A program made the translations under genes and the position numbers. A stretch of 62,629 nucleotides of DNA, from positions 1 through 62,629 of the forward strand of contig NZ_JASJEB010000029.1 of assembly GCF_030064895.1 (NCBI RefSeq), in the 5' to 3' direction. The notes below the pieces were generated by a model. That model saw nothing but the letters and a program-made list of their open reading frames with translations, searched no databases and was not told the DNA's origin. Each line of letters begins with the position of its first letter. Position 1 is the first letter of the stretch. Below, piece after piece: positions 1-62,629 of this stretch. Source of the stretch: Crocosphaera sp. (lineage in GTDB: Bacteria; Cyanobacteriota; Cyanobacteriia; Cyanobacteriales; Microcystaceae).

Positions 1-110
1 CTGGGAGACTGGGAGACTGGGAGACTGGGAGACTGGGAGACTGGGAGACTGGGAGACTGGGAGACTGGGAGACTGGGAGACTGGGAGACTGGGAGACTGG
101 GAGACTGGGG
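1..110. repeat. Octamer tandem repeat array
   Basis: About 13.5 near-perfect copies of the 8-bp unit CTGGGAGA run from the window edge to about position 110, so the array probably extends beyond the window. Related octamers of the GGGGAGAC/GTCTCCCC type recur at about 13610, 28840 and 31560. The array is upstream of grxC and holds no coding sequence. It is a short tandemly repeated sequence of the kind common between cyanobacterial genes; no spacers are present, so it is not a CRISPR array. Confidence 0.95.
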
Positions 111-201
111 AGTGTTGAAATTTTAATGTTTAATCTATGCAACTGAAAACTGCTGTCAGAAAATAGTACAATCGAAATAACAATTAACATTTGAGATACC
201 G

Positions 202-471
202 ATGGCAGCTAACGTTGAAATTTACACTTGGAGTACCTGTCCCTTTTGCATTCGAGCGAAAGCTTTATTAGACAAAAAAGGCGTAGATTATATTGAATAT
301 TGTATCGATGGGGATGAAGACGCTAGGGATAAAATGGCTGAACGGGCCAACGGAAAACGCAGTTTACCGGAAATTTTCATCAACGATCGCCATGTTGGGG
401 GTTGTAATGAATTATATGACCTAGAATTATCGGGGGAACTTGATGGCTTATTGGAGCAGTCAGTAGCGTAA
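202..471 (+). CDS. grxC: Glutaredoxin 3 (GrxC)
   Basis: An 89-residue single-domain glutaredoxin, the normal length for the family. The dithiol active site CPFC lies at residues 13-16 after the first beta strand, and the glutathione-binding TxP region is seen as SLPEIFI with the downstream GG of HVGGCNEL. Glutaredoxins use glutathione to reduce protein disulfides and glutathione mixed disulfides in the cytosol. The stop codon shares one base with the start codon of gshB, so the two genes are almost surely co-transcribed and translationally coupled, placing glutathione synthesis and glutathione use in one unit. Confidence 0.95.
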   Translation: MAANVEIYTWSTCPFCIRAKALLDKKGVDYIEYCIDGDEDARDKMAERANGKRSLPEIFINDRHVGGCNELYDLELSGELDGLLEQSVA

Positions 472-1445
472 TGAAACTAGCTTTTATTATCGATCCCATC
501 TCTAAACTTGATCCTGGCCACGATAGCACTGTGGCCATGATGGAAGCAGCACAGGTTTTGGGCCATGAAGTTTGGATCACAGAACTTCATCAACTCAGTG
601 TAATTGAAGGGAAAGCTTGGGCTATTCTCTCTCAAGTTCAGTTGATTCCTGTTACTTTAAAAGAGGGAAAATGGCTTAGTGTTCCTGAATGGTATGAGTT
701 ATCTTCTCCGGAATTAAGGTGTCTAGAAGATATGGACGCTGTATTTATGAGAAAAGACCCGCCGGTTACTATTCGTTATCTGTATGCTACTTATATTTTA
801 GAGTTAATTAATCCAGAAAAAACCCTGGTTATTAATTCTCCTCAAGGACTACGAGAAGCTAACGAGAAGATGTATACGTTACAATTCTACTCGGTGATGC
901 CGGAAACTGTTGTTAGTCAAGATAAGAATATTATTCGTAAGTTTGTTGAGGAGAAAAAACAGGCAGTTCTTAAACCTTTGGGAGGGAAAGCAGGGGAAGG
1001 AATTTTATTTTTAGAACCTAACGATCACAATTTTAATTCTATTATTGAAGTGAGTACTCATCAAGGTCAAGAACCGGTGATGATTCAACGATTTTTACCG
1101 GAAGCAAAAAACGGAGATAAACGAATTATTCTCTTAGATGGGAAACCTATTGGGGCAGTTAATAGAGTTCCTACTGGTCAAGAATTTCGTGGTAATATGG
1201 CTGTTGGAGGACGGGTTGAAAAAGCAGAATTGACCCCTAGAGAAGAGAATATTTGTGAAGTTGTTGGCCCACAATTGAGTGAAAATGGCTTATATTTTGT
1301 GGGTATTGATGTTATTGGTGGTTATTTAACAGAGGTTAATGTTACCAGTCCTACAGGAATAAGAGAAATTGATCTTCTGGATGGCAAAAATTTAGGTCAA
1401 GAGGTAATTCAATGGTTAACTAAAGTTAGATTAAAAGGTTCATAA
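471..1445 (+). CDS. gshB: Glutathione synthetase (GshB)
   Basis: A 324-residue ATP-grasp enzyme that joins gamma-glutamylcysteine to glycine using ATP in the cytosol. The N-terminal stretch MKLAFIIDPI is typical of prokaryotic GshB. The ATP-grasp core includes the KPLGGKAGEGI nucleotide-binding loop and, near the C-terminus, the EVNVTSPTG metal-binding segment. The start is fixed by the TAATG overlap with grxC. The 3' end overlaps the convergent Uma2 gene by six bases, so no separate terminator fits between them. Confidence 0.96.
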   Translation: MKLAFIIDPISKLDPGHDSTVAMMEAAQVLGHEVWITELHQLSVIEGKAWAILSQVQLIPVTLKEGKWLSVPEWYELSSPELRCLEDMDAVFMRKDPPVTIRYLYATYILELINPEKTLVINSPQGLREANEKMYTLQFYSVMPETVVSQDKNIIRKFVEEKKQAVLKPLGGKAGEGILFLEPNDHNFNSIIEVSTHQGQEPVMIQRFLPEAKNGDKRIILLDGKPIGAVNRVPTGQEFRGNMAVGGRVEKAELTPREENICEVVGPQLSENGLYFVGIDVIGGYLTEVNVTSPTGIREIDLLDGKNLGQEVIQWLTKVRLKGS

Positions 1446-2084
1446 ATTCTGAAATTTTTGTAATAACCAGCGACTAACTTCTGAGTGGTTGCTTTGTCTA
1501 CTTTTGTGCAAAGCTTCTACTAAAATATTAATATCTAAATCAGGTAAAACTTGAGACTGGGTAATTCTTTTACTTCCTTTATCTTCTATTTTAAAAGCAA
1601 TAATATTCACGTTTTTAACATCAACTATCCAGTATTCTTCTACCCCAAAATCTTCGTATAAAAGACGTTTTTCTCCTTTATCATCCGCAAGAGAAGTATT
1701 AGCAACTTCGATGACTAAATTAGGAGATGGATAGATATTTAAGTCAATAACACCAGTCCCATAGGGAATAACATCCACATTATTTCCTACATAAAAAGAC
1801 AAGTCGGGTTGTGCTTCTTTGACTCCTATTTTACGGTAACTGCAACAATCTTTTGCATTTAAAGGAATATTGCATAAACTCGCATATAAATAGATAGCAT
1901 GGGTAATGATAGCGTGATCACTTGCATGATCGTTTCCTAATGGTGACATTTCAATTCTTGCTTGTTGATTGTAATAATAAAACTTGGCTTTTTCGTAGGT
2001 TGAATCATCCCATAATTGTGAAAATTCATCCCAAGTTAAATTAATCCAAGCATCATTTATGATTTTGGTTTTTATTGTTACCAT
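1440..2084 (-). CDS. Uma2 family putative endonuclease (DUF820)
   Basis: A 214-residue protein with the PD-(D/E)XK-like core of the Uma2 family, which is strongly expanded in cyanobacteria. Visible family features are QPDLSFYVG near residue 95, then LVIEVANTSLADDKGEKRLLYEDFGVEEYWIVD, in which the Glu of VIEV and the Lys of GEKR match the conserved acidic and basic residues. The exact substrate is not established for most members. It is convergent with gshB and overlaps its end. A decayed gene of the same family lies just upstream, and two more copies are at about 49-50.5 kb. Confidence 0.85.
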   Translation of the reverse strand: MVTIKTKIINDAWINLTWDEFSQLWDDSTYEKAKFYYYNQQARIEMSPLGNDHASDHAIITHAIYLYASLCNIPLNAKDCCSYRKIGVKEAQPDLSFYVGNNVDVIPYGTGVIDLNIYPSPNLVIEVANTSLADDKGEKRLLYEDFGVEEYWIVDVKNVNIIAFKIEDKGSKRITQSQVLPDLDINILVEALHKSRQSNHSEVSRWLLQKFQNL

Positions 2085-2122
2085 CGCTTAAAAAATGAGC
2101 TGCTGCTGTTAAAAATTTCAAC

Positions 2123-2356
2123 TTATTTTATTGTACCAAATTTTGCCTGATACTGTTCCAATAATTCAGATAATTTTTCCTTTTATTTACGTTCTACTTC
2201 TAGTTTTTTGTCTAAATTTTTGATTTTTTCTTCGGGATTTCATATCTTTTTTCTTGGGAATCATATCAGTATAACCATTCTCTTTCAATCCCTTGACAGA
2301 TTCATAAATCTTTACCTATTCCTATGTTTAATTCTGGTAACTAAACTATTTTCTCT
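2123..2356 (-). pseudogene. Remnant of a second Uma2-family gene
   Basis: Read on the minus strand, this stretch gives LPELNIGIGKDL, a stop, ICQGIEREWLY, a stop, then YDSQEKRYEIP and a Lys/Glu-rich tail ending FGTIK. It aligns with the C-terminal part of the intact Uma2 genes at 49047 and 49779 (INLGIG, YQGVEREWLYWYDQQGKRYL, then the coiled tail). Several in-frame stops show it is dead. The N-terminal two thirds is missing, replaced by a short repeat (GGGATGCTCCC at 2379-2389) and a transposase fragment. Confidence 0.75.
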
Positions 2357-2429
2357 TGAACTTCCTAACTACAAAAATGGGATGCTCCCTTTTTATATCC
2401 CATAAATTCCTGTTTTGAAGTATCAAAAA

Positions 2430-2565
2430 TGGTTTCTCCATCGCTTGTGGTGAGGTTTCATAGGGATATTCGGATAATTCTGAGACGATTTTTCCAAGTC
2501 TCGTATTTAACCATTTATCTCCAAAATAAAGATATTTCAGTTTTTTTATTCACCCATGCTTTCAT
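2430..2565 (-). pseudogene. N-terminal fragment of a Tn5-like (IS4-type) transposase
   Basis: The minus strand opens with ATG at 2565 and reads MKAWVNKK; after a one-base shift in a poly-A run it continues as LKYLYFGDKWLNTRLGKIV and then SELSEYPYETSPQAMEKP. This matches the N-terminal DNA-binding domain of Tn5-type transposases, with the hallmark pattern (F/L)GDKRLNxRL then a Ser-Pro-Gln-Ala stretch. Nothing of the catalytic domain follows. The fragment stops about 40 bp before GGGATGCTCCC, a possible insertion-sequence end, and is followed by the Uma2 remnant. Confidence 0.65.
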
Positions 2566-2750
2566 TTTTTTGTTTTCCCTTGATTATTCTATTCAAGCTA
2601 ATTTTTAAAATCATTGACTTTTAAGGATTTTTTTCTTACACTTAGTGGGTAAATAATCTTTTCTTCTTTAACCTTATAGAAGATTTTAAGTAATATCTCT
2701 TTTTCTTCTATATTTTTTTAAAGTTGATGTTTGTTTATGTTATAAAAACA

Positions 2751-3788
2751 ATGATCAAAAAATTATCAGCACAAATATTCACAGGATTAGTATCCCTCAC
2801 TTTAATTATCAATCAAGCACCTAGCTTTGCCAACCCAAGTTCAGCAAAACAAAATAGTCCTAATCAATTATATGAAAAACCCAAAGCTGAATTGCCTGAT
2901 GATTATTTTGCTGTTTACGTAATTGTAGATAGAATTGCTCGAGCTAACAGTTTAGATGATAAACCTTGGCGAATTGTAATTTCTCCCAGTAATGAAGTAA
3001 ATGCTTATGCTTCTGATATTAATGTTCTCACTTTTAACAAAGGTTTGTTAAAACACATAGAAGGAGATTCTTCAGCCCTTGCCTGTGTAATTGGTCATGA
3101 AATGGGACACCATGTGGAACAACATCTCGGTTACGGACCAGCACTACAAAACGAAGCAGCACTAAACGAATTAAAAAAGGCAGAACAAGAAAAATTAATT
3201 GCCGAACAAGATGCTGAAATTCAAAATAAGTTAGCACAATTGGCAGCAGGAACAGGAACTGCTATTGGTGGAGAAGTCGGAGGGACTGCAGGTCAGCTAA
3301 TACAAATAGGAGCAGCAATATTTGGGGGTACTGCTCAAACAAGTCAAGCAGAAATAGAAGAAATCAAGAGGAGAATTGATGCAGAAGCAGAAGAAAGATT
3401 CAAAAAAAGAGTAATAGAGATAAGCCACCAACATGAGTTTGAAGCTGACAAAAAAGGTTATCTCTATAGTGTTAAGGCGGGATTTGAATCCGATGGCTGC
3501 ATTAATGTATTGAAAGTGTTAGGAAGAATGCCAGGTGCTCAAACACCTAGTAAGACTCATCCTACACCAGAAAAACGAATAGAAAAGATTCAAGAGTTAA
3601 AAGCTCAATATCCCCCTCAAACTCTCAAAACGGAAGGAGAAAAACTTCTCAATCAAAAGAATAATTCTCTTTTAAATTATGAGGTGTTTACTGAACAGTT
3701 ACCCGACAATCTTAGTTATTCTGGATTAAAAGTATTTCCCATTACTGGGACAACCGAAGATGATTTGTGTAGGATTGTTGGTTGCTAA
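2751..3788 (+). CDS. Exported M48-family metallopeptidase
   Basis: From the start chosen here the protein is about 345 residues with a good signal peptide (MIKKLSAQIFTGLVSLTLII, cut after SFA). TTG at 2724 and ATG at 2727 are in-frame alternatives, but the Lys-rich start at 2751 fits a signal peptide better. The zinc site HEMGHH is at residues 116-121, and the third ligand lies in HEFEADKKG about 115 residues later, as in M48 peptidases. A charged, coiled, Gly/Ala-rich insertion separates them. It probably acts in the periplasm or thylakoid lumen. It heads a row of four exported proteins in one orientation, three of them protease-like. Confidence 0.88.
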   Translation: MIKKLSAQIFTGLVSLTLIINQAPSFANPSSAKQNSPNQLYEKPKAELPDDYFAVYVIVDRIARANSLDDKPWRIVISPSNEVNAYASDINVLTFNKGLLKHIEGDSSALACVIGHEMGHHVEQHLGYGPALQNEAALNELKKAEQEKLIAEQDAEIQNKLAQLAAGTGTAIGGEVGGTAGQLIQIGAAIFGGTAQTSQAEIEEIKRRIDAEAEERFKKRVIEISHQHEFEADKKGYLYSVKAGFESDGCINVLKVLGRMPGAQTPSKTHPTPEKRIEKIQELKAQYPPQTLKTEGEKLLNQKNNSLLNYEVFTEQLPDNLSYSGLKVFPITGTTEDDLCRIVGC

Positions 3789-3837
3789 AGACACTAGAAA
3801 AAAATAAGATACCAAATTTGTAAGTTGATTTATCTAA

Positions 3838-3969
3838 TAAGTAGTTGGACATAAGTAAGCAGTACTGTATTAACTTATGTTAAAAAGGCTATAACCTTTA
3901 CCTGTTGCCTGTTACCTGTTGCCTGTTACCTTTTTTCACAGATGACTTTAAATTTGTCCAACCACTTAA
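3838..3969. repeat. Short mobile-like element, TAAGTAGTTGGACA ends
   Basis: The left end TAAGTAGTTGGACATAA (3838) and the right end TTTGTCCAACCACTTAA (to 3969) form an inverted repeat of about 15 bp. Between them is a degenerate heptamer core of CCTGTTG/CCTGTTA units (3901-3930). A second full copy is at 57692-57823, sharing the first ~40 bp almost exactly, and half copies lie before phnJ (28777) and phnC (38976). No reading frame is present, so this resembles a MITE-type non-autonomous element. Confidence 0.7.
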
Positions 3970-4078
3970 CTATAAATTCAATCTTAAAAATACGGAGAAA
4001 TTATTTTTGGTTTGGGCCTAAGTTAAATCAAATAATCAACAATACTTGAACACTGTCAACTAATATAATCAAAAAAAA

Positions 4079-4744
4079 ATGCAGAAACAAACACAAAATC
4101 TGATTATTATTGCTACCACATTTGTTACTTCATCATTAGTATTAATAAATCCTACTCAAGCTCAATCTGTGCAATTTGAATGTGCTGTCGATTCTGAAGG
4201 TACTCCCGTAACCTATGCACAAGCAAAAGGAAAAACTGTTCAAATTTTTCGATGGACTAGTAAGTATTTTGAGCCTCCCTATACCCCTGTTCAAAGATGT
4301 CAAGAGGTTGCTCAACGTCTGAATCAGTTTCAACCTCAAGTCCTAGTAGCAGGGCGAGTTAGAAACTATAATGTGATTTGTGCAGGAGAAAGTTGTGACC
4401 CCTCTGGTTCAAATATATTATTAACTTTAAAACCAAATCAAAATCCAGCTCAAACATTAGCAGAAATAGATAATACAAGAGATGGTGCAGGTGGTCCATC
4501 AAACCAACTTGGTGGTGGCAACGGGCAAAAAATAAAAAGAAGTAATTTAGTCACAACTAGCAATGGTTCAGTTGCTCTAAATTTAACTGGTCATATTCAG
4601 TCAGCACCAGGAGTTCCTCTAAGATTAGGTAATAGTTCTGAAAACAACAGTAATAATAATAGTTCAACTGAACAATTAACTATTCCTCCTAGTACAACAA
4701 GTCCTCCTAAACCTCCTACTTCTGATAGTGGTACGGTATGGTAG
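4079..4744 (+). CDS. COP23-domain exported protein
   Basis: A 221-residue secreted protein with a signal peptide ending at TQAQS (about residue 30). Residues 30-130 match the COP23 domain, named after a circadian-oscillating protein of unicellular cyanobacteria: VQFECAVDSEGTPVTYA, then IFRWTSKYF, PPYTPVQRCQEVAQRLNQF and VLVAGRVRNYNVICAG. The C-terminal 50 residues are Ser/Asn/Thr/Pro-rich and end in DSGTVW. A TATAAT box at 4064-4069 is only about ten bases from the ATG, so the mRNA might be nearly leaderless. The molecular role of the domain is unknown. Its place between proteases suggests a shared export or processing system (inference). Confidence 0.88.
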   Translation: MQKQTQNLIIIATTFVTSSLVLINPTQAQSVQFECAVDSEGTPVTYAQAKGKTVQIFRWTSKYFEPPYTPVQRCQEVAQRLNQFQPQVLVAGRVRNYNVICAGESCDPSGSNILLTLKPNQNPAQTLAEIDNTRDGAGGPSNQLGGGNGQKIKRSNLVTTSNGSVALNLTGHIQSAPGVPLRLGNSSENNSNNNSSTEQLTIPPSTTSPPKPPTSDSGTVW

Positions 4745-4819
4745 TCATTAATTAAATTATTTCGGGAGCAAATACACTCCCCCTATTTGATTAAATGCAA
4801 AACTAACAGTTTAATTTTT

Positions 4820-5698
4820 ATGAAAAAACTTTCCACAACCTTGATATTTGGTTTGAGTTGTTTTATGGCAGGTGCTGTTACTCAATGGCTTTTGCCTGTG
4901 TTTAGTAACGAATTGAATATTGACTGTGAAGAAACTACTATACCTGAAGACAGTCTTCCATCGGACTCAGGTAATTTTCCTCAGCAAGAACAAACCATTA
5001 ATAAAAATTCTCAAGACGAGAAAATTAAAGCCTATGCTAGAAGCATAACAGTTAAAGTTTTTTCTGGTGATAATTCAGGTTCAGGAGTTTTAATTAAAAG
5101 AGAAAATAATGTTTATCAAGTGGTCACCAATGACCATGTTTTAATTTTTGGCAGACAAAATCAATCCTACAAAATAAAAACTCCTAACGGTAAAGTTTAT
5201 CCAGCTGAAGTAGTTAAATTAAATTTTGGCAGGTATGATTTGGGGGTTTTACAGTTTGTGAGTGAGGAAGATTATAAAATAGCTTCATTATCATCGATAA
5301 AAATCCCTGAGATTGGAGAAAAAGTTTATGCGGTGGGTTTTCCCTATGAAGCTGATTCATCAGTTGATGATGGTTTTGTTTTTACCACAGGGAAAGTCGA
5401 TATGATTAGCGATTTATCTTTTCGGGGGGGATATCGCATTGGTTATAGCAATGATGTAGAAAAAGGGATGAGTGGAGGTGCTTTACTCAACGAAGAAATG
5501 CAAGTAATTGGTCTTAACGGCAGACATAAGTATCCTCTTTGGGGCAATCCCTATATTTTTGAAGATGGTACTGTTGCTTCTGTTGAGAAAAAAGAAGAAA
5601 TGAGCAAATCTAGTTGGGCAATTCCTATCCAAACATTTTTAAATTTTGCTCCTGAATTTATAAGTGAAAAAAATACGAATATTAGTGAATTTAATTAA
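4820..5698 (+). CDS. Exported trypsin-like serine protease
   Basis: About 292 residues from ATG 4820 (MKKLSTTLIFGLSCFMAG), which starts a signal peptide or membrane anchor; an in-frame TTG at 4787 would add a charged leader that does not fit. The chymotrypsin-fold triad is visible: His106 in TNDHVL, Asp140 in RYDLGVLQF and Ser218 in GMSGGALL. No PDZ domain follows, so this is not a standard HhoA/DegP. It lies 75 bp after the COP23 gene and 45 bp before the DUF4344 gene, all in one direction, so one operon is likely. Its natural substrate is unknown. Confidence 0.87.
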   Translation: MKKLSTTLIFGLSCFMAGAVTQWLLPVFSNELNIDCEETTIPEDSLPSDSGNFPQQEQTINKNSQDEKIKAYARSITVKVFSGDNSGSGVLIKRENNVYQVVTNDHVLIFGRQNQSYKIKTPNGKVYPAEVVKLNFGRYDLGVLQFVSEEDYKIASLSSIKIPEIGEKVYAVGFPYEADSSVDDGFVFTTGKVDMISDLSFRGGYRIGYSNDVEKGMSGGALLNEEMQVIGLNGRHKYPLWGNPYIFEDGTVASVEKKEEMSKSSWAIPIQTFLNFAPEFISEKNTNISEFN

Positions 5699-5743
5699 TT
5701 CTAAAAATTGAAATTCTAATCAACCTTTTATGAAAAAATAGAT

Positions 5744-6652
5744 ATGTTTAAAATACTCATTTTAACTCTTTTGTCAATAATAACTCCACAACTTTCTTTA
5801 TTACCAATAACTTGGGTTGCCAATGCCCAAAACATAAAGGAGCAAACTAAGCAACAAGAAAAAAGTAATAAAGTAGGTAAATTGATTCTTAAGTCTCAGC
5901 CTTCCTCCGATCCTAAAATAAAAGACGTTATCCAGAACATACAAAATATTATTAGCTACTTAAACAGTTCAGGTTTAGTTATAAGAGAAAATATTAATGT
6001 CTTTCTCGGAAATTGTAATCAAGGTGCTTATTGGTCTAGTGCACGTAAAGAGATCGGTCTTTGTTATGAATTCATCACCAAGTCATTTAACCGTTTTAAG
6101 GAATTGGGTTACTCGGATGATGAATCATTAAAAAACACAATTAACTTCTCCATTTTTGTCTTTTACCATGAGTTGGGTCATGGTTTGATTGACATTTTAC
6201 CTTTAAATGCGGTGGGGCAAGAAGAAGACACTGTTGACGAATTTGCCTCTGTAATGATGTATAGGAAATATTCTCCTAATAAAGCGGCAGATATAATTTT
6301 ATCTGCATCTGATTATTTTGCCTTTAGTACATCTCCTGCTTGGGGAGAACATAGTCCAGGGGATAGAAGATTATTTCATTTAACTTGTTTTGTATTTGGT
6401 AGTAATCCAGAAAGATATGCGGAAATATTTGAGAGAAGATTAATTGTTTTGAATAATGGAGTTAGACCTAAAGATGAAACAATACTTCGTAGAGCTCGCC
6501 TATGTCGAAATGCCTTTCTTCAGAAAACAGACCAATGGAATAGGTTATTACTACCCCATTATGCTACGGTTAATGATTCACAAACGAGTGGCAGTTCCCC
6601 GAATACTTCTACCCCAGGTGTATCTCGCAAAGATCCTGAGGATATATGGTAG
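5744..6652 (+). CDS. DUF4344 metallopeptidase-like exported protein
   Basis: A 302-residue secreted protein (signal peptide ending near VANAQN). It carries a zincin motif HELGH at residues 142-146 followed by EDTVDEFASVMMY, where the downstream Asp-Glu-Phe-Ala pattern is the family signature of DUF4344 putative metallopeptidases. Conserved cysteines (FLGNCNQ, IGLCYE, RLCRN) suggest disulfides, consistent with export. The C-terminal 25 residues are Ser/Thr/Pro-rich and end in DPEDIW, resembling the tail of the COP23 protein two genes upstream. It is the last gene of the exported quartet. Confidence 0.82.
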   Translation: MFKILILTLLSIITPQLSLLPITWVANAQNIKEQTKQQEKSNKVGKLILKSQPSSDPKIKDVIQNIQNIISYLNSSGLVIRENINVFLGNCNQGAYWSSARKEIGLCYEFITKSFNRFKELGYSDDESLKNTINFSIFVFYHELGHGLIDILPLNAVGQEEDTVDEFASVMMYRKYSPNKAADIILSASDYFAFSTSPAWGEHSPGDRRLFHLTCFVFGSNPERYAEIFERRLIVLNNGVRPKDETILRRARLCRNAFLQKTDQWNRLLLPHYATVNDSQTSGSSPNTSTPGVSRKDPEDIW

Positions 6653-6715
6653 GAAGAGAACTAATGAACGTTATATATCCCTCTTCTAAGAAACTTATCA
6701 CTTTATATTTTAGGG

Positions 6716-6731
6716 GTTAACGGCCGTTAAC
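6716..6731. other. Perfect 16-bp palindrome between convergent genes
   Basis: GTTAACGGCCGTTAAC is a perfect palindrome midway between the convergent DUF4344 gene and menA. It could be a protein-binding site or part of a bidirectional terminator, but no T-run follows directly. Confidence 0.5.
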
Positions 6732-6801
6732 ACCTACTTTTTGAAGTTGGTATAAGATGGGAAAAATACCCACCTTATTTATAAATCAGAAATGAATCTT
6801 A

Positions 6802-7710
6802 TTAGAGTTGTGGGATAATTAATCCTAAAGCTAATAAAATTCCACTAACAAAGTGAAGTCTAACTGCAATAAATTTACAATTACTAACTCGATCAGGTTG
6901 GTCATGATTTTTGTTAACATGACTGACTAATTGATAAGCAAGAGGAACACTCAAAAATGTGAGAAACGTCCAGAAAGAAAAGATACCCGATAAAGAAAAT
7001 ATAGGGATCAAAACAAAGAATAAAATAGTTGTTACCATTAACACTTGAGATCCTAGTTTCGTTCCTAAACGAACAATAGGAGACCGTTTTCCTGCTGCTA
7101 AATCATCTTTAACTTGATGAAAATGAGAACAAAAGAGGATAATAGAGGTACTAATTCCGATCAGGGTTCCAGTGGCTAAAATTGACCAAGAAAAATCCTG
7201 CGTTTGAGAATAATAAGCAGCAGCGATTGCCATTGGCCCAAAGGTGAAAAAACAAATAATTTCCCCTAACCCTTGATAACCTAAACGAAAAGGAGGCCCT
7301 TGATAACTGTAGCCTAAAAGACAACAAAGTAGTATAATAGCTAAAACTGTTATATCTTGTTGCCACCAAGCGATTAAAAGAATACCTAAAATTCCTAAGC
7401 TTAAAAACCCATTGGCTAACCAAAACATTAAGGGCTTATTTCCTGTTAAGTTAACAATAGAATGGGCTTTATTTTTATCAATTCCTGTATCAGCATCAAA
7501 GACATCATTGCTAATATTTAACCAAGCAATAATCAAAATAGCTGAGGTTAGGAAAGTACCAAAAATTTTGGGGTCAAATATTGTAGTTTGTGCAAAGGCC
7601 GTTGCAGTTCCTACAGTAATTGGTATAATAGCAACGCTATACATGGGGGGTTTGATGGCAGCAAGCCACAATTTTCCTTTTGATGGGGGCAAACTTGAGG
7701 TTGTGGTCAT
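6802..7710 (-). CDS. menA: 1,4-dihydroxy-2-naphthoate phytyltransferase (MenA)
   Basis: A 302-residue polytopic membrane prenyltransferase of the UbiA family. The first Asp-rich motif NDVFDADTGIDKNKAHS near residue 68 is the prenyl-diphosphate/Mg site, and a second Asp-containing loop is seen at SHFHQVKDDLAAGKRS. In cyanobacteria the enzyme attaches phytyl to dihydroxynaphthoate in phylloquinone synthesis for photosystem I. The gene is divergent from menF with about 130 bp between starts, which supports the pathway assignment. Confidence 0.92.
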   Translation of the reverse strand: MTTTSSLPPSKGKLWLAAIKPPMYSVAIIPITVGTATAFAQTTIFDPKIFGTFLTSAILIIAWLNISNDVFDADTGIDKNKAHSIVNLTGNKPLMFWLANGFLSLGILGILLIAWWQQDITVLAIILLCCLLGYSYQGPPFRLGYQGLGEIICFFTFGPMAIAAAYYSQTQDFSWSILATGTLIGISTSIILFCSHFHQVKDDLAAGKRSPIVRLGTKLGSQVLMVTTILFFVLIPIFSLSGIFSFWTFLTFLSVPLAYQLVSHVNKNHDQPDRVSNCKFIAVRLHFVSGILLALGLIIPQL

Positions 7711-7838
7711 AAAATATCTATATAGGAATAATCTCTATGATATGATCCTCAAAAGAGGTGCAATCAAAGGTATGGACAATATTAAAGACATACCATCAAT
7801 ATCGGGCTAAAGTGAAACAAATTATAAATAACTTTACG

Positions 7839-9296
7839 ATGTCTGTTGCTACACCAATCATTCCTGAGACTACGAATATCAGGTATGATCAAAATTATCT
7901 TGAAAAATTACTTTTATCCCATCAAGCAACTTTATATGGAGAAAATAAATCAATTATTGTCAGTTTATGCCAGATAATTCCTGATGTTGATCCCTTATCT
8001 ATTTTAGCATTTTTAACTTCTGAAAAAATAAATAATTTCTCTCAAGATGAAATTTATTTTTATTGGGAAAATCAAAGCAAAACTGAAGCAATTTTAGGCT
8101 ATGGTGTAACTGAGTCTTCTCAATCAAATATTAATAATAGATTTACACAATCACAACAATTTGTCAAAGATTGTTTTCAAAAAATAACTACAATTAATCA
8201 AGATAATTTATCTAATTCGTTTCCTCATATTTTTTGTGGATTTACCTTTTTTCCTGAAACAAATATAATAGAATTTCCCTTCCCCTCGGCTTTTGCTTTT
8301 TTACCAAAACTGGAAATTATAAAGCAAAAAAGAAAACATTTATTAATCTTCAATCTTTTAATAAATTCTCAAACTGATATAAAAATATTAGCGAATCAAA
8401 CAATAGTTAATCTAAAGTCAATCACCCAAATTAAAGATTATCAGAATATTGATAAACCCCTCAAAAAACATATTAATTTGACGACTAATGATGAAATTGC
8501 TCAGGGTTTTCAATCATCGGTTGCCTCGGTTTTAGAATCAATTAAAGCTAAGCATTTTCAGAAATTAGTATTAGCTAATGCTTTAGATTTAAGCAGTTCT
8601 CAAAAGTTCTCGATTATTGATTGTTTAAAAAGATTAAGAGTCTATCATCCCGATTGTTATATTTTTGCTATTAATAATGGTAAAAATAATTGCTTCGTTG
8701 GTGCGAGTCCTGAACGTTTAATAAGCTTAAAAAATAATCAACTATTAACCGATGCTTTAGCTGGTTCTACTGCTAGAGGAAACACCAAAAAAGAAGATTA
8801 TTATTTAGCTCAAAAACTCTTGAAAAGTAGTAAAGAAAGACGAGAGCATCAGGTCGTTATTGAATTTATTGTACAACGTTTAATTAATTTAGGATTAAGC
8901 CCACAAATTTCACCATTAAAAGTTTTAAAATTATCTAATATACAACACCTTTGGACTCCCATTTATACGAAATTAAGTCCTAATATTCATCCCTTGGAAG
9001 TGGTGGCTAAATTACATCCCACCCCTGCTGTTTCCGGTTTTCCCACAGACATCACTTGTCAAGAAATTAAACGCTACGAAAGTTTTGAAAGAGGGTTTTA
9101 TGCTGCCCCTTTGGGTTGGATCGATTATAATGGGAATAGTGAGTTTATTGTCGGGATTCGTTCTGCTTTAATCTCGGGAAATCATGCTAGACTATATGCA
9201 GGAGCGGGAATTGTGGAAGGCTCCGAACCCGAAAAAGAGTTAGCAGAAATTCAGTTAAAATTCCAAGGATTACTCAAAGCTTTATCTTATTGCTAA
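7839..9296 (+). CDS. menF: Isochorismate synthase (MenF)
   Basis: About 485 residues from ATG 7839 (MSVATPIIPETTN); the in-frame GTG at 7758 adds a poorly fitting leader and was not used. The C-terminal half is the chorismate-binding fold: FVGASPERLISLKN, DALAGSTARG, then HPTPAVSGFP and ESFERGFYAAPLGWID, ending with ARLYAGAGIVEGSEPEKEL. It converts chorismate to isochorismate, the first step to phylloquinone. The N-terminal 150 residues are poorly conserved and AT-rich, as usual for cyanobacterial MenF. It is divergent from menA. Confidence 0.93.
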   Translation: MSVATPIIPETTNIRYDQNYLEKLLLSHQATLYGENKSIIVSLCQIIPDVDPLSILAFLTSEKINNFSQDEIYFYWENQSKTEAILGYGVTESSQSNINNRFTQSQQFVKDCFQKITTINQDNLSNSFPHIFCGFTFFPETNIIEFPFPSAFAFLPKLEIIKQKRKHLLIFNLLINSQTDIKILANQTIVNLKSITQIKDYQNIDKPLKKHINLTTNDEIAQGFQSSVASVLESIKAKHFQKLVLANALDLSSSQKFSIIDCLKRLRVYHPDCYIFAINNGKNNCFVGASPERLISLKNNQLLTDALAGSTARGNTKKEDYYLAQKLLKSSKERREHQVVIEFIVQRLINLGLSPQISPLKVLKLSNIQHLWTPIYTKLSPNIHPLEVVAKLHPTPAVSGFPTDITCQEIKRYESFERGFYAAPLGWIDYNGNSEFIVGIRSALISGNHARLYAGAGIVEGSEPEKELAEIQLKFQGLLKALSYC

Positions 9297-9414
9297 AATA
9301 TTATATATCCCGTGGTTAAAGATGGGGTTTAAATTTGAAAGAAGTTATCAAAATTTTAAACTCAATGTTATATTAGGCTTAATACTAACATCACAATATA
9401 ACCCTCTATAACCT

Positions 9415-11661
9415 ATGTTGATCGATAGAAATCTCTCTAAATATATCGTCTTCTCTGAAGATAGTATTCTTAACGCTTTAAAAAAGATTAGTGATAATAA
9501 AAGTCGCATCATCTTCTCTGTCACCGAATCAGGAGTTTTAGAAGGTGTATTAACAGATGGTGACTTGCGACGATGGTTAGTCGAACAAAATACCATCGAT
9601 CTTAATCAAGCAGTTTTTCAGGTTAGTAATAAGCAGTTTAAATATGCTTCTTTTGAAGAAGATCCCGAAAAAATTAATAGTTATTTTTCTGAACAAATTG
9701 AATTTATTCCCCTTTTAGATGATAACGATCGCTTAGTTGCCATTGCCCGTAAACGTCCCGATGAAATTAAGATCGGTGACTTCATTATTAATAACGAGTC
9801 TCCTACTTTTATTATTGCAGAAATTGGTAACAATCATAACGGTAGTTTAGACTTAGCTAAAAAGTTAATTGATGAGGCGATCGCTGCTGGTGCAAATTGT
9901 GCTAAATTTCAACTTAGAAGCTTAAAATCACTTTATCATAATGCCGGCAATGCTGACGATGCTAGTGAAGATTTAGGGTCACAATATACCTTAGATTTAT
10001 TGTCCCGTTTCCAACTTTCTGACGAAGAAATGTTAGAAGCTTTTGATTATTGTAAACAGAAAGGTATTTTACCATTATGTACTCCTTGGGACTTAAATAG
10101 TTTAAATATACTCGAAAATTATGGCATGGTTGGTTATAAAGTTGCCTCTGCTGACTTGACTAATCACGAATTATTAAAAGCCTTAGCAAAGACAGGAAAA
10201 CCCTTAATTTGTTCTACAGGAATGTCCACTGAAGCAGAAATTAGTGAATCTTCTCAATTATTACAAAAACTTGGGGCAATGTATGTCTTATTACATTGTA
10301 ACTCAACCTATCCTGCCCCTTTTAAAGATGTCAACTTAAACTATATTAGCCGCTTAAAAGAATTAGGGGATTGTCCTGTAGGATATTCTGGTCATGAAAG
10401 AGGGATTAATGTTGCGATCGCAGCCGTTTCTCAGGGTGCAAAAGTAATAGAAAAACACTTTACTTTAGACAAATCAATGGAAGGGAACGACCATAAAGTA
10501 AGCCTCTTACCCCAGGAATTTAAGGATATGGTTGAGGGGATAAGACAAGTAGAAGAAGCCCTGGGAACCTCATCAGAGAGGCAGCTAAGTCAAGGGGAAT
10601 TAATGAATAGAGAAACCCTGGCCAAGAGTTTAATTATTAACTGCGATTTAGAACCAGGACAAGTGATAACCGAAGCAATGATCGAGGTTAAAAGTCCAGG
10701 AAAAGGTTTACAACCTAATCGTAAAAAAGAATTAATTGGTAAGACTGCTAAACGACCTTTTAAAGTGGGTGATTTTTTCTTCGCTAGTGACTTAGAAGAA
10801 GTCCAAATAACCGCCAAAAAATATCAATTTGGTCGCCCTTGGGGTTTACCGGTTCGTTATCATGATTTTACTAAACTATTTATAAAATCTAACCCAAATT
10901 TATTAGAGTTTCATCTCAGTTATAAAGATTTAGAACAGGATATTGAGCAATATTTTGCTAACCCTTATGATCTCGATTATGTAGTACATAGTCCCGAATT
11001 ATTTGCAGGAGATCATGTTTTAGATTTATGTTCGTTAGACGAGGAATATCGTCAGCATTCCATCCAAGAATTACAAAGAGTTATTGATATCACACTGCAA
11101 CTAAAACCTTACTTTAAAAAAGCCTCGCTCCCTTTAATTGTAACTAATATTGGAGGGTTTACCTTAGATGAACCATTACCCATTACCCAACGGCAAAAAT
11201 ATTATGATTTACTATTAGATAGTTTATCAAAACTAGACCAAGAAGGCGTTGAAATTATACCCCAAACTATGCCACCCTTTCCCTGGCATTTTGGAGGGCA
11301 AAGATATCATAATCTATTTGTCGATCCTCAAGATATTGCTGAGTTTTGTTCTCAGCATAATTATCGAGTTTGTTTAGATACATCTCACTCAAAATTAGCT
11401 TGTAATCATCATCATTTATCCTTTAAAGAATTCATCGAACAAGTAGGTCCTTATACAGCACATTTACACATAGCAGATGCACAAGGATTAGACGGTGAAG
11501 GATTACAAATAGAAGACGGAGATGTTGACTTTCCGGCCTTAGCAGAAGACCTCAAGAAAACTGCACCAAATGCTTCTTTTATTCCTGAAATTTGGCAAGG
11601 ACATAAGAACGAAGGAGAAGGGTTTTGGATAGCATTAGAACGATTAGAAACCTTTTTTTAG
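9415..11661 (+). CDS. NeuB-like nonulosonate synthase fused to CBS pair, SAF and sugar-isomerase-type TIM barrel
   Basis: A 748-residue multidomain protein. Residues 1-125 are a CBS pair (GVLTDGDLRRWLVEQ; DNDRLVAIARK). Residues 128-370 are a NeuB synthase domain (FIIAEIGNNHNGSLDLAK, AKFQLRSLKSLY, KVASADLTN, ICSTGMST, GYSGHERG, EKHFTLDKSMEGNDH), the type that condenses PEP with a hexosamine to make sialic-acid-like sugars. Residues 395-460 are a SAF (antifreeze-like) domain (PGQVITEAMIEVKSPGKG). Residues 480-748 look like an AP-endonuclease-2/sugar-isomerase TIM barrel (VCLDTSHSKLACNHH, AHLHIADAQGLDGEGLQ, IPEIWQGH). Standard NeuB is only about 350 residues. No other nonulosonate genes flank it, so the exact sugar is unknown. 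Confidence 0.85.
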   Translation: MLIDRNLSKYIVFSEDSILNALKKISDNKSRIIFSVTESGVLEGVLTDGDLRRWLVEQNTIDLNQAVFQVSNKQFKYASFEEDPEKINSYFSEQIEFIPLLDDNDRLVAIARKRPDEIKIGDFIINNESPTFIIAEIGNNHNGSLDLAKKLIDEAIAAGANCAKFQLRSLKSLYHNAGNADDASEDLGSQYTLDLLSRFQLSDEEMLEAFDYCKQKGILPLCTPWDLNSLNILENYGMVGYKVASADLTNHELLKALAKTGKPLICSTGMSTEAEISESSQLLQKLGAMYVLLHCNSTYPAPFKDVNLNYISRLKELGDCPVGYSGHERGINVAIAAVSQGAKVIEKHFTLDKSMEGNDHKVSLLPQEFKDMVEGIRQVEEALGTSSERQLSQGELMNRETLAKSLIINCDLEPGQVITEAMIEVKSPGKGLQPNRKKELIGKTAKRPFKVGDFFFASDLEEVQITAKKYQFGRPWGLPVRYHDFTKLFIKSNPNLLEFHLSYKDLEQDIEQYFANPYDLDYVVHSPELFAGDHVLDLCSLDEEYRQHSIQELQRVIDITLQLKPYFKKASLPLIVTNIGGFTLDEPLPITQRQKYYDLLLDSLSKLDQEGVEIIPQTMPPFPWHFGGQRYHNLFVDPQDIAEFCSQHNYRVCLDTSHSKLACNHHHLSFKEFIEQVGPYTAHLHIADAQGLDGEGLQIEDGDVDFPALAEDLKKTAPNASFIPEIWQGHKNEGEGFWIALERLETFF

Positions 11662-11674
11662 TACATTATCTTAA

Positions 11675-11713
11675 GGTGGGTTAGACGACTATAAAAAATA
11701 GTCGTAACTCACC
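11675..11713. terminator. Palindromic hairpin after the NeuB fusion gene
   Basis: A long inverted repeat starts GGTGGGTTAGACGACTAT and ends ATAGTCGTAACTCACC around an A-rich loop, 14 bp after the stop codon. It can fold in either strand and probably acts as a terminator. Palindromes built on GGTGGGTTA/TAACCCACC occur widely in cyanobacteria, so it may also be a dispersed repeat. Confidence 0.65.
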
Positions 11714-11746
11714 ATTTTAGATGAGAAAATTTCTGATTCTATTAAA

Positions 11747-11894
11747 AGTATAGCAATAGTTTTTCAGTTGTGAGAAAATAAGCTTTCTGGGTTTAACACT
11801 ATTAAACCCCTACAAGGGCGCATTTGTCGGGACATAATGCTATTATGTCCTGACATATTCTTACTTCTCACATATCATTACTGATTACTATACT
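11747..11894. repeat. Hairpin-rich element with AGTATAG ends
   Basis: The ends form an imperfect inverted repeat: AGTATAGCAATAGTTTTT on the left, and a right end whose complement reads AGTATAGTAATCAGTAATG. Both ends continue into GTGAGAA. Inside are two strong hairpins: GGGTTTAA-CACTA-TTAAACCC (about 11789-11809) and GGACATAAT-GCT-ATTATGTCC (about 11831-11851). No open frame is present. It could be a MITE or a structured RNA. Confidence 0.55.
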
Positions 11895-11955
11895 TAAGGT
11901 TTATGCTAGACTAGAATGGCATAGTTAACTTTACTAAATAAGTTTAAATAAGCAA

Positions 11956-12372
11956 ATGTTAGGCAACTTTCAACAAAGTCAATTACGGATTGCAGTTCCT
12001 GGAAATCATGATCTGATTCGGGATAGTTTATTAAACAGTAATCACTTAAAAAAATGGTTAATCCCTCAAACTTTATCTGCTGATATTCCCGATACATTAA
12101 CCACAGGTTCAAAGTTTACCAGTTCTCTCGGATTAGTTACTATTGAACATTATGTTGAGATTGCTGATGATAATTGTTTAAGGATGATTTTAAAACAGGG
12201 AATCGATGGTTATCATGAATGGTTATGGGGTGACGGTTGGGTACAATCTCGTTTAGAAGGAATTTCTTTATTGCCTCTTAATTTAGGTCAAACTTTCAGC
12301 TTATTAAAATTACGATTGTTTCTCATGAGTCAGACAAAAGATGAAGAATCAAGTGAAAGTAAAACTGTATAA
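11956..12372 (+). CDS. Conserved hypothetical protein
   Basis: A 138-residue soluble protein without a recognised domain. The sequence is complex and folded-looking, with a Trp/Gly-rich centre (YHEWLWGDGWVQSRLEGISLLPLNLGQTFSLLKLRLFL) and a charged C-terminal tail. It has no signal peptide or membrane segment. It resembles the small uncharacterised proteins conserved among cyanobacteria, but I cannot name the family. It stands alone between an intergenic element and a secreted-protein gene. The overlapping minus-strand frame at 11906-12112 is judged a shadow. Confidence 0.6.
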   Translation: MLGNFQQSQLRIAVPGNHDLIRDSLLNSNHLKKWLIPQTLSADIPDTLTTGSKFTSSLGLVTIEHYVEIADDNCLRMILKQGIDGYHEWLWGDGWVQSRLEGISLLPLNLGQTFSLLKLRLFLMSQTKDEESSESKTV

Positions 12373-12610
12373 GTCAGATGAAAGATCAAGGAAATGAAGA
12401 CAAAAATGGCAAACTAAAAATATTTGGTGGGCAATAATTTAGGATTTATTCTTGTTTGATATAACTTATAGATTTGCTCACCCTATGGTCTAAAATTGAA
12501 GAATGAATATGGACAAAAGAGATTGACAAAAATTAACATTTTTTTGATTGACAAATAAGTATTAATATGATTACAATTATCTAGATTAAGTTTTAATTTT
12601 AGTTAAAGAT

Positions 12611-13150
12611 ATGCTAAAAATAAGCAAAATATTGGTCGGGATTTCTTTGTGTCTTTTAATCACTTTCTTTGGGGGAAACTGGGATAGTTTATCATTATTT
12701 GCTCAAGCAGAAGAAATGAGTTATGATTGTAATCTTCCTGAAGAGATTGCTATCACTTTTTTAGAAGGTGAATGTAGAGAAAAGACCTTAGAAGAACCAG
12801 AGACTTTCTATCGCTACTATACATTAAATGATGATGGAACAGAGAAATATAAATTTGGCAGATATTTAACCACAGATAAATTTGATAATAATGGAGAGGT
12901 TATTATTAAATTAGCATTAGATCAATGCTGGGGAAATAAAGCTAATCTCATTGAAACTGTAACGTTACCAGAAGGAACAACAGTTTATCAAGGAATTACT
13001 GGATCCCAAAACCCTCCCGAATGTTATCCTGGAGGGGGACAACAAACCTTTATTGTTGACTCTAGAGATACCGATATTATGTGGTCGCAAGGGGAAAAAA
13101 TTGAGGAAACATATTCTAAATGTGAAACATCCTTAAAATGTACTGAGTGA
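12611..13150 (+). CDS. Secreted hypothetical protein
   Basis: A 179-residue protein with a clear signal peptide (MLKISKILVGISLCLLITFFGG, cut near LFAQA). The mature part is acidic and holds six cysteines (CNLPEEI, GECREK, DQCWGN, PECYPGG, SKCET, LKCTE), suggesting disulfides and an extracytoplasmic location. No catalytic motif is visible and I do not recognise the family. A hairpin terminator follows the stop, so it is probably monocistronic. Confidence 0.65.
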   Translation: MLKISKILVGISLCLLITFFGGNWDSLSLFAQAEEMSYDCNLPEEIAITFLEGECREKTLEEPETFYRYYTLNDDGTEKYKFGRYLTTDKFDNNGEVIIKLALDQCWGNKANLIETVTLPEGTTVYQGITGSQNPPECYPGGGQQTFIVDSRDTDIMWSQGEKIEETYSKCETSLKCTE

Positions 13151-13171
13151 ATAATGGCGCAATGAAAATCC

Positions 13172-13204
13172 AATAGAGATGTTTAATTATGGTGCATCTC
13201 TATT
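13172..13204 (+). terminator. Rho-independent terminator
   Basis: AATAGAGATG pairs with CATCTCTATT across a 13-base loop, followed by TTTCTT. It lies about 20 bp after the stop of the secreted hypothetical gene at 12611-13150. Confidence 0.75.
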
Positions 13205-13235
13205 TTCTTAAAAGTTTAGATGAATCAACAATAAA

Positions 13236-13517
13236 ATGAAAAATAATCAACTTGAATTTATAAAACTTATTGATAATGCTCTAGAAATTGCTAATGAAAT
13301 GCAGTTACAAGAAATAACAAATCAAGAAATGTTAGATAATTTACTAAACAAATTAACAATCATAAAAAACCAAGTTATTAACGATAATTTATCTACATCT
13401 CAAAAAGGTGCAACTTTAGGATTATCTCGTCAAGTTTCTGACTGGGTAGAATCTTTAGAGTCTCCTTTATTAACAGCCGTTAGTAAAATAGATAAGTATT
13501 ATCAACAAAAATATTAG
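13236..13517 (+). CDS. Small hypothetical protein
   Basis: A 93-residue, mostly helical protein with a long amphipathic N-terminal half rich in Asn, Leu and Ile, and a central segment GATLGLSRQVSDWVESLESPLL. No signal peptide, membrane segment or known motif is visible. It is a separate unit after the terminator at 13172-13204 and before a short mobile-like element. Codon use matches its neighbours, so I take it as real, but I do not recognise the family. Confidence 0.55.
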   Translation: MKNNQLEFIKLIDNALEIANEMQLQEITNQEMLDNLLNKLTIIKNQVINDNLSTSQKGATLGLSRQVSDWVESLESPLLTAVSKIDKYYQQKY

Positions 13518-13560
13518 GTTAAATAATGAATAATTACCTCACTAAAAGTACCCCCATAAT

Positions 13561-13692
13561 GGGAGCATCCCATTTTTGCCAAAAACTTATTCTTGGAGTT
13601 TGACAGGGAGAGGGGGAGATGGGGAGACGGGGGGAAATTAATCAGATCAACTATTATCAATCAAGGACAATTTGCAACTTTGGGATGCTCCC
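13561..13692. mobile_element. MITE-like element with GGGAGCATCCC ends and 8-bp direct repeat
   Basis: GGGAGCATCCCATTTTTG at the left is answered by an inverted copy at the right, AACTTTGGGATGCTCCC. Both sides are flanked by CCCATAAT, consistent with an 8-bp target duplication. The inside (about 132 bp) has no frame but holds a G-rich octamer stretch (GGGGAGAC type). The same GGGATGCTCCC end occurs at 2379-2389 beside a Tn5-like transposase fragment, which suggests the transposase family that may have moved it. Confidence 0.6.
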
Positions 13693-13756
13693 CCCATAAT
13701 CAATTTAAGATCATGGGGGAAAGTATCAATACAACCATTACCAAGGGGTTGACTAA

Positions 13757-14356
13757 CTAAAGACTTTTTTCGTCAATTACCTTATCAATCAGGCCATATT
13801 CTTTAGCTTCTTCAGCAGACAGAAAATAATCTCTGTCTGTATCTTTTTCAATTTTTTCGAGAGATTGTCCGCATTTATCTGCTAAAATTTGATTCAATTG
13901 GGCGCGAATACGCAGAATTTCATTAGCTTCGATTTCAATATCCGTCGCTTGTCTTCTTCCGGTTCCTCCCATAGGTTGGTGAATCATAATTCTAGCGTGG
14001 GGTAAAGCCAAACGCTTTCCAGGGGTTCCTGCGGCCAATAAAAATGACCCCATAGAAGCGGCTAAACCAACACAGATGGTAATGACCTCAGACTTAATGT
14101 ACTGCATGGTATCATAAATAGCCATACCAGCAGTCACCGAACCTCCAGGGGAGTTGATGTAGAGATAAATGGGTTTGTTAGGATCTTCCGAATCAAGATA
14201 TAACAGTAAAGCAACAATACGGTTAGCGATACCATCGCTTACTTCTTGACCGAGGAAAATAATTCTTTCTTGGCCTAAACGAGTATAGATATCAATCCAT
14301 CGTTCGTATTGACTACCAGGAAGACGATAAGGAACACTAGGAACACCAATAGGCAT
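13757..14356 (-). CDS. clpP: ATP-dependent Clp protease proteolytic subunit (ClpP3-type)
   Basis: A 199-residue ClpP serine protease. The catalytic Ser101 is in GLAASMGSF, His126 in HARIMIHQP, and the Asp lies in [10 protein letters not shown] (residues 171-176). The oligomerisation and substrate-groove segment [19 protein letters not shown] is intact. It is downstream of clpR in the same direction. This matches the known cyanobacterial clpR-clpP3 arrangement, in which an active and an inactive subunit form a mixed core that works with a Clp/Hsp100 ATPase. The two genes are 150 bp apart, and the gap contains heptamer repeats. Confidence 0.95.
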
Positions 14357-14387
14357 AAGCTTAACTCAAAGTAACAGTAAACAAAGT

Positions 14388-14421
14388 GAGTTCGGAGTTA
14401 GGGGTTCGGAGTTCGGAGTTA
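14388..14421. repeat. Heptamer repeats (AGTTCGG type)
   Basis: Four to five degenerate copies of GAGTTCGG/GAGTTAGG fill part of the gap between clpR and clpP. The same heptamer recurs in most gaps of the phosphonate region. Confidence 0.8.
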
Positions 14422-14505
14422 AATGGTTTTTTACGAGAATATAATCTTTATCACCAACTACTTTATCTCACTCCCAACTTACTGCGAACTCGGGATAAAA
14501 AGTGA

Positions 14506-15228
14506 TTAACCAACAGGACTTAAGGCTTTAGGAAGTTCTTTTGTACTTTCTAAGACGCGATCGATTAACCCATATTCTTTCGCTTTTTCTGGGGTTAAAT
14601 AGAAAGTGCGATCGATATCTTTGGCAATTTTTTCGGCGGTTTGTCCGGTATTTTGGGACAATATTGTTAACATAGTCTGCTTATTTTGCAGAACCTCTTT
14701 GGCGCGAATTTGAATATCCGTTGCTTGACCTTGCGCGCCGGAACGGTTTTGATTGAGGACGATGGTAGCATGGGGAAGACTAGCACGACAGCCTTTTGTA
14801 CCGGCAGATAAGATCATGGCTGCCGTTCCCATAGCTTGACCAATACAAATGGTATGAATGGGAGGCTTAACGTAATTCATGGTATCACAGATGGCAAAAG
14901 CTTCCGTTTCAAAACCAATCGCATCTCCTGTGTACCAAGATGTCCCTGTAGAGTTGATGTAAAAGAAAATAGGTTTTTCAGGGTTATCGAACTGTAAATA
15001 CAGCAATTGAGCGATAATCAGTTGAGTAACGTCAATGCCAACTTGTTGTTTTAGTTCATCCGAAGAAAACAGAGGTAATCCTAAATAGATAATACGCTCT
15101 TTTAGTAATAAGGACTCTAAATCTGGTGGGGGAGTACGAAAATTAGTATCTCCGTAATAACCAGCTTGAACAGCTTTTATCTCCATTGGTCGGTTGTTTT
15201 GGCTAGATGGATGTTGAGCAATAATCAC
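14506..15228 (-). CDS. clpR: Clp protease subunit lacking the catalytic triad (ClpR)
   Basis: A 240-residue ClpP homologue with an extended N-terminus. The serine-bearing segment reads GQAMGTAAM (Ser replaced by Gly) and the histidine segment reads HATIVLNQN (His replaced by Asn), so the triad is lost as expected for ClpR. The fold motifs YINSTGTSWYTGD and [17 protein letters not shown] are kept. ClpR assembles with ClpP3 in cyanobacteria and has its relatives in the chloroplast Clp core. It is transcribed upstream of clpP. Confidence 0.93.
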   Translation of the reverse strand: MIIAQHPSSQNNRPMEIKAVQAGYYGDTNFRTPPPDLESLLLKERIIYLGLPLFSSDELKQQVGIDVTQLIIAQLLYLQFDNPEKPIFFYINSTGTSWYTGDAIGFETEAFAICDTMNYVKPPIHTICIGQAMGTAAMILSAGTKGCRASLPHATIVLNQNRSGAQGQATDIQIRAKEVLQNKQTMLTILSQNTGQTAEKIAKDIDRTFYLTPEKAKEYGLIDRVLESTKELPKALSPVG

Positions 15229-15432
15229 TCTGATTTTGATTTTAACGAATTATTGGGAGTATTCCCGAAAAAAAAGCTGCTCAATGATCTAATTTTGTGA
15301 TCATGAGCAGAGATGTTAGAGACGGAAAAACTTGATTTTGAGGAATATTTAGGGGAAAGGAGTCAATATCACCTAATTTGTACGGTTTTTAGGAAAAATC
15401 AATCCTTGAGTTATCAGCTTAAGCATCATGGG

Positions 15433-15660
15433 TTATTCTGAAACGGTAGCATGATGAATATGAGTCATTAAAGAGGTTTGGCGCATTCGGGTTAACAACT
15501 CATGCACAATAGCTTTACGAGTTTCCGGATCTAACACATCTTGATTATACTCAAAAGGAAGATTAACCATTAATTCTACTTCTGTATTCTCAGGTAAGTC
15601 GCACGGACTGTTAGGGATAAATGCACCGTTACTATAAGTCGCTTTTACTTTCTTTAACAT
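15433..15660 (-). CDS. AF2212-like antitoxin-family protein (DUF104)
   Basis: A 75-residue protein. The first half, KATYSNGAFIPNSPCDLPENTEVEL, matches the short beta-rich DUF104 domain (pattern: ATYxxGxxxPxxxxxLPExxxVEL) found in AF2212-type antitoxins. The C-terminal half is helical and would contact a toxin. No PIN-type toxin gene is beside it; downstream on its strand is only clpR. It is therefore an orphan, or paired with a toxin elsewhere. Confidence 0.7.
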   Translation of the reverse strand: MLKKVKATYSNGAFIPNSPCDLPENTEVELMVNLPFEYNQDVLDPETRKAIVHELLTRMRQTSLMTHIHHATVSE

Positions 15661-15888
15661 GATTCTATATTCAGTAGGACTTTATGATGAGTTTTGGCTC
15701 TTAATAATTCTTCTGAGTTTATGTTTATCCAAGAAACCCTAGAAAAAATGCTTTATTGCCTTTGCTCTTAACTTAATTTTCATTTATTTGACTCAATGAC
15801 GCAATAATAAAAGTCACTTGTCAGATGTGATAAGTCTCACTTTAAGCTATTTTTCAAGAGTGCCAAGCTTGATAAAATTCAGGATAGG

Positions 15889-16210
15889 TTAAAGTTTGGA
15901 AACATCTTCTTTTTTGTATGATTCTTCTGCAATTCCAATTTTATCTAACCATTTTGATGTTATATAATTCTTGAGATTGTTGATATTATCTGGAGAAATC
16001 CAAATAGGGATGCCTAAATTTTCATCTAATTCCAGTCAGCGATCGCTTGTAATAGTGTTGTTTTTCCTGCACCTGGTTCCGCAATTAGTGCGACTTGTTC
16101 CCCCTTAGTTTTTCCTTCTCCTTTTTGTAAAATTTGCTGTAAAAAAGCTTCATATTCAATTGTTGTTATACCAATACATGGAAATCGAGATTTATCCATA
16201 GGAACACTAA
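15889..16210 (-). pseudogene. Fragment of a NACHT NTPase gene with a frameshift
   Basis: On the minus strand the fragment reads DKSRFPCIGITTIEYEAFLQQ, then QVALIAEPGAGKTTLLQAIADW (a Walker A with GAGKTT). After a frameshift near 16030 it continues LELDENLGIPIWISPDNINNL and KNYITSKWLDKIGIAEESYKK, then stops at 15889. This is the start of a cyanobacterial NACHT domain, with the usual IPIWISxxxL strand after Walker A. About 110 residues remain of a protein normally several hundred long; the effector and sensor parts are gone. It lies between ndhJ and the DUF104 gene. Confidence 0.75.
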
Positions 16211-16341
16211 AAGGTATTCTTAAAGATGCAGGATTAAATGAAAATGATATTTGAGAGAAAGTAAATTTCTTTGAACTAACTATAAAAATCCCCCCCAACC
16301 TAACCAAAGTTGAGGGGAAAAAGGATAACAAGACAGTAACC

Positions 16342-16869
16342 TTAATAAGCGTCTTGTAACTCGTAAAAATCAGGGGAAACATAATCCTTCCGTAAAGGCC
16401 AACCCACCCAATCTTCCGGCATCAAAATGCGTTTAAGATCGGGGTGGCCATCGTAGATAATGCCATACATATCATAACTTTCCCTCTCTTGCCAATCTGC
16501 TGCTTTCCAGATCCAATAAACAGAAGGAACATGGGGGTTATCTCTGGGTACAAACACCTTGAGACGCACTTCTTCGGGTTTGTCGCAGTTATCGCTAACT
16601 TTGACTAAATGATAGAAGCTAACCAACTCTTTCCCGGGTCCTAGATCATAAGCACCTTGACATTGTAAATAATTAAACCCGTAGGCGTACAATGCAGTAG
16701 AAAGAGGGATCAAAAAGTCAGGAGAAACCTTAATTAACTCGATCCCTAAATGATCCGGTTCGAGGAGATCGTGAGCAAAACCATTTTCCGTTAACCAACT
16801 AGAAACTGGGCCTGCTTCGACAATGGCCGCTTCCTCAGTTGGGGTTTCTGGGGTATTTTCATCAACCAT
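16342..16869 (-). CDS. ndhJ: NAD(P)H-quinone oxidoreductase subunit J (NdhJ)
   Basis: A 175-residue homologue of the complex I 30-kDa subunit. The family signature [36 protein letters not shown] is present near residues 126-165. It is part of the peripheral arm of thylakoid NDH-1, used for cyclic electron flow and respiration. The start is one base from the stop of ndhK, so ndhC-ndhK-ndhJ form one operon in this order. Confidence 0.97.
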
Positions 16870-16870
16870 A

Positions 16871-17614
16871 TTAAGCTTTCTCCTTCTGTTTTTGCGATAA
16901 TAAAGCAGGGGGAACTTCCATCCCGATTGCCTCGGTCAATTCTTTGGGAGGAGCTTGACGGGTAGGTGTAGCTAAATATTTTCCGGTCAAGATGGGAGAA
17001 ACCGCTTTCATTTTATGGGGGGTGCTATAGTAACGATGAGTTTGTTCCATTACTGTAGCCCGTTCCTGGATAGTTTCGTTAGAGACTTTTTTGCGCAGCT
17101 TGATAATAGCGTCAAAAATGGCTTCGGGACGGGGAGGACAACCGGGGATATAGACATCTACAGGAATTAATTTATCCACTCCACGCACTGCTGTTGTGGA
17201 GTCGCTGCTAAACATTCCCCCGGTAATGGTACAAGCACCCATAGCGATGACGTACTTAGGATCGGGCATTTCTTCATAAAGACGGACTAAAGCAGGAGCC
17301 ATCTTCATAGTAATCGTCCCCGCAGTGATGATTAAATCGGCTTGTCGGGGGCTAGAACGAGGAACTAGACCAAAACGATCAAAATCGAAACGAGAACCGA
17401 TCAGAGCGGCAAATTCTATGAAACAACAAGCGGTTCCATATAATAACGGCCATAAACTAGATAATCTCGCCCAGTTGTGGAGATCATCTACAGTGGTTAA
17501 GATAATATTTTCTGACAAATCTTGAGTAACTTGACTACGAGCAGCAGGGTTAAGAATTTTTTCTTTTTGCAACTGCTCGAAGACGGATAGATCGGAGGTT
17601 GGGTTCGGACTCAT
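16871..17614 (-). CDS. ndhK: NAD(P)H-quinone oxidoreductase subunit K (NdhK)
   Basis: A 247-residue homologue of the complex I PSST/20-kDa subunit, carrier of the N2 [4Fe-4S] cluster next to the quinone site. Cluster cysteines are seen in [12 protein letters not shown] (about residues 60-71), [11 protein letters not shown] and [10 protein letters not shown]. The C-terminal 50 residues are the variable cyanobacterial extension. It lies between ndhC (85 bp upstream) and ndhJ, the conserved cyanobacterial and chloroplast order. Confidence 0.97.
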
Positions 17615-17698
17615 AAATGATTAATAATGGATCGATAAACTACAATTGTCGATTAAGATCCCGTTGTTAACGACGGGGTTTAAAATAATTGCTAAGTT

Positions 17699-18061
17699 TT
17701 ATGACCATTCTAACGCACCCTTACGCCAGGCATAAACAAGGGCAACTACTAGAATAGCGATAAAGATCAAAGCTTCGACAAAGGCCAGTAAACCTAAACG
17801 ATTAAAGGCAACGGCCCAGGGATAAAGAAAGACGGTTTCTACGTCAAATACCACAAATACCAGGGCAAACATATAATAACGGATATTGAATTGAATCCAA
17901 GCTCCCCCGATGGGTTCCATTCCTGACTCGTAGGTGGTGCGTCTTTCGGGGCCACCACCACTGGGCCGTAAGATTTTTGATGCAGTTAGGGCGAGAATAG
18001 GGATTAAACTACAGGCGAGTAGAAAACCCAATACATATTCATAACCATTGAGGACAAACAC
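17699..18061 (-). CDS. ndhC: NAD(P)H-quinone oxidoreductase subunit 3 (NdhC)
   Basis: A 120-residue membrane protein with three predicted helices ([52 protein letters not shown]). The hallmark [21 protein letters not shown] of complex I subunit A/ND3 is complete, as is the loop [18 protein letters not shown]. It is first in the ndhC-ndhK-ndhJ operon. Confidence 0.97.
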
Positions 18062-18235
18062 TATTTTTGATTAACTCCTCTCAATATGCTAAATGTTCCT
18101 AATCTCTATTAAACACTAAAGTCCGAAAAAATGACCCTAAAGGATATAATTTTTTTGCAATCATATTTCATAGTTTCTCAGTCAATCAGTTATCAGTTAT
18201 TAGTTACCAGTTACCAGTTACCAGGTTTTAATATT

Positions 18236-18889
18236 CTAAACTCTAAGTTCTCCATAGTCTTGAATATCTCTCCAAATGTCAGGAATTATATCATTTAATG
18301 AATGATCACTATCGAGTTCTATTAATTTAACCCATTTTCTGTTTTGAGCATAATTATAACTTGATTTAATGGGAATAACTTCATCATTTTTACCATGAAA
18401 AATCAAAGTAGGTACGGGACGCTTTAAAACGGTTTCATCATAGTTCTTTCCATCAATAATAAATTGGTAACTTAAGAGTGATTCTTGTTTGTATCCATAA
18501 TGATAAATAGATAATTCTCCTTGACTTTTCCAAGTATTTAGAGTAGCTTTATCTAAGCTTTCTAACCAATGACTAAAAAAATAAAAAGCAGGTGCTAACA
18601 AAATTATTCCCTTGACTTTTTCCTGCTTTTCTGCTGCGAAAGCTGAAACTAATGCGCCCAAACTTGAGCCGACTAAAACAACAGAATTAGGAGTATTTTC
18701 GATATAGCTTGATATTTGTTCAATTTGTCGAGTTAAAGTTAAATTATAAAAATCATTTTGATTCAAATCAGGAATTATTAAAGAGATATTTTTACTAGCA
18801 AAAAGCTTTTTAAATTTTTGTGCTTTAAGAGATTGGGAACTAGAGGCAAATCCATGTAAGTAAATATAGTTTAATTGATTGTTTAACAT
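18236..18889 (-). CDS. YqiA/YcfP-type alpha/beta hydrolase
   Basis: About 217 residues from ATG 18889 (MLNNQLNYIYLHGFASS). The upstream ATG at 18922 would add 11 residues before the first strand and is less likely. The HGFASS oxyanion-hole motif, nucleophile elbow GSSLGAL, a late Asp in HGKNDEVIP and a final His in DSDHSLND give a full Ser-Asp-His triad. This is the small esterase family related to E. coli YqiA. The substrate is unknown. No operon partner is evident. Confidence 0.85.
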   Translation of the reverse strand: MLNNQLNYIYLHGFASSSQSLKAQKFKKLFASKNISLIIPDLNQNDFYNLTLTRQIEQISSYIENTPNSVVLVGSSLGALVSAFAAEKQEKVKGIILLAPAFYFFSHWLESLDKATLNTWKSQGELSIYHYGYKQESLLSYQFIIDGKNYDETVLKRPVPTLIFHGKNDEVIPIKSSYNYAQNRKWVKLIELDSDHSLNDIIPDIWRDIQDYGELRV

Positions 18890-18922
18890 TATTTTGAAAT
18901 TGTCATACAACTTGATGTCCAC

Positions 18923-19254
18923 TGGCTGCTCAACAGCAGACTGGGGTGTGTTTTCTGGATGTTTAATCCCTAACCCTTCCCAGGAGGGGAGCAGGAGGGA
19001 AGAAGGAAGAAGGAAGATTTTGAGTAAAACTAAAGCAAGCGCACCTGGGTTAGATGTGGGTTAAAATCCCCATATATATCGACCTCCTGCCTCCTTTTAA
19101 GGAACTAATCGGAGTTTACCGTAGACATAATTTAAACTCACAAGAGAAAAAGGAGAGCTTACGCCCTCCTTTTTTGGTAGTCAAAAAAACTGAAAAATCT
19201 TAGACTAAGTAACATAAGGCCAATTTTTGCAAACCTACCTCACCAACAGATTCT
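18923..19254. other. Gene-free gap between hydrolase and lepA
   Basis: A 330-bp gap between divergent genes. It holds a purine-rich stretch (GGAAGAAGG units near 19000) and, at 19112-19140, a small inverted repeat GAGTTTA...TAAACTC, followed by the terminator-like hairpin at 19147. A terminator with no gene upstream of it in the + direction suggests a small RNA could be encoded here. No tRNA fold was found. Confidence 0.35.
19147..19175 (+). terminator. Terminator-like hairpin upstream of lepA
   Basis: AAAAAGGAG pairs with CTCCTTTTT around a ten-base loop, and the T-run fits a + strand transcript. No protein gene ends here on the + strand, so it may terminate a small RNA; the symmetrical A/T ends also allow the opposite direction. 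Confidence 0.6.
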
Positions 19255-21066
19255 ATGACCGACGTTCCTGTTTCTCGCATTCGTAACTTTTGTATCATTG
19301 CTCATATTGATCATGGTAAGTCAACCCTTGCCGATCGCATGTTACAAATGACCGAAACCGTTGCGCAACGGCAAATGAAAGAGCAATTCCTCGATAACAT
19401 GGATTTGGAACGGGAAAGAGGAATTACCATCAAATTACAAGCAGCTAGGATGAATTATCGCTCAAAAGATGGGGAAGATTACGTTCTCAACCTCATTGAT
19501 ACTCCTGGCCACGTGGACTTTTCCTACGAAGTGTCCCGTTCCTTAGCCGCTTGCGAAGGGGCGTTATTAGTGGTAGATTCCTCCCAAGGTGTAGAAGCGC
19601 AAACCCTGGCTAATGTTTATCTGGCCTTGGAAAATAACCTAGAAATTATCCCTATTTTAAATAAAATCGATTTACCCGGATCTGAACCGGAACGGGTGGC
19701 CAGCGAAATAGAAGAAGTGGTAGGGTTAGATTGCAGTGATATCATTAAAGCTTCGGCCAAAGCAGGGATAGGGGTTGACGAAATTTTAGAATCTATTGTC
19801 CATTTGGTTCCCCCTCCTGATGATACGGTGGAAAAACCTTTACGGGCCTTGATTTTTGATAGTTATTACGATCCCTATCGGGGTGTGATCGTTTATTTTC
19901 GCATCATGGATGGAACTCTAAACACAGGCGATCGCATTCGTTTAATGGCCTCTGGAAAGGAATACGAAATTGACGAGTTAGGGGTATTATCTCCCGAGCA
20001 AATACAGGTAGATTCCCTTCATGCAGGAGAGGTAGGTTATCTGGCCGCAGCGATCAAAACTGTAGAAGATGCGCGGGTTGGGGACACTATTACTCTCGCA
20101 GAAGAAAAGGCCGAAGAACCTTTACCTGGTTATACGGAAGCTAAACCCATGGTATTTTGTGGTTTATTTCCCACTGACTCCGATCAATACGAAGATTTAA
20201 GAGAAGCTTTAAACCGCCTTAAACTCAACGATGCAGCCCTTTCTTACGAACCAGAAACCTCTAGCGCGATGGGGTTTGGTTTCCGGTGTGGTTTCTTGGG
20301 TTTACTGCACATGGAAATTGTTCAAGAACGTTTAGAACGGGAATATGATTTAGATTTAATTACCACGGCCCCTTCTGTAATTTATCGTGTCACCAACCTT
20401 GATGGGGAAGTAATGGAAATCGATAATCCTAGTTTACTTCCCCCACCCCAAGAACGGGAAAAAATAGAAGAACCCTATATTGAGGTGGAAATGATCACCC
20501 CTGAAACTTATGTGGGGACTTTGATGGAGTTGTGTCAAAGTCGTCGCGGTGTGTTTAAGGATATGCGTTACTTTACTCTATCGAGAACTGCTTTGATCTA
20601 TGAGTTGCCTTTAGCTGAGGTGGTAACGGACTTTTTTGACCAATTAAAGTCGAGATCCAGGGGTTACGCTAGTATGGAGTATCAATTGATTGGTTATCGG
20701 GCAAATCCTTTGGTTAAACTGGATCTTCTGGTGAATGGGGATGGTGTGGATGCTTTGGCCATGATCGTTCACCGTGATAAAGCTTATTATGTTGGTCGCG
20801 CTTTGACAGAGAAGTTAAAAGAGTTGATTCCTCGTCATCAGTTTAAGGTTCCTATTCAAGCTGCAATCGGTGCTAAAGTTATTGCTAGTGAACATATCCC
20901 TGCTTTGCGTAAGGATGTTTTAGCTAAGTGTTACGGGGGGGATATTTCTCGTAAGAAAAAACTACTGCAAAAGCAAGCTAAAGGGAAAAAACGTATGAAA
21001 GCGATCGGTACGGTTGATGTTCCTCAAGAAGCTTTTATGGCAGTGTTGAAATTGGAACCTCAATAA
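19255..21066 (+). CDS. lepA: Elongation factor 4 (LepA)
   Basis: A 603-residue ribosome-bound GTPase of full family length. The GTP-binding motifs are [11 protein letters not shown] (G1, residues 15-25), RGITI (G2), DTPGH (G3), [10 protein letters not shown] (G4) and SAKAG (G5). Domains II, III ([14 protein letters not shown]) and V and the LepA-specific C-terminal domain ([40 protein letters not shown]) follow in order. It is thought to act on stalled or misassembled ribosomes. A strong terminator follows the stop, so it is probably monocistronic. Confidence 0.98.
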
Positions 21067-21093
21067 TTTTAAAGTTTATTAGGACGATTCAAA

Positions 21094-21122
21094 ACCCCAG
21101 GTTCAGCATAGCAACCTGGGGT
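21094..21122 (+). terminator. Terminator after lepA
   Basis: ACCCCAGGTT pairs perfectly with AACCTGGGGT across a ten-base loop, 28 bp after the lepA stop, followed by CGTTTATAA. Confidence 0.8.
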
Positions 21123-21149
21123 CGTTTATAACAATTTAGAGTAGACATT

Positions 21150-21827
21150 ATGTGTTTTTCTGCAACAGCAAGCTTTACAGCAGCAGTAGGTTTATCATTG
21201 TTAGGGATAGGAACAATTAAACAAACCTGTTCAAAGCGGTATCTTTTGTTAGGTTCATTTCCCTGTTTATTCGCTTTACAGCAAAGTTTAGAAGGGTTAG
21301 TTTGGACTGGAATTGATAATGAGTCCTTAAGTCAATTGACGATGGTAGGAACTTATGGATTTTTACTGTTTGCTACATTTCTTTGGTTAATATTGAGTCC
21401 TCTTTCTATCTATTTTTTAGAGCAAGACCAACCAAAAAAGAGAGTTTTATTAGCATTGACTGTCCTTGGCTTTTTGTTAGGAACTTATTTGTTAACATGG
21501 ATAATTTATAATGGAATTGATCCTCAAGTATTTTCAGGAAATATCTTCTATGATCTGAAGTTTATTCCTTTTTATGAACCAAATAAATATTTATATTTAT
21601 CAATCATTGCCATTCCTTTTCTGATAACGGAATCGACCATATTAAAACTGTTTGGGAGTCTGATTATTATATCATTTATCATTAGTCAAATGTTGTTTGA
21701 AGTTACTTTTGTCTCAGTTTGGTGCTTTTTTGCTGCGGTACTTAGTGGTTTTCTTTACTTAACTATTAAACAGTTATCCTCCACTCATGAAAATAATGAA
21801 ATACCTTTAATTATTGAGGAAAAATAA
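21150..21827 (+). CDS. DUF6629-type membrane protein
   Basis: A 225-residue integral membrane protein with about seven hydrophobic segments. It begins MCFSATASFTAAVGLSLLGIG, an opening characteristic of a membrane family found in many bacteria (DUF6629 by my recollection) whose role is unknown. A conserved polar pair (FALQQSLEGLVW) lies in the second helix region. The tail is charged and short (STHENNEIP), probably cytoplasmic. It has its own gap after the lepA terminator and no clear operon partner. Confidence 0.7.
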   Translation: MCFSATASFTAAVGLSLLGIGTIKQTCSKRYLLLGSFPCLFALQQSLEGLVWTGIDNESLSQLTMVGTYGFLLFATFLWLILSPLSIYFLEQDQPKKRVLLALTVLGFLLGTYLLTWIIYNGIDPQVFSGNIFYDLKFIPFYEPNKYLYLSIIAIPFLITESTILKLFGSLIIISFIISQMLFEVTFVSVWCFFAAVLSGFLYLTIKQLSSTHENNEIPLIIEEK

Positions 21828-21941
21828 GCAATTTAAGAGCAAGTAAATAAGCGAGGGATTACTCAATTTTAAATGAAACAAATGAACTTTTTTGAAACAA
21901 AAATTTTTTTTTGTTTTGCTTTATAAGTTAGATAAATTATC

Positions 21942-23090
21942 TCAATTCTCATAAAAACAACCATAAATATTAATACCATTTACCCATGTTTGAGTTACTT
22001 GGGGTAAGTTATTAACTATTTGTACTACAATTAAATCGGCTCTTTTCCCCACAGTAATGTTACCACGATCGCCTAATAAAAGTGCTTTGGCCGGATTAGC
22101 AGTGACAAGAGAAATGGCTTCTGGTAAGGTTAAATGGGCTAGGGTTGGCAGACGAAAAGCTGCGGTTAATAAAGTAGCTGGAGAGTAGTCAGAGCATAAA
22201 CAACTAGCAACATTATGGGTAATAGCTGTAATAGCTTTCATTGAACCACTTTGACTTTTACCCCGTAAAATATTGGGTGCGCCAAAAATAGTATTTAAAC
22301 CCATTTCAATTGCTTTTTGTGCAGTTTCTAAATTGATAGGAAATTCGCTAATTGTAATCCCTAGATTTGTCATTGTTTCTATTCTTTCTTGTGTATCATC
22401 ATCATGGGAAGCAATAGCTACATTATGCAAATGAGCTTTAGTTACAAGGGTTTTAATTCTTTCTTGGGCCCCTTGTGCATTCTCTAATTTTTTGGCTACC
22501 ATTACATCAGTTTCAGACTCAGTTTTTTTATAGGTATTTCTCAAATAATCTCGATACGCTTGTAAGTCTTTAAATTGTCCTTGTCCTGGTGTATGATCCA
22601 TTAAAGAGAATAAATGCACACTATCTTCTCCTAATAAGTCTAAGAGAATGGGTAAACTGGTAGTATCGGTAATTTCATAACGACAATGAACCCGATTATC
22701 TACTAAGGCAAATGGTTGATATTGATGAATTTTTCTAACAATTTCTGCTGCCATTTCATTGTTTCTTACTCCTAATTCTTCATGAGCAAAAGAAATACTA
22801 TGAAACGGTGTTGTAATACCAGCGATCGCATTTTTTCTATCAATTTGAGCTATGGCAAAATCCATAGGAAAAAATGTATTAGCCCTGGGTTCAATTTCTT
22901 TTTCTATGGCATCACAATGAGCATCAATCATCCCCGGCATTAAATATTGTCCCTGTAAATTAATTTCTTCTACATTAGTAGGTATATCAGGATTAATTGC
23001 AGTGATTATTCCATCTTCAATTAGAAGAGAAGCAGATTCTAATACTTGATCTTTGAGAATAATTTGAGCATTTGTAAAGTAAGTTTTCAT
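21942..23090 (-). CDS. phnM: Ribose 1-methylphosphonate 5-triphosphate diphosphatase (PhnM), copy 1
   Basis: A 382-residue amidohydrolase-fold enzyme. Metal-site motifs are PGMIDAHCDAIEKEIEPRANTFFPMD (HxD), DHTPGQGQFKDL, ASHDDDTQERIE and LCSDYSPATLL, the PhnM pattern. It removes pyrophosphate from the 5-triphosphate produced by PhnGHI and PhnL, giving the PhnJ substrate. It is 19 bp after phnL and last in the minus-strand run. A second phnM on the + strand is at 30255; its first motif is HGDAFE rather than HCDAIE, so the two have diverged. Confidence 0.92.
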   Translation of the reverse strand: MKTYFTNAQIILKDQVLESASLLIEDGIITAINPDIPTNVEEINLQGQYLMPGMIDAHCDAIEKEIEPRANTFFPMDFAIAQIDRKNAIAGITTPFHSISFAHEELGVRNNEMAAEIVRKIHQYQPFALVDNRVHCRYEITDTTSLPILLDLLGEDSVHLFSLMDHTPGQGQFKDLQAYRDYLRNTYKKTESETDVMVAKKLENAQGAQERIKTLVTKAHLHNVAIASHDDDTQERIETMTNLGITISEFPINLETAQKAIEMGLNTIFGAPNILRGKSQSGSMKAITAITHNVASCLCSDYSPATLLTAAFRLPTLAHLTLPEAISLVTANPAKALLLGDRGNITVGKRADLIVVQIVNNLPQVTQTWVNGINIYGCFYEN

Positions 23091-23109
23091 GGTTTTTGAA
23101 CTCCAATAA

Positions 23110-23847
23110 TTAATTAGTTTTTACTGACTCAAAACTTCGCTCTTTTATCTTAATATCTTCAGGAGATAAATAAACCTCAAAATCAGCTAGACGTGATACT
23201 AAATCAGGATCATGGAGAATAATTAAAATTGCTGTTCCAGATGTTTTAATCCGTTCAATAACTTTAACAACTCTTTCCACGGAAGCTTTATCTAAACTAG
23301 CTGTAGGTTCATCCAAAAGTAAAAGACGAGGTGAAAAAATCATCCCTCTAGCAATATTTACTCGTTGTTTTTCTCCCCCTGAAAACGTACTTGGTGACAA
23401 ATTCCATAATCTTTCAGGGAGTTTTATTTCTGCTAAGAGATGTTTGGTTTTTTCCCTAGCTTCTTTTTGATTCATACCTAAATCAAAGAGAGGTTTAGCT
23501 ACTACATCTATGGTAGATTGTCTGGGTAAACAGTGCAAAAATTGAGTAACAAAACTAATATCAGTCTTGCGTAAACGAATCATTTCTTGTTCCGTTACCT
23601 TTGCTAAATCTAGATATTCTCCGTCTTTTGTATAATAAAAAATAGAACCTTGGCTTGCTAAATAAGTCCCATAAACACATTTTAAAATACTTGATTTTCC
23701 GACACCAGAATCTCCTGTTATCGCCGTGATTTTTCCAGAAAAAGCCTCCATAGAAACATTTTGAGCCGAGGGAATAGATTTTTGTTGTTCATGGAGAAAA
23801 AAGCGTTTACTTAAGTTCTCAATTTTTAAAATAAGATGATTTGACAT
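23110..23847 (-). CDS. phnL: C-P lyase subunit, ABC-type ATPase (PhnL)
   Basis: A 245-residue ABC ATPase. Walker A is GDSGVGKSS (residues 43-51), the signature is STFSGGEKQRVNIARG and Walker B LLLLDEP is followed by TASLDK. The short Q-loop region FVTQFLHCLPRQST is characteristic of PhnL, which works inside the C-P lyase complex rather than in transport. It runs directly into phnM. Upstream it is separated from phnK by a membrane NACHT gene, so it may depend on read-through or on its own promoter. Confidence 0.9.
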   Translation of the reverse strand: MSNHLILKIENLSKRFFLHEQQKSIPSAQNVSMEAFSGKITAITGDSGVGKSSILKCVYGTYLASQGSIFYYTKDGEYLDLAKVTEQEMIRLRKTDISFVTQFLHCLPRQSTIDVVAKPLFDLGMNQKEAREKTKHLLAEIKLPERLWNLSPSTFSGGEKQRVNIARGMIFSPRLLLLDEPTASLDKASVERVVKVIERIKTSGTAILIILHDPDLVSRLADFEVYLSPEDIKIKERSFESVKTN

Positions 23848-24100
23848 GATGATTTTGTTTAAACTGAAGTAAGGTGGGGAGTGTATCAGCCTACAAATGT
23901 TTCGTATTTAATTATACCTATAGCAGTATAAGAATTAGTTAAGACATTTTCTTATCTTTAATTATCATTCCGAAGAAACGAACAATCTCTGTAATAGCCT
24001 AATTTTTAGAGCGAGGTATAAATTCTCTTTATAAAAACAACTTCTAACTTCTGACTTCTGTGCGATAGCGCCGGAGCGGAGTGAGGAACTTCTGACTTCG

Positions 24101-26674
24101 TTAAGACTCCTCCCTTTCTCTGTTTAATTGTTTACCTAATTCACTAAAGAATTGATCTGACCAAGTTTCACATAAATCTAGTCTTATTTTTTGTAAATAA
24201 GTAAAAACTTTTCCTGCTAAAGAAGGATTTTTTGCTACAATAATAAACATTAGTTTTTTGGCTTCTTCTGGTTCAGTAAAGTTATTCAAACTAAATTCTA
24301 ATAAAGAACGCCAATTTTCATCAATGGTTAAACTATCATCTTTAATCAAGTTTTGCCACCGAGGAGTAAAATAGAGAGAAGCTAAATAAGCACGAATTAA
24401 ATCATGCTGAAACTGATAGTTATCTGTCCGTTGAACTAAGAATTTTTGCTTTACTAATTCATTTCTTAATTCATCGGTAACTTTTGGTTCTGACTGATTG
24501 AAAAATTGATTGTGATTGATAAGCATATTATAAGATTTTTTGCATAAAATATCATCAAAATCTGATTTTCCGTTATTTTCCCATTCATCAAAAATAGGTT
24601 TTAAAATGGCTTGATATAAAGCTTGTTGAGATTGGGGTAAGGGTTGATTATTTTTAATTAGTTCAATTGCAAATTCTAAGTTTTGAGGAATTTTATAGAG
24701 TTCATAGCTCGATTCATTAAATTGTTTTAAGACATCTTGGGTTTTTGCTTCTCCTAATTTTTTTTGTAGTAAATGTTTAATTTCTATTTTTCCTAATGAG
24801 GATAACTGAACAACGGGTAAATTAAAATTAGCATAAGTTTCTTGAGAACTTAAACAAAAATAGTTTGCTTGGCAATTTTGATCAACAAAAGTATTAATTT
24901 TTCTTCTATCTGCTTCGCTTAATTCATTTAATCCATCCAAAAATATTAAAAAATTTCCTTGTTTTAAAAACCATGCAGTTAAATTTTTATCGAATAATCT
25001 ACCGTATTTTTCTAATTGACTTTGAAACATTTTTTCTGGTTCATTGCCTTGATAACGAGAGAGAGGAATAAAAACAGGAATAATATTCTTAGGGAGTAAA
25101 TGATATGTTTTATCGCTATAATAATCCGTTAAATATTGAAAATAAGATGTTTTACCAATACCCGAACGACCTTGTAAAAAGATAGTGCGTTTTTGTTGAA
25201 TTTTCTCGCCAAAATTATTAGGAATAAAATCGACCGATGGCACAATAAATTTATCTCTCCATTGACTAAACTGTTCATCTTGACGTAGTTGTTTCAGATA
25301 GCGTCGTAAAACATAATTACGTAAAGGAGGAATGAAAGAAAGAGCAATAGGAATGAAGCCTAAAGAAGCATATTTACGCAGAAAAGGATTCATTAATAAG
25401 TCATGGAAAAATTGATTATAAGGGGCAATAATTAGAGCAAACCCACTGCCCACCCAACTAGCAATGACAATAATAATTGCACCAATACCTGTAAAAATTT
25501 CCCAACCACCAACAAAAATAGTTTGGGCTTTGACTTCATAAATATTACCCCATTTATCTCTTACGCTAATATAAAGTTTACGTTGTCCATTACCAATTGA
25601 TTCTTCTTTAATGTCATTGTCTAGTGCTTGATATCTTTCTTCTTTTAACTGATCATTAAAATATGATTCTTTATCATATTCAAAAATAACCTCAAATTCA
25701 CGAGGAAATGATTTAGGGTAAGGAGCATTATTATCATTACAATTAGAATCTGTATAGGTATAACAAGGTTTCAGTGTAAGGGGACTAATATAACCAATAT
25801 TAGGCAATATATTTTTAAGCAAATTAACAAATATTCCTGCGTTTCCACCACTTTCTATAGCAACATCAATTTTGACATCTTCATCATAGCGATAGAATCC
25901 TTGATCTGTTCTTAGCCAAAGTTGCCCCTGTTTATCTTCGTATATCTCATAAACATCTAATCCTTGTGTTGAGTTGATGAGAATAGCTTGATTATTCTCT
26001 GAGTCGAGGCGATAAAATCCTTGATCTGTTCCTAGCCAAAGTTGCCCTTGTTTATCTTCGTATATCGTAGGAAAAGATAATCCTTGTGTTGAGTCGATGA
26101 GAATAGCTTGATTATTCTCTGAGTCGAGGCGATAAACTCCTTGATTTGTTATTAGCCAAAGTTGCCCTTGTTTATCTTCGTATATCGTAGGAAAAGATAA
26201 TCCTTGTGTTGAGTCGATGAGAATAGCTTGATTATTTTCTGAGTCGAGGCGATAAACTCCTTGATTTGTTATTAGCCAAAATTGCCCCTGTTTATCTTCG
26301 TATATCCTATGAACATATAATCCTTGTGTTGAGTCGATGAGAATAGCTTGATTATTTTCTGAGTCGAGGCGATAAAATCCTTGATTTGTACCTAGCCAAA
26401 ATTGCCCCTGTTTATCTTCGTATATCCTATGAACATATAATCCTTGTGTTGAGTCGATGAGAATAGCTTGATTATTCTCTGAGTCGAGGCGATAAAATTC
26501 TCTTTGATATGTTATTAGCCAAAGTTGCCCCTGTTTATCTTCGTATATCCTATGAACATCTAATGGTTTATCAGGAATTCGTACTACTATTTGAGCGTTA
26601 ATAGGCCAAAAACTATCAAAGGTTATGGTTACTATTACGGCATAAATTATCTGTTTGATGGAACGGAGAATCAT
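24101..26674 (-). CDS. Membrane-spanning propeller-NACHT NTPase
   Basis: An 857-residue protein. Residues 1-28 look like a signal peptide (cut after INA). Residues 38-264 are six 40-residue repeats of the two-component-regulator propeller type, consensus IYEDKQGQLWLxTxQGxYRLD. A periplasmic region follows (YxxD, a Cys pair, DKWGN). Residues about 393-450 hold hydrophobic membrane segments. Then comes a cytoplasmic NACHT-like NTPase: Walker A GRSGIGKTSYF near residue 501, Walker B FLIFLDGLNEL near 573, winged-helix-like VQRTDNYQFQHDLIRAYLASLYF, then helical repeats. The layout suggests sensing outside and NTPase switching inside. It sits between phnK and phnL but is not a C-P lyase component. 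No separate effector domain is visible. Confidence 0.82.
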   Translation of the reverse strand: MILRSIKQIIYAVIVTITFDSFWPINAQIVVRIPDKPLDVHRIYEDKQGQLWLITYQREFYRLDSENNQAILIDSTQGLYVHRIYEDKQGQFWLGTNQGFYRLDSENNQAILIDSTQGLYVHRIYEDKQGQFWLITNQGVYRLDSENNQAILIDSTQGLSFPTIYEDKQGQLWLITNQGVYRLDSENNQAILIDSTQGLSFPTIYEDKQGQLWLGTDQGFYRLDSENNQAILINSTQGLDVYEIYEDKQGQLWLRTDQGFYRYDEDVKIDVAIESGGNAGIFVNLLKNILPNIGYISPLTLKPCYTYTDSNCNDNNAPYPKSFPREFEVIFEYDKESYFNDQLKEERYQALDNDIKEESIGNGQRKLYISVRDKWGNIYEVKAQTIFVGGWEIFTGIGAIIIVIASWVGSGFALIIAPYNQFFHDLLMNPFLRKYASLGFIPIALSFIPPLRNYVLRRYLKQLRQDEQFSQWRDKFIVPSVDFIPNNFGEKIQQKRTIFLQGRSGIGKTSYFQYLTDYYSDKTYHLLPKNIIPVFIPLSRYQGNEPEKMFQSQLEKYGRLFDKNLTAWFLKQGNFLIFLDGLNELSEADRRKINTFVDQNCQANYFCLSSQETYANFNLPVVQLSSLGKIEIKHLLQKKLGEAKTQDVLKQFNESSYELYKIPQNLEFAIELIKNNQPLPQSQQALYQAILKPIFDEWENNGKSDFDDILCKKSYNMLINHNQFFNQSEPKVTDELRNELVKQKFLVQRTDNYQFQHDLIRAYLASLYFTPRWQNLIKDDSLTIDENWRSLLEFSLNNFTEPEEAKKLMFIIVAKNPSLAGKVFTYLQKIRLDLCETWSDQFFSELGKQLNREREES
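25883..26563 (-). repeat. Six near-identical 120-bp repeats (propeller blades)
   Basis: The repeats encode residues 38-264 of the propeller-NACHT protein. Units 2-5 are exactly 120 bp; unit 1 has one extra codon. Differences cluster at three places: four residues before IYEDK (DVHR, YVHR, SFPT, DVYE), the residue pattern WL-I/G/R-T-N/D, and F/V before YR. The rest is nearly invariant even at third codon positions, which points to recent duplication or gene conversion with change focused on surface loops. Confidence 0.95.
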
Positions 26675-26918
26675 TTTTTTATAAGTAATCTGAGTTGGGG
26701 GTTTCGAGGTTGGAGTTATACGATTTCTTAATTGTCATTCGGACATTATTGTAGTGGACTGTTTCAGCTAAAATGATGTAATAGGAATGTGAGAATCTTA
26801 CTCACTAACTGGAAAAATAGCAAGCAAGATGCTTGCACTCCCAACCTTACACGGTGATAAATTTTCCAACTATAGTTTACTGTTTATATTAAGCCTTACA
26901 ATAACACTTTATTGTTAC

Positions 26919-27761
26919 TTAATATAAAGCAGATGAAACTAATTGTTGGGTATATTGATGTTGAGGATCTTCTAATACTTGATCCGTTAAACCTGATTCA
27001 ACAATTCGACCCTGTTTCATAATTAAAGTACGATGAGCTAACAATTTAATCACCCCTAAATCGTGAGAAACGACAATCATTGAAACATTTAATTGTTGTT
27101 GTAATTGTAGAATTAAATCAAGAATACGCGCTTGTACAGATAAATCTAATCCCGTTGTTACCTCATCTAAAAGCAGTAATGGGGGTTCGGTTGCTAAAGC
27201 ACAAGCAATTTGTACCCGTTGCTGCATTCCCCCAGAAAATTGACCCGGTAATTGATCCATTCTTGGTATCGGAAACTCTGTCCGATCCAATAATTCTCTG
27301 GCTTTTTGACGAATTTTAGCGTATTCAAAACAATCATTCATCAATAATCTTTCAGCAATATTCCCACCAGCAGAAACCTTAAAATTCAAACCTAAATGGG
27401 GATTTTGATAAACCATTCCCAGTTTATGATGGCGTAACCATCTTCCTTGAGCAGCATTGAGTTGAAAGAGGTCATAAGCTTCCCCTTGATCCCAAAAAAT
27501 CCCTTTTCCAGAGGTGGGTTTTTCATCAAAATAGAGCATTTTAACCAGAGTTGATTTACCACTCCCAGACTCTCCCATAATGCCTAAAATTTCCCCTGGA
27601 TACAGATCAAAATTGAGGTTATCAGTGGCGACAATACTGCCACAATGGGGACAAATATTTCTGTTATATTCTGCTCCCGTGGATGTCAGACATTGAGAGC
27701 AACCGTCACCATAAATTTTAGTTAATTCCCTAACTTCTAGTATTTTTTCCATAAGTTTCAA
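26919..27761 (-). CDS. phnK: C-P lyase subunit, ABC-type ATPase (PhnK)
   Basis: A 280-residue ABC ATPase. Walker A is GESGSGKST, the signature is GQFSGGMQQRVQIACAL and Walker B is LLLLDEV with TTGLDLSVQARILD. After the first strand it carries a four-cysteine insertion (GCSQCLTSTG...NICPHCGS) found in many non-enteric PhnK proteins and probably a metal site. PhnK docks on the PhnGHIJ core in the C-P lyase complex. Start is ATG 27761, with ATG 27752 (MEKILEV) also possible. Between it and phnJ lies an approximately 140-bp gap largely made of repeat DNA. Confidence 0.92.
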   Translation of the reverse strand: MKLMEKILEVRELTKIYGDGCSQCLTSTGAEYNRNICPHCGSIVATDNLNFDLYPGEILGIMGESGSGKSTLVKMLYFDEKPTSGKGIFWDQGEAYDLFQLNAAQGRWLRHHKLGMVYQNPHLGLNFKVSAGGNIAERLLMNDCFEYAKIRQKARELLDRTEFPIPRMDQLPGQFSGGMQQRVQIACALATEPPLLLLDEVTTGLDLSVQARILDLILQLQQQLNVSMIVVSHDLGVIKLLAHRTLIMKQGRIVESGLTDQVLEDPQHQYTQQLVSSALY

Positions 27762-27872
27762 TTAGTTTTTATAATTAGTTTAATTAGACATGAGTTCGAC
27801 GAAAAAGAATTTATAGATAACTAGGAAAAAGTTTGAAGTCTTAAACCCCTATTATCTCGTTGAAAAAATAAT

Positions 27873-27906
27873 AACTCCGAACTCCGAACTCCGAACTCCG
27901 AACTCA
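27873..27906. repeat. Heptamer array at the phnJ stop codon
   Basis: Four to five copies of the ACTCCGA heptamer end in GAACTCA; the complementary TGA of that last unit is the phnJ stop codon. The preceding ~80 bp (from ATGAGTTCGACG at about 27790) resembles DNA beside the arrays at about 40010 and 14480, suggesting one element family. Confidence 0.85.
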
Positions 27907-28776
27907 CATTAGTTGAGAGTTACAATAATCACTATCTGAACATTGATAGATTTTTTCACCACTTTTGTGTTGTAATTCATCTAAATAACTGTCTGTTGAA
28001 CCACAACGACTACAAGCACGTCTTTCTCCGTTTTCATCGGTAAAATCTTCAACTCGAAAACCAATATCTTGGAAGGTTAAAGGTGTAGTTTGAGTATAGG
28101 GAGGAATGGCATAAATTTTCTTTTCTCTACCTGCTCCAAACAGATGTAAAACGGGAGAATTGTTTAATTTAGGAACATCAAAACGGGGAATGGGGGAAGG
28201 ATCAATGACATAATGATGGTTAACGCAGGTAGGATAACGATGAGAAATAGTAATTTCCTTGAATTTAACCATATCTTCGTAAAGTTTGACCCATAAACGA
28301 GCATAATCTTTTTCCCCGTGCATGATTTTTCGTTTTTCCTCGTTGGCCTCAACCACAATTAAAGGATCGGGGTAAGGGACTTGTAACACTAAAATTTGTC
28401 CTTTTTTCATCGGTATTTCAGGGATACGATGACGGGTTTGAATAATATCTGCTTCAACAGTTTTTTTGGTAAGATTGACCCCTGGACAAGTTTGAGCGAC
28501 AAATTTACGAATATTGACAGCATTAACCGATTCATCGCTACCTTGATCAATCACTTTGAGGGTATCTCCTACACCCACCAAAGACAGAGTTATTTGCAGT
28601 CCCCCTGTGCCAAACCCTCTGGCCATGGGCATTTCCCTGGAAGCATAAGGAACTTGATAACCAGGAATAGCAACCGCTTTGAGAAGACTACGACGAATTT
28701 CTTTTTTAGCATATTCGTCAATAAACCCAAATTGATAGCCATAGTTTTTTGTGCTGTTTAAGGTTTCTGTTGACAT
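27904..28776 (-). CDS. phnJ: C-P lyase catalytic subunit (PhnJ)
   Basis: About 290 residues from ATG 28776 (MSTETLNSTKNYGYQFGFIDEYAKKEIRR); an in-frame upstream start at 28800 would translate the end of a repeat element and is rejected. The radical-SAM Fe-S cysteines are in ERRACSRCGSTDSYLDEL and YQCSDSDYC, the PhnJ pattern. RGFGTGGLQITLSLVG and ISHRYPTCVNHHYVIDPSPIPR are also diagnostic. It cleaves the C-P bond of ribose 1-phosphonate 5-phosphate by a radical mechanism. The stop codon TGA is provided by the first bases of the heptamer array. Confidence 0.96.
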   Translation of the reverse strand: MSTETLNSTKNYGYQFGFIDEYAKKEIRRSLLKAVAIPGYQVPYASREMPMARGFGTGGLQITLSLVGVGDTLKVIDQGSDESVNAVNIRKFVAQTCPGVNLTKKTVEADIIQTRHRIPEIPMKKGQILVLQVPYPDPLIVVEANEEKRKIMHGEKDYARLWVKLYEDMVKFKEITISHRYPTCVNHHYVIDPSPIPRFDVPKLNNSPVLHLFGAGREKKIYAIPPYTQTTPLTFQDIGFRVEDFTDENGERRACSRCGSTDSYLDELQHKSGEKIYQCSDSDYCNSQLM

Positions 28777-28870
28777 AAGTATCTGGACAAAAATAAACAT
28801 TACAGTCGGGAGTTCGGAGTTCGGAGTTTAGGTTAATATCCGTCTCCCCGTCTCCCCGTCTCCCCGTCTC
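28777..28870. repeat. Half copy of the TAAGTRnnTGGACA element plus 7- and 8-bp repeats
   Basis: TAAGTATCTGGACAAAAATA directly abuts the phnJ start codon, continues AACATTACAG, then three AGTTCGG heptamers and four GTCTCCCC octamers. The first 30 bp match the right end of the full element at 57692-57823 and the half copy at 38976. It fills the phnI-phnJ gap. Confidence 0.75.
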
Positions 28871-28886
28871 CCCACACTCAACTTCA

Positions 28887-29984
28887 TTACAACTTTGAGC
28901 CACTTTTCTGTTGCGTAGTGCGAAGGCGATCAAGATCGGATTGAAAGGTGACATAATGGGGCATTTTGTAGTGAGAAGCAAAACCCATAGATTGAACACC
29001 ATCGATGTGTAATAAGACAAATTCGGGATCTTCGGAGGGGTTTTCGATACCTTGGGTTTGTCCTTTTTGTAAGGCGCGATCTAAAATAGCCATTGCGATC
29101 GCTTTTACCTCATTATGACCAAAACAGGCACCATACCCTAACCCAAAGGTTGGTACACTATCTTTATCTTTACTGTTATACATAGCAACAATTTCGCATT
29201 CAGTCATCAATACCTCTCCAACTTCTTGTAAGTCTCCTGTGATGGGATGGGGTAACATAACCGGTAAATAACCTACCCTCAACTCTGCTACGGTGGGGTG
29301 TACATCACCATAACCCCTCATATTAGAATAGGCGATCGCTAAAATTGATCCGGTTTCTGCTCTGGCCATGGTTGCTAATGCTGCTGAGCGAGAGACGGGA
29401 AAAATTAGGGGTTCACGGGTAATATCAAAGGGTAATGTGGGTTTATTGATAATAGGAGGCAATAACCCTTCTGCCCTCAAACTAGCTAATACTTTGGGGA
29501 AAGAGGTTGGTAAAGCTTCATCGGGGATATTTTTCAGCCAAGATTGGGCAATATTACGAAATTCATCGGGGGATTCATTCAATAAGTTAAAACGGAATAA
29601 TCGCTGTAAATAATCAGAAGTGGGGCCTAACATTTGTCCCCCTGGAATTTCCTTAAATGCGGCGGAAATACGACGAATTAATCTTAAGTTTTCCCCATGA
29701 TGGACAGGGGTTTCTCCTAAACGGGGTTTGGTGGAACGATAGGCCCGGAGATAAAAAGCTGCTTCGAGGATGTCTCCTGCGCTTTGTTTAATGGCTAAAG
29801 AGGCTAATTCGGGATGATATAAACCCCCTTCTGATAACACTCTACTATGTAAGAAATGTAGTTGATTTTCGATAGTTTGAGCAGATAAAGGATCGTTTTT
29901 TTGATCATTCGTACGCAATACATCTAAGAGATTAATTGCTTCTGCGATCGCCTCTTCTCCCCCTTGTATAGCTACATAACCCAT
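28887..29984 (-). CDS. phnI: C-P lyase core subunit (PhnI)
   Basis: A 365-residue PhnI of normal family length. Diagnostic segments are MGYVAIQGGEEAIAEA at the start, HHGENLRLIRRISAAFKEIPGGQMLG, RGYGDVHPTVAELRVGYLPV and LGYGACFGHNEVKAIAMA. PhnI, with G, H and L, transfers the phosphonate to C1 of ribose from ATP, releasing adenine. It is the first gene of the phnI-J-K unit; phnG and phnH are 11 kb away on the same strand. An interspersed element lies upstream in the gap shared with the plus-strand phnM. Confidence 0.95.
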   Translation of the reverse strand: MGYVAIQGGEEAIAEAINLLDVLRTNDQKNDPLSAQTIENQLHFLHSRVLSEGGLYHPELASLAIKQSAGDILEAAFYLRAYRSTKPRLGETPVHHGENLRLIRRISAAFKEIPGGQMLGPTSDYLQRLFRFNLLNESPDEFRNIAQSWLKNIPDEALPTSFPKVLASLRAEGLLPPIINKPTLPFDITREPLIFPVSRSAALATMARAETGSILAIAYSNMRGYGDVHPTVAELRVGYLPVMLPHPITGDLQEVGEVLMTECEIVAMYNSKDKDSVPTFGLGYGACFGHNEVKAIAMAILDRALQKGQTQGIENPSEDPEFVLLHIDGVQSMGFASHYKMPHYVTFQSDLDRLRTTQQKSGSKL

Positions 29985-30035
29985 TGATAAATTTTTCCAA
30001 CGATAAACATTAATTAGTCATTAGAGACAAAACAA

Positions 30036-30154
30036 TATAGCACTTCTCATACTTGTGAGGTACAGAGTTTTCTAGTTTTAGGAGTTCGGAGTTCGGAGTT
30101 CGGAGTTCGGAGTTAGGTATTAGGTGTACCTCATGAGTCCGAGAAAGGCTATAG
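30036..30154. mobile_element. MITE-like element, TATAGC...GAGGTACA ends, copy A
   Basis: The left end TATAGCACTTCTCATACTTG and the inverse of the right end, CTATAGCCTTTCTCGGACTC, match, and both continue to (AT)GAGGTACA, giving an imperfect inverted repeat of about 30 bp. The core is TCTAGTTTTA followed by five AGTTCGG heptamers. Copies B (34199), C (44723) and a half copy (48928) share the ends. It lies between phnI and phnM, which diverge. Confidence 0.7.
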
Positions 30155-30254
30155 TAGATTAATTTATAAGATTTTAACTAGAATATAACTTAATGTTAAA
30201 CTTATTTTTAATCTCTACATCTTAAACTACTACAAGTTTTGAAAATAAACCATA

Positions 30255-31400
30255 ATGGATAAATTTGCGATTGAAGGAACAGATATTCTTACCCCTGATG
30301 GTTGGGTCAAAAATGGCACAGTTATCATTGAAAACGGGAAATTCTTGGCTATAGATGAAACTATTACTAAGAAATTGCCTACAATTGACGCAAAAGGGTT
30401 ATTAATGCTCCCTGGAATCGTAGATATACATGGAGATGCGTTTGAAAGAGCGATCGCCCCACGGCCTGGATCACATTTTCCTTTAAAGATGGGAATATTA
30501 GAAAACGATCGCCATTTAATTGCTTCAGGAATCACAACTTTTTTTTATTCTATTACTGATTCTTATGAACCGGGTTTACGCAGTCGGGAAACAGCAAGAG
30601 AAATTATTGATTTTGTTTTAGGAGAAGGCAAAAATAGTTTAAAAACTGATAGTAGAATTCATATCCGTCATGAACAAGCGAATACAGATGAATATGAGGA
30701 ATTATGTGATTGGTTGAAACAGAGAAAAATTGATTTATTGTCACTCAATGATCATCTTCCTCCTGTTGGAGATGACTATAAATTGAACCGCCATCTTAAC
30801 TCTTTACGACGCAGACATAAAATGAGTGATGAGGAATTACAGAAGCTAATAAAAACAGCTTTAAATAATCAAGAAAAAGGGTTACAACAGGTGGAAGAAT
30901 TAGTTAGTTTAGCCCATGATCATCATATTCCCCTTGCATCTCACGATGATGATACAGAAGCTAAAGTACAATTAAGTGCTAAATGGGGCGTTTCTATCGC
31001 TGAATTCCCTGCTAACGTGGATATTGCTGCTAAATCGAGAGATTATGGGGCTTCAGTTTTAATGGGTGCGCCTAATCTCATCCGAGGGGGTTCTCATGTG
31101 GGTTGGATGAGTGTTGAAATGGCAGCTAAGAAGGGTGTTGTAGATTGTTTGTGTTCTGACTATCATTATCCTTCTCTATTTTCTGCCCCTTTTAAATTAA
31201 CTGAAATGGGAATTATGTCCTTTGAGGAAGCTTGGAAATTAGTTTCTACTTATCCAGCAGAAGCATCAGGAATAGGAGAGAGTAAAGGAAAAATTGCTAA
31301 AGGTTTTGATGCCGATTTTCTCTTAATTCAAAGCAATAATATTCATCTCAATAGTATTAAGTCTGTTTATATCAAAGGAAAAGAAGTAGCACGTTATTAA
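30255..31400 (+). CDS. phnM: Ribose 1-methylphosphonate 5-triphosphate diphosphatase (PhnM), copy 2
   Basis: A 381-residue PhnM. Metal motifs are PGIVDIHGDAFERAIAPRPGSHFP, NDHLPPVGDDYKLN, ASHDDDTEAKV and LCSDYHYPSLF. It is the only plus-strand gene in the phosphonate region and is divergent from phnI. It is about 40 percent similar by eye to copy 1 and keeps all the metal residues, so both may be active. It could act on a different phosphonate, or be a second acquisition. The RPGSHFP motif is closer to well-studied PhnM than copy 1. Confidence 0.93.
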   Translation: MDKFAIEGTDILTPDGWVKNGTVIIENGKFLAIDETITKKLPTIDAKGLLMLPGIVDIHGDAFERAIAPRPGSHFPLKMGILENDRHLIASGITTFFYSITDSYEPGLRSRETAREIIDFVLGEGKNSLKTDSRIHIRHEQANTDEYEELCDWLKQRKIDLLSLNDHLPPVGDDYKLNRHLNSLRRRHKMSDEELQKLIKTALNNQEKGLQQVEELVSLAHDHHIPLASHDDDTEAKVQLSAKWGVSIAEFPANVDIAAKSRDYGASVLMGAPNLIRGGSHVGWMSVEMAAKKGVVDCLCSDYHYPSLFSAPFKLTEMGIMSFEEAWKLVSTYPAEASGIGESKGKIAKGFDADFLLIQSNNIHLNSIKSVYIKGKEVARY

Positions 31401-31779
31401 TTAACCTTAGTTCGGGATAAGGAAAGAGAGAAGTAGTAAGCTGAAAATAACAAAATATCCAGCAACTTCTCTCTATGCTCACTATAGATGCTTTAAGCTG
31501 TTGTGCATTTAAACCGCACATCATGAGGTTAAGCAACAAATTAGCAAACCCTCTCCCCGTCTCCCTTTCCCCCCGTCTCCCCGTCTGTCTAGTATAGTAA
31601 TTTAGATGCTTAATAGCTTATCTTGGTGCGTGTTCTGCCAAATATTTGAACCTCAATAGAAAAACAGTGATTTCCTATCATGTTAGAATAGCTCTAAAAT
31701 CATTAGAATCTCCAAAATAATTTGATTCTAATATAAAAGAATGTTCATTATTTGAAAGATTTACTAGCACAAAAATGAG
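31401..31779. other. Gene-free gap with octamer repeats
   Basis: A 380-bp gap between the convergent phnM copy 2 and the RNA ligase gene. At about 31552-31592 it has degenerate CCCCGTCT octamers. No frame, RNA fold or terminator with a clear T-run was seen in the rest. Confidence 0.5.
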
Positions 31780-33069
31780 TTATAAACATTTCTTTTGGTA
31801 CCAGTCTCTCCCTTTATTCATTAGAGGTTTATTAACTTCATTCCAAGTTAATTTTGATGCCTCTAATTCCGCTACACTTTCTTTGTTGATATCCATAGAA
31901 ATCCATTTCAAAAACTGTCCCATTTTCTTGATATCGTATTCACCATTACAAGCTTCCGTTACCCCTTGTTGTAACCTAGCTTCAGTGACAAATAAATCAA
32001 CAAATTCTTGAATATTACTAGCAACTTCAGCCTTAATTTGAACGGATTGTTTTTGTTGAATAACGTGATGCTTAATTCCTTTAGCTTTAAACATCAATTC
32101 TGTGTAGTTTTCTCTTTCAACAACATGGTTAACAACGGGATACATAACCAATCCTTCCCCAACCCCTTCGATATCAAACGTATCTTTTACCCAAGGATCA
32201 ACTTTTTCCACTAATTCAACCATCTTATTGATAGTATCTGATGCTATTTTTAATTGTTTCTCATCAGCAAAGTTGAGGGTAATAGACTCACCATAGAAAG
32301 GAAGAACAAAAATGTCTTCATGTTCTGGTAAGAATTCTCTAATTTTTTCCGGTCGTATTTCTAACTTAGCAATCTCTCCATTAACCCCTCCATATTGCAT
32401 GGCAAAGATAGCAAAAAATTTTCGATCAATTTGATTTAATGCGACTCCTTTTTGAATGCTAGAACCGCACCATTCTCCATAGAGAGTGACATGATTTTGA
32501 CTTTTTAAAGCTGCAAAGTATTCTATATTTTGATCTACCCAAGCAGCAAACCCCGCATTGTCAGATTTAGGGGTAATAATTTGGCTTCTTTTTTGGGCTG
32601 CAACTTTTCCATCAGGTGTAATTTGTACCCCTGCATTTGTTCCATGTAATTTAATTTTGGCGCGATAGGTAACTTGCAATTTTTTCTCGAGAACCTCTAA
32701 AGTACGCCGAACATTGTGTAATAATTCAATGCTTGTCCATTTAAGAAACGTAATCTCTTGTCGGTCATTAGTAATAGTTTTCTGACAGTAAATCTCTGAA
32801 ATATCTGTACCAACTTCCGCATCTACTTTACCTAAGGCCATTCCATAAGAATAAACACCCCGTAGCTTACTCGGCTTGATTTTTGTCCCGTCTTTCAACA
32901 CTGAATCAACTAATGCGACAGCCACAATTTCACCAACTTGATACATATTATCTAAGTTAGCTATGATTTGAATTTCTGATTTTCCAGGTGCTTTCATCTG
33001 ATAGATTCTCAGCGCATCAGCGTTAGGATGAGGTTCTGCTGCAATGGTTTCCATAACAATAACAGGCAT
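31780..33069 (-). CDS. RNA ligase-family protein with N-terminal tRNA-binding-like domain
   Basis: A 429-residue protein. Residues 1-95 look like an EMAP/tRNA-binding OB domain (PNADALRIYQM, VGEIVAVALVDSVL, KLRGVYSYGMALG). Residues 130-330 are a nucleotidyltransferase domain of the Rnl2-type RNA ligases: motif I KIKLHGTNAG with candidate lysine K140, motif III-like VTLYGEWCG, motif IV-like EGLVMYPV and a late Lys pair LMFKAKGIKH. The C-terminal 100 residues are helical. It probably repairs nicked RNA, perhaps tRNA. A near-perfect Shine-Dalgarno AAGGAGGT lies 8 bp before ATG, unusual here and a sign of strong translation. It interrupts the phosphonate region. Confidence 0.8.
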   Translation of the reverse strand: MPVIVMETIAAEPHPNADALRIYQMKAPGKSEIQIIANLDNMYQVGEIVAVALVDSVLKDGTKIKPSKLRGVYSYGMALGKVDAEVGTDISEIYCQKTITNDRQEITFLKWTSIELLHNVRRTLEVLEKKLQVTYRAKIKLHGTNAGVQITPDGKVAAQKRSQIITPKSDNAGFAAWVDQNIEYFAALKSQNHVTLYGEWCGSSIQKGVALNQIDRKFFAIFAMQYGGVNGEIAKLEIRPEKIREFLPEHEDIFVLPFYGESITLNFADEKQLKIASDTINKMVELVEKVDPWVKDTFDIEGVGEGLVMYPVVNHVVERENYTELMFKAKGIKHHVIQQKQSVQIKAEVASNIQEFVDLFVTEARLQQGVTEACNGEYDIKKMGQFLKWISMDINKESVAELEASKLTWNEVNKPLMNKGRDWYQKKCL

Positions 33070-33077
33070 GGTGATCG

Positions 33078-33085
33078 ACCTCCTT
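33078..33085 (-). promoter_or_regulatory. Strong ribosome-binding site of the RNA ligase gene
   Basis: AAGGAGGT on the minus strand, 8 bp before ATG 33069, is a full anti-16S match. Most genes in this window have weak or no Shine-Dalgarno sequences, so this one decides the start and suggests high translation. Confidence 0.75.
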
Positions 33086-33186
33086 GTATTATGTTGTATT
33101 ACTTTATATTACTTGTAGCATAAAATAATACAAAAATCAACTGTCCGAATCCATAACAGTTTTCATCCAATAAATAGCTGAGAAAA

Positions 33187-33951
33187 TTAATGTTGAACTA
33201 AAATAAAAATGCCTACAGCGAAAACAAAATAACCAAAAGCTTTCTGTAATTTTTTAGTCTCAATAAAGCGAGTGAAATAAGCTCCTGAAATGGTTCCTAA
33301 ACTGGCGGCAATGGTAAAAGAAATCATTAAAATCCAATCTAGATTCACTTGGGAAAGATAACCCAAAAACCCCGTTATTGATTTAAAAGTAATAATAATT
33401 AGAGAAGTGCCAATGGCTTCCTTCATAGGAAGACCCCCTAAGAGGACTAAAACTGGAATGATGGCAAAACCGCCTCCCACCCCAACAAAACCAGTCAAGA
33501 CACCGACTCCTAATCCTTCTAGAAAGATAAAAGACCAATTATGTTGATTCTTATGCTTAAAACCTTGTTTTTCTTTGATTTTTTGTCTTCCTTGCCCAAT
33601 CATCATCAAACTAGCCAATACCATAACAATGGCAAAGCAAATCAGTTGAATGGTTTCGGTAATAAAGGGAAATCCCGCCATCTGCGCACCGAGATAAGTC
33701 CCTAACATAGCAGTAGGAGCAAAAATAGCCGCCACTCGGCCATTAACATTTCCTTCCAACCAGTGGGGAATCGCACCAATAAAACTAACCGTACCGACAA
33801 TCACTAAACTCATGGCGATCGCTGTTTTCGCTCCTAATCCCATAACATAAACTAAGATAGGTACAGCTAAGATAGAACCTCCTCCACCAATCAACCCCAA
33901 ACTCAATCCAATACATATCGCTAAGAAATGTCCAATAATCCAAATCATCAT
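33187..33951 (-). CDS. TauE/SafE-family membrane permease
   Basis: A 254-residue protein with about eight membrane segments and the two-fold repeat typical of the family: GLSLGLIGGGGSILAVPILVYVMGL near the N-terminus and GVLTGFVGVGGGFAIIPVLVLLGGL in the middle. Such proteins export or import small anions, often sulfonates or sulfite. In this neighbourhood an organophosphonate or related anion is conceivable, but that rests only on context. It lies between the RNA ligase and NACHT-GUN4 genes, 118 bp upstream of the former. Confidence 0.9.
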   Translation of the reverse strand: MMIWIIGHFLAICIGLSLGLIGGGGSILAVPILVYVMGLGAKTAIAMSLVIVGTVSFIGAIPHWLEGNVNGRVAAIFAPTAMLGTYLGAQMAGFPFITETIQLICFAIVMVLASLMMIGQGRQKIKEKQGFKHKNQHNWSFIFLEGLGVGVLTGFVGVGGGFAIIPVLVLLGGLPMKEAIGTSLIIITFKSITGFLGYLSQVNLDWILMISFTIAASLGTISGAYFTRFIETKKLQKAFGYFVFAVGIFILVQH

Positions 33952-34563
33952 ATATAAATTGTGGAGAAAAAATGGGCATTATTATTATGAAAGATTAAGA
34001 TTCAAGCATTATGAATTGATTCTGAGTTGAGAATAATAGTTAGTTAAGTTGTCTGAGAAATTGATGAGAAAAGAATTAGAATTTTATACTGGCGATTGGC
34101 TTAAAATTCTAATCAAAGCTGAATTATACCAAATCCTGTTGCCACACCCCCTCTATAAAAATTGAACCAAATCCGCTCTCTATGGGAATTATGATGATAT
34201 ATAGCATTTCCCAGACTCATGAGGTACAGAGTTTTTGCTTTTAATATTTTGGAAGGTTTAATAAAAGAAAAATAGGGTCACTCAAGGTGTACCTCACAGC
34301 TATGGGAAATGCTATAAGATAAGGGGGGTATGAGAAGCGGATTTAGTATTAATGCCTGAAGAAAAAGTTTCTAGTATTCGATTGGGAATGCGAACAGTTA
34401 ATTAAAATAATTGCTACTTCAATTGTTACTAAAAAGAAAAATTTAAAGAATTAATTTTCGCCTTTTGCCTTTTGATTTTTGCCTTTGCGAAGCGCGTGAC
34501 TTCGTAAAAAAAGAACGAAAAATTATGTCTTGACAAACGCCTGAAAGTGTTATACCTTACAGG
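33952..34563. other. Gene-free gap with two dispersed repeats
   Basis: A 610-bp gap upstream of the TauE gene. It holds MITE copy B (34199-34316) and a GGCAAAA-type heptamer patch at 34459-34492, repeated at 52309 and 55497. A 17-codon frame at about 34352 (MPEEKVSSIRLGMRTVN) is too short to call a gene. Confidence 0.5.
34199..34316. mobile_element. MITE-like element, TATAGC...GAGGTACA ends, copy B
   Basis: TATAGCATTTCCCAGACTCA followed by TGAGGTACAGAG at the left is mirrored by GGTGTACCTCACAGC then TATGGGAAATGCTATA at the right. This copy has the cleanest ends and no heptamer core; the middle is AT-rich. Confidence 0.75.
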
Positions 34564-37215
34564 TTACAAGTCTTTGCGCGAGAGAAGAATCACCGCACGA
34601 GAGAAGAATACCGGACCACGCGGCGGATTTGCTGGTAGGTGTCGTGGTGCTGGTAGGTGTCCCACTGGTGTAGTGTCTTGTAATTCCCAAGTGAGGTTTG
34701 AGTAACCAGTGTCTCCGACTTTTCTCCAACCGACGCGATCGCAAAACTCCTCCCAGATTTTTTTATTATACTGTCTTGTTCCACCAAGTTCATCCATATA
34801 GATTTTTTTCTGGACGCTGAAGCCAAATTTTCCCTTGCTGTAGTGTACCCACAGTTGATCAATGGTACGTAAGTCGTCACAGGGGAAGTTATTGATATCA
34901 GACTCCCTTAAGTATCCTTCAGACTCTCGGTTGGAAACTTGAAGCATAACGTTAGCAGTTTCTTGGTCAGCTTCTGCCCATTTTCCTGCTGCTAGATAAG
35001 CAGCAAGTTGACGATACTTAACATCAGGAATTAGCAATCGAACTAAGCGAATACCATTTTCAGAAAATTCCGAATCATCTGATATAGAAGAATGTTTTAA
35101 TTCTTCTTTTGATATCAATCTATAACAGGTTTCGAGGGTAGATTTTGTGCTATCCGACCGCTTTCGGATAAAATAATGAGCTTTTCTTGTGAGCCAATCA
35201 CAGAATTGATCTCTGGACTCCCAGTCATTTAAACTAACGTTTTTCTTACTATCTCCTGATTCAAATCTGGTCTCAAATTTTATTTTGTTTACTTCATCAT
35301 CTAGAAAAACTTGATACTCAGCATTGGTAATATAACTCTGAGCAATAACTAAATTCTCATCAATTTGTAAAAAGTTGGAATCGCTTAGGTTTCTAGCCAA
35401 GATGGCTTCTGAGGCTACTTTAAAAAGTTCGGGGTCAAGAGATTCTAAAGACTCATCTAGTCTGGTCTTGAGTTGTTGACGGATTTTAGCCTCAACTCTT
35501 AATGCTTCCTCATCACAGTCTAATGCTAGTTTGAGTGCCTTAACAGAGGTGGGATTATCTAAAGCAAATTGAATTAAATTTGTTGCATCACTTTGAGCCG
35601 CATAGAGACGAATCATTTCAGCACACCAAGGATTTTCAAACTTTTCAAGCAAAAGAGATTCTCCCTGTGATTCTTTGACTTCGGCTGCCGCTAGATACTC
35701 TTGAAAACTGAGATGAGCAAATTCATAATATCCTAATTCTTTCTCCACTAGCAGGCCATTAACTTCCTTAATTTGCTTCAAGAAATCCTCTGGAATTACG
35801 GTTTCATTAACACCTGATAGTTTTTCCTTGATTATTTCTGTTCCTTGAGTCAGTGTAAATTTGCGAGTTTCTCTCTGCATTAATTCTAGTGCTAACACCT
35901 GCAACACTGATTTGTTTTGTTCTCCTGTCAATGGAGTCTCAATTTTTTTTGCACTTTGTCTTGCACCTAGTAAGACATCACAGATTTTTTTATAGAGTTC
36001 TACTCTACGTCCAGGCAAAGCATCACCACAATAATGAACTGTAGCAATCATTGTCACCAAGAGAGGATTACTGGCCATCTGACAGATCGATGGATTTTTA
36101 ATGATTCGATCAATTAAATTATCTGCATTATCCTTAGCAACAGCTTCAACTGCGGGATCTAAACGACCTTGCCTCATGCGACACTCTGTTTGTAAATACC
36201 AACGATGAATAAACTGTTTAATCTGTTGTATGTTAAAAGACTTAACTTCTAATACAATCCCTATTGCTTCAAATAAATTACTGTCATAGCCATGAGGACG
36301 AGAAGTAAGCAGAAAAAGACACTGGCTGTATTGCTGTATTTGCTCATTAACCCACTTACTAACTTTCTCTCTGTCGGCAGCATTGGCAACTTCATCAAGT
36401 CCATCTAACATAACCAAACATTTACCTTTTTTTAGCCGTTGGGAGAACCAATGAGGGGGTGGTGTAAGTTTCTTGAATGCTGGCTGATTTTTAACTTGTG
36501 CATTAATCAGTTCCGGCAATGTAGGAGGGGAATTGCCGGTAATTTCTTTGTGCTGATTCCGTAAATAGAGAAGAATGGGAACTAAGTCAGGAGCTTTATA
36601 CTTTCGATGGGCTTTTTTTGCATAGGTTAGGGTTACTTTCTGCAACAATGTGGTTTTACCATACCCTGGTGGTGCCAGAATAGCAATGTGTTGATATGCA
36701 CGAATTTGAGAACTATTAGCTAAATAAGTCCAAATTTCTTGCTCCGAAGAGTCTTTCGTTTTTGGAATTAAGCTGTTATTAGCAACATTCCTGGGAATTT
36801 CTACTGCTAATTTTAGGGGAACAAAAACATCCTCTAAATCTAGCACAGGTAACCCAATCTTAAAGCCTTCGGTTTTAAAGTCGCGGTAGTAATCAAATAA
36901 ACTTTTCTTATACTGCTGTTCAAATCTAGACAACTTCCAGCGTACAGTTTTAGGGAAACGCTCAAATATAATATTAGCTAAAGCCTGAGCATACGTTTTT
37001 CCTCGCTGATTGACTTCCTTCTTAAATTCCTCCATAAAACCTCCGCTAAATGCCGTCCAGATGGCCAAGACGGCAGTTCCGGTGGACGAGAGAATGGTTT
37101 GAGATGTTATTCCTTGGTCTTGAAGCCAACAATAAGCTGTAAATCCTATCATCCCACCAGTAGGAGACCATTTCACTAAATCTTGTACCCACTTCCACTT
37201 TGGTTGTTCCTCCAT
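34564..37215 (-). CDS. NACHT NTPase fused to FGE-like and GUN4 domains
   Basis: An 883-residue protein. The N-terminus has two weak hydrophobic segments (residues 20-35 and 45-60). A helical linker leads to a NACHT NTPase: Walker A APPGYGKTTLL (181-191) and Walker B CLVMLDGLDEV near 265-275, followed by FLLTSRPHGYDS. Helical repeats follow (LGYYEFAHLSFQEYLAAAEV). Residues about 620-725 resemble a degenerate formylglycine-generating-enzyme fold (SYITNAEYQVFL, WESRDQFCDWL, CYRLISKEE). Residues 726-855 are a GUN4 domain (YLAAGKWAEADQETANVML, PCDDLRTIDQLWVHYSKGKFGFS). GUN4 normally binds chlorophyll precursors. The last 25 residues come from small direct repeats. NLR-like signalling is inferred. 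Confidence 0.85.
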   Translation of the reverse strand: MEEQPKWKWVQDLVKWSPTGGMIGFTAYCWLQDQGITSQTILSSTGTAVLAIWTAFSGGFMEEFKKEVNQRGKTYAQALANIIFERFPKTVRWKLSRFEQQYKKSLFDYYRDFKTEGFKIGLPVLDLEDVFVPLKLAVEIPRNVANNSLIPKTKDSSEQEIWTYLANSSQIRAYQHIAILAPPGYGKTTLLQKVTLTYAKKAHRKYKAPDLVPILLYLRNQHKEITGNSPPTLPELINAQVKNQPAFKKLTPPPHWFSQRLKKGKCLVMLDGLDEVANAADREKVSKWVNEQIQQYSQCLFLLTSRPHGYDSNLFEAIGIVLEVKSFNIQQIKQFIHRWYLQTECRMRQGRLDPAVEAVAKDNADNLIDRIIKNPSICQMASNPLLVTMIATVHYCGDALPGRRVELYKKICDVLLGARQSAKKIETPLTGEQNKSVLQVLALELMQRETRKFTLTQGTEIIKEKLSGVNETVIPEDFLKQIKEVNGLLVEKELGYYEFAHLSFQEYLAAAEVKESQGESLLLEKFENPWCAEMIRLYAAQSDATNLIQFALDNPTSVKALKLALDCDEEALRVEAKIRQQLKTRLDESLESLDPELFKVASEAILARNLSDSNFLQIDENLVIAQSYITNAEYQVFLDDEVNKIKFETRFESGDSKKNVSLNDWESRDQFCDWLTRKAHYFIRKRSDSTKSTLETCYRLISKEELKHSSISDDSEFSENGIRLVRLLIPDVKYRQLAAYLAAGKWAEADQETANVMLQVSNRESEGYLRESDINNFPCDDLRTIDQLWVHYSKGKFGFSVQKKIYMDELGGTRQYNKKIWEEFCDRVGWRKVGDTGYSNLTWELQDTTPVGHLPAPRHLPANPPRGPVFFSRAVILLSRKDL

Positions 37216-37345
37216 TGGAATCTAATCCTTTAATTACCCTACTCTTTCAAGAATACTAAAAATAGTAACTGTCAGTTTATTATCTTAAAAGAAGTTAAAT
37301 TATTTAATTTAGCTTCTTCGGCAAGAAGCTAACATCGAAATTATA

Positions 37346-38158
37346 CTAAATCAAACTTTTGCGAATCACTGTTGATATTTGTTCTACTAATAAAACCACC
37401 ACAAAAATAACAATAATGGTCATTAATGCTTCGTCGTAACGTAATAATTGCATGGAAGTAGCCAATTCTACCCCAATACCTCCTGCACCCACTAAACCCA
37501 AAACCACCGCAGAACGCACGGATGCTTCTAAAGAATACAAAGTAGAAGCCACAAAAGAAGGCATAGTTACAGGAAGAATAGCCCCAACAATAATACCCCA
37601 TTGAGATGCACCTAAAGCTCGTAACGCTTCTACTGGTTTAGGATCAATTTCTTCGATTCGTTCAGCAAAAAACTTACCACAAAAACCCATGACATCAACC
37701 ATAATGGCTAAAATTCCGGCACCTGCACCCAATCCAACTACAACAATAAATAATAAACCCCAAACGAGATCAGGAATAACTCGTAACAGGGTAATAAAAC
37801 CGCGACTTAAGCTATAGATAAACCGATTAGGACTGGTATTTTTAGCAGCAAGAAAAGATAAAGGTAAACTGAATATAGCTCCGAAAACTGTTCCTACTAA
37901 AGCCATTTCAAAGGTTTCAATGGTGGCTTTAATAATATTAATTAATCGATCTGGTTTAGGAGGAAATGCCTCTGCTAGAAATGTTCCCAAGCGAAAAAAA
38001 CCTTTATAAATTCTCTCAGGTGTTAGATCACTAATATATAAACCATGTAGGAAAAAAGCTAACAAAATACCTATCCCTAACCAAACGGTAAAAGAGGGTT
38101 TACGAAAACGGGGAGGAGGTGAATTTTTTGACTGATTTTGAGAAGTATTTAATTTCAT
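37346..38158 (-). CDS. phnE: Phosphonate-type ABC transporter permease (PhnE), second set
   Basis: A 270-residue permease with about six membrane helices. The coupling-loop region EALRALGASQWGIIVGAILPVTMPSFVAS and the C-terminal motif SAVVLGLVGAGGIGVEL are shared with the PhnE proteins at 41218 and 42010. It is the last gene of a separate phnD-phnC-phnE set. It would import phosphonate, phosphite or a similar anion with PhnC and PhnD; the substrate cannot be decided from sequence. The gap to phnC is made of heptamer repeats. Confidence 0.9.
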   Translation of the reverse strand: MKLNTSQNQSKNSPPPRFRKPSFTVWLGIGILLAFFLHGLYISDLTPERIYKGFFRLGTFLAEAFPPKPDRLINIIKATIETFEMALVGTVFGAIFSLPLSFLAAKNTSPNRFIYSLSRGFITLLRVIPDLVWGLLFIVVVGLGAGAGILAIMVDVMGFCGKFFAERIEEIDPKPVEALRALGASQWGIIVGAILPVTMPSFVASTLYSLEASVRSAVVLGLVGAGGIGVELATSMQLLRYDEALMTIIVIFVVVLLVEQISTVIRKSLI

Positions 38159-38170
38159 TTTATTACTGTT

Positions 38171-38207
38171 TTAACTCCGAACTCCGAACCCCTAACCCCG
38201 AACTCAG
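38171..38207. repeat. Heptamer array between phnC and phnE
   Basis: Five degenerate ACTCCGA/ACCCCTA heptamers fill almost the whole 50-bp gap, starting two bases past the phnC stop codon. Confidence 0.85.
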
Positions 38208-38208
38208 A

Positions 38209-38967
38209 TTATGGTAAGTTACGATCGCCTTTATAGAGAAGGGTTAAATCTTGATCCTCAAGGGATTTAACGGTGGTATCCATCTGAATTTTGCCATTCT
38301 GTAAACCAATAATACGATTGCCGTATTCTTTGGCTAATTCCAATTGATGCAGGGTACAAATAACGGTTAGTCCTTGTTCTCGGATAATAGACCATAATAA
38401 ATCCATCACCTCTCTACCAGCTTGCGGATCAAGACTGGCAACAGGTTCATCCACTAAGATCAATTTGGGGTGTTGCATCAAAGTTCGGGCGATCGCCACT
38501 CTTTGCTGTTGTCCACCGGATAGGGTATCGGCTCTTTGTTGGGCGATATGGCTTAAATTAACCCGATCTAAACATTCCATAGCGCGTTTTCTCTCTGTTT
38601 CTGGAGCAGTGGCCGGAAACCAATAACGAGGGCTAGTGCTACGTCCTAACGCACCCTGTAAAACGTTATGGAAAGCCGATAAACTGCCCACTAAATGGAA
38701 TTTTTGGAACACCATACCAACTTGCGATCGCATTTGCCGTAATTGTTGAGCATTAAGCTTAGATAATTGCCAATTGCCGATGGAAATATCCCCAGAAGTA
38801 GCAGTTTCTAAGCCCAAGATACAACGTAATAAGGTGGATTTTCCCGAACCATTTGCCCCTAACAAGACAATTCCTTCTCCTGGTTGTGCCGAGAAACTAA
38901 CCTGATCTAAGGCAACTGTTCCGTTAGGATAAACTTTGGTAAGGTCGCTAATTTTCAGCGATAACAT
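38209..38967 (-). CDS. phnC: Phosphonate-type ABC transporter ATPase (PhnC), second set
   Basis: About 252 residues from ATG 38967 (MLSLKISDLTKVYPNG); the ORF extends to 38991, but that stretch is repeat-element DNA. Walker A is GANGSGKST, the signature LSGGQQQRVAIARTL and Walker B LILVDEPVASLDP. The D-loop and His switch (CTLHQLEL) match PhnC. It partners the PhnD and PhnE of this second set. Confidence 0.92.
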   Translation of the reverse strand: MLSLKISDLTKVYPNGTVALDQVSFSAQPGEGIVLLGANGSGKSTLLRCILGLETATSGDISIGNWQLSKLNAQQLRQMRSQVGMVFQKFHLVGSLSAFHNVLQGALGRSTSPRYWFPATAPETERKRAMECLDRVNLSHIAQQRADTLSGGQQQRVAIARTLMQHPKLILVDEPVASLDPQAGREVMDLLWSIIREQGLTVICTLHQLELAKEYGNRIIGLQNGKIQMDTTVKSLEDQDLTLLYKGDRNLP

Positions 38968-38975
38968 TGTTTCAA

Positions 38976-39080
38976 TTAAGTACCTAGACAAAAATAAACG
39001 TTTCCGAACTCCGAACTCCGAACTCCGAACTCCGAACCCTGAACCCCGAACTCCGAACTCCGAACTCCGAACTCCGAACC
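38976..39080. repeat. Element half copy plus long heptamer array before phnC
   Basis: TTAAGTACCTAGACAAAAAT, the end shared with 28777 and 57823, is followed by AAACGTT and about ten ACTCCGA heptamers (39004-39080), the longest such array here. It fills the gap between phnD and phnC; the array starts about five bases from the phnD stop codon. Confidence 0.85.
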
Positions 39081-39084
39081 CATA

Positions 39085-39978
39085 TCAATCCCCAACAAAT
39101 TCAGTAAAATCATCAATACCAATGGCTTGATAGGTTTGACGAATGGGATCATAATCCGAGTCTTTAGCTTCAACTAAAGTTGAACCTTGATATTTTTCGT
39201 TGGCATCAACTGAGACAATAGCCCCAATTAATTGCTCTTGATTTTCCACCATGCCCTTTTTAATTTCTTCTACATATTCGGGCTTTAATTTGTTACTGGC
39301 AATAAACACATCACTGGGTAAGAGATCCCCTTTTTTGACAATGGGATAATCTTCTGATTTGAGGTTTTTGGCTTCCATAAAGCGATCGTAGTCTAATGCT
39401 GCCCCTCCCCAAGCTTCTACATCTTCGTTTTGAAACGCTTGTAAGTCTGCATCCCCTAGCATCTTAATTTCGATATCTTTTTCGGGTTGTAGTCCAGCAT
39501 CAACTAAGATTTTCGTAGGGCCTAGTTGTCCGCTAGTGGAACCGAGATCAGACATGGCGATAGTTTTCCCCTTGAGATCCTCTAAGGAGTTAATCCCACC
39601 GTTTTTATGGACAGCAATAACGGAGCGATAGTTAGGACGGGTAATGGCAATAAAGGGTACAGCCTGGGTTTTAGCTTGCATTACCACATATTCAGCAGGA
39701 CCAGTTAAGACAATATCAACCTGATCGGATTGTAAAGCAACGGCTGCGGCGGTGCGATCAGCGACTGGAAAAAATTTGATTTCTTTACCTAATGTTTCAG
39801 CTAATGCGTCACGAAATGGTTCAAAGTCCCGTTGCAACTCTTCTAAACCTTGTACATCCGTGACGGCAAAACGCAATGTATCTGGTTCTCCATTGGGGTT
39901 GGTAGAAGAATTGGGAGAATTGCTATTACAAGCTACTAGAAATAGTAAAGAATAAACTAAAAAATTACGACGTTTCAT
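39085..39978 (-). CDS. phnD: Phosphonate-type substrate-binding protein (PhnD), second set
   Basis: A 297-residue lipoprotein: signal MKRRNFLVYSLLFLVAC with the lipobox cysteine at residue 17. PhnD-family segments include LRFAVTDVQGLEELQRDFEPFRDALAETLG, VDIVLTGPAEYVVM, GKTIAMSDLGSTSGQLGPTKILVDAG and AWGGAALDYDRF. It is only loosely like the PhnD at 43665, so the two transporters may differ in substrate (phosphonate, phosphite or phosphate esters). It leads the phnD-C-E set. Confidence 0.9.
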   Translation of the reverse strand: MKRRNFLVYSLLFLVACNSNSPNSSTNPNGEPDTLRFAVTDVQGLEELQRDFEPFRDALAETLGKEIKFFPVADRTAAAVALQSDQVDIVLTGPAEYVVMQAKTQAVPFIAITRPNYRSVIAVHKNGGINSLEDLKGKTIAMSDLGSTSGQLGPTKILVDAGLQPEKDIEIKMLGDADLQAFQNEDVEAWGGAALDYDRFMEAKNLKSEDYPIVKKGDLLPSDVFIASNKLKPEYVEEIKKGMVENQEQLIGAIVSVDANEKYQGSTLVEAKDSDYDPIRQTYQAIGIDDFTEFVGD

Positions 39979-40093
39979 TAATTAATAACGTGGGATTTTA
40001 CCTCAACGTGAGTTCGAGAGAACATAAAATCGATGCTTTAAGAGTCACATTGTTAACTCGAAACCCTTATTCTTTAGTTAAAAATGTTCCAAA

Positions 40094-40127
40094 TCCGAAC
40101 TCCGAACTCCGAACCCCGAACTCACGT
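40094..40127. repeat. Heptamer array between phnH and the second phnD
   Basis: Four copies of ATCCGAACTCCGAAC-type heptamers end in GAACTCACGTTACC. About 110 bp away is an inverted match, GTGAGTTCGAGAGAAC (near 40008), so array and flank may form one element. The same layout is at 27790-27906. Confidence 0.75.
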
Positions 40128-40188
40128 TACCTCACAACATTTTATTAGCAAATAATCTTATTCAAGTTAAGAATAAATTATCATCAAG

Positions 40189-40767
40189 TTAAATTTCTTG
40201 TTCTGGACAAGAACAAGAGATTATAGTGGTGCGTGGTAAAGCTAATACTTGCTCAGTGTCTACTAAAATTAAATCCACTCCTAAAGGAAAATTCCGATTC
40301 CATTGATTTCTCAGGGTCAACCAATTAGGATCAAATCCTTGTAAAAAGATGGTGTTACTATTAGCAATTCCTGGACCTGTTAAGTGTAATTTTAAATTAC
40401 CTTTTCCCATAGCTTCTCCTCGTAAAATAAGGGTTGCACCTTTTTCTGGGTTTGATAAATGTCCTAAATTAATCTCTAAGTTTTCTGAAGGAGTATTAAG
40501 AGCATTTTTGACAATATATTGAGCATTTTTAGCACTGTCTAAAGGACTTTGTAATAAAAGGCGATCGCTCTGTGAAACCAAATTATCATCATCATTCCAA
40601 GTAACACTTTGATCTAAAATAGTAGCAAGAATTCCAACTAAAATTGAATCTGTACCTAGATGTTCCTTTAAACTAATAATTTCCCCTGGAAAACTAAAAC
40701 AATGAAGAAGTTTACGAAAAATCTGTTGTTGGGTTTGGGGTTGCCAAATAGAATTAATTTTCAGCAT
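40189..40767 (-). CDS. phnH: C-P lyase core subunit (PhnH)
   Basis: A 192-residue PhnH of normal length. The opening WQPQTQQQIFRKLLHCFSFPGEI and the C-terminal PGIANSNTIFLQGFDPNWLTLRNQWNRNFPLGVDLILVD are diagnostic. It forms the dimeric heart of the PhnGHIJ complex. The start overlaps the phnG end by 14 bases and is preceded by GGAGGAAAATA, a good Shine-Dalgarno, so translation is coupled. Confidence 0.94.
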   Translation of the reverse strand: MLKINSIWQPQTQQQIFRKLLHCFSFPGEIISLKEHLGTDSILVGILATILDQSVTWNDDDNLVSQSDRLLLQSPLDSAKNAQYIVKNALNTPSENLEINLGHLSNPEKGATLILRGEAMGKGNLKLHLTGPGIANSNTIFLQGFDPNWLTLRNQWNRNFPLGVDLILVDTEQVLALPRTTIISCSCPEQEI

Positions 40768-41221
40768 TATTTTCCTCCTGACTGAGTAAAGAAAAGTTGA
40801 CTTTTGTTTTAGCTAACATTACTCCACGAATATTATTTTCTTCTTCTCTTTTTTTCATGCCTAATTCAATATAATTAGCAACTTGTTCCCAACCTTTAAG
40901 TTGATTAGCCATTACCGCATCACAAACCGCTAAAGCAATCGCTAAATCTTCAGAATCTGTCATAACTTGTGCTGCCCCATCATAACTATCCCCTTGTTCA
41001 TTAATGAGACTTAAATGAGCATGAGAAATAGGAATTTCTCCGAGATAATAAGGCTCATGAAAAACCCCATCTTGTAGGGTTAAGAGACTTAAGCCATTTT
41101 TGGGTAAACTTTGATGTTTAATTTGCCAATTTTTAGCAATTTCTTCAGCCAAATTATAGACAGTTTCTAGGGAATGGGCTGTCAAAGCTTTAACCCATAA
41201 AGAACGTTCATAAATCATCAT
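40754..41221 (-). CDS. phnG: C-P lyase core subunit (PhnG)
   Basis: About 155 residues from ATG 41221 (MMIYERSLWVKAL). The start overlaps the phnE stop codon (ATGATGA), so the upstream alternative at 41242 is unlikely. Family segments are YLGEIPISHAHLSLINEQGDSYDGAAQVMTDSEDLAIALAVCDAVM. PhnG caps the PhnGHIJ core. It follows the transporter genes and overlaps phnH, joining uptake and breakdown in one operon. Confidence 0.93.
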   Translation of the reverse strand: MMIYERSLWVKALTAHSLETVYNLAEEIAKNWQIKHQSLPKNGLSLLTLQDGVFHEPYYLGEIPISHAHLSLINEQGDSYDGAAQVMTDSEDLAIALAVCDAVMANQLKGWEQVANYIELGMKKREEENNIRGVMLAKTKVNFSLLSQEENNAEN

Positions 41222-41994
41222 AAAACTTGCTTCCTTAGCCAAGTAGATAAATAGTCAATAGCAATAATTGTCACAAAAATTATTATTATTAAACTAGCAG
41301 ATTTTTCATAGTTAAAAAATCTAAGATTTGTATTCAATTCTACACCGATACCGCCCGCACCCACTAAACCTAATACCGTAGCCATACGAACGTTACGATC
41401 AAAAATATAGAGAGTATAACCAATGGCTTCTTGTAAAATAGACGGCCAAGCTGCATACATAATTAACTGTAAAGTATTTGTCCCAGTGGCACTTACACCC
41501 TCATAAACACCTTTATCAACTCTTTCCATACTTTCAGCCAAAAATTTTCCTAAAAAACCCGTAGTATGAATTCCTAAAGCTAAGAAACCAGGAAGAGGTC
41601 CTAACCCTAATGCTGCCACAAAAACTAGGGCCAAAACTAAATCTGGCATGGCACGAAAAAAGTTAAGAATTTCTCTGACAATTCGATAAATTAAGGGATG
41701 AGGGGAAAGATTTTTAGCGGCTATTGGTGCTAAGAAAAAACTTAAAATTAGAGATAAAACCGTACCCCAAAGAGCAATAGCAACGGTACTCACCATCAAC
41801 CAGACATATTCAAAAAACTCACTAAAATCTGGGCGAGTATAACGACTTAAATATTCTGTAATATTGCCCCCACTACGAAATAATTCTCCAAAGGGTAACT
41901 GTAAATAAACTAAACAAATAATCGTTAAAACTAACACGATTATTAATATCACAAGTTGCCAATTAAATGGTTTTGGGGGTAACTTAGACATCAT
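41218..41994 (-). CDS. phnE: Phosphonate ABC transporter permease (PhnE), first set, second permease
   Basis: A 258-residue permease with about six helices. Motifs FRAMPDLVLALVFVAALGLGPLPG, EGVSATGTNTLQLIMYAAWPS and MATVLGLVGAGGIGVEL are the PhnE pattern. It is the second of two tandem phnE genes, probably forming a heterodimer channel with the product of 42010-42813. It overlaps the start of phnG. Confidence 0.92.
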   Translation of the reverse strand: MMSKLPPKPFNWQLVILIIVLVLTIICLVYLQLPFGELFRSGGNITEYLSRYTRPDFSEFFEYVWLMVSTVAIALWGTVLSLILSFFLAPIAAKNLSPHPLIYRIVREILNFFRAMPDLVLALVFVAALGLGPLPGFLALGIHTTGFLGKFLAESMERVDKGVYEGVSATGTNTLQLIMYAAWPSILQEAIGYTLYIFDRNVRMATVLGLVGAGGIGVELNTNLRFFNYEKSASLIIIIFVTIIAIDYLSTWLRKQVL

Positions 41995-42009
41995 TATGTT
42001 TTCTGTTAA

Positions 42010-42813
42010 TTAAATAATATAAGAACGTAGTTGAGTTGATAAATAATCTAAAATAGTCACCATCAAATAAATTGCCAAAACAATTAAAATTAAACGACTA
42101 TAATTAAATAAACGAATTGAAGAAATCAACTCATAACCAATACCACCGGCACCCACAAAACCGAGTACTGTCGCTGAACGAATAGTGTTATCAAGAATAT
42201 AAAGAGTTGTGCCAATAAAATCCGGCATTGCTTGGGGCAACATAGAAAAAATAACCTTTTGTAACCAATTTGCTCCCGTTGCTTGTACCCCTTCAATCAT
42301 CCCCACATCAACCACTTCAATGCTCTCTGCGAAGAATTTGCCCATAAACCCCGTTGTCACAAAAGTAAGGGCTAAAATACCAGGAAAAGGACCTAAACCC
42401 AAAGCAGAAACAAACAGTAACGCCCAAACAATTTCAGGTAAAGCTCTCATCAAACTAAGTAAGTTTCTCACAATATGAAAAACTATAGGCAAAGGACTAC
42501 TATTTCTGGCCGCTAATATTCCCAGTGGTAAACTAAAACAACAAGAAAATACCGTACTTAAAAAACCCATAGCAATAGTTTCGAGCATTTTATAGCTAAG
42601 AGTTGGGACATAACTCCACTCAGGAATAGTCACTAAGTTGGATACAAAATTGAAGAAATTACCAGTTGATTTAACAATAGTAATGGGGTTAAATTCTACG
42701 AGAGGAGCCGTTGCCAATAAAATTATGATGGCGATGACAACAAATAAAATTATCTCACGAGTGGGTAATCCATTTTTAGTAGGCCAATGTCTAGGCCACA
42801 GGGATATTTTCAT
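42010..42813 (-). CDS. phnE: Phosphonate ABC transporter permease (PhnE), first set, first permease
   Basis: A 267-residue permease with about six helices. Motifs MRALPEIVWALLFVSALGLGPFPG, GVQATGANWLQKVIFSMLPQAMP and SATVLGFVGAGGIGYEL are typical. Its start overlaps the end of phnC by 23 bases, and its stop is 15 bp before the second phnE, so phnC-phnE-phnE are tightly coupled. Confidence 0.92.
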   Translation of the reverse strand: MKISLWPRHWPTKNGLPTREIILFVVIAIIILLATAPLVEFNPITIVKSTGNFFNFVSNLVTIPEWSYVPTLSYKMLETIAMGFLSTVFSCCFSLPLGILAARNSSPLPIVFHIVRNLLSLMRALPEIVWALLFVSALGLGPFPGILALTFVTTGFMGKFFAESIEVVDVGMIEGVQATGANWLQKVIFSMLPQAMPDFIGTTLYILDNTIRSATVLGFVGAGGIGYELISSIRLFNYSRLILIVLAIYLMVTILDYLSTQLRSYII

Positions 42814-43552
42814 GATCTTCTTTATGATAAATTGTCTCTAGAAGACTATTCTGGAGCAGGTTAATGGGTTGATCATCAAATACGACTTTCCCTTGTTTAA
42901 GGCCAATAATGCGATCTGCAAACTGCATAGCCAAATTAACTTGGTGTAAACTCGCTAATACGCTTACTCCATCTTCTTTACAGATTTTGAAAAGCAGTTC
43001 CAATATCTCTATGCTTGTGGCAGGATCTAAACTGGCCACAGGTTCATCGGCAATAATAATCTGGGGTTTTTGTACCAAAACGCGGGCGATAGCTACCCTT
43101 TGTTGTTGTCCTCCAGATAAATCACTAGCCCTCTGCCAAGCTTTATCCGTTAATCCAACCCTTTCCAGGGCCCAGTGAGCCAACTCATAATCTTGTTTGG
43201 GAAAGAGATACAAAAGACTCTCCCACCAATTACGATAATAGGAACGCCCAATTAATACATTAGTCATAACGTTGAGACGATTAACCAAATTAAACTGTTG
43301 GAAAATCATCCCCACCTTGGCTCGAATATGACGCTGATTTTTTGGGGTTAACTTCCGTTGATCAATGAAAATTTCCCCTTGGGAGGGGGTTTCTAAACCA
43401 TTGACCATGCGTAAGAGAGTTGATTTTCCTGCACCCGAAGATCCCAGAATAACAGTAAACTCTCCTGCATTAATGGTTAAATCTGTTTTATGGATTGCCT
43501 GAAAATCGTTATTAAAGGTTTTCGTCACCCCTTTAAATTTGATAGTAGTCAT
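42791..43552 (-). CDS. phnC: Phosphonate ABC transporter ATPase (PhnC), first set
   Basis: A 253-residue ABC ATPase. Walker A is GSSGAGKST (residues 36-44), the signature DLSGGQQQRVAIARVL and Walker B IIIADEPVASLDP. It powers uptake with PhnD (43665) and the two PhnE permeases. The downstream phnE starts within it, and an 86-bp G-rich gap with heptamers separates it from phnD. Confidence 0.94.
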   Translation of the reverse strand: MTTIKFKGVTKTFNNDFQAIHKTDLTINAGEFTVILGSSGAGKSTLLRMVNGLETPSQGEIFIDQRKLTPKNQRHIRAKVGMIFQQFNLVNRLNVMTNVLIGRSYYRNWWESLLYLFPKQDYELAHWALERVGLTDKAWQRASDLSGGQQQRVAIARVLVQKPQIIIADEPVASLDPATSIEILELLFKICKEDGVSVLASLHQVNLAMQFADRIIGLKQGKVVFDDQPINLLQNSLLETIYHKEDHENIPVA

Positions 43553-43624
43553 TTGAATGTATCAATATTCCGTGTTAAGTGAGTGTGGGAGGGGTGGGGA
43601 GTGTGGGAAGACGGGGAAACAGCT

Positions 43625-43662
43625 ATCAACTCCGAACTCCGAACTCCGAACTCCGAACTCAA
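43625..43662. repeat. Heptamer array behind phnD
   Basis: Five ACTCCGA heptamers end three bases before the phnD stop codon (read on the minus strand the array follows the TGA directly). Upstream on the + strand is a G-rich octamer-like patch (43590-43618). Confidence 0.85.
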
Positions 43663-43664
43663 GT

Positions 43665-44576
43665 TCATTTAAGGATTTGCTCTTTTTGTAATCCTAACTG
43701 TTGCACAATATCCCGAATCACTTGATAGTCTTGGGCCGTTACTTCTTCATAACGAGCTAAAGTACCATAACCTGTAACTTCAATCTCATTATGAGCATTG
43801 AGAATAATCTCTTTGATCTGGGCTTTAATTTCAGGATCTAAATCAGCACGATAGGTTAAAGGAGAACCAGGAATAGGATCAGAGGTTTCTAGGATACGCA
43901 GATCGTTATCTTTAATTAAACCCTTTTCTAGCATCTTTTCGTGGGTGATATCATTACTGCCGGCTGCTGCTACTGTCTTGTTTTTCACTGCCAATTGTGC
44001 TGCATCATGAGAACCGGCATAAGTTACCTTGCCAAAAAATTGATCAGGCATTTCTCCTGTAATTTTCTTTACCATATAGCTAGGCACTAAAGAGCCAGAT
44101 GTGGAAGCCGGATCAACAAAGGCAACATCGGCCCCTTTTAGATCGGCGATGGATTTAGCAGGAGAATCTGCTGGCACAAAAATCATGCTTTGATAGGTAG
44201 AAGTCCCACCCTCTTTGACTCCCACAGCAAAAGCTTCTGCTTCTGCTTCCTGTTCAGCTAAAACATAGGAAAGAGGACCAAACCAAGCAATATCAACTCG
44301 ATCGCGTTTCATGGCTTCAATAACACCAGCATAATCAGTAGCTTGAAAAACTTTAACCGGCATTCCCATTTTTTCTTCTAAATGAGCGCGCATCGGCTCA
44401 AATTTAGCCAACATTTCTTCATTGTCTTCTGCGGGAATTAAACCCATGATAATTTCAGACTTAGCTGTTGAGGATGCTACCTGAGAAGGGTTTTCGGCGG
44501 TTTGGGAGTTGTTAGCACACCCCCCGAATAAAGGCAATAAAACCAATGCCCCCAACAACAATTGACGACGTAACAT
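43665..44576 (-). CDS. phnD: Phosphonate-binding periplasmic lipoprotein (PhnD), first set
   Basis: About 303 residues from ATG 44576 (MLRRQLLLGALVLLPLFGGC), giving a lipoprotein signal with lipobox GGC at residue 20; the ORF runs further upstream, but that leader is not signal-like. Family segments are IIMGLIPAEDNEEMLAKFEPMRAHLEE, VDIAWFGPLSYVLAEQEA, ADVAFVDPASTSGSLVPSYM and AAAGSNDITHEKML. It is the first gene of the phnD-C-E-E-G-H operon. A Pho-box-like repeat is upstream at 44623. Confidence 0.94.
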   Translation of the reverse strand: MLRRQLLLGALVLLPLFGGCANNSQTAENPSQVASSTAKSEIIMGLIPAEDNEEMLAKFEPMRAHLEEKMGMPVKVFQATDYAGVIEAMKRDRVDIAWFGPLSYVLAEQEAEAEAFAVGVKEGGTSTYQSMIFVPADSPAKSIADLKGADVAFVDPASTSGSLVPSYMVKKITGEMPDQFFGKVTYAGSHDAAQLAVKNKTVAAAGSNDITHEKMLEKGLIKDNDLRILETSDPIPGSPLTYRADLDPEIKAQIKEIILNAHNEIEVTGYGTLARYEEVTAQDYQVIRDIVQQLGLQKEQILK

Positions 44577-44622
44577 AAATTTTCCTAGATTAAGATTGAA
44601 TAAACAACTAAGATTAGTTTTT

Positions 44623-44645
44623 GCATAGCTTATCCATAGCTTAAG
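44623..44645 (-). promoter_or_regulatory. Candidate Pho box upstream of phnD
   Basis: On the minus strand CTTAAGCT-ATG-GATAAGCT-ATG shows two 8-bp half repeats at 11-bp spacing, about 50 bp before the phnD start. The known cyanobacterial Pho box is pairs of PyTTAAPyPy(T/A) separated by 3 bp, bound by SphR/PhoB. The first half fits with one mismatch and the second with about three, so this is a suggestion only. Confidence 0.4.
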
Positions 44646-44722
44646 GAGCAAAAATTAAGAATAGTTTAATTTTTGAATAAATTTTGATATAAATTTGTTC
44701 GGAAAAGCTAAGACTGCTATGT

Positions 44723-44815
44723 TATAGCGTTTCCCGAACTCCGAACTCCGAACTCCGAACTCCGAACTCCTAAAACTAGAAAACTGTGTACCTCGCAAGT
44801 ATGGGAACTGCTATA
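44723..44815. mobile_element. MITE-like element, TATAGC...GAGGTACA ends, copy C
   Basis: TATAGCGTTTCCCG is followed directly by five AACTCCG heptamers, then TAAAACTAGAAAACTGTGTA, CCTCGCAAGTATGGG and AACTGCTATA. The right end matches copies A and B inverted. It separates the phosphonate promoter from the ATPase-TPR pair. Confidence 0.7.
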
Positions 44816-44859
44816 TTATATATTTAGCTATTTTTGACAACTAACATTACTTATTATAT

Positions 44860-46218
44860 ATGACTTCGCTTTCACCCCATCGTGCTACTAATTTAAAGGA
44901 AGCGTATCGTATCTGTAACCCTGAACCTTTAACGGGGGAAGATATTGATAGATATTATGTTGATTTATCTTCCGTTCGTAAGACAGAAACTATACAAAAG
45001 ATCAATACAAAATTAGATTTTCTTGAACCAGAAGAATTTTGTACAATTTTATTTACAGGACATCGTGGTTGTGGAAAAAGTACGGAGTTAAGAAGACTTG
45101 AGAAACAGTTAAAATCAGAATATTATATTGTTTATTTAGAGGCGGATGTTGAATTAGATATTAACGACGCAGAATACACTGATTTGTATTTACTGATTAT
45201 CAAAAAAGTTGCAGACGAATTATATAAAATAGGAGCAAAATTTGATGATAAACTTTTAAGTCAATTTGAATCTTGGTTTAAGGATATTACCGAAGAAACG
45301 GAAGAAAGTGTGGAAAAATCTGTCAGTATTCAAGTTGATGCTGAAGCAGGTTTTGAAATACCGTTTATTTCTAAATTGTTATCAAAAGTATTAGCAAGAA
45401 TTAGAGGATCTCAAAAACAAAAACAAACCATTAGACAAACGTTACAAAAAGATATTAGTCGCTTACAAGCAGACATTAATCTTTTGTTAGCTGATGCTTT
45501 TAAGAAATTGAGACAAAAAGAACCGCAATATGAAAAAGGATTTTTAATTATCTTAGATAATTTAGATCGCATTCCTCCTAATGTTGGTCAACATCTATTT
45601 TTTGATTATGCTGCTCAATTACAAGCATTAAATACAACAATTATTTATACGGTTCCTATTTCTGCCGTTTATTCTGATAAAAATTTGAATAAAATCTTTG
45701 GGAGTTCTAATATTATGCCGATGGTTAATATTTATGAATTTAATGCTGGAGAATGGGACTTAGATTATAAGCAAGATAAGTTAGAAAGTTTAGTAAATTT
45801 AATCGAACAACGTGTTAATATTGATGCAGTTTTTGAGTCCCGTCAACAATTATTAGACTTAGTAAAAGCCAGTGGTGGTCATGTTCGTCAGCTAATGCAA
45901 ATGACGGCAAATGCTTGTTTAACTGCTGCTGGAAGGAATCATAATAAAGTAATGGCTGAGGATGTTACTTATGTTGTTAATCAAGAACAATTTAACTTTG
46001 AAAGAATTAACTTAAATGAATATTATCCTCTGTTAGCAAAAGTTTGTTTAAGTAAAAATATTAATAAGGATGAAATTGGACAATTATTACTCTTTAATTT
46101 ATCAGTCTTGGAATATAATGGTAATAACCGATGGAATTATATTAACCCTGTTTTAAAACAAAGTTCTCTTTTTCAGGAAGCATTAAAAAATGAACAGCAA
46201 AACCCAGAAAATATCTAA
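44860..46218 (+). CDS. P-loop ATPase of an ATPase-TPR gene pair
   Basis: A 452-residue soluble AAA/STAND-like NTPase. It begins with RICNPEPLTGEDIDRYYVDLSSVR, then Walker A GHRGCGKST (67-75), an acidic strand (YIVYLEADVELDIND), a long charged coiled region (150-220) and Walker B FLIILDNLDRI (228-238). The region DLVKASGGHVRQLMQM resembles a sensor-2/lid helix. No membrane segment is seen. It overlaps the next gene by 29 bases, so the two products are made together and probably interact. The function is not known; pairs of this type occur in other cyanobacteria as far as I can recall. Confidence 0.78.
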   Translation: MTSLSPHRATNLKEAYRICNPEPLTGEDIDRYYVDLSSVRKTETIQKINTKLDFLEPEEFCTILFTGHRGCGKSTELRRLEKQLKSEYYIVYLEADVELDINDAEYTDLYLLIIKKVADELYKIGAKFDDKLLSQFESWFKDITEETEESVEKSVSIQVDAEAGFEIPFISKLLSKVLARIRGSQKQKQTIRQTLQKDISRLQADINLLLADAFKKLRQKEPQYEKGFLIILDNLDRIPPNVGQHLFFDYAAQLQALNTTIIYTVPISAVYSDKNLNKIFGSSNIMPMVNIYEFNAGEWDLDYKQDKLESLVNLIEQRVNIDAVFESRQQLLDLVKASGGHVRQLMQMTANACLTAAGRNHNKVMAEDVTYVVNQEQFNFERINLNEYYPLLAKVCLSKNINKDEIGQLLLFNLSVLEYNGNNRWNYINPVLKQSSLFQEALKNEQQNPENI

Positions 46219-47641
46219 TATTAATCAAGAAAAAGAGTCATTTTTAAACATTAATCAACAGACTTTTACTGAACTGTTGACATTTATCGATTTTGCTGAT
46301 GAGCGATTAAATATTGGCTTTGTAGAAATCAAATTTTCCCAAGATAGAGATATTTTAATTGATGCTTTACTTGAACATCCTGACTGTAATAATATTCAAT
46401 TTGAAATATTAGATTTTTCTGATCCTAGTCTTCGTTTTTTAAGGGATGAATTAGTTACTGCATTAAAACAGATTAATATTCAACAGAATAAAAAATTAAT
46501 TTTACTAATTACTGGGTTAGAAAAATCTATTGGTATTGTAGAAGAATATCCTTCTGTATTGACTAATCTTAATTTTGTACGAGATGATTTAAGAACAAGT
46601 ATACCTCATCCTATACTATTATTTTTACCAGATTATGCCTTAACTCGTTTGGCAAAATATGCACCTGATTTTTGGGCATGGAGGAGAAAAGTTTTTACTT
46701 TTAAAACAAATCGTAAGAATTTAATTACTAATAGTCGTAATATTATTTTTTCTAATAATACTATTAACAATTTAGACTCACAAAAAAAACAAGCAAGAAT
46801 TGAACAATTATTGAACTTATTAAATGAATATAATACGTCTCCTGACGAAAAAACGAAAAATGATTTATTAATCATTGGTAATATTTATAATCAATTAGGT
46901 AATACTTATCAACCTTTAGGACAATATCAAAAAGCGATTATCTTTCATCAACAAGCTTCAGAGATTTCTAGAAAAATAGGAGAGAGGGGAAGAGAAGCCA
47001 TTTCTTTAAGCAATTTAGGCATTGCTTATCATGCTTTAGGACAGTACCAACAAGCTATAATCTATTATCAACAAGCTTTGGAGATTTATAGAGAAATAGG
47101 AAATAGACAAAGCGAAGGAAATGCTTTAGGCAATTTAGGCACTGCTTATGATTCTTTAGGAAAACACAAAAAAGCCATAACCTATTATCAACAAGCTTTA
47201 GAGATTTATAGAGACATTGGGAATAAACAAGGAGAAGGGAATACTTTAAGCAATTTAGGCACTGCTTATGATTCTTTAGGAGAATACCAAAAAGCGATAA
47301 CCTATTATAAACAACATTTAAACATTTCTAGAGAAATAGGAGATAAAGAAGGAGAAGGTATGTCTTTATGCGGTTTAGGCAATACTTATAACTTTTTAAG
47401 ACAACACGAAGAAGCTATTAATTATCATCAAGAAGCTTTAAATATTTTCAAAAGAACTGGAAATAAACTAGAAGAAGCTATTACTAACTTTAATTTAGGC
47501 TTATCTTTTAAAGATATTCAACGTCATGATGATGCAATGGAAGCCTTTCGTAATGCACGTAAATTATATCAAGACATGGGACTGGATAAATGTGTTGAAA
47601 ATTGCGACGATGCAATTAACATTCTAGAAAATCATGTTTAA
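46190..47641 (+). CDS. TPR protein with NTPase-like N-terminal domain, partner of the ATPase
   Basis: A 483-residue protein. Residues 1-190 look like a P-loop domain without Walker A, but with a hydrophobic strand LILLITGLEKSIG and later PHPILLFLPDYALTRLAKYAPDFWAWRRKVF. Residues about 215-470 contain six to seven TPRs, four of the 40-residue kinesin-light-chain type (LGxAYxxLGxYxxAIxYYQQALEIxREIGxxxxEG), with a 120-bp DNA period at about 46980-47400. The TPR part may be a binding surface and the N-domain may contact the upstream ATPase. No enzyme effector is recognised. Confidence 0.78.
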   Translation: MNSKTQKISNINQEKESFLNINQQTFTELLTFIDFADERLNIGFVEIKFSQDRDILIDALLEHPDCNNIQFEILDFSDPSLRFLRDELVTALKQINIQQNKKLILLITGLEKSIGIVEEYPSVLTNLNFVRDDLRTSIPHPILLFLPDYALTRLAKYAPDFWAWRRKVFTFKTNRKNLITNSRNIIFSNNTINNLDSQKKQARIEQLLNLLNEYNTSPDEKTKNDLLIIGNIYNQLGNTYQPLGQYQKAIIFHQQASEISRKIGERGREAISLSNLGIAYHALGQYQQAIIYYQQALEIYREIGNRQSEGNALGNLGTAYDSLGKHKKAITYYQQALEIYRDIGNKQGEGNTLSNLGTAYDSLGEYQKAITYYKQHLNISREIGDKEGEGMSLCGLGNTYNFLRQHEEAINYHQEALNIFKRTGNKLEEAITNFNLGLSFKDIQRHDDAMEAFRNARKLYQDMGLDKCVENCDDAINILENHV

Positions 47642-47867
47642 ATAGTCATTGCGAAGGTTAATATAAACAGTCATTTCATTTATCATTTATCATTCGTTTT
47701 GAAGTAGGCTTGAAACCTCTCCCAAACTTCTTTCTCCCTAAAGGGAGAGGCTTGAAACCAAAATGTTCAATGTTCAATGTTCAATGTTCAATGTTTGGTC
47801 AATCTTAATTTTCACTAAAAATACCCCGGAGTAATCTACTATAATAAAGATAAACTCCTCAAAAAAA
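47642..47867. repeat. Gap with hairpin and TGTTCAA heptamers
   Basis: AGGCTTGAAACCTCTCCC is matched by GGGAGAGGCTTGAAACC, giving a direct-plus-inverted motif at 47706-47759, followed by four to five TGTTCAA heptamers (47762-47794). A TATAAT-like -10 box is at about 47840, before the RNase III-fold gene. Confidence 0.65.
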
Positions 47868-48842
47868 TTGTCTATGCAGTGGAATTCATCTCTAGTTCAA
47901 GAAAAAATTAGCTTCAACTTTAAAAATACAGACCTGCTTTTTCTGTCATTAAGTGATCCTTCTTATGGAAAACAAATTAATCAACCTGACAGCGATAATC
48001 AACGCTTAGAATCTCTAGGAGAAAACTTACTTCCACTGATTATTATTGATTATTTATATCATCATTTTCCTTATTTAACCCTTAGTAAAATGACCGCTTT
48101 ACGGGATAAATTCTTAGAAAAAGAAAGACTAACTAATCTCTGGTTTAGTTTAGGTTTAGGGGAAAGTTATCCCTTTCTAGATGTTAAACAAGAAAGACAT
48201 CTTTTACGAGTTAAAAATACTAATCCTTTTGAAAAATCTCTCAAAGCATTAATAGCAGCAATTCATGTCGATCGCGGTTTTTCTCACTCCTATAATTGGG
48301 TTAATAAACACTTAATTGCACCCTTATTAGCAAAGCATGAAAAAGATAACCTAGAAAGAGTAAATCCTGATAAACAATTAAATCTTTTAGGTTCTACACT
48401 ATTAACAGCAGTTGCATTTGATTATTTATACTCTCTTTTACCTTATGTTAAACCAGGGCAATTAAAAAAACTTTCCAAAACCTTAATTTCCAAAAAACAA
48501 CAAACAGAATATCTCAAAAAAATAACAACAGAAGACTTAGAAATTATCACCACTGAACAAAATAAAATCTCTAAAAAGTCTTTTCCTTCTTTATTCGGTG
48601 CAATGTTTATTCATTTTGACAATGAAAACCCGAAAACTCGCTACCGAAATAGTAAAAAATGGTTCAAAGAAAACTTTATTGATGAAGACGACATTTTATA
48701 CGATGCTATCTCTTCTCTACTCAGAGATGGTATTCCACAAAAATGGATTATTCGTGAAATTTTAGGCTACAAAAGTAAAGATTATGATCGAGGTAGAAAG
48801 AGATTTTATGAAATTATGGATCAAAGTTCCGAACAAATATAA
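47868..48842 (+). CDS. Tandem RNase III-fold protein lacking catalytic residues
   Basis: A 324-residue protein with two RNase III-like halves. The first reads FKNTDLLFLSLSDPSY, then DNQRLESLGENLL, where the usual NERLEFLGD keeps Glu but has Asp changed to Glu; KSLKALIAAIHVDRGF replaces the usual DxxE before ALIGAIYLD with Lys residues. The second half (DKQLNLLGSTLLTAVAFDYLYSLLP, then FPSLFGAMFIHF) has lost all four acidic residues. So it probably binds double-stranded RNA or a ribosomal/RNA partner rather than cutting. No dsRBD is seen. The C-terminal 50 residues are helical and charged. Confidence 0.7.
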   Translation: MSMQWNSSLVQEKISFNFKNTDLLFLSLSDPSYGKQINQPDSDNQRLESLGENLLPLIIIDYLYHHFPYLTLSKMTALRDKFLEKERLTNLWFSLGLGESYPFLDVKQERHLLRVKNTNPFEKSLKALIAAIHVDRGFSHSYNWVNKHLIAPLLAKHEKDNLERVNPDKQLNLLGSTLLTAVAFDYLYSLLPYVKPGQLKKLSKTLISKKQQTEYLKKITTEDLEIITTEQNKISKKSFPSLFGAMFIHFDNENPKTRYRNSKKWFKENFIDEDDILYDAISSLLRDGIPQKWIIREILGYKSKDYDRGRKRFYEIMDQSSEQI

Positions 48843-48927
48843 GTGAAAAATAAACATTAAAGTTCCCCGTTCCTATTCTTCTGAAAAAATAAAAACTGAT
48901 TGGTTTTCCGAAGAATAGGATAATATA

Positions 48928-48992
48928 AGAGTTAGGAGTTAGGAGTTAGGAGTTAGATATTAGGTGTACCTCATGACTGTGGAAAATGCTAT
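48928..48992. mobile_element. Half copy of the TATAGC...GAGGTACA element (copy D)
   Basis: Four GAGTTAG heptamers lead into ATATTAGGTGTACCTCATGA and CTGTGGAAAATGCTAT, the right end of copies A-C. The left end is missing. Confidence 0.6.
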
Positions 48993-49046
48993 CTTATTAC
49001 AATAATATAGCGATAAAAGCTTCTCAAGCGAATTCAATTTCTGACA

Positions 49047-49709
49047 ATGCTATTAAACTATAATCCCCGTCATTGTTTACCCTCTGCTGAAGAATTACCC
49101 GACTGTGATGATACTCCCGTGGATAACGAAATACATATCTTAGTTCCCCAAGTTCTACAAATTATTTTAGCCACCCTTTGGTCTGATAGAATGGACTGGT
49201 ATTTTGGCATTAATATGGGTATTTATTATGACCCAGAAAACCCTACAGATGTTATAGTTCCCGATGGTTTTTTAAGTATAGGAGTTCCCCGTATTATTGA
49301 TGAAGATTTAAGGTTATCTTATGTGTTATGGGATGAACTGGTTATCCCCACAATGGTTTTAGAAGTTGTCTCTAAAAACCGACGGGGAGAATATACACAA
49401 AAGAAAGAAGATTACGCAAAAATGGGGGTATTATACTATGTAATTTATAACCCTTTAAGAAAGAGAAAACCTCGTTTAGAAGTCTATAAACTTGAAAATG
49501 GAAAATATGAATTATTAGCAGGGGAACCAGTTTGGTTATCAGAAATTAATCTAGGAATAGGTAAAGAAATAGGAATTTATCAAGGAGTAGAACGAGAATG
49601 GTTATATTGGTATGATCAACAAGGTAAACGCTATTTAACCCCTCAAGAAAAAGCTACAAAATTAGAAGAAAAATTACGAGAATTAGGGGTTGATATTGAT
49701 GAATTATAA
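49047..49709 (+). CDS. Uma2 family putative endonuclease (DUF820), tandem copy 1
   Basis: A 220-residue Uma2 protein. The core has DVIVPDGFLSIGVP (conserved Asp), LVIPTMVLEVVSKNRRGEYTQKKEDYAKMGVLYYVIYNP, with the Glu of LEVVS and Lys of the QKKEDYA helix matching the PD-(D/E)XK pattern. The C-terminal 30 residues are a short coiled segment (EKATKLEEKLRELGVDIDEL). It is about 90 percent identical to the following gene 69 bp downstream, so the pair is a recent tandem duplication. Confidence 0.85.
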   Translation: MLLNYNPRHCLPSAEELPDCDDTPVDNEIHILVPQVLQIILATLWSDRMDWYFGINMGIYYDPENPTDVIVPDGFLSIGVPRIIDEDLRLSYVLWDELVIPTMVLEVVSKNRRGEYTQKKEDYAKMGVLYYVIYNPLRKRKPRLEVYKLENGKYELLAGEPVWLSEINLGIGKEIGIYQGVEREWLYWYDQQGKRYLTPQEKATKLEEKLRELGVDIDEL

Positions 49710-49778
49710 TATTTTATTAGTTATTTTTTATTGCTAATAAGTTACAATGAAAAGTAATAGCTCATTTAGACAAAAACC

Positions 49779-50462
49779 ATGCTATTAAACTATAATCCCC
49801 GTCATTGTTTACCCTCTGCTGAAGAATTACCCGACTCAGATGATACTCCCGTGGATAAAGAACTACAAGACTTAATTCCCCATATTCTCAAAGATATTTT
49901 AGCCCTTATTTGGGAAGAGAGAATGGACTGGTATTTCGGTGTAGATATGGGTATATATTATGACCCAGAAAACCCTACAGATGTCATAGTTCCCGATGGT
50001 TTTTTAAGTATAGGAGTTCCCCGTATTATTGATGAAGATTTAAGATTATCTTATGTGTTATGGGATGAACTGGTTATCCCCACAATGGTTTTAGAAGTTG
50101 TCTCTCACAATAGAAGGGGAGAATATACACAGAAGAAAGAAGATTACGCAAAAATTGGGGTATTATACTATGTAATTTATAACCCTTTAAGAAAGAGAAA
50201 ACCCCGTTTAGAAGTGTATAAACTTGAAAATGGAAAATATGAATTATTGGAAGGGGAACCAGTTTGGTTAGCAGAAATTAATTTAGGAATAGGTAGAGAA
50301 ATAGGAATTTATCAAGGAGTAGAACGGGAATGGTTATATTGGTATGATCAACAAGGTAAACGCTATTTAACCTCTCAAGAAGAAGCTAAACAAGCACAAG
50401 AAAAAGCTAAAAAATTAGAAGAAAAATTAAGAGAATTAGGGGTTGATCTTAATGAATTATAA
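49779..50462 (+). CDS. Uma2 family putative endonuclease (DUF820), tandem copy 2
   Basis: A 227-residue near-duplicate of the preceding gene, with seven extra residues in the C-terminal coiled tail (EEAKQAQEKAKKLEEKLRELGVDLNEL). Changes are concentrated in residues 20-55 (ELQDLIPHILKDILALIWEERMDWYFGVDMG versus the partner), while the catalytic core is almost unchanged. It is convergent with the GH57 gene, with a hairpin terminator between. Confidence 0.85.
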   Translation: MLLNYNPRHCLPSAEELPDSDDTPVDKELQDLIPHILKDILALIWEERMDWYFGVDMGIYYDPENPTDVIVPDGFLSIGVPRIIDEDLRLSYVLWDELVIPTMVLEVVSHNRRGEYTQKKEDYAKIGVLYYVIYNPLRKRKPRLEVYKLENGKYELLEGEPVWLAEINLGIGREIGIYQGVEREWLYWYDQQGKRYLTSQEEAKQAQEKAKKLEEKLRELGVDLNEL

Positions 50463-50481
50463 ATAGATTTATGACAAAAAA

Positions 50482-50508
50482 GATCGCCCCTCAACTCAAG
50501 AGGCGATC
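50482..50508. terminator. Bidirectional terminator between Uma2 and GH57 genes
   Basis: GATCGCCCCT and AGAGGCGATC form a stem across CAACTCA, flanked by A-rich DNA on both sides, between two convergent genes. The right arm contains a HIP1 octamer (GCGATCGC). Confidence 0.65.
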
Positions 50509-50532
50509 GCAAAAAATGTACCCAACAAAGAC

Positions 50533-52026
50533 TTATTTTACGAAGCGTTCACCGCGATCATAAAGTTCGCGAGCAAAGTCTGTCCAAGTTCCCTGTCCCC
50601 AATAACGGAAACAGCTAGTTTCAACTAACATGGTGTACAGCAAAGCTTCCTGATACTCAGTTGTCCGAGTAACATTAGGATCTTGTTGTACACGAGAATC
50701 GAATTTTCCGTGAAAATCAGCACTAAGTTGGTTCATGGGTTCTAAGACGTTTTCATAACCTTCAACCCAACTGAGATCATTGGTCCAAGACGCACCGTCC
50801 ATGTGGAAGCGATCATCTGTCGCTTTCAACTCTTCGATCGCCTTGGCAACTGCTTCAGGTGTTACTTTATCAGTACCAATTTTATTCCAGATTTTATGTT
50901 GACCCACCGCTTGACAAACGGGATAATCATCCTCAGTAACACCGGCCTGTTGTAAGAGTTCGATGTATTCGGTGCCATTAAGGCCAACTACACCCTCATT
51001 ATTATCTTTAATGCCATAAAAAGCATTGCGGAAACCGTCGGGAAACTCATTCATCATCACACCGCCGTTTTCTCCGTCGGCGATCTGAGAAACACAGCTA
51101 GGTACTTCAACATTACCTAGTTTTTGTCTTCCTCTTGCTTTAGCTTCATGATAGGGCTGCATTTGAGCAACTAACTTAGTATCAGACCCTTGGGTTTTAA
51201 TCAACGCCGTAATACTAATAGTTTCTCCTTTGGAGTTACGGGCGACTAAACGGTTAGGAACGTATTTATCATCACCGTTTTTGTGTAAGTCATCCCCGTT
51301 TAACCGTTCCACAGAATCTTCTTGTACCAATAACCAACGATAACCACACTCTTTCAGAGCTTTGATATATTCGTAGAGAGTATCAGGATTATTGGGTAAG
51401 TGCATTTCTGGGGGAGAGAAACCTTTAACCCGTCTCAGGGCATCATAACCGAATAAAGCTGCAAACTGATGCTGCCAAGCTTGTATCTGTAACTTGAGGT
51501 CAGGAATAGGAGTAGAAGGGGCAACCGCGTGACTCCACATCGTTCCTAACCATTCCACATAAGGCTGATATTGGGGGTCACAAGCCATACGCTTGAGGGG
51601 TTCGAGGATATCATTTCGAGGAGTTTGTTGAAAATCCCATAATAAATTGCCAGAATAGTCCAACATAATGCGAGGATTGCAACCATTATTAACTAAATCA
51701 GGGACAAATTCCCCAATTCGCTTATAACACCAAGCAAAAGTAGGAGCGTTATGATTGTCCCCAATATGTTGATTGTCAAACATATGTTGGAGGTTACTAA
51801 TCAACGCACCGTTATGACCAGCAGGAATAGTGGGTTGGTGCATATGAAGGGCGCAAGCAAACCCAGATTTTACATTAGCGAGATTAATATTAGAATGAGG
51901 GGCAAAAATAAGATCGTCGTGTTGTACAACTGAAGCGATTTCGGCTTCCCAACCACTAATGGGAGGTAAATCGGGTCTCGTCCCATTAATATGGTATCCG
52001 TTGGAGGAGGGTGCTGTTGCAATCAT
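50533..52026 (-). CDS. Glycoside hydrolase family 57-type protein
   Basis: A 497-residue protein of the cyanobacterial GH57-like type. The N-terminal GFACALHMHQPTIPAGHNGALISNLQHMFD contains the HxHQP motif that starts the GH57 barrel, and a middle segment GFSPPEMHLPNNPDTLYEYIKALKECGYRWLLVQEDS is also family-like. GH57 members act on alpha-glucans (amylase, branching enzyme, amylopullulanase); which applies here is not clear. No signal peptide is seen, so a role in internal glycogen is likely. It is monocistronic. Confidence 0.85.
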   Translation of the reverse strand: MIATAPSSNGYHINGTRPDLPPISGWEAEIASVVQHDDLIFAPHSNINLANVKSGFACALHMHQPTIPAGHNGALISNLQHMFDNQHIGDNHNAPTFAWCYKRIGEFVPDLVNNGCNPRIMLDYSGNLLWDFQQTPRNDILEPLKRMACDPQYQPYVEWLGTMWSHAVAPSTPIPDLKLQIQAWQHQFAALFGYDALRRVKGFSPPEMHLPNNPDTLYEYIKALKECGYRWLLVQEDSVERLNGDDLHKNGDDKYVPNRLVARNSKGETISITALIKTQGSDTKLVAQMQPYHEAKARGRQKLGNVEVPSCVSQIADGENGGVMMNEFPDGFRNAFYGIKDNNEGVVGLNGTEYIELLQQAGVTEDDYPVCQAVGQHKIWNKIGTDKVTPEAVAKAIEELKATDDRFHMDGASWTNDLSWVEGYENVLEPMNQLSADFHGKFDSRVQQDPNVTRTTEYQEALLYTMLVETSCFRYWGQGTWTDFARELYDRGERFVK

Positions 52027-52732
52027 ATTTATTGGTTTTCCTTCAAATCTTGATCAAGACAATTTGATGGTTCTAAAAATCTCCTCTCACACCTAAGTCA
52101 AATTTATCTCTTTATCTGGATATTACTATACATTTTGGGTGAATAAATCTTAAATTTTAATTAATTTTAAGAGAAAAGATTAAAATAGTTAGTCTGAGTG
52201 AGCTATTTTTAATATTTTCTTTATCCAAGGTCTTATTAAAGGGAGGGACTTTCTATTTGCTTGTTTTTTGCCAATTTAATCTTAATTTAACCTTACCGCG
52301 CCCTTCGGGCAAAGGCAAAAATAAAAAGGCAAAAGGCAAAAGTAGGGAATAAGCCCGATAATGGTCTAAAGCCTCTTCATTTATGAAGAAGAAAAACCAG
52401 AAAATAATCATTTTTTGAATCCTCTTACTTTAGGAAGAAGTAAAATGAGTGACTTTTGATTTCTAACTTTTGACTTCTGAACGATGCCTAGATTTTAGGT
52501 AGAAGAAAAAAGCTAATTTGATATTTCTAACACTTTTTCTGGTCTAAGTCTGTTGATAAATGTCTAGGTTTCATGACATGATAGCTATCAATTATTAATT
52601 TTTCAACAGATGCAACATAGTAACCGTTTTGGCCGTCTAACCCATCAGTCATGTTTTAAGATTCTGACCGAAATCTGGCTCTTTTAGCGTTATTTACAAT
52701 TAAAGTCTTTGCAAGACTCATAAAAAATCACT
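52027..52732. other. Long gene-free gap upstream of the FtsL-like gene
   Basis: A 700-bp gap between divergent genes. It holds GGCAAAA heptamers (52309-52345, also at 34459 and 55497), a small hairpin GCCCTTCGGGC, and an ATGTCTAGGTTT motif near 52560. TGTCTAGG or its complement recurs at about 53296, 53425 and 53632, near ftsI. No convincing frame was seen. Confidence 0.5.
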
Positions 52733-53263
52733 ATGACTGCCGCACGCAATTATATACCCACACCACCTCCAAGCCGTTCCCGTCGTCTTCAAAAAGCGAC
52801 TGCAACCCGTCATTATCAATCTGTTGCCCCAACAAATATTACTCGTAAGGCTTCTCAATCTCGTTCTAAGGTTACACCCTTACCCACTCAAAGGAAACAA
52901 CTGCCTTTAGCCTTACAATTTCTTTTATTGGTACAAAAAGGTTCCACCACCTTTACTTGTGGTTTAGTGGCTATTACCTTAGGGGTATATGCTTGGACTG
53001 TGTACGCTCCCACACTTTGGACTAGAGAATTTTCCAAACTGAAAACCCTACAAAGAAACGAACGCCAACTAACTGCCAGCAATGAATCTTTAAAGCACAA
53101 AATGGCAGAACAGGCCGAACAACCCGGATCTGGTTTAACCCTTCCCAACCCTCATAAATCCCTGTTTATCAGCCCTGCAAAGGTTTCTGTGATGGAAGTG
53201 GCTGATCAGACTACTGAAACCCCAACACCTGCTATTATTCCAGACACTCCTATTGCTTACTAA
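52733..53263 (+). CDS. FtsL-like single-pass membrane protein upstream of ftsI
   Basis: A 176-residue protein. The N-terminal 60 residues are basic and Ser/Thr-rich (cytoplasmic), followed by one membrane helix near residues 76-96 (FTCGLVAITLGVYAWTVYAP) and a short coiled coil (REFSKLKTLQRNERQLTASNESLKHKMAEQ), then a Pro-rich tail. Short cytoplasmic tail, one TM helix, periplasmic coiled coil and position before ftsI match the FtsL/DivIC layout of divisome proteins. Sequence identity to FtsL is not provable by eye, so the symbol is left empty. Confidence 0.6.
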   Translation: MTAARNYIPTPPPSRSRRLQKATATRHYQSVAPTNITRKASQSRSKVTPLPTQRKQLPLALQFLLLVQKGSTTFTCGLVAITLGVYAWTVYAPTLWTREFSKLKTLQRNERQLTASNESLKHKMAEQAEQPGSGLTLPNPHKSLFISPAKVSVMEVADQTTETPTPAIIPDTPIAY

Positions 53264-53678
53264 CTAATTACTTCTGCTTCATGAAACCTATACAAACCTA
53301 GACAGGCTTGATGTTCAATTCCTGCTTCAACCAAGGGAGACGGCTCATTCTTGTCCACAGGCGTTCACCGATAAGCCATCGGCATTGTTCAACAAAACTT
53401 TGTTGTTTTTGGAGATATATAAAGGATGTCTAGGACTTATTTATAGATTCTTCTTTGATACTTTCTCTAGCTTGGTTTTCGCTTTTTTGAGAAAAGATGA
53501 ACCCACGAAGTCTCCCTTACTAATCTCACCAATCCTTGCTATCCTAGCACTTGATATTAAAGTAAGTCAATGCTTAACTGGTTAAGATTTTAAAATAATT
53601 CCTAGACATTAATGTCTAGTTTTGTACAGGATTGTCTAGGTTTTTGTCTTCTAGAAAAAACTCACACTCGAACCGGCC
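53264..53678. other. Gap between the FtsL-like gene and ftsI
   Basis: A 415-bp gap that separates the two genes. It contains three TGTCTAGG-like motifs (about 53296 inverted, 53425, 53632) and the near-palindrome CTAGACATTAATGTCTAG at about 53603-53620. A 66-codon frame at 53385 is hydrophobic and without family features, and is not called. The palindrome could be an operator for ftsI. Confidence 0.45.
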
Positions 53679-55481
53679 ATGGGTAACTCTCGATCTCCAA
53701 AGCGTTCTTCTCGTTCTTCTAAAAAACCCGTTTCTCGAAAGAGAATTACTAAAAATTCTGTTAACACTCCCAGACGCAGAGGCAAAGCAAAACCCAGTCC
53801 CTTGCCGAAATTTCGTCTGTTATTGGTGTGGGCAGTTTTGGTGACTGGAATGTTAGGGTTAGCCTGGAAAGCTTATCAGTTGCAGATTGTTCAGGCAGAG
53901 GAATTAAAAAGGAAGGCTAATTTACAACAAACGGTCAATATCAGTCCTTATATCCCACGTAGGCCGATTATTGACAGTGAGGGTAACATTTTAGCCACCG
54001 ATCGCTTGCAATATATTTTATATGTTCACCCCATTCAATTTAAACGCCCTCAAGCTGAGGTAGCAGCTAAATTAAGCACTATTCTGGAGAATAAAACCCC
54101 TCAGGAACTGATGGAACGCTTTCAAGAGCGTAAAACAGGCATTCCTATCGCCCGAGGATTAAGCGAAGGGGTGGCTAAACAAATTGAAAGATTGGGGTTA
54201 GATGGGATCGATGTGGATAGAACCTATCAGCGTTTTTATCCTCAAGAAAAGATGATGGCCGATGTGATCGGATTTGTGGATCATGAAAGAAAAGGACAAG
54301 CTGGCGTAGAATTAAGTCAAGAAAAACTCCTACAACGGGATTTAGAAAGCTTATTTGTCAGAAGAACGGCCTTGGGTGCCATTCTCCCCAACTCCCTGCC
54401 CCACAATTTACTAAAGTCTAATGACTGGCGAGTACAATTAACGGTGGATATGCGTTTGCAACGGGCCGTCAGGACTGCTTTGCAACAACAAATCCAGAAA
54501 TTTAACGCCAAACGAGGGGCCGTGATCGTTATGGATGCGACGGATGGCTCAATTTTGTCTTTGGTTTGTGAACCGACGTTTGACCCCAACGAGTTTTATG
54601 AGTCTAGGATGGACTTATTGAAGAATTGGACTGTGAGTGATTTATATGAACCTGGTTCTACCTTTAAACCCATTAACGTCGCTTTAGCTTTAGAAGCAGG
54701 GGTAATTCAACGCAATACGGTGTTTCATGATTCTGGGTTGGTAACGGTGGATGGTTGGCCTATTAGAAATGCTACTTTGAGAGGGAACGGGTCGATTAAT
54801 ATTGCGGAAATTTTGCAAACTTCTAGTAATGTGGCCATGGTTCACATGATGCGACGGTTGAAAAAAGAGGATTATTATCGGCGTTTACAAGCATTGGATA
54901 TTGATAAAAAAACAGGCATTGATTTACCTGGAGAGGTTCGAGGACGGTTAAAATCAGAAAAAATATTTATGGAGCGATCGATTGAAGTGGCCACTTCTTC
55001 TTTTGGTCAAGGGTTCGCTTTAACCCCCATGAAGTTAGTCCAGTTACAGGGTGCATTGGCCAATGGGGGAAAATTAGTGACCCCTCATTTGGTGAAAGGG
55101 TTAGTGGATGTGGAAGGAACCCTACACTGGCAGCCTAAATATCCTAGCAAACAAATTTTTTCCCCAGAAGTGAGTCAAACTGTGGTGGAATTAATGCAAA
55201 CGGTAGTGGATGAGGGTTCAGCGGCGAAAACGGAAAATTATCGTATTGGGGGGAAAACGGGAACGGCACAAAAAGCGGGGCCTAGGGGCGGTTATTTGCC
55301 CAATGCTAAGATTACCAGTTTTGTCTCTATTTTACCTGTAGAGTCCCCTAAATATGTGGTTTTGGTGTTGGTAGATGAACCCCAAGGGGCGAATACTTAT
55401 GGGTCAACGGTAGCGGCCCCTGTGGCTAAATTCGTCATAGATGCGTTGATCTCGTTGAAGGGTCTTCCACCATCAAGGTAA
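53679..55481 (+). CDS. ftsI: Peptidoglycan transpeptidase, division-type PBP (FtsI)
   Basis: A 600-residue class B penicillin-binding protein. A basic N-terminus (residues 1-45) and one membrane helix (FRLLLVWAVLVTGMLGLAW) precede the PBP dimer domain (RRPIIDSEGNILATDRLQY) and the transpeptidase domain: SxxK as S327-TFK330, SSN at 382-384 and KTGT at 526-529. It crosslinks septal peptidoglycan. The preceding FtsL-like gene supports a cell-division role. Confidence 0.95.
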   Translation: MGNSRSPKRSSRSSKKPVSRKRITKNSVNTPRRRGKAKPSPLPKFRLLLVWAVLVTGMLGLAWKAYQLQIVQAEELKRKANLQQTVNISPYIPRRPIIDSEGNILATDRLQYILYVHPIQFKRPQAEVAAKLSTILENKTPQELMERFQERKTGIPIARGLSEGVAKQIERLGLDGIDVDRTYQRFYPQEKMMADVIGFVDHERKGQAGVELSQEKLLQRDLESLFVRRTALGAILPNSLPHNLLKSNDWRVQLTVDMRLQRAVRTALQQQIQKFNAKRGAVIVMDATDGSILSLVCEPTFDPNEFYESRMDLLKNWTVSDLYEPGSTFKPINVALALEAGVIQRNTVFHDSGLVTVDGWPIRNATLRGNGSINIAEILQTSSNVAMVHMMRRLKKEDYYRRLQALDIDKKTGIDLPGEVRGRLKSEKIFMERSIEVATSSFGQGFALTPMKLVQLQGALANGGKLVTPHLVKGLVDVEGTLHWQPKYPSKQIFSPEVSQTVVELMQTVVDEGSAAKTENYRIGGKTGTAQKAGPRGGYLPNAKITSFVSILPVESPKYVVLVLVDEPQGANTYGSTVAAPVAKFVIDALISLKGLPPSR

Positions 55482-55607
55482 TCGCTCCTTTCAGGTAAAG
55501 GCAAAAATAAAAAGTAAAAAGGCAAAAAATAAGTGATTTTTGTGCGATAGCGCCGAAACGCAGTAAGGAACTTCTAACTTATAAAGTCCTTTGTTTGCTG
55601 AAATTAA

Positions 55608-57236
55608 TTATTTTTTAGATAAAGTTAGTTGCCATAGCCAAGGCTTTTCTTCTTCTTGGTATGCTGGTTTTAGATGATAGCGTTCACTCAGTTTCTTTTG
55701 TATTTCTTGATGAGGTCGATATAAAAACAGAGAAGGATTTTTGCTTAATAATTCATCCAAATTAATATTTTTATTGAGGTAAAAAAAACTGACATCTGGC
55801 TTAAATTTATTACTCAAACCTAATAAAATATGGGTATTCCAATTACCCCTAAAATCTTTATGATCATTCCAAATGATAACAGGATTTTCACTATTATTCA
55901 CAGCTTGAACAACTTGAGGGGCTTGTATAATTGAACTAGGAAGATTAACCCACCAAACTTCTGTTTGTGAACTAATTATACCAGAGAGAACGCCTAAGCT
56001 TATTAAAAAAATGAAGATCCCAGCAAACAGATTGAATTTTTGATTTATTTTGTGAGCTAAAAGATAAGCTAAAGACATCTGAATACCTAAGTATACTGGA
56101 ATATAGTATCGAGTTTCCATCTGACTAGGTATTAACTTAACAACACCTCCCAAAACTAAACCTGTAACTCCAACTAATGATAAAACAAAAAGCCACTCTT
56201 TTGTGCTAGATTTTTGAATTAAATATATTAGAGAATAAATAATTAGAATTAATAAAAAGGCCATCAATGTCCCTTGCAAAAGAGTCGTTAAGAAGGGATT
56301 GGATTCAACACGAACAATACCGCCAAGATTATGAGTATCTACAAAAACCCTAGCAATTCTATGTAGGTGCGTTTTAACAACGTGAGATAATTTTAAAAAT
56401 TGCAAACTGCCAATTCTTCCTTTGTCACTATTATCAGACAGAGTTCCAGATAACCAGACAAACCCGGACGATAATACCACTAAACTCGATAGCATAAAAG
56501 ACCAGAATACTTTAGTAAATCGGAATCTTTCTACCCCAAAAACAAAGATAAAATGACTGAATATTACTAAAGCTGTGAAGAGATTAGTATAAAAGCTAAA
56601 AATAGAAATTATAGTGTAAGATAACCAACTTAAAAATGATTTTTTTCTCAGAGCTAATAACAAGGAAAAACTAGAGAATAAAATCATTGTCGTAAAAATA
56701 CTATAAGGTCTAGCATATTGACCATATAATATATGAAAAGGAGAAACAGCCATTAAGGCAACACCGATGGCCGCAACTCTTGATGAGTTAAATAATTCTC
56801 GGCATAGTAGATACATTGCAACCAAAGATAGGAGGTCACAAAAAGCTGAAAATGAACGAATAGCTTGTACTGGGTTTAGGAAACTTTGAAAAAATTGTGA
56901 CCACAATCTAGCCAATATAAAGTAAACCGGAGTATGATTGGGATCTTCTTCTGATAAGCCAATAATAATTTTATCAATTCCTTTATTAGGTTGAGGCTGT
57001 TGATACTTCTGGAACTCATCAATACTAAAAATTGTATCTTGATTCTCTAGCTCACTAAACATTTCACGACTATAATATCCTGAAACCCTTAGAGAGGAAT
57101 GAGTTTCATCATAAGAATAAAATTTTGTATCTAAATGATAAAACCTAAAAAATATACCTAAAACTAAGGAAATACCGATAAAACCAGTTATTAAAGCTGG
57201 AAAATTCAAGTTTTTGAGGAAATTAGAAATTTTCAT
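55608..57236 (-). CDS. Membrane glycosyltransferase, GT39/ArnT-like
   Basis: A 542-residue protein with a first membrane helix (FPALITGFIGISLVLGIFF), the catalytic-type acidic loop YSYDETHSSLRVSG after it, and about ten further hydrophobic segments. The C-terminal 120 residues are a soluble periplasmic part. This is the layout of GT-C enzymes such as ArnT and PMT-type transferases that use lipid-linked sugars on the outer face of the membrane. Donor and acceptor are unknown. It is monocistronic on the minus strand. Confidence 0.82.
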   Translation of the reverse strand: MKISNFLKNLNFPALITGFIGISLVLGIFFRFYHLDTKFYSYDETHSSLRVSGYYSREMFSELENQDTIFSIDEFQKYQQPQPNKGIDKIIIGLSEEDPNHTPVYFILARLWSQFFQSFLNPVQAIRSFSAFCDLLSLVAMYLLCRELFNSSRVAAIGVALMAVSPFHILYGQYARPYSIFTTMILFSSFSLLLALRKKSFLSWLSYTIISIFSFYTNLFTALVIFSHFIFVFGVERFRFTKVFWSFMLSSLVVLSSGFVWLSGTLSDNSDKGRIGSLQFLKLSHVVKTHLHRIARVFVDTHNLGGIVRVESNPFLTTLLQGTLMAFLLILIIYSLIYLIQKSSTKEWLFVLSLVGVTGLVLGGVVKLIPSQMETRYYIPVYLGIQMSLAYLLAHKINQKFNLFAGIFIFLISLGVLSGIISSQTEVWWVNLPSSIIQAPQVVQAVNNSENPVIIWNDHKDFRGNWNTHILLGLSNKFKPDVSFFYLNKNINLDELLSKNPSLFLYRPHQEIQKKLSERYHLKPAYQEEEKPWLWQLTLSKK

Positions 57237-57360
57237 TGGAACTGTTTAAAGAATATTTAAACCTAATAATACAACAAAGTAAGGCTTTTCATGATATGCT
57301 CGCATTTCTCAGAAAATCCGCGATCGCTCAATGTGGGCATAATGTGTACTAAATATACAA

Positions 57361-57603
57361 AATGTTTCCCGCGTCTAATAATACATTGTACTACGAACAA
57401 GCTGTTAAACAACTTGCAGCATTAACCCAATACAAAGTCTTTGATGCCCTATTCGTCTAGTTGGGTTATTTGAGAAATGTGAAGAAAAAACTACTGTAGT
57501 TTGGTCACAATATGAACAACAAAGATCCAGAAAAATCATTCAACAAAAACAGCTTCAATGTATTATTAGTCCAGGAAAAAACATAATACTAAAGCTATTA
57601 TAA
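57361..57603 (+). pseudogene. Frameshifted remnant of an unknown gene
   Basis: ATG 57361 opens MFPASNNTLYYEQAVKQLAALTQYKVFDALFV and stops; one frame over it continues GLFEKCEEKTTVVWSQYEQQRSRKIIQQKQLQ and ends CIISPGKNIILKLL. Both parts have coding-like composition and join at one shift near 57460. I do not recognise the family. Confidence 0.35.
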
Positions 57604-57691
57604 AAATTTTATAATTCTATTTCAAGCTGTTTAAAAGCTGTCTCTGAAGATTGAGGAGAATTTACTTTTTTGTTCCTAGTAAGGTAGGCAG

Positions 57692-57823
57692 TAAGTAGTC
57701 GGACATAAGTAAACAGCACTGTATTAACTTATGTAAATATAGCTGTAGCCTTACTCCTGCCCCCTGGCTCCTGCCTCCTGCCTCTTCTCAACTGTAACGT
57801 TTATTTTTGTCCAGGCACTTAAG
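57692..57823. repeat. Short mobile-like element, TAAGTAGTCGGACA ends
   Basis: TAAGTAGTCGGACATAAGTA at the left and TTTTTGTCCAGGCACTTAAG at the right form an inverted repeat. The first 42 bases match the element at 3838 nearly base for base. The core is CCTGCCT-type heptamers (57764-57786). Its right end (inverse CTTAAGTGCCTGGACAAAAA) matches the half copies next to phnJ and phnC. Confidence 0.7.
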
Positions 57824-57941
57824 TCGGCCTAGAGTATTAATTATGATTTTTTTGTCTTAATGGATTGCCAATAGTTATGGTGATCAGAACAATTTAATGA
57901 CCAACAATGATAAAATATAAGAATTGTTGAATTAGCTAGTT

Positions 57942-59249
57942 ATGACCTCTGCAATCTCTTCACAATTAGAATGTGTTTTAGACTCCCCTGATATTATTCC
58001 TTGGGAAAATGTTGATACTTCGTGGAAAAATAGGATACAAAAAACAGTTGACAATAATTGTATTCCTAAGTATTTATTGACTCCTTCTGATATTAAAAGT
58101 TTAAGTCATACTGTTAGAATAGCCAGCAAAAATAAATGGTCAATACTTCCCTGTGGCAATGGAACTAAATTAAGTTGGGGTGGTGTGGTTTCTGATACTA
58201 ATCTTATTATTAGTACGCAAAAACTTAACCAAGTCATTGATCATGCAGTTAGTGACTTAACTATTACCGTAGAAGCAGGGATAAAATTAGGGGACTTACA
58301 GGCTATTTTAGGGCATCATAATCAATTTTTGCCTATTGACCCTGCTTACCCCCAAGATGCCACCATAGGGGGCATTTTAGCCACAGCAGATACTGGTTCT
58401 TGGCGACAACGTTATGGAGGAATACGGGATCTGGTTTTGGGACTTTCTTTTGTAAGGTGGGATGGAGAAATAGCAAAAGCAGGGGGAAAAGTTGTGAAAA
58501 ATGTGGCAGGATATGACTTAATGAAACTATTTACTGGTTCTTATGGCACATTAGGCATTATTTCTACTGTTACATTCCGTTTGTATCCTATTCCGGAAGC
58601 GTCCGGAACCTTAGTGATGAGTGGGGAGGCGGAAAACATCAGTAAAATGGCACAAACCTTCTTACAATCTGGTTTACAGCCTACTGCTGCTGAAATGCTC
58701 TCCCCATCTGTGGTGAAAAGTTTGGAATTAGGGGAAAAAATGGGCTTAATGGTACGTTTTCAAAGTATACCAGAAAGTATTAATGAGCAAAGTCAACAAG
58801 TGCAAGCGATCGCTGAAAAATTGAACATAAAAACGCTGTTTTGTCAAGATGAAATTGAAGAAAATCTATGGCAACGATTACAAGAAATAATCAGAGTTAA
58901 TAACACAAATTCAACTATAACAGGCAAAATAGGAATTATACCCAATCGAGCAGTTAACTGGTTAATGCAATTAAATGACTTGACCCCAGAAAAAGCATGG
59001 GCAATGATCAATTTGAGTAGTGGCATCGGAGAGTTTAGACTGGATATAGAACCCAGTTTAGGCATCTTAAAACAACTGCGATCGCTTGCTCAAGAAAATC
59101 GAGGATTTTTGACTATTTTAGAGGCAAATAAAGCTATCAAAAAACAATTTGAACCTTGGGGATATCCAGGGAATGCCTTACCCCTAATGAAACAAATAAA
59201 AACTCAATTTGATCCCCATAATCTCTTTAGTCCTTCTCGTTTTGTTTAG
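57942..59249 (+). CDS. glcE: Glycolate dehydrogenase FAD-binding subunit (GlcE)
   Basis: A 435-residue FAD-linked oxidase. The PCMH-type FAD domain has ILPCGNGTKLSWGG (pyrophosphate loop), ITVEAGIKLGDLQ, LPIDPAYPQDATIGGILATADTGSWRQRYGGIRDLVLGLSFVR and AGGKVVKNVAGYDLMKLFTGSYGTLGII, the GlcD/GlcE signature. The C-terminal half is degenerate, as in GlcE. With GlcD (not in this window) and GlcF it oxidises photorespiratory glycolate to glyoxylate. The glcF gene follows 27 bp downstream. Confidence 0.92.
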   Translation: MTSAISSQLECVLDSPDIIPWENVDTSWKNRIQKTVDNNCIPKYLLTPSDIKSLSHTVRIASKNKWSILPCGNGTKLSWGGVVSDTNLIISTQKLNQVIDHAVSDLTITVEAGIKLGDLQAILGHHNQFLPIDPAYPQDATIGGILATADTGSWRQRYGGIRDLVLGLSFVRWDGEIAKAGGKVVKNVAGYDLMKLFTGSYGTLGIISTVTFRLYPIPEASGTLVMSGEAENISKMAQTFLQSGLQPTAAEMLSPSVVKSLELGEKMGLMVRFQSIPESINEQSQQVQAIAEKLNIKTLFCQDEIEENLWQRLQEIIRVNNTNSTITGKIGIIPNRAVNWLMQLNDLTPEKAWAMINLSSGIGEFRLDIEPSLGILKQLRSLAQENRGFLTILEANKAIKKQFEPWGYPGNALPLMKQIKTQFDPHNLFSPSRFV

Positions 59250-59276
59250 TTTACTTTTTGAAGAACACTTATTATT

Positions 59277-60644
59277 ATGCAACTTTCTGATAACTCTAAT
59301 AATAGTTTTAATTTCCAACAAGCTTTAGAAGAAGAAATCAAAGGATTTGATCCCAAAAATCCGCCCAAACAAGAATTAATTGATAGTTGTGTTCACTGTG
59401 GATTTTGTTTATCTACCTGTCCGAGTTATCGTGTTATCGGCAAGGAAATGGACTCTCCACGGGGTAGAATTTATTTAATGGATGCTATCAATAAAGGAAA
59501 AGCAACCTTAGATGAAGCAACTACGCAACATTTTGATAGTTGTTTAGGTTGTTTAGCTTGTGTTTCAACCTGTCCATCGGGGGTACAATACGATAGTTTA
59601 ATTTCAGCAACCAGACCCCAAGTTGAAAGAAATCAACCGAGAAACTTTGCGGATAAAATAATTAGAAGTATCATTTTTAATATTTTTCCCTATCCCGAAA
59701 GATTACAAATTTTTCTTCCCCTACTTTGGGTATATCAAAAGTTAGGAATTCAAAAAATTGTCAGAGCAACAGGGTTATTAAAACGCTTGTTTCCCCGTTT
59801 AGCAGCAATGGAGTCTATTTTACCAGAAATAACCCTTAAGTCCTTCAATAAAACATATCCTGATGTTATTCCAGCAAAAGGTAAAAAACGTTATCGTGTG
59901 GGAGTGGTTTTAGGGTGTGTTCAAAGGTTATTTTTCTCCCCTGTTAATGAAGCAACTGTCAGGGTTTTAACTGCTAATGGTTGTGAGGTAGTTATTCCTA
60001 AAACTCAAGGATGTTGCGCTGCATTACCGGCACACCAGGGACAAGAAAAACAAGCTCAAGCTTTAGCAAAACAGATGATTGATAGTTTTGCTGATACTGG
60101 TGTTGATTATATCATTATTAATGCTGCTGGATGTGGTCATACATTAAAAGAATATGGTCATATTTTAGCCGATGATACAGAGTACAAAGAAAAGGGTGAA
60201 CAATTTTCAAATCAAGTGAAAGACATTCAAGAATTTTTAGCAGAAGTTGAATTAACCACTCCATTATCTGCTGTAACAGATGATGATTTAACCTTAGTTT
60301 ATCAAGATGCTTGTCATCTTTTACACGGTCAAAAAATTAGCTTACAACCTCGTCAACTTCTAAAACAAATTCCTGGAATAACATTAAAAGAACCCATAGA
60401 TGCTGCTTTATGTTGTGGTAGCGCAGGGGTTTATAATATGTTACAACCAGAAGTTGCTGAAGAATTAGGAAAACAAAAAGTTAATAATTTAATGAATACA
60501 GGAGCCAAATTAATTGCTTCTGCTAACCCAGGATGTTCTTTACAAATTAAAAAACATTTAAACCAACAAGGAAAAGATATAAAATTAATGCACCCTATCG
60601 AATTATTAGATTATTCTATTAGAGGGGAAAAATTTAAACTTTAG
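59277..60644 (+). CDS. glcF: Glycolate dehydrogenase iron-sulfur subunit (GlcF)
   Basis: A 455-residue protein. Two [4Fe-4S] ferredoxin motifs are CVHCGFCLSTCPSY and CLGCLACVSTCPSG (residues about 37-105). Two CCG-type domains contain GCCAALPAHQGQE and LCCGSAGVYNMLQPE, with NAAGCGHTLKEY and DACHLLHGQ between. It passes electrons from the flavin subunits toward quinone. It forms an operon with glcE and is followed by a strong terminator. Confidence 0.95.
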   Translation: MQLSDNSNNSFNFQQALEEEIKGFDPKNPPKQELIDSCVHCGFCLSTCPSYRVIGKEMDSPRGRIYLMDAINKGKATLDEATTQHFDSCLGCLACVSTCPSGVQYDSLISATRPQVERNQPRNFADKIIRSIIFNIFPYPERLQIFLPLLWVYQKLGIQKIVRATGLLKRLFPRLAAMESILPEITLKSFNKTYPDVIPAKGKKRYRVGVVLGCVQRLFFSPVNEATVRVLTANGCEVVIPKTQGCCAALPAHQGQEKQAQALAKQMIDSFADTGVDYIIINAAGCGHTLKEYGHILADDTEYKEKGEQFSNQVKDIQEFLAEVELTTPLSAVTDDDLTLVYQDACHLLHGQKISLQPRQLLKQIPGITLKEPIDAALCCGSAGVYNMLQPEVAEELGKQKVNNLMNTGAKLIASANPGCSLQIKKHLNQQGKDIKLMHPIELLDYSIRGEKFKL

Positions 60645-60650
60645 AAGAAG

Positions 60651-60680
60651 ATGAAACAATCGAAAAATCGATTGTTTCAT
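60651..60680 (+). terminator. Terminator after glcF
   Basis: ATGAAACAATCG pairs perfectly (12 bp) with CGATTGTTTCAT around a six-base A-rich loop, 6 bp after the glcF stop. Confidence 0.75.
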
Positions 60681-60722
60681 AGATAATTATCCTAATTATG
60701 TTCTGTTAATGGTTCTTAACTA

Positions 60723-61439
60723 ATGTCATATATTAACAAAAAAAGTAGGCAAAAAATAGCCAAAAAGAAAGATAATTTTTGTCGTAACCTTTTGACGATG
60801 AGCGGTATTATAGTGATTAGTTTTCTAGTATTAATTGTCTCAATAGATTGGTACATTAATAATCAATTTAACCAGTCTATTTATTCCGACATTAATCAAA
60901 TTCCTAGAAAAAAAATAGCCTTAGTTTTGGGGACTTCTAAATATGTTAACCAATCTCAAAAAACACGCTATAATGCCTATTATGCTTATCGAATAAAAGC
61001 TGCTGCAAAATTATATCAGGCAAAAAAAGTCGATGGAATTTTAGTTTCAGGAGATAACTCAACAGAATTTTATGACGAACCCAGTCAAATGACCGAAGAT
61101 TTAATTAAATTGGGTGTTCCTGCTCAATATATTAATCAAGATTATGCAGGGTTTAGAACCTTAGATTCTATTGTAAGAGCTAAAGAAGTTTTTGGCTTAG
61201 AAAACTATACCATTGTCTCTCAAAAATTCCATTGTCAACGAGCATTATATATTGCAGAAGCAAAAGGCCAAAATCCTATTGCTTTTTCTGCATCGGATAT
61301 ACAATCTGTTGCTGGAATAAAAACAAGATTGAGAGAAGTTTTTGCTAGATTTAAAGCATTTTTAGACTGTAAAATCTTAAAAACCAATCCCAAATTTTTA
61401 GGGAAACCAGAAACCCTTCATTACCGAGGTCATTTCTAA
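60723..61439 (+). CDS. SanA/YdcF-family envelope protein (DUF218)
   Basis: A 238-residue protein with a basic N-terminus, one membrane helix (SGIIVISFLVLIVSIDWYI) and a DUF218 domain: IALVLGTSKYVNQSQKTRYNAYYAYRIKAAAKLYQAKKVDGILVSGDN, then MTEDLIKLGVP, DYAGFRTLDSIVRAKEVFG and VSQKFHCQRALYIAEAKG. This is closest to SanA, an envelope-integrity protein in enterics. The active surface is in the periplasm; the exact reaction is unknown. It stands alone after the glcF terminator. Confidence 0.87.
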   Translation: MSYINKKSRQKIAKKKDNFCRNLLTMSGIIVISFLVLIVSIDWYINNQFNQSIYSDINQIPRKKIALVLGTSKYVNQSQKTRYNAYYAYRIKAAAKLYQAKKVDGILVSGDNSTEFYDEPSQMTEDLIKLGVPAQYINQDYAGFRTLDSIVRAKEVFGLENYTIVSQKFHCQRALYIAEAKGQNPIAFSASDIQSVAGIKTRLREVFARFKAFLDCKILKTNPKFLGKPETLHYRGHF

Positions 61440-61556
61440 TTCAAGGTAGTTTGAGACACAGAAGTATGAGCATCCTGCTGATTATGGTAACAATAAAGGA
61501 GTTAAGTTTTCTCTCATTTATATTGAAATTAACTATAATTTTTGACTTCACAATTC

Positions 61557-61970
61557 TCAATTCTGATTTTTTGAAGTTCCTTCCCAGTCGGGACAAGAAT
61601 CATTATTAGAACCATAAGGGTGCATTCCACAAACAAATAAATTTTTGCCGTATAATCGTCCATGATAATGAACACATCCCCGACAAGCAGGATGAATATT
61701 ATGAGTGGGTTCTATTTTTGGGGAAAGTATTGATTCAGGGTCTTGGTTATATTCATAATAGTAATAGTAAGTTTGAGATTCTTCCCCGATAGAAATATCA
61801 ATAAATGGGGTAAAAACATCATCTAAAAACTGATCAATGTCTCTGACTAAATCATTTTGAAAATCCTCAACTGCCGTTTCCATAGACTGCCCTACTTCAT
61901 CGACAAAACCCTCTACAGCAACGGTAACATTGTCTATCCATTCTGTTAAATCTTTTTGCCAGTCTTCCAT
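61557..61970 (-). CDS. Hypothetical protein with C-terminal cysteine cluster
   Basis: About 137 residues from ATG 61970 (MEDWQKDLTEWIDNVTVAVEG); the longer frame to 62027 adds an unconvincing hydrophobic leader. The first 65 residues are an amphipathic acidic helix; a Tyr-rich patch (QTYYYYYEYNQD) follows. The end has HPACRGCVHYHGRLYGKNLFVCGMHPYG...DSCPDWEG, four to five Cys plus His residues that look like a metal or Fe-S site. I recognise this tail as a conserved cyanobacterial type without an assigned function. It follows the phasin-like gene. Confidence 0.6.
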   Translation of the reverse strand: MEDWQKDLTEWIDNVTVAVEGFVDEVGQSMETAVEDFQNDLVRDIDQFLDDVFTPFIDISIGEESQTYYYYYEYNQDPESILSPKIEPTHNIHPACRGCVHYHGRLYGKNLFVCGMHPYGSNNDSCPDWEGTSKNQN

Positions 61971-62027
61971 AATATTTGTTGATTGAAGTTTACTTAATAT
62001 AAAATAGTATTGGGTTATTATTGTCAA

Positions 62028-62402
62028 TTATTGATTTTTTAAACGCTCTAACTCTTCTTGTAAAGATTCTACTTGTTGTTTAAGATTGTCTAAATTTTCT
62101 TGTTTTGATGTTTCTGTTTTTTCTTCATCTTCTTCGGAAACAATTTCAATTAAACGAGGTTCTTTTTGCTCATTTTTTTCAGTTTCACTCGGGTTAACTT
62201 GTTGCGCTTGCTGAATCATGTCATCTACATATTTTTTAGCTTCTTCTGCGGTTATTTCTCCTCTGGCCACCATTTCATCAGCTACTTTCTGAGCTTGATT
62301 TTTTAATTCTTGTATAGTAGTTCCTCCTTTTTCTGCTGCATAGGAAGCAATACCTACCCCAAGATAGAATGCTTTTTGTACTAAGTTACCTAGATCAGCC
62401 AT
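62028..62402 (-). CDS. Phasin-like helical protein
   Basis: About 124 residues from ATG 62402 (MADLGNLVQKAFYLGVGIASYAAEKGG). Helical and highly charged: KNQAQKVADEMVARGEITAEEAKKYVDDMIQQAQQ is the pattern of polyhydroxyalkanoate-granule phasin-like proteins, and the C-terminal 40 residues form a coiled coil (LDNLKQQVESLQEELERLKNQ). A structural or granule-binding role is plausible, but the family is weakly defined. It is followed directly by the Cys-tail gene. Confidence 0.65.
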   Translation of the reverse strand: MADLGNLVQKAFYLGVGIASYAAEKGGTTIQELKNQAQKVADEMVARGEITAEEAKKYVDDMIQQAQQVNPSETEKNEQKEPRLIEIVSEEDEEKTETSKQENLDNLKQQVESLQEELERLKNQ

Positions 62403-62450
62403 ATTGTCCTCAAGTTTACTCTTTATTTCAATTATAACGAAACACGGGAT

Positions 62451-62629
62451 GTTCAAAACTCCTGTTTTTAAAGAGGAGATGTTGAACGACTCGGCATTTA
62501 AAAATGCCGTGAATATGATATAATAGGAATAGTCAGTATAAGACTTTAAAACCTACCGGGGGACTCTCGGAAAGTACACGCCCAACACCTGAATTGGCAG
62601 GGTTTAAGGAAATATCACTACGCCTAAAC
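62451..62629 (+). other. Structured region at the window end
   Basis: Two hairpins: GTTCAA...TTGAAC with an inner CTCCT/AGGAG (62451-62487), and CGGCATTT-AA-AAATGCCG (62492-62509). A TATAAT box at about 62519 is followed by GC-rich DNA (ACCGGGGGACTCTCGGAAAG, then CACGCCCAACACC) that differs from nearby intergenic DNA. It could start an RNA gene or an IS200/IS605-type end. The window stops before this can be resolved. Confidence 0.35.

Follow-up and report, generated by a model that had tools for sequence, protein, structure and literature searches.

Bacterial NLR-like proteins are thought of mostly as cytoplasmic sensors, and the known members of the bacterial NACHT antiphage proteins, including bNACHT, are cytoplasmic. 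Reg_prop β-propellers occur in the extracytoplasmic part of Bacteroides HTCS sensors, which contain two larger propellers. In the fungal non-self receptors HNWD, HET-E and HET-D, a NACHT NTPase is combined with WD40 repeats that are subject to concerted evolution and group by species, and in Podospora four codons located in the d-a loop and the b-c turn are positively selected, according to the available parts of that report (PMC1805685). The available sections of a further study describe WRAP, a cyanobacterial STAND-WD40 protein with highly repetitive blades of variable number, whose WD40 domain is C-terminal and which is transcriptionally coupled to a TIR-STAND gene (PMC9218822).

The window analysed here, a stretch of 62,629 nucleotides, belongs to a Crocosphaera-genus genome and encodes a protein of 857 residues in which a signal peptide is followed by six Reg_prop repeats, a domain of about 125 residues, a transmembrane segment and a NACHT NTPase. 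The sequence-only reading had placed, between phnK and phnL, a membrane protein with a six-repeat propeller on the outside and a NACHT NTPase on the inside. The open reading frame, the Pfam matches, the repeat array and the hydrophobicity confirm this organization, and the orientation in the membrane is a prediction. We consider, with a probability of roughly 0.55, that the protein is an NLR-like recognition receptor that spans the membrane and is encoded by a single gene, and that its repeat ectodomain undergoes both homogenisation and diversification of the binding face. The features are as follows:

24101..26674, minus strand: transmembrane Reg_prop-NACHT protein, 857 residues (open reading frame with ATG start; Pfam; intact orthologue of 74% identity)
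26591..26674, minus strand: signal-peptide-like N-terminus, residues 1–28 (sequence; Kyte-Doolittle 1.59)
25883..26563, minus strand: six Reg_prop blades (tandem array, Pfam, AlphaFold strands; matches to periplasmic sensors)
26441-26563, 26321-26440, 26201-26320, 26081-26200, 25961-26080 and 25883-25960, minus strand: the individual blades, in order
25508..25882, minus strand: 125-residue domain, predicted extracytoplasmic (both orthologues keep two cysteines; dN/dS 0.89)
25190..25507, minus strand: membrane-spanning segment plus a conserved juxtamembrane stretch (MNPFLRKYASLGFIPIALSFIPPLRNYVLRR; similar to the HEAT-type TM-NACHT family)
24104..25189, minus strand: NACHT NTPase half (Walker A 25145-25171, Walker B 24923-24952; SSQ)
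26919..27761, minus strand: phnK, flanking gene outside the system (TIGR02323, E 1.6e-70, below the model cut-off)
23110..23847, minus strand: phnL, flanking gene outside the system (TIGR02324, above cut-off)
23877..23969, no strand assigned: flank sequence common to the phnK-phnL gap of genome G003, which lacks the receptor gene

Six stretches match Reg_prop PF07494 (E 1.3e-27, 92.8 bits against a cut-off of 20.4), and NACHT PF05729 is found at E 2.5e-4 with 21.4–23.0 bits, under the Pfam cut-off of 26.7. The Walker A (GRSGIGKTS) and Walker B (FLIFLDGLNE) motifs are kept in the orthologue, and the arginine of the T[CS]R-like sensor motif of NACHT is replaced by Q (SSQ) in the window protein. 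The 125-residue domain has no Pfam match above cut-off and no NCBIfam family. The likeness to bacterial NACHT antiphage proteins consists of the NACHT itself and a weak similarity to NCBIfam EruA (E 1.3e-6), whose 26.8 bits lie far under the cut-off of 1000 bits; the PADLOC models give no match to the protein at E≤1. No RNA family reaches its gathering score in the window. Plasmid copies were rejected, as in none of the 48 matched records did a single place cover 80% of the query; among the 20 plasmid matches listed, 19 are annotated as propeller-domain protein, histidine kinase or diguanylate cyclase, and the remaining one lacks an annotated feature.

The signal-peptide cleavage site, placed by eye, falls between PINA and Q in the window protein and between PVNA and Q in the orthologue. 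The protein has one strong hydrophobic segment (residues 385–420, Kyte-Doolittle up to 2.4) and a weaker second one (residues 438–456, 1.32). The signal-peptide-like N-terminus together with the one strong segment suggests that the propeller is outside and the NACHT inside. This topology is unproven because of the weaker segment, and the NACHT would be outside if both hydrophobic segments after the signal peptide span the membrane. In the HEAT-type relatives described below, the hydrophobicity of the two segments is roughly the same. The AlphaFold model of the propeller part has four strands per blade with a pLDDT of about 65–85, and the propeller part of the orthologue modelled alone reaches 72.7. 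The full-length model, computed from an alignment of two sequences, has a mean pLDDT of 46.6 and is poor beyond the propeller.

The tandem array at 25889-26564 has a period of 120 bp with 5.6 copies, 93% matches and a score of 1101, and consists of five full repeats and a sixth with a divergent last strand; if the genome was put together from short reads, the array could be wrongly assembled. Units 1–5 share a mean pairwise DNA identity of 0.93 (0.90–0.97), and 10 of the 40 residue columns vary among them, one through unit 1 only. Four variable columns are located where the d-a loop ends and strand A starts (YVHR / SFPT / DVHR), another four in the b-c turn and in or after the terminal part of strand B, and the remaining two elsewhere; the face to which these residues belong was deduced from the strand order, independently of positions in the model. 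The near-identity of the repeats thus stands as first described, and the variation that had been assigned to exactly three clustered positions falls instead into two main groups of columns. Across the four successive units 2–5, the d-a and b-c loop types occur in each of their four possible combinations. The units therefore probably recombine, with exchange taking place within the array.

The sole orthologue found (L034/L038), in a genome set with one genome per species, is an intact protein of 952 residues with eight blades against six in the window protein, so that copy number differs between the two. In the tree of repeat units, window units 1–5 fall in a clade with a support of 0.999 that also takes in window unit 6 and its counterpart, orthologue unit 8, but none of orthologue units 1–7. 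The terminal units, window 6 and orthologue 8, pair across species at 1.000, and are placed inside the 0.999 clade with low support. The unit tree and the mosaic units bear out the homogenisation of the repeats that had been proposed, and support a grouping of the inner repeats by species, with recombination inside the array. The protein thus resembles the fungal HNWD receptors, as far as the available text describes them, in its NACHT, its near-identical propeller repeats, the grouping by species and the variation in the d-a loop and the b-c turn. It differs in having Reg_prop repeats, which precede a membrane segment, in the absence of a HET domain among its Pfam matches, and in that positive selection at the loop sites is unproven in the window array. 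With WRAP, in the same partial sense, it shares a STAND ATPase and highly repetitive blades of variable number in cyanobacteria. Unlike in WRAP, the propeller is of the Reg_prop class, is N-terminal and lies behind a signal peptide, and the window protein is without a recognised partner.

Framework codons of units 1–5 are almost invariant (pN 0.014), and the loops, which were chosen post hoc, have a pN of 0.224; the corresponding pN/pS values are 4.69 in the loops and 0.21 elsewhere. Overall, pN/pS is 1.15, and a two-window scan for clustering of the variable residues gives p=0.20. For the top loops, p is 0.16 with one residue on either side and 0.008 with two. In the orthologue, loops and the rest do not contrast (pN/pS 0.74 versus 0.68). 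Taken alone, the window array gives a weak indication of clustering. The proposed diversification at binding-surface positions is suggestive and unproven in this array, whereas the HEAT-type relatives described below support it well. Between the two orthologues, dN/dS is 0.89 for ectodomain residues 265–389 and 0.32 for residues 461–857 (Fisher p=0.015 on rounded counts).

These values bear on an alternative in which the blades were recently amplified without any recognition function and their differences are drift tolerated on loops. The overall pN/pS, the scan and the lack of contrast in the orthologue would agree with it, as would the available account of recent propeller amplification as widespread, in all major propeller lineages (PMC9218822). 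The gap between framework and loops, defined post hoc as it is, speaks against drift, as do the same dynamics in the HEAT-type relatives, where pN exceeds pS at the same five columns in six of eight arrays. We regard this alternative as unlikely.

The best sequence and structural matches of the propeller are periplasmic sensors, among them BT4663, BT3049 and BT4673, which are HTCS sensors with a Reg_prop propeller. Among proteins of solved structure, BT4663, which senses heparin and heparan sulphate, and other periplasmic HTCS sensors stand nearest to the propeller. Such relatives favour a reading in which the propeller, as in hybrid two-component systems, senses a nutrient, that is, a small molecule or a glycan, and the NACHT is a metabolic signalling NTPase. 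The window protein differs from these sensors in having six blades and a NACHT in place of the histidine kinase. In the Pfam and NCBIfam searches of it, histidine kinase, receiver and DNA-binding domains all failed to reach the cut-off and a Y_Y_Y domain went undetected, and near-identical mosaic blades would be unexpected in a conserved sensor. A nutrient sensor is therefore improbable.

The receptor gene lies on the same strand as phnK and phnL, between them, and the sequence-only reading had considered it either an intruder in a metabolic operon or a regulator of it. As a regulator, it would sense phosphonates for the C-P lyase operon, and its same-strand position would agree with such a function. 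The related genomes G003, G004 and G005 possess phnI, phnJ, phnK, phnL and phnM (the phnM of G004 runs off its contig) and have no receptor gene. The genome of the orthologue, G008, which is 91% complete, has no match to phnI or phnL, and on its contig pieces of phnK and phnM alone remain beside the intact gene. The gene is thus separable from the phn genes, its location among them looks incidental, and the HEAT-type relatives occur in varied contexts. The distribution of the gene relative to the phn genes supports an intruder and leads us to reject the operon regulator, which we consider very improbable. At the insertion, a search for a mobile-element signature found short repeats within each flank only, none of them decisive.

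The membrane-proximal stretch and the NTPase motifs of the window protein match a cyanobacterial family organized as signal peptide, HEAT array, transmembrane segment and NACHT, one member of which is encoded in the same genome. The layout, the juxtamembrane stretch and the motifs GxSGhGK, DGLNE and S/T-Q are common to both forms, and several HEAT-type proteins likewise have near-identical repeats with few variable positions. The difference is the propeller, which takes the place of the HEAT solenoid. An HMM built from 22 HEAT-type proteins, using their cytoplasmic halves, gives 47 bits for the orthologue, 44 for the window protein and 29 for the best among the other ORFs supplied. An HMM restricted to the juxtamembrane stretch of these 22, with the propeller pair left out, detects both members of the pair (window protein E 3.1e-5, orthologue 9.6e-4), against 0.044 for the best of 600 shuffled sequences and 0.041 for the best among ORFs of 25 other loci. 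Profile comparison (A3-A5) gives a match from the transmembrane segment through the NACHT (E 1.1e-14), whereas the comparison with other NACHTs (A6) covers the NTPase only.

Motifs were compared in ORFs with readable Walker A and B, which left out, among others, L003 and L004 (other NACHTs) and L121 and L126 (HEAT type). The 22 readable other NACHT ORFs include none with GxSG[IL]GK, none with S/T-Q and one with DGLNE, and all 22 retain the sensor arginine; among the 22 HEAT-type rows, 20 have DGLNE and all have TQ. For the NACHT part, profile scores are 150 with other cyanobacterial NACHTs versus 112 with the HEAT type, and a poorly resolved NTPase tree with long branches does not group the propeller pair with the HEAT family. 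We infer that the propeller form and this family share an ancestor. PADLOC models match four HEAT-type halves weakly (best E 3.7e-4). No account of the family was found in the open-licence literature searched, which does not show that it is unpublished, and the available passages on cyanobacterial NACHT/STAND proteins do not describe it (PMC7159879). The same literature gave no papers on Reg_prop joined to NACHT, Reg_prop in cyanobacteria, hypervariable HEAT-like repeats in cyanobacteria or EruA with NACHT, and nothing on topic for transmembrane bNACHT with phage.

Of 19 distinct HEAT loci, the eight with at least four usable 35-residue units, each from a different genome, were tested; L112, L114, L118, L119, L121, L130, L138, L139, L140, L142 and L156 (n=11) had fewer. 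The repeats in these eight arrays are near-identical except mainly on one face of a helix, as judged from the sequence and the alphaRep alignment. Hypervariable columns {2,4,7,8,11}, defined on L113, hold in the seven other arrays (p 0.0002–0.0022, in another run up to 0.0040). At these columns pN exceeds pS in six arrays, and pS exceeds pN in L122 and L127. The HEAT paralogue from the genome of the window protein, L126, has six units with a period of 37 residues and was tested apart (p=0.022; pN/pS 0.26/0.20 at hot and 0.10/0.08 at cold columns, ratios without contrast).

The best PDB matches are alphaRep binders (E 5.5e-26), which are engineered and have a repeat period of 31 residues, shorter than the 35 of the natural arrays. 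They are artificial proteins of the same HEAT repeat type with six randomised positions, as given in the available part of their description (PMC3754942). Columns {2,4,7,8,11} cover four of these six, and, array by array, the top five columns by variability include three (three arrays), four (two arrays) or five (three arrays) of them. The hypervariable HEAT columns thus largely coincide with the positions randomised in alphaRep.

For the recognition receptor that we favour, the repeat ectodomain, a Reg_prop propeller in the window protein and a HEAT solenoid in the relatives examined, would bind a molecule in the periplasm or at the surface via its variable face. The transmembrane segment would relay this binding to the NACHT NTPase in the cytoplasm, and the NTPase would switch and oligomerise. 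The array would evolve by amplification and by exchange between units, leaving the framework uniform while residues of specificity are reshuffled or replaced. Because neither an effector domain nor a partner gene was found, our guess is that the conserved hydrophobic juxtamembrane segment delivers the output, which would take effect at the membrane. In 12 HEAT-type loci no neighbour family other than the receptor is found in more than three: one cluster is common to three loci, and the others to at most two.

With its output committed, this best explanation becomes one in which the oligomerised receptor permeabilises the inner membrane via the second hydrophobic segment and causes death. The 22 aligned HEAT-type proteins conserve the juxtamembrane segment, which can also be recognised in the propeller pair, and no other effector domain was found. 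Its conservation could mean anchoring or coupling only, and NACHT-driven membrane disruption seems doubtful.

If real, the recognition receptor would be the bacterial equivalent of receptors for recognition at the cell surface, joining a rapidly renewed ectodomain, a membrane segment and an NLR NTPase. A tentative extension, at rather less than even odds, is that cyanobacterial transmembrane NLR-like proteins are single-gene surface receptors with swappable ectodomain types, whose outward arrays are natural binder libraries diversified at an alphaRep-like paratope. They would be a natural parallel to the alphaRep design; the variable columns of the natural arrays would predict the binding face, and the arrays could serve as soluble binders.

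The open reading frame at 24101–26674 (−), on the 62,629-base contig G000:C148 of the 5.5-Mb genome, encodes an 857-aa product with a signal-peptide-like N-terminus and six Reg_prop repeats of 40–41 aa each. The repeats are followed by a 125-aa stretch for which Pfam and NCBIfam searches returned no family above cut-off, a long hydrophobic segment (residues 385–420) with a second, weaker one (residues 438–456), and a NACHT NTPase (Pfam) that forms the last part of the protein. The AlphaFold model shows four strands per repeat (confidence about 65–85), with little modelled besides. Among solved structures, those most similar in sequence are periplasmic sensors from hybrid two-component systems of Bacteroides (best E 2e-19); the same sensors are closest in fold comparison, with TM-scores that are low because the remaining model is poor. 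PADLOC gave no match to the protein, and NCBIfam weakly matches it to the antiphage NACHT EruA (E 1.3e-6, far under cut-off), which is only a hint. A Reg_prop histidine kinase whose sequence looks Bacteroidota-like was also found in a same-genus relative (L036, G005:C175), on a contig that may be contamination.

The sequence-only reading had described near-identical repeats with clustered differences, and this observation is real: units 1–5 have a mean DNA identity of 93% and 10 variable residue columns, four of them where the d–a loop ends and strand A starts, and four spread over the end of strand B, the b–c turn and the residues after it. Units 2–5 display all four combinations of loop types (YVHR+G..F, YVHR+I..V, SFPT+I..V and SFPT+G..F). 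The loop types are several bases apart, so the mixed combinations are most simply explained by exchange between units. The sole full-length relative found in 59 close genomes, 388 genomes of the order and a named genome collection is the orthologue in the same-genus relative G008, a protein of 952 aa with eight repeats and 74% identity. Its units 1–7 share 75% base identity with one another and 73% with window units 1–5. In the unit tree, a clade with 0.999 support unites window units 1–5 with the two terminal units, window unit 6 and orthologue unit 8, and leaves orthologue units 1–7 outside; the terminal two pair at 1.000 and are placed within the clade at low support (0.476). This pattern is the one expected if homogenisation spared one end of the array, the terminal unit being a mosaic. 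Tandem repeats also occur elsewhere in the window: a 120-bp array with 79% matches (46905–47447) lies inside a TPR protein gene (46190–47641) that adjoins a KAP/AAA NTPase gene (44860–46218), heptanucleotide repeats (CCGAACT, GGAGTTC and others) occupy many intergenic sites, and an octamer array spans 1–109.

A bias of the variation towards binding-surface positions, which had also been proposed, is weak in the window array alone. A hypothesis-free two-window scan of the variable columns gave p=0.20; top-face loops extended by ±1 residue hold five of the 10 variable columns within 13 of the 40 columns (p=0.16), and by ±2 residues, eight within 17 (p=0.008). The pN/pS ratio of the array is 4.69 in the loops and 0.21 elsewhere, for a loop set picked after the data were seen, and the orthologue units show no such loop contrast (0.74 and 0.68). 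Between the two proteins, dN/dS is 0.32 at residues 461–857 and 0.89 at the predicted extracytoplasmic domain 265–389, and the substitution contrast of the ectodomain with residues 390–857 has a Fisher p of 0.015 on rounded counts. The variation of the window array is perhaps located at a binding face.

The gene had been read as either an intruder in the C-P lyase operon or a regulator of it. The surrounding genes include the following:
21942–23090 (−), phnM-type gene flanking the C-P lyase genes
24101–26674 (−), the Reg_prop–NACHT (putative receptor) gene, between phnK and phnL
30255–31400 (+), phnM-type gene on the other flank
34564–37215 (−), second NACHT gene (NACHT-GUN4, 883 aa), flanked by phn genes and phnC/phnD-like transporter genes; a NACHT-GUN4 paralogue is found in locus L004
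phnI and phnL are present in four of the nine genus genomes (two of the nine are <86% complete and one 89%), and three of these (G003, G004 and G005) lack the putative receptor gene. The distance between phnK and phnL, 3.07 kb in the window, is about 530 bp in G003 and about 25 bp in both G004 and G005. Both insertion flanks have matching sequence in G003, which may thus have lost the gene. A search of G008 for phnI and phnL found no match, and next to its intact orthologue lie three phn remnants: 57 bp from the start of phnK, the end of phnK together with spacer sequence, and a phnM fragment of 59 residues. The simplest account of these remnants is that the gene was already at this site in the ancestor and survived the loss of the operon. 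The phn genes occur without this gene in G003–G005, and the gene occurs without phnI and phnL in G008, which makes a role as phn regulator very unlikely; the intruder reading is supported, and the phn location looks incidental.

A query with residues 265–495 recovered two more proteins, matching in the membrane-proximal part, both organized as signal peptide–HEAT repeats–TM–NACHT. A family profile of four cytoplasmic halves (threshold E≤1e-60) places members in 24 of 338 class genomes (counted from the match listing) and 15 of 373 phylum genomes, with eight common to both lists and a total of 31 that includes the window genome and two profile sources. For the 25 loci fetched, with reading frames cut at stops, HEAT repeats were confirmed by Pfam in two and assigned by eye in the other in-frame ectodomains (for L118–L120 on part of their sequence); L116, L124, L126 (second ORF) and L131 have little or no ectodomain in frame. 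A hydrophobic signal-like start is present in 18 of the 20 family ORFs longer than 700 aa, the exceptions being L129, whose gene is interrupted, and L119, which the end of its contig truncates. L126 (G000:C149:1800–5006) is a HEAT-type paralogue in the window's own genome, split into two ORFs, with near-identical repeats of 37 aa. The same genome encodes a 707-aa signal peptide–short ectodomain–TM–NACHT protein (L002, G000:C57; membrane parts by eye) with ordinary NACHT motifs, and in L153 (G142:C1) pieces of a HEAT-type gene lie on either side of an opposite-strand 408-aa ORF, possibly an insertion.

When the cytoplasmic halves of 22 HEAT-type proteins are built into an HMM, the orthologue scores 47.1 bits and the window protein 44.1, against 29.3 for the best other ORF. 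A juxtamembrane HMM from the same proteins gives E 3.1e-5 for the window protein and 9.6e-4 for the orthologue (controls: 0.044 for the best of 600 shuffles, 0.041 for the best ORF from 25 other loci). Profile comparison of the propeller pair with the HEAT set spans the TM to the region past NACHT (E 1.1e-14), whereas that with other NACHTs covers the NTPase alone but scores higher (E 5.5e-20). The propeller pair and the HEAT set have GxSG[IL]GK, DGLNE and S/T-Q in common; 22 other readable NACHT ORFs carry a different Walker A, DxxDE (except L025, with DGLNE) and an arginine. The NTPase tree leaves the relation unsettled. The HMM, profile and motif results point to the same layout and, probably though not proven, to shared ancestry with an exchanged ectodomain. 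No recurrent partner gene was found among the neighbours of 12 family members, so the protein probably acts alone. PADLOC on HEAT-type halves returned weak matches only, for four halves.

The HEAT arrays were aligned in a register set on the conserved VR (columns 5–6). With the two-state block 28–30 set aside, variability in L113 is highest at five columns, 2, 4, 7, 8 and 11, of which 4, 7, 8 and 11 lie on one helix face. These five beat random column sets in all seven held-out arrays (p 0.0002–0.0040; the highest is L127 in one of two runs, the other ranging over 0.0002–0.0022), a result compatible with the ordinary excess of exposed over core variation in repeat proteins. A stronger sign of diversification is that pN exceeds pS at these columns in six arrays (L113, L115, L123, L129, L154 and L155; not L122 or L127); the other columns besides 28–30 show few residue changes (pN 0.00–0.09). 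The L115 array finds its best PDB matches in artificial alphaRep HEAT binders (4xl5, E 5.5e-26), with the VR motif in register. The six randomised alphaRep positions given in PMC3754942 (18, 19, 22, 23, 26 and 30) would, by this alignment, map to HEAT columns 3, 4, 7, 8, 11 and 15, at which pN is raised in eight of eight arrays (p≤0.032). The arrays are interrelated, so the results from one array to the next are not independent. The window protein seems to be a member of this family of HEAT-bearing putative receptors, or to be similar to it, and the family's arrays give the strongest support for diversification at a binding surface.
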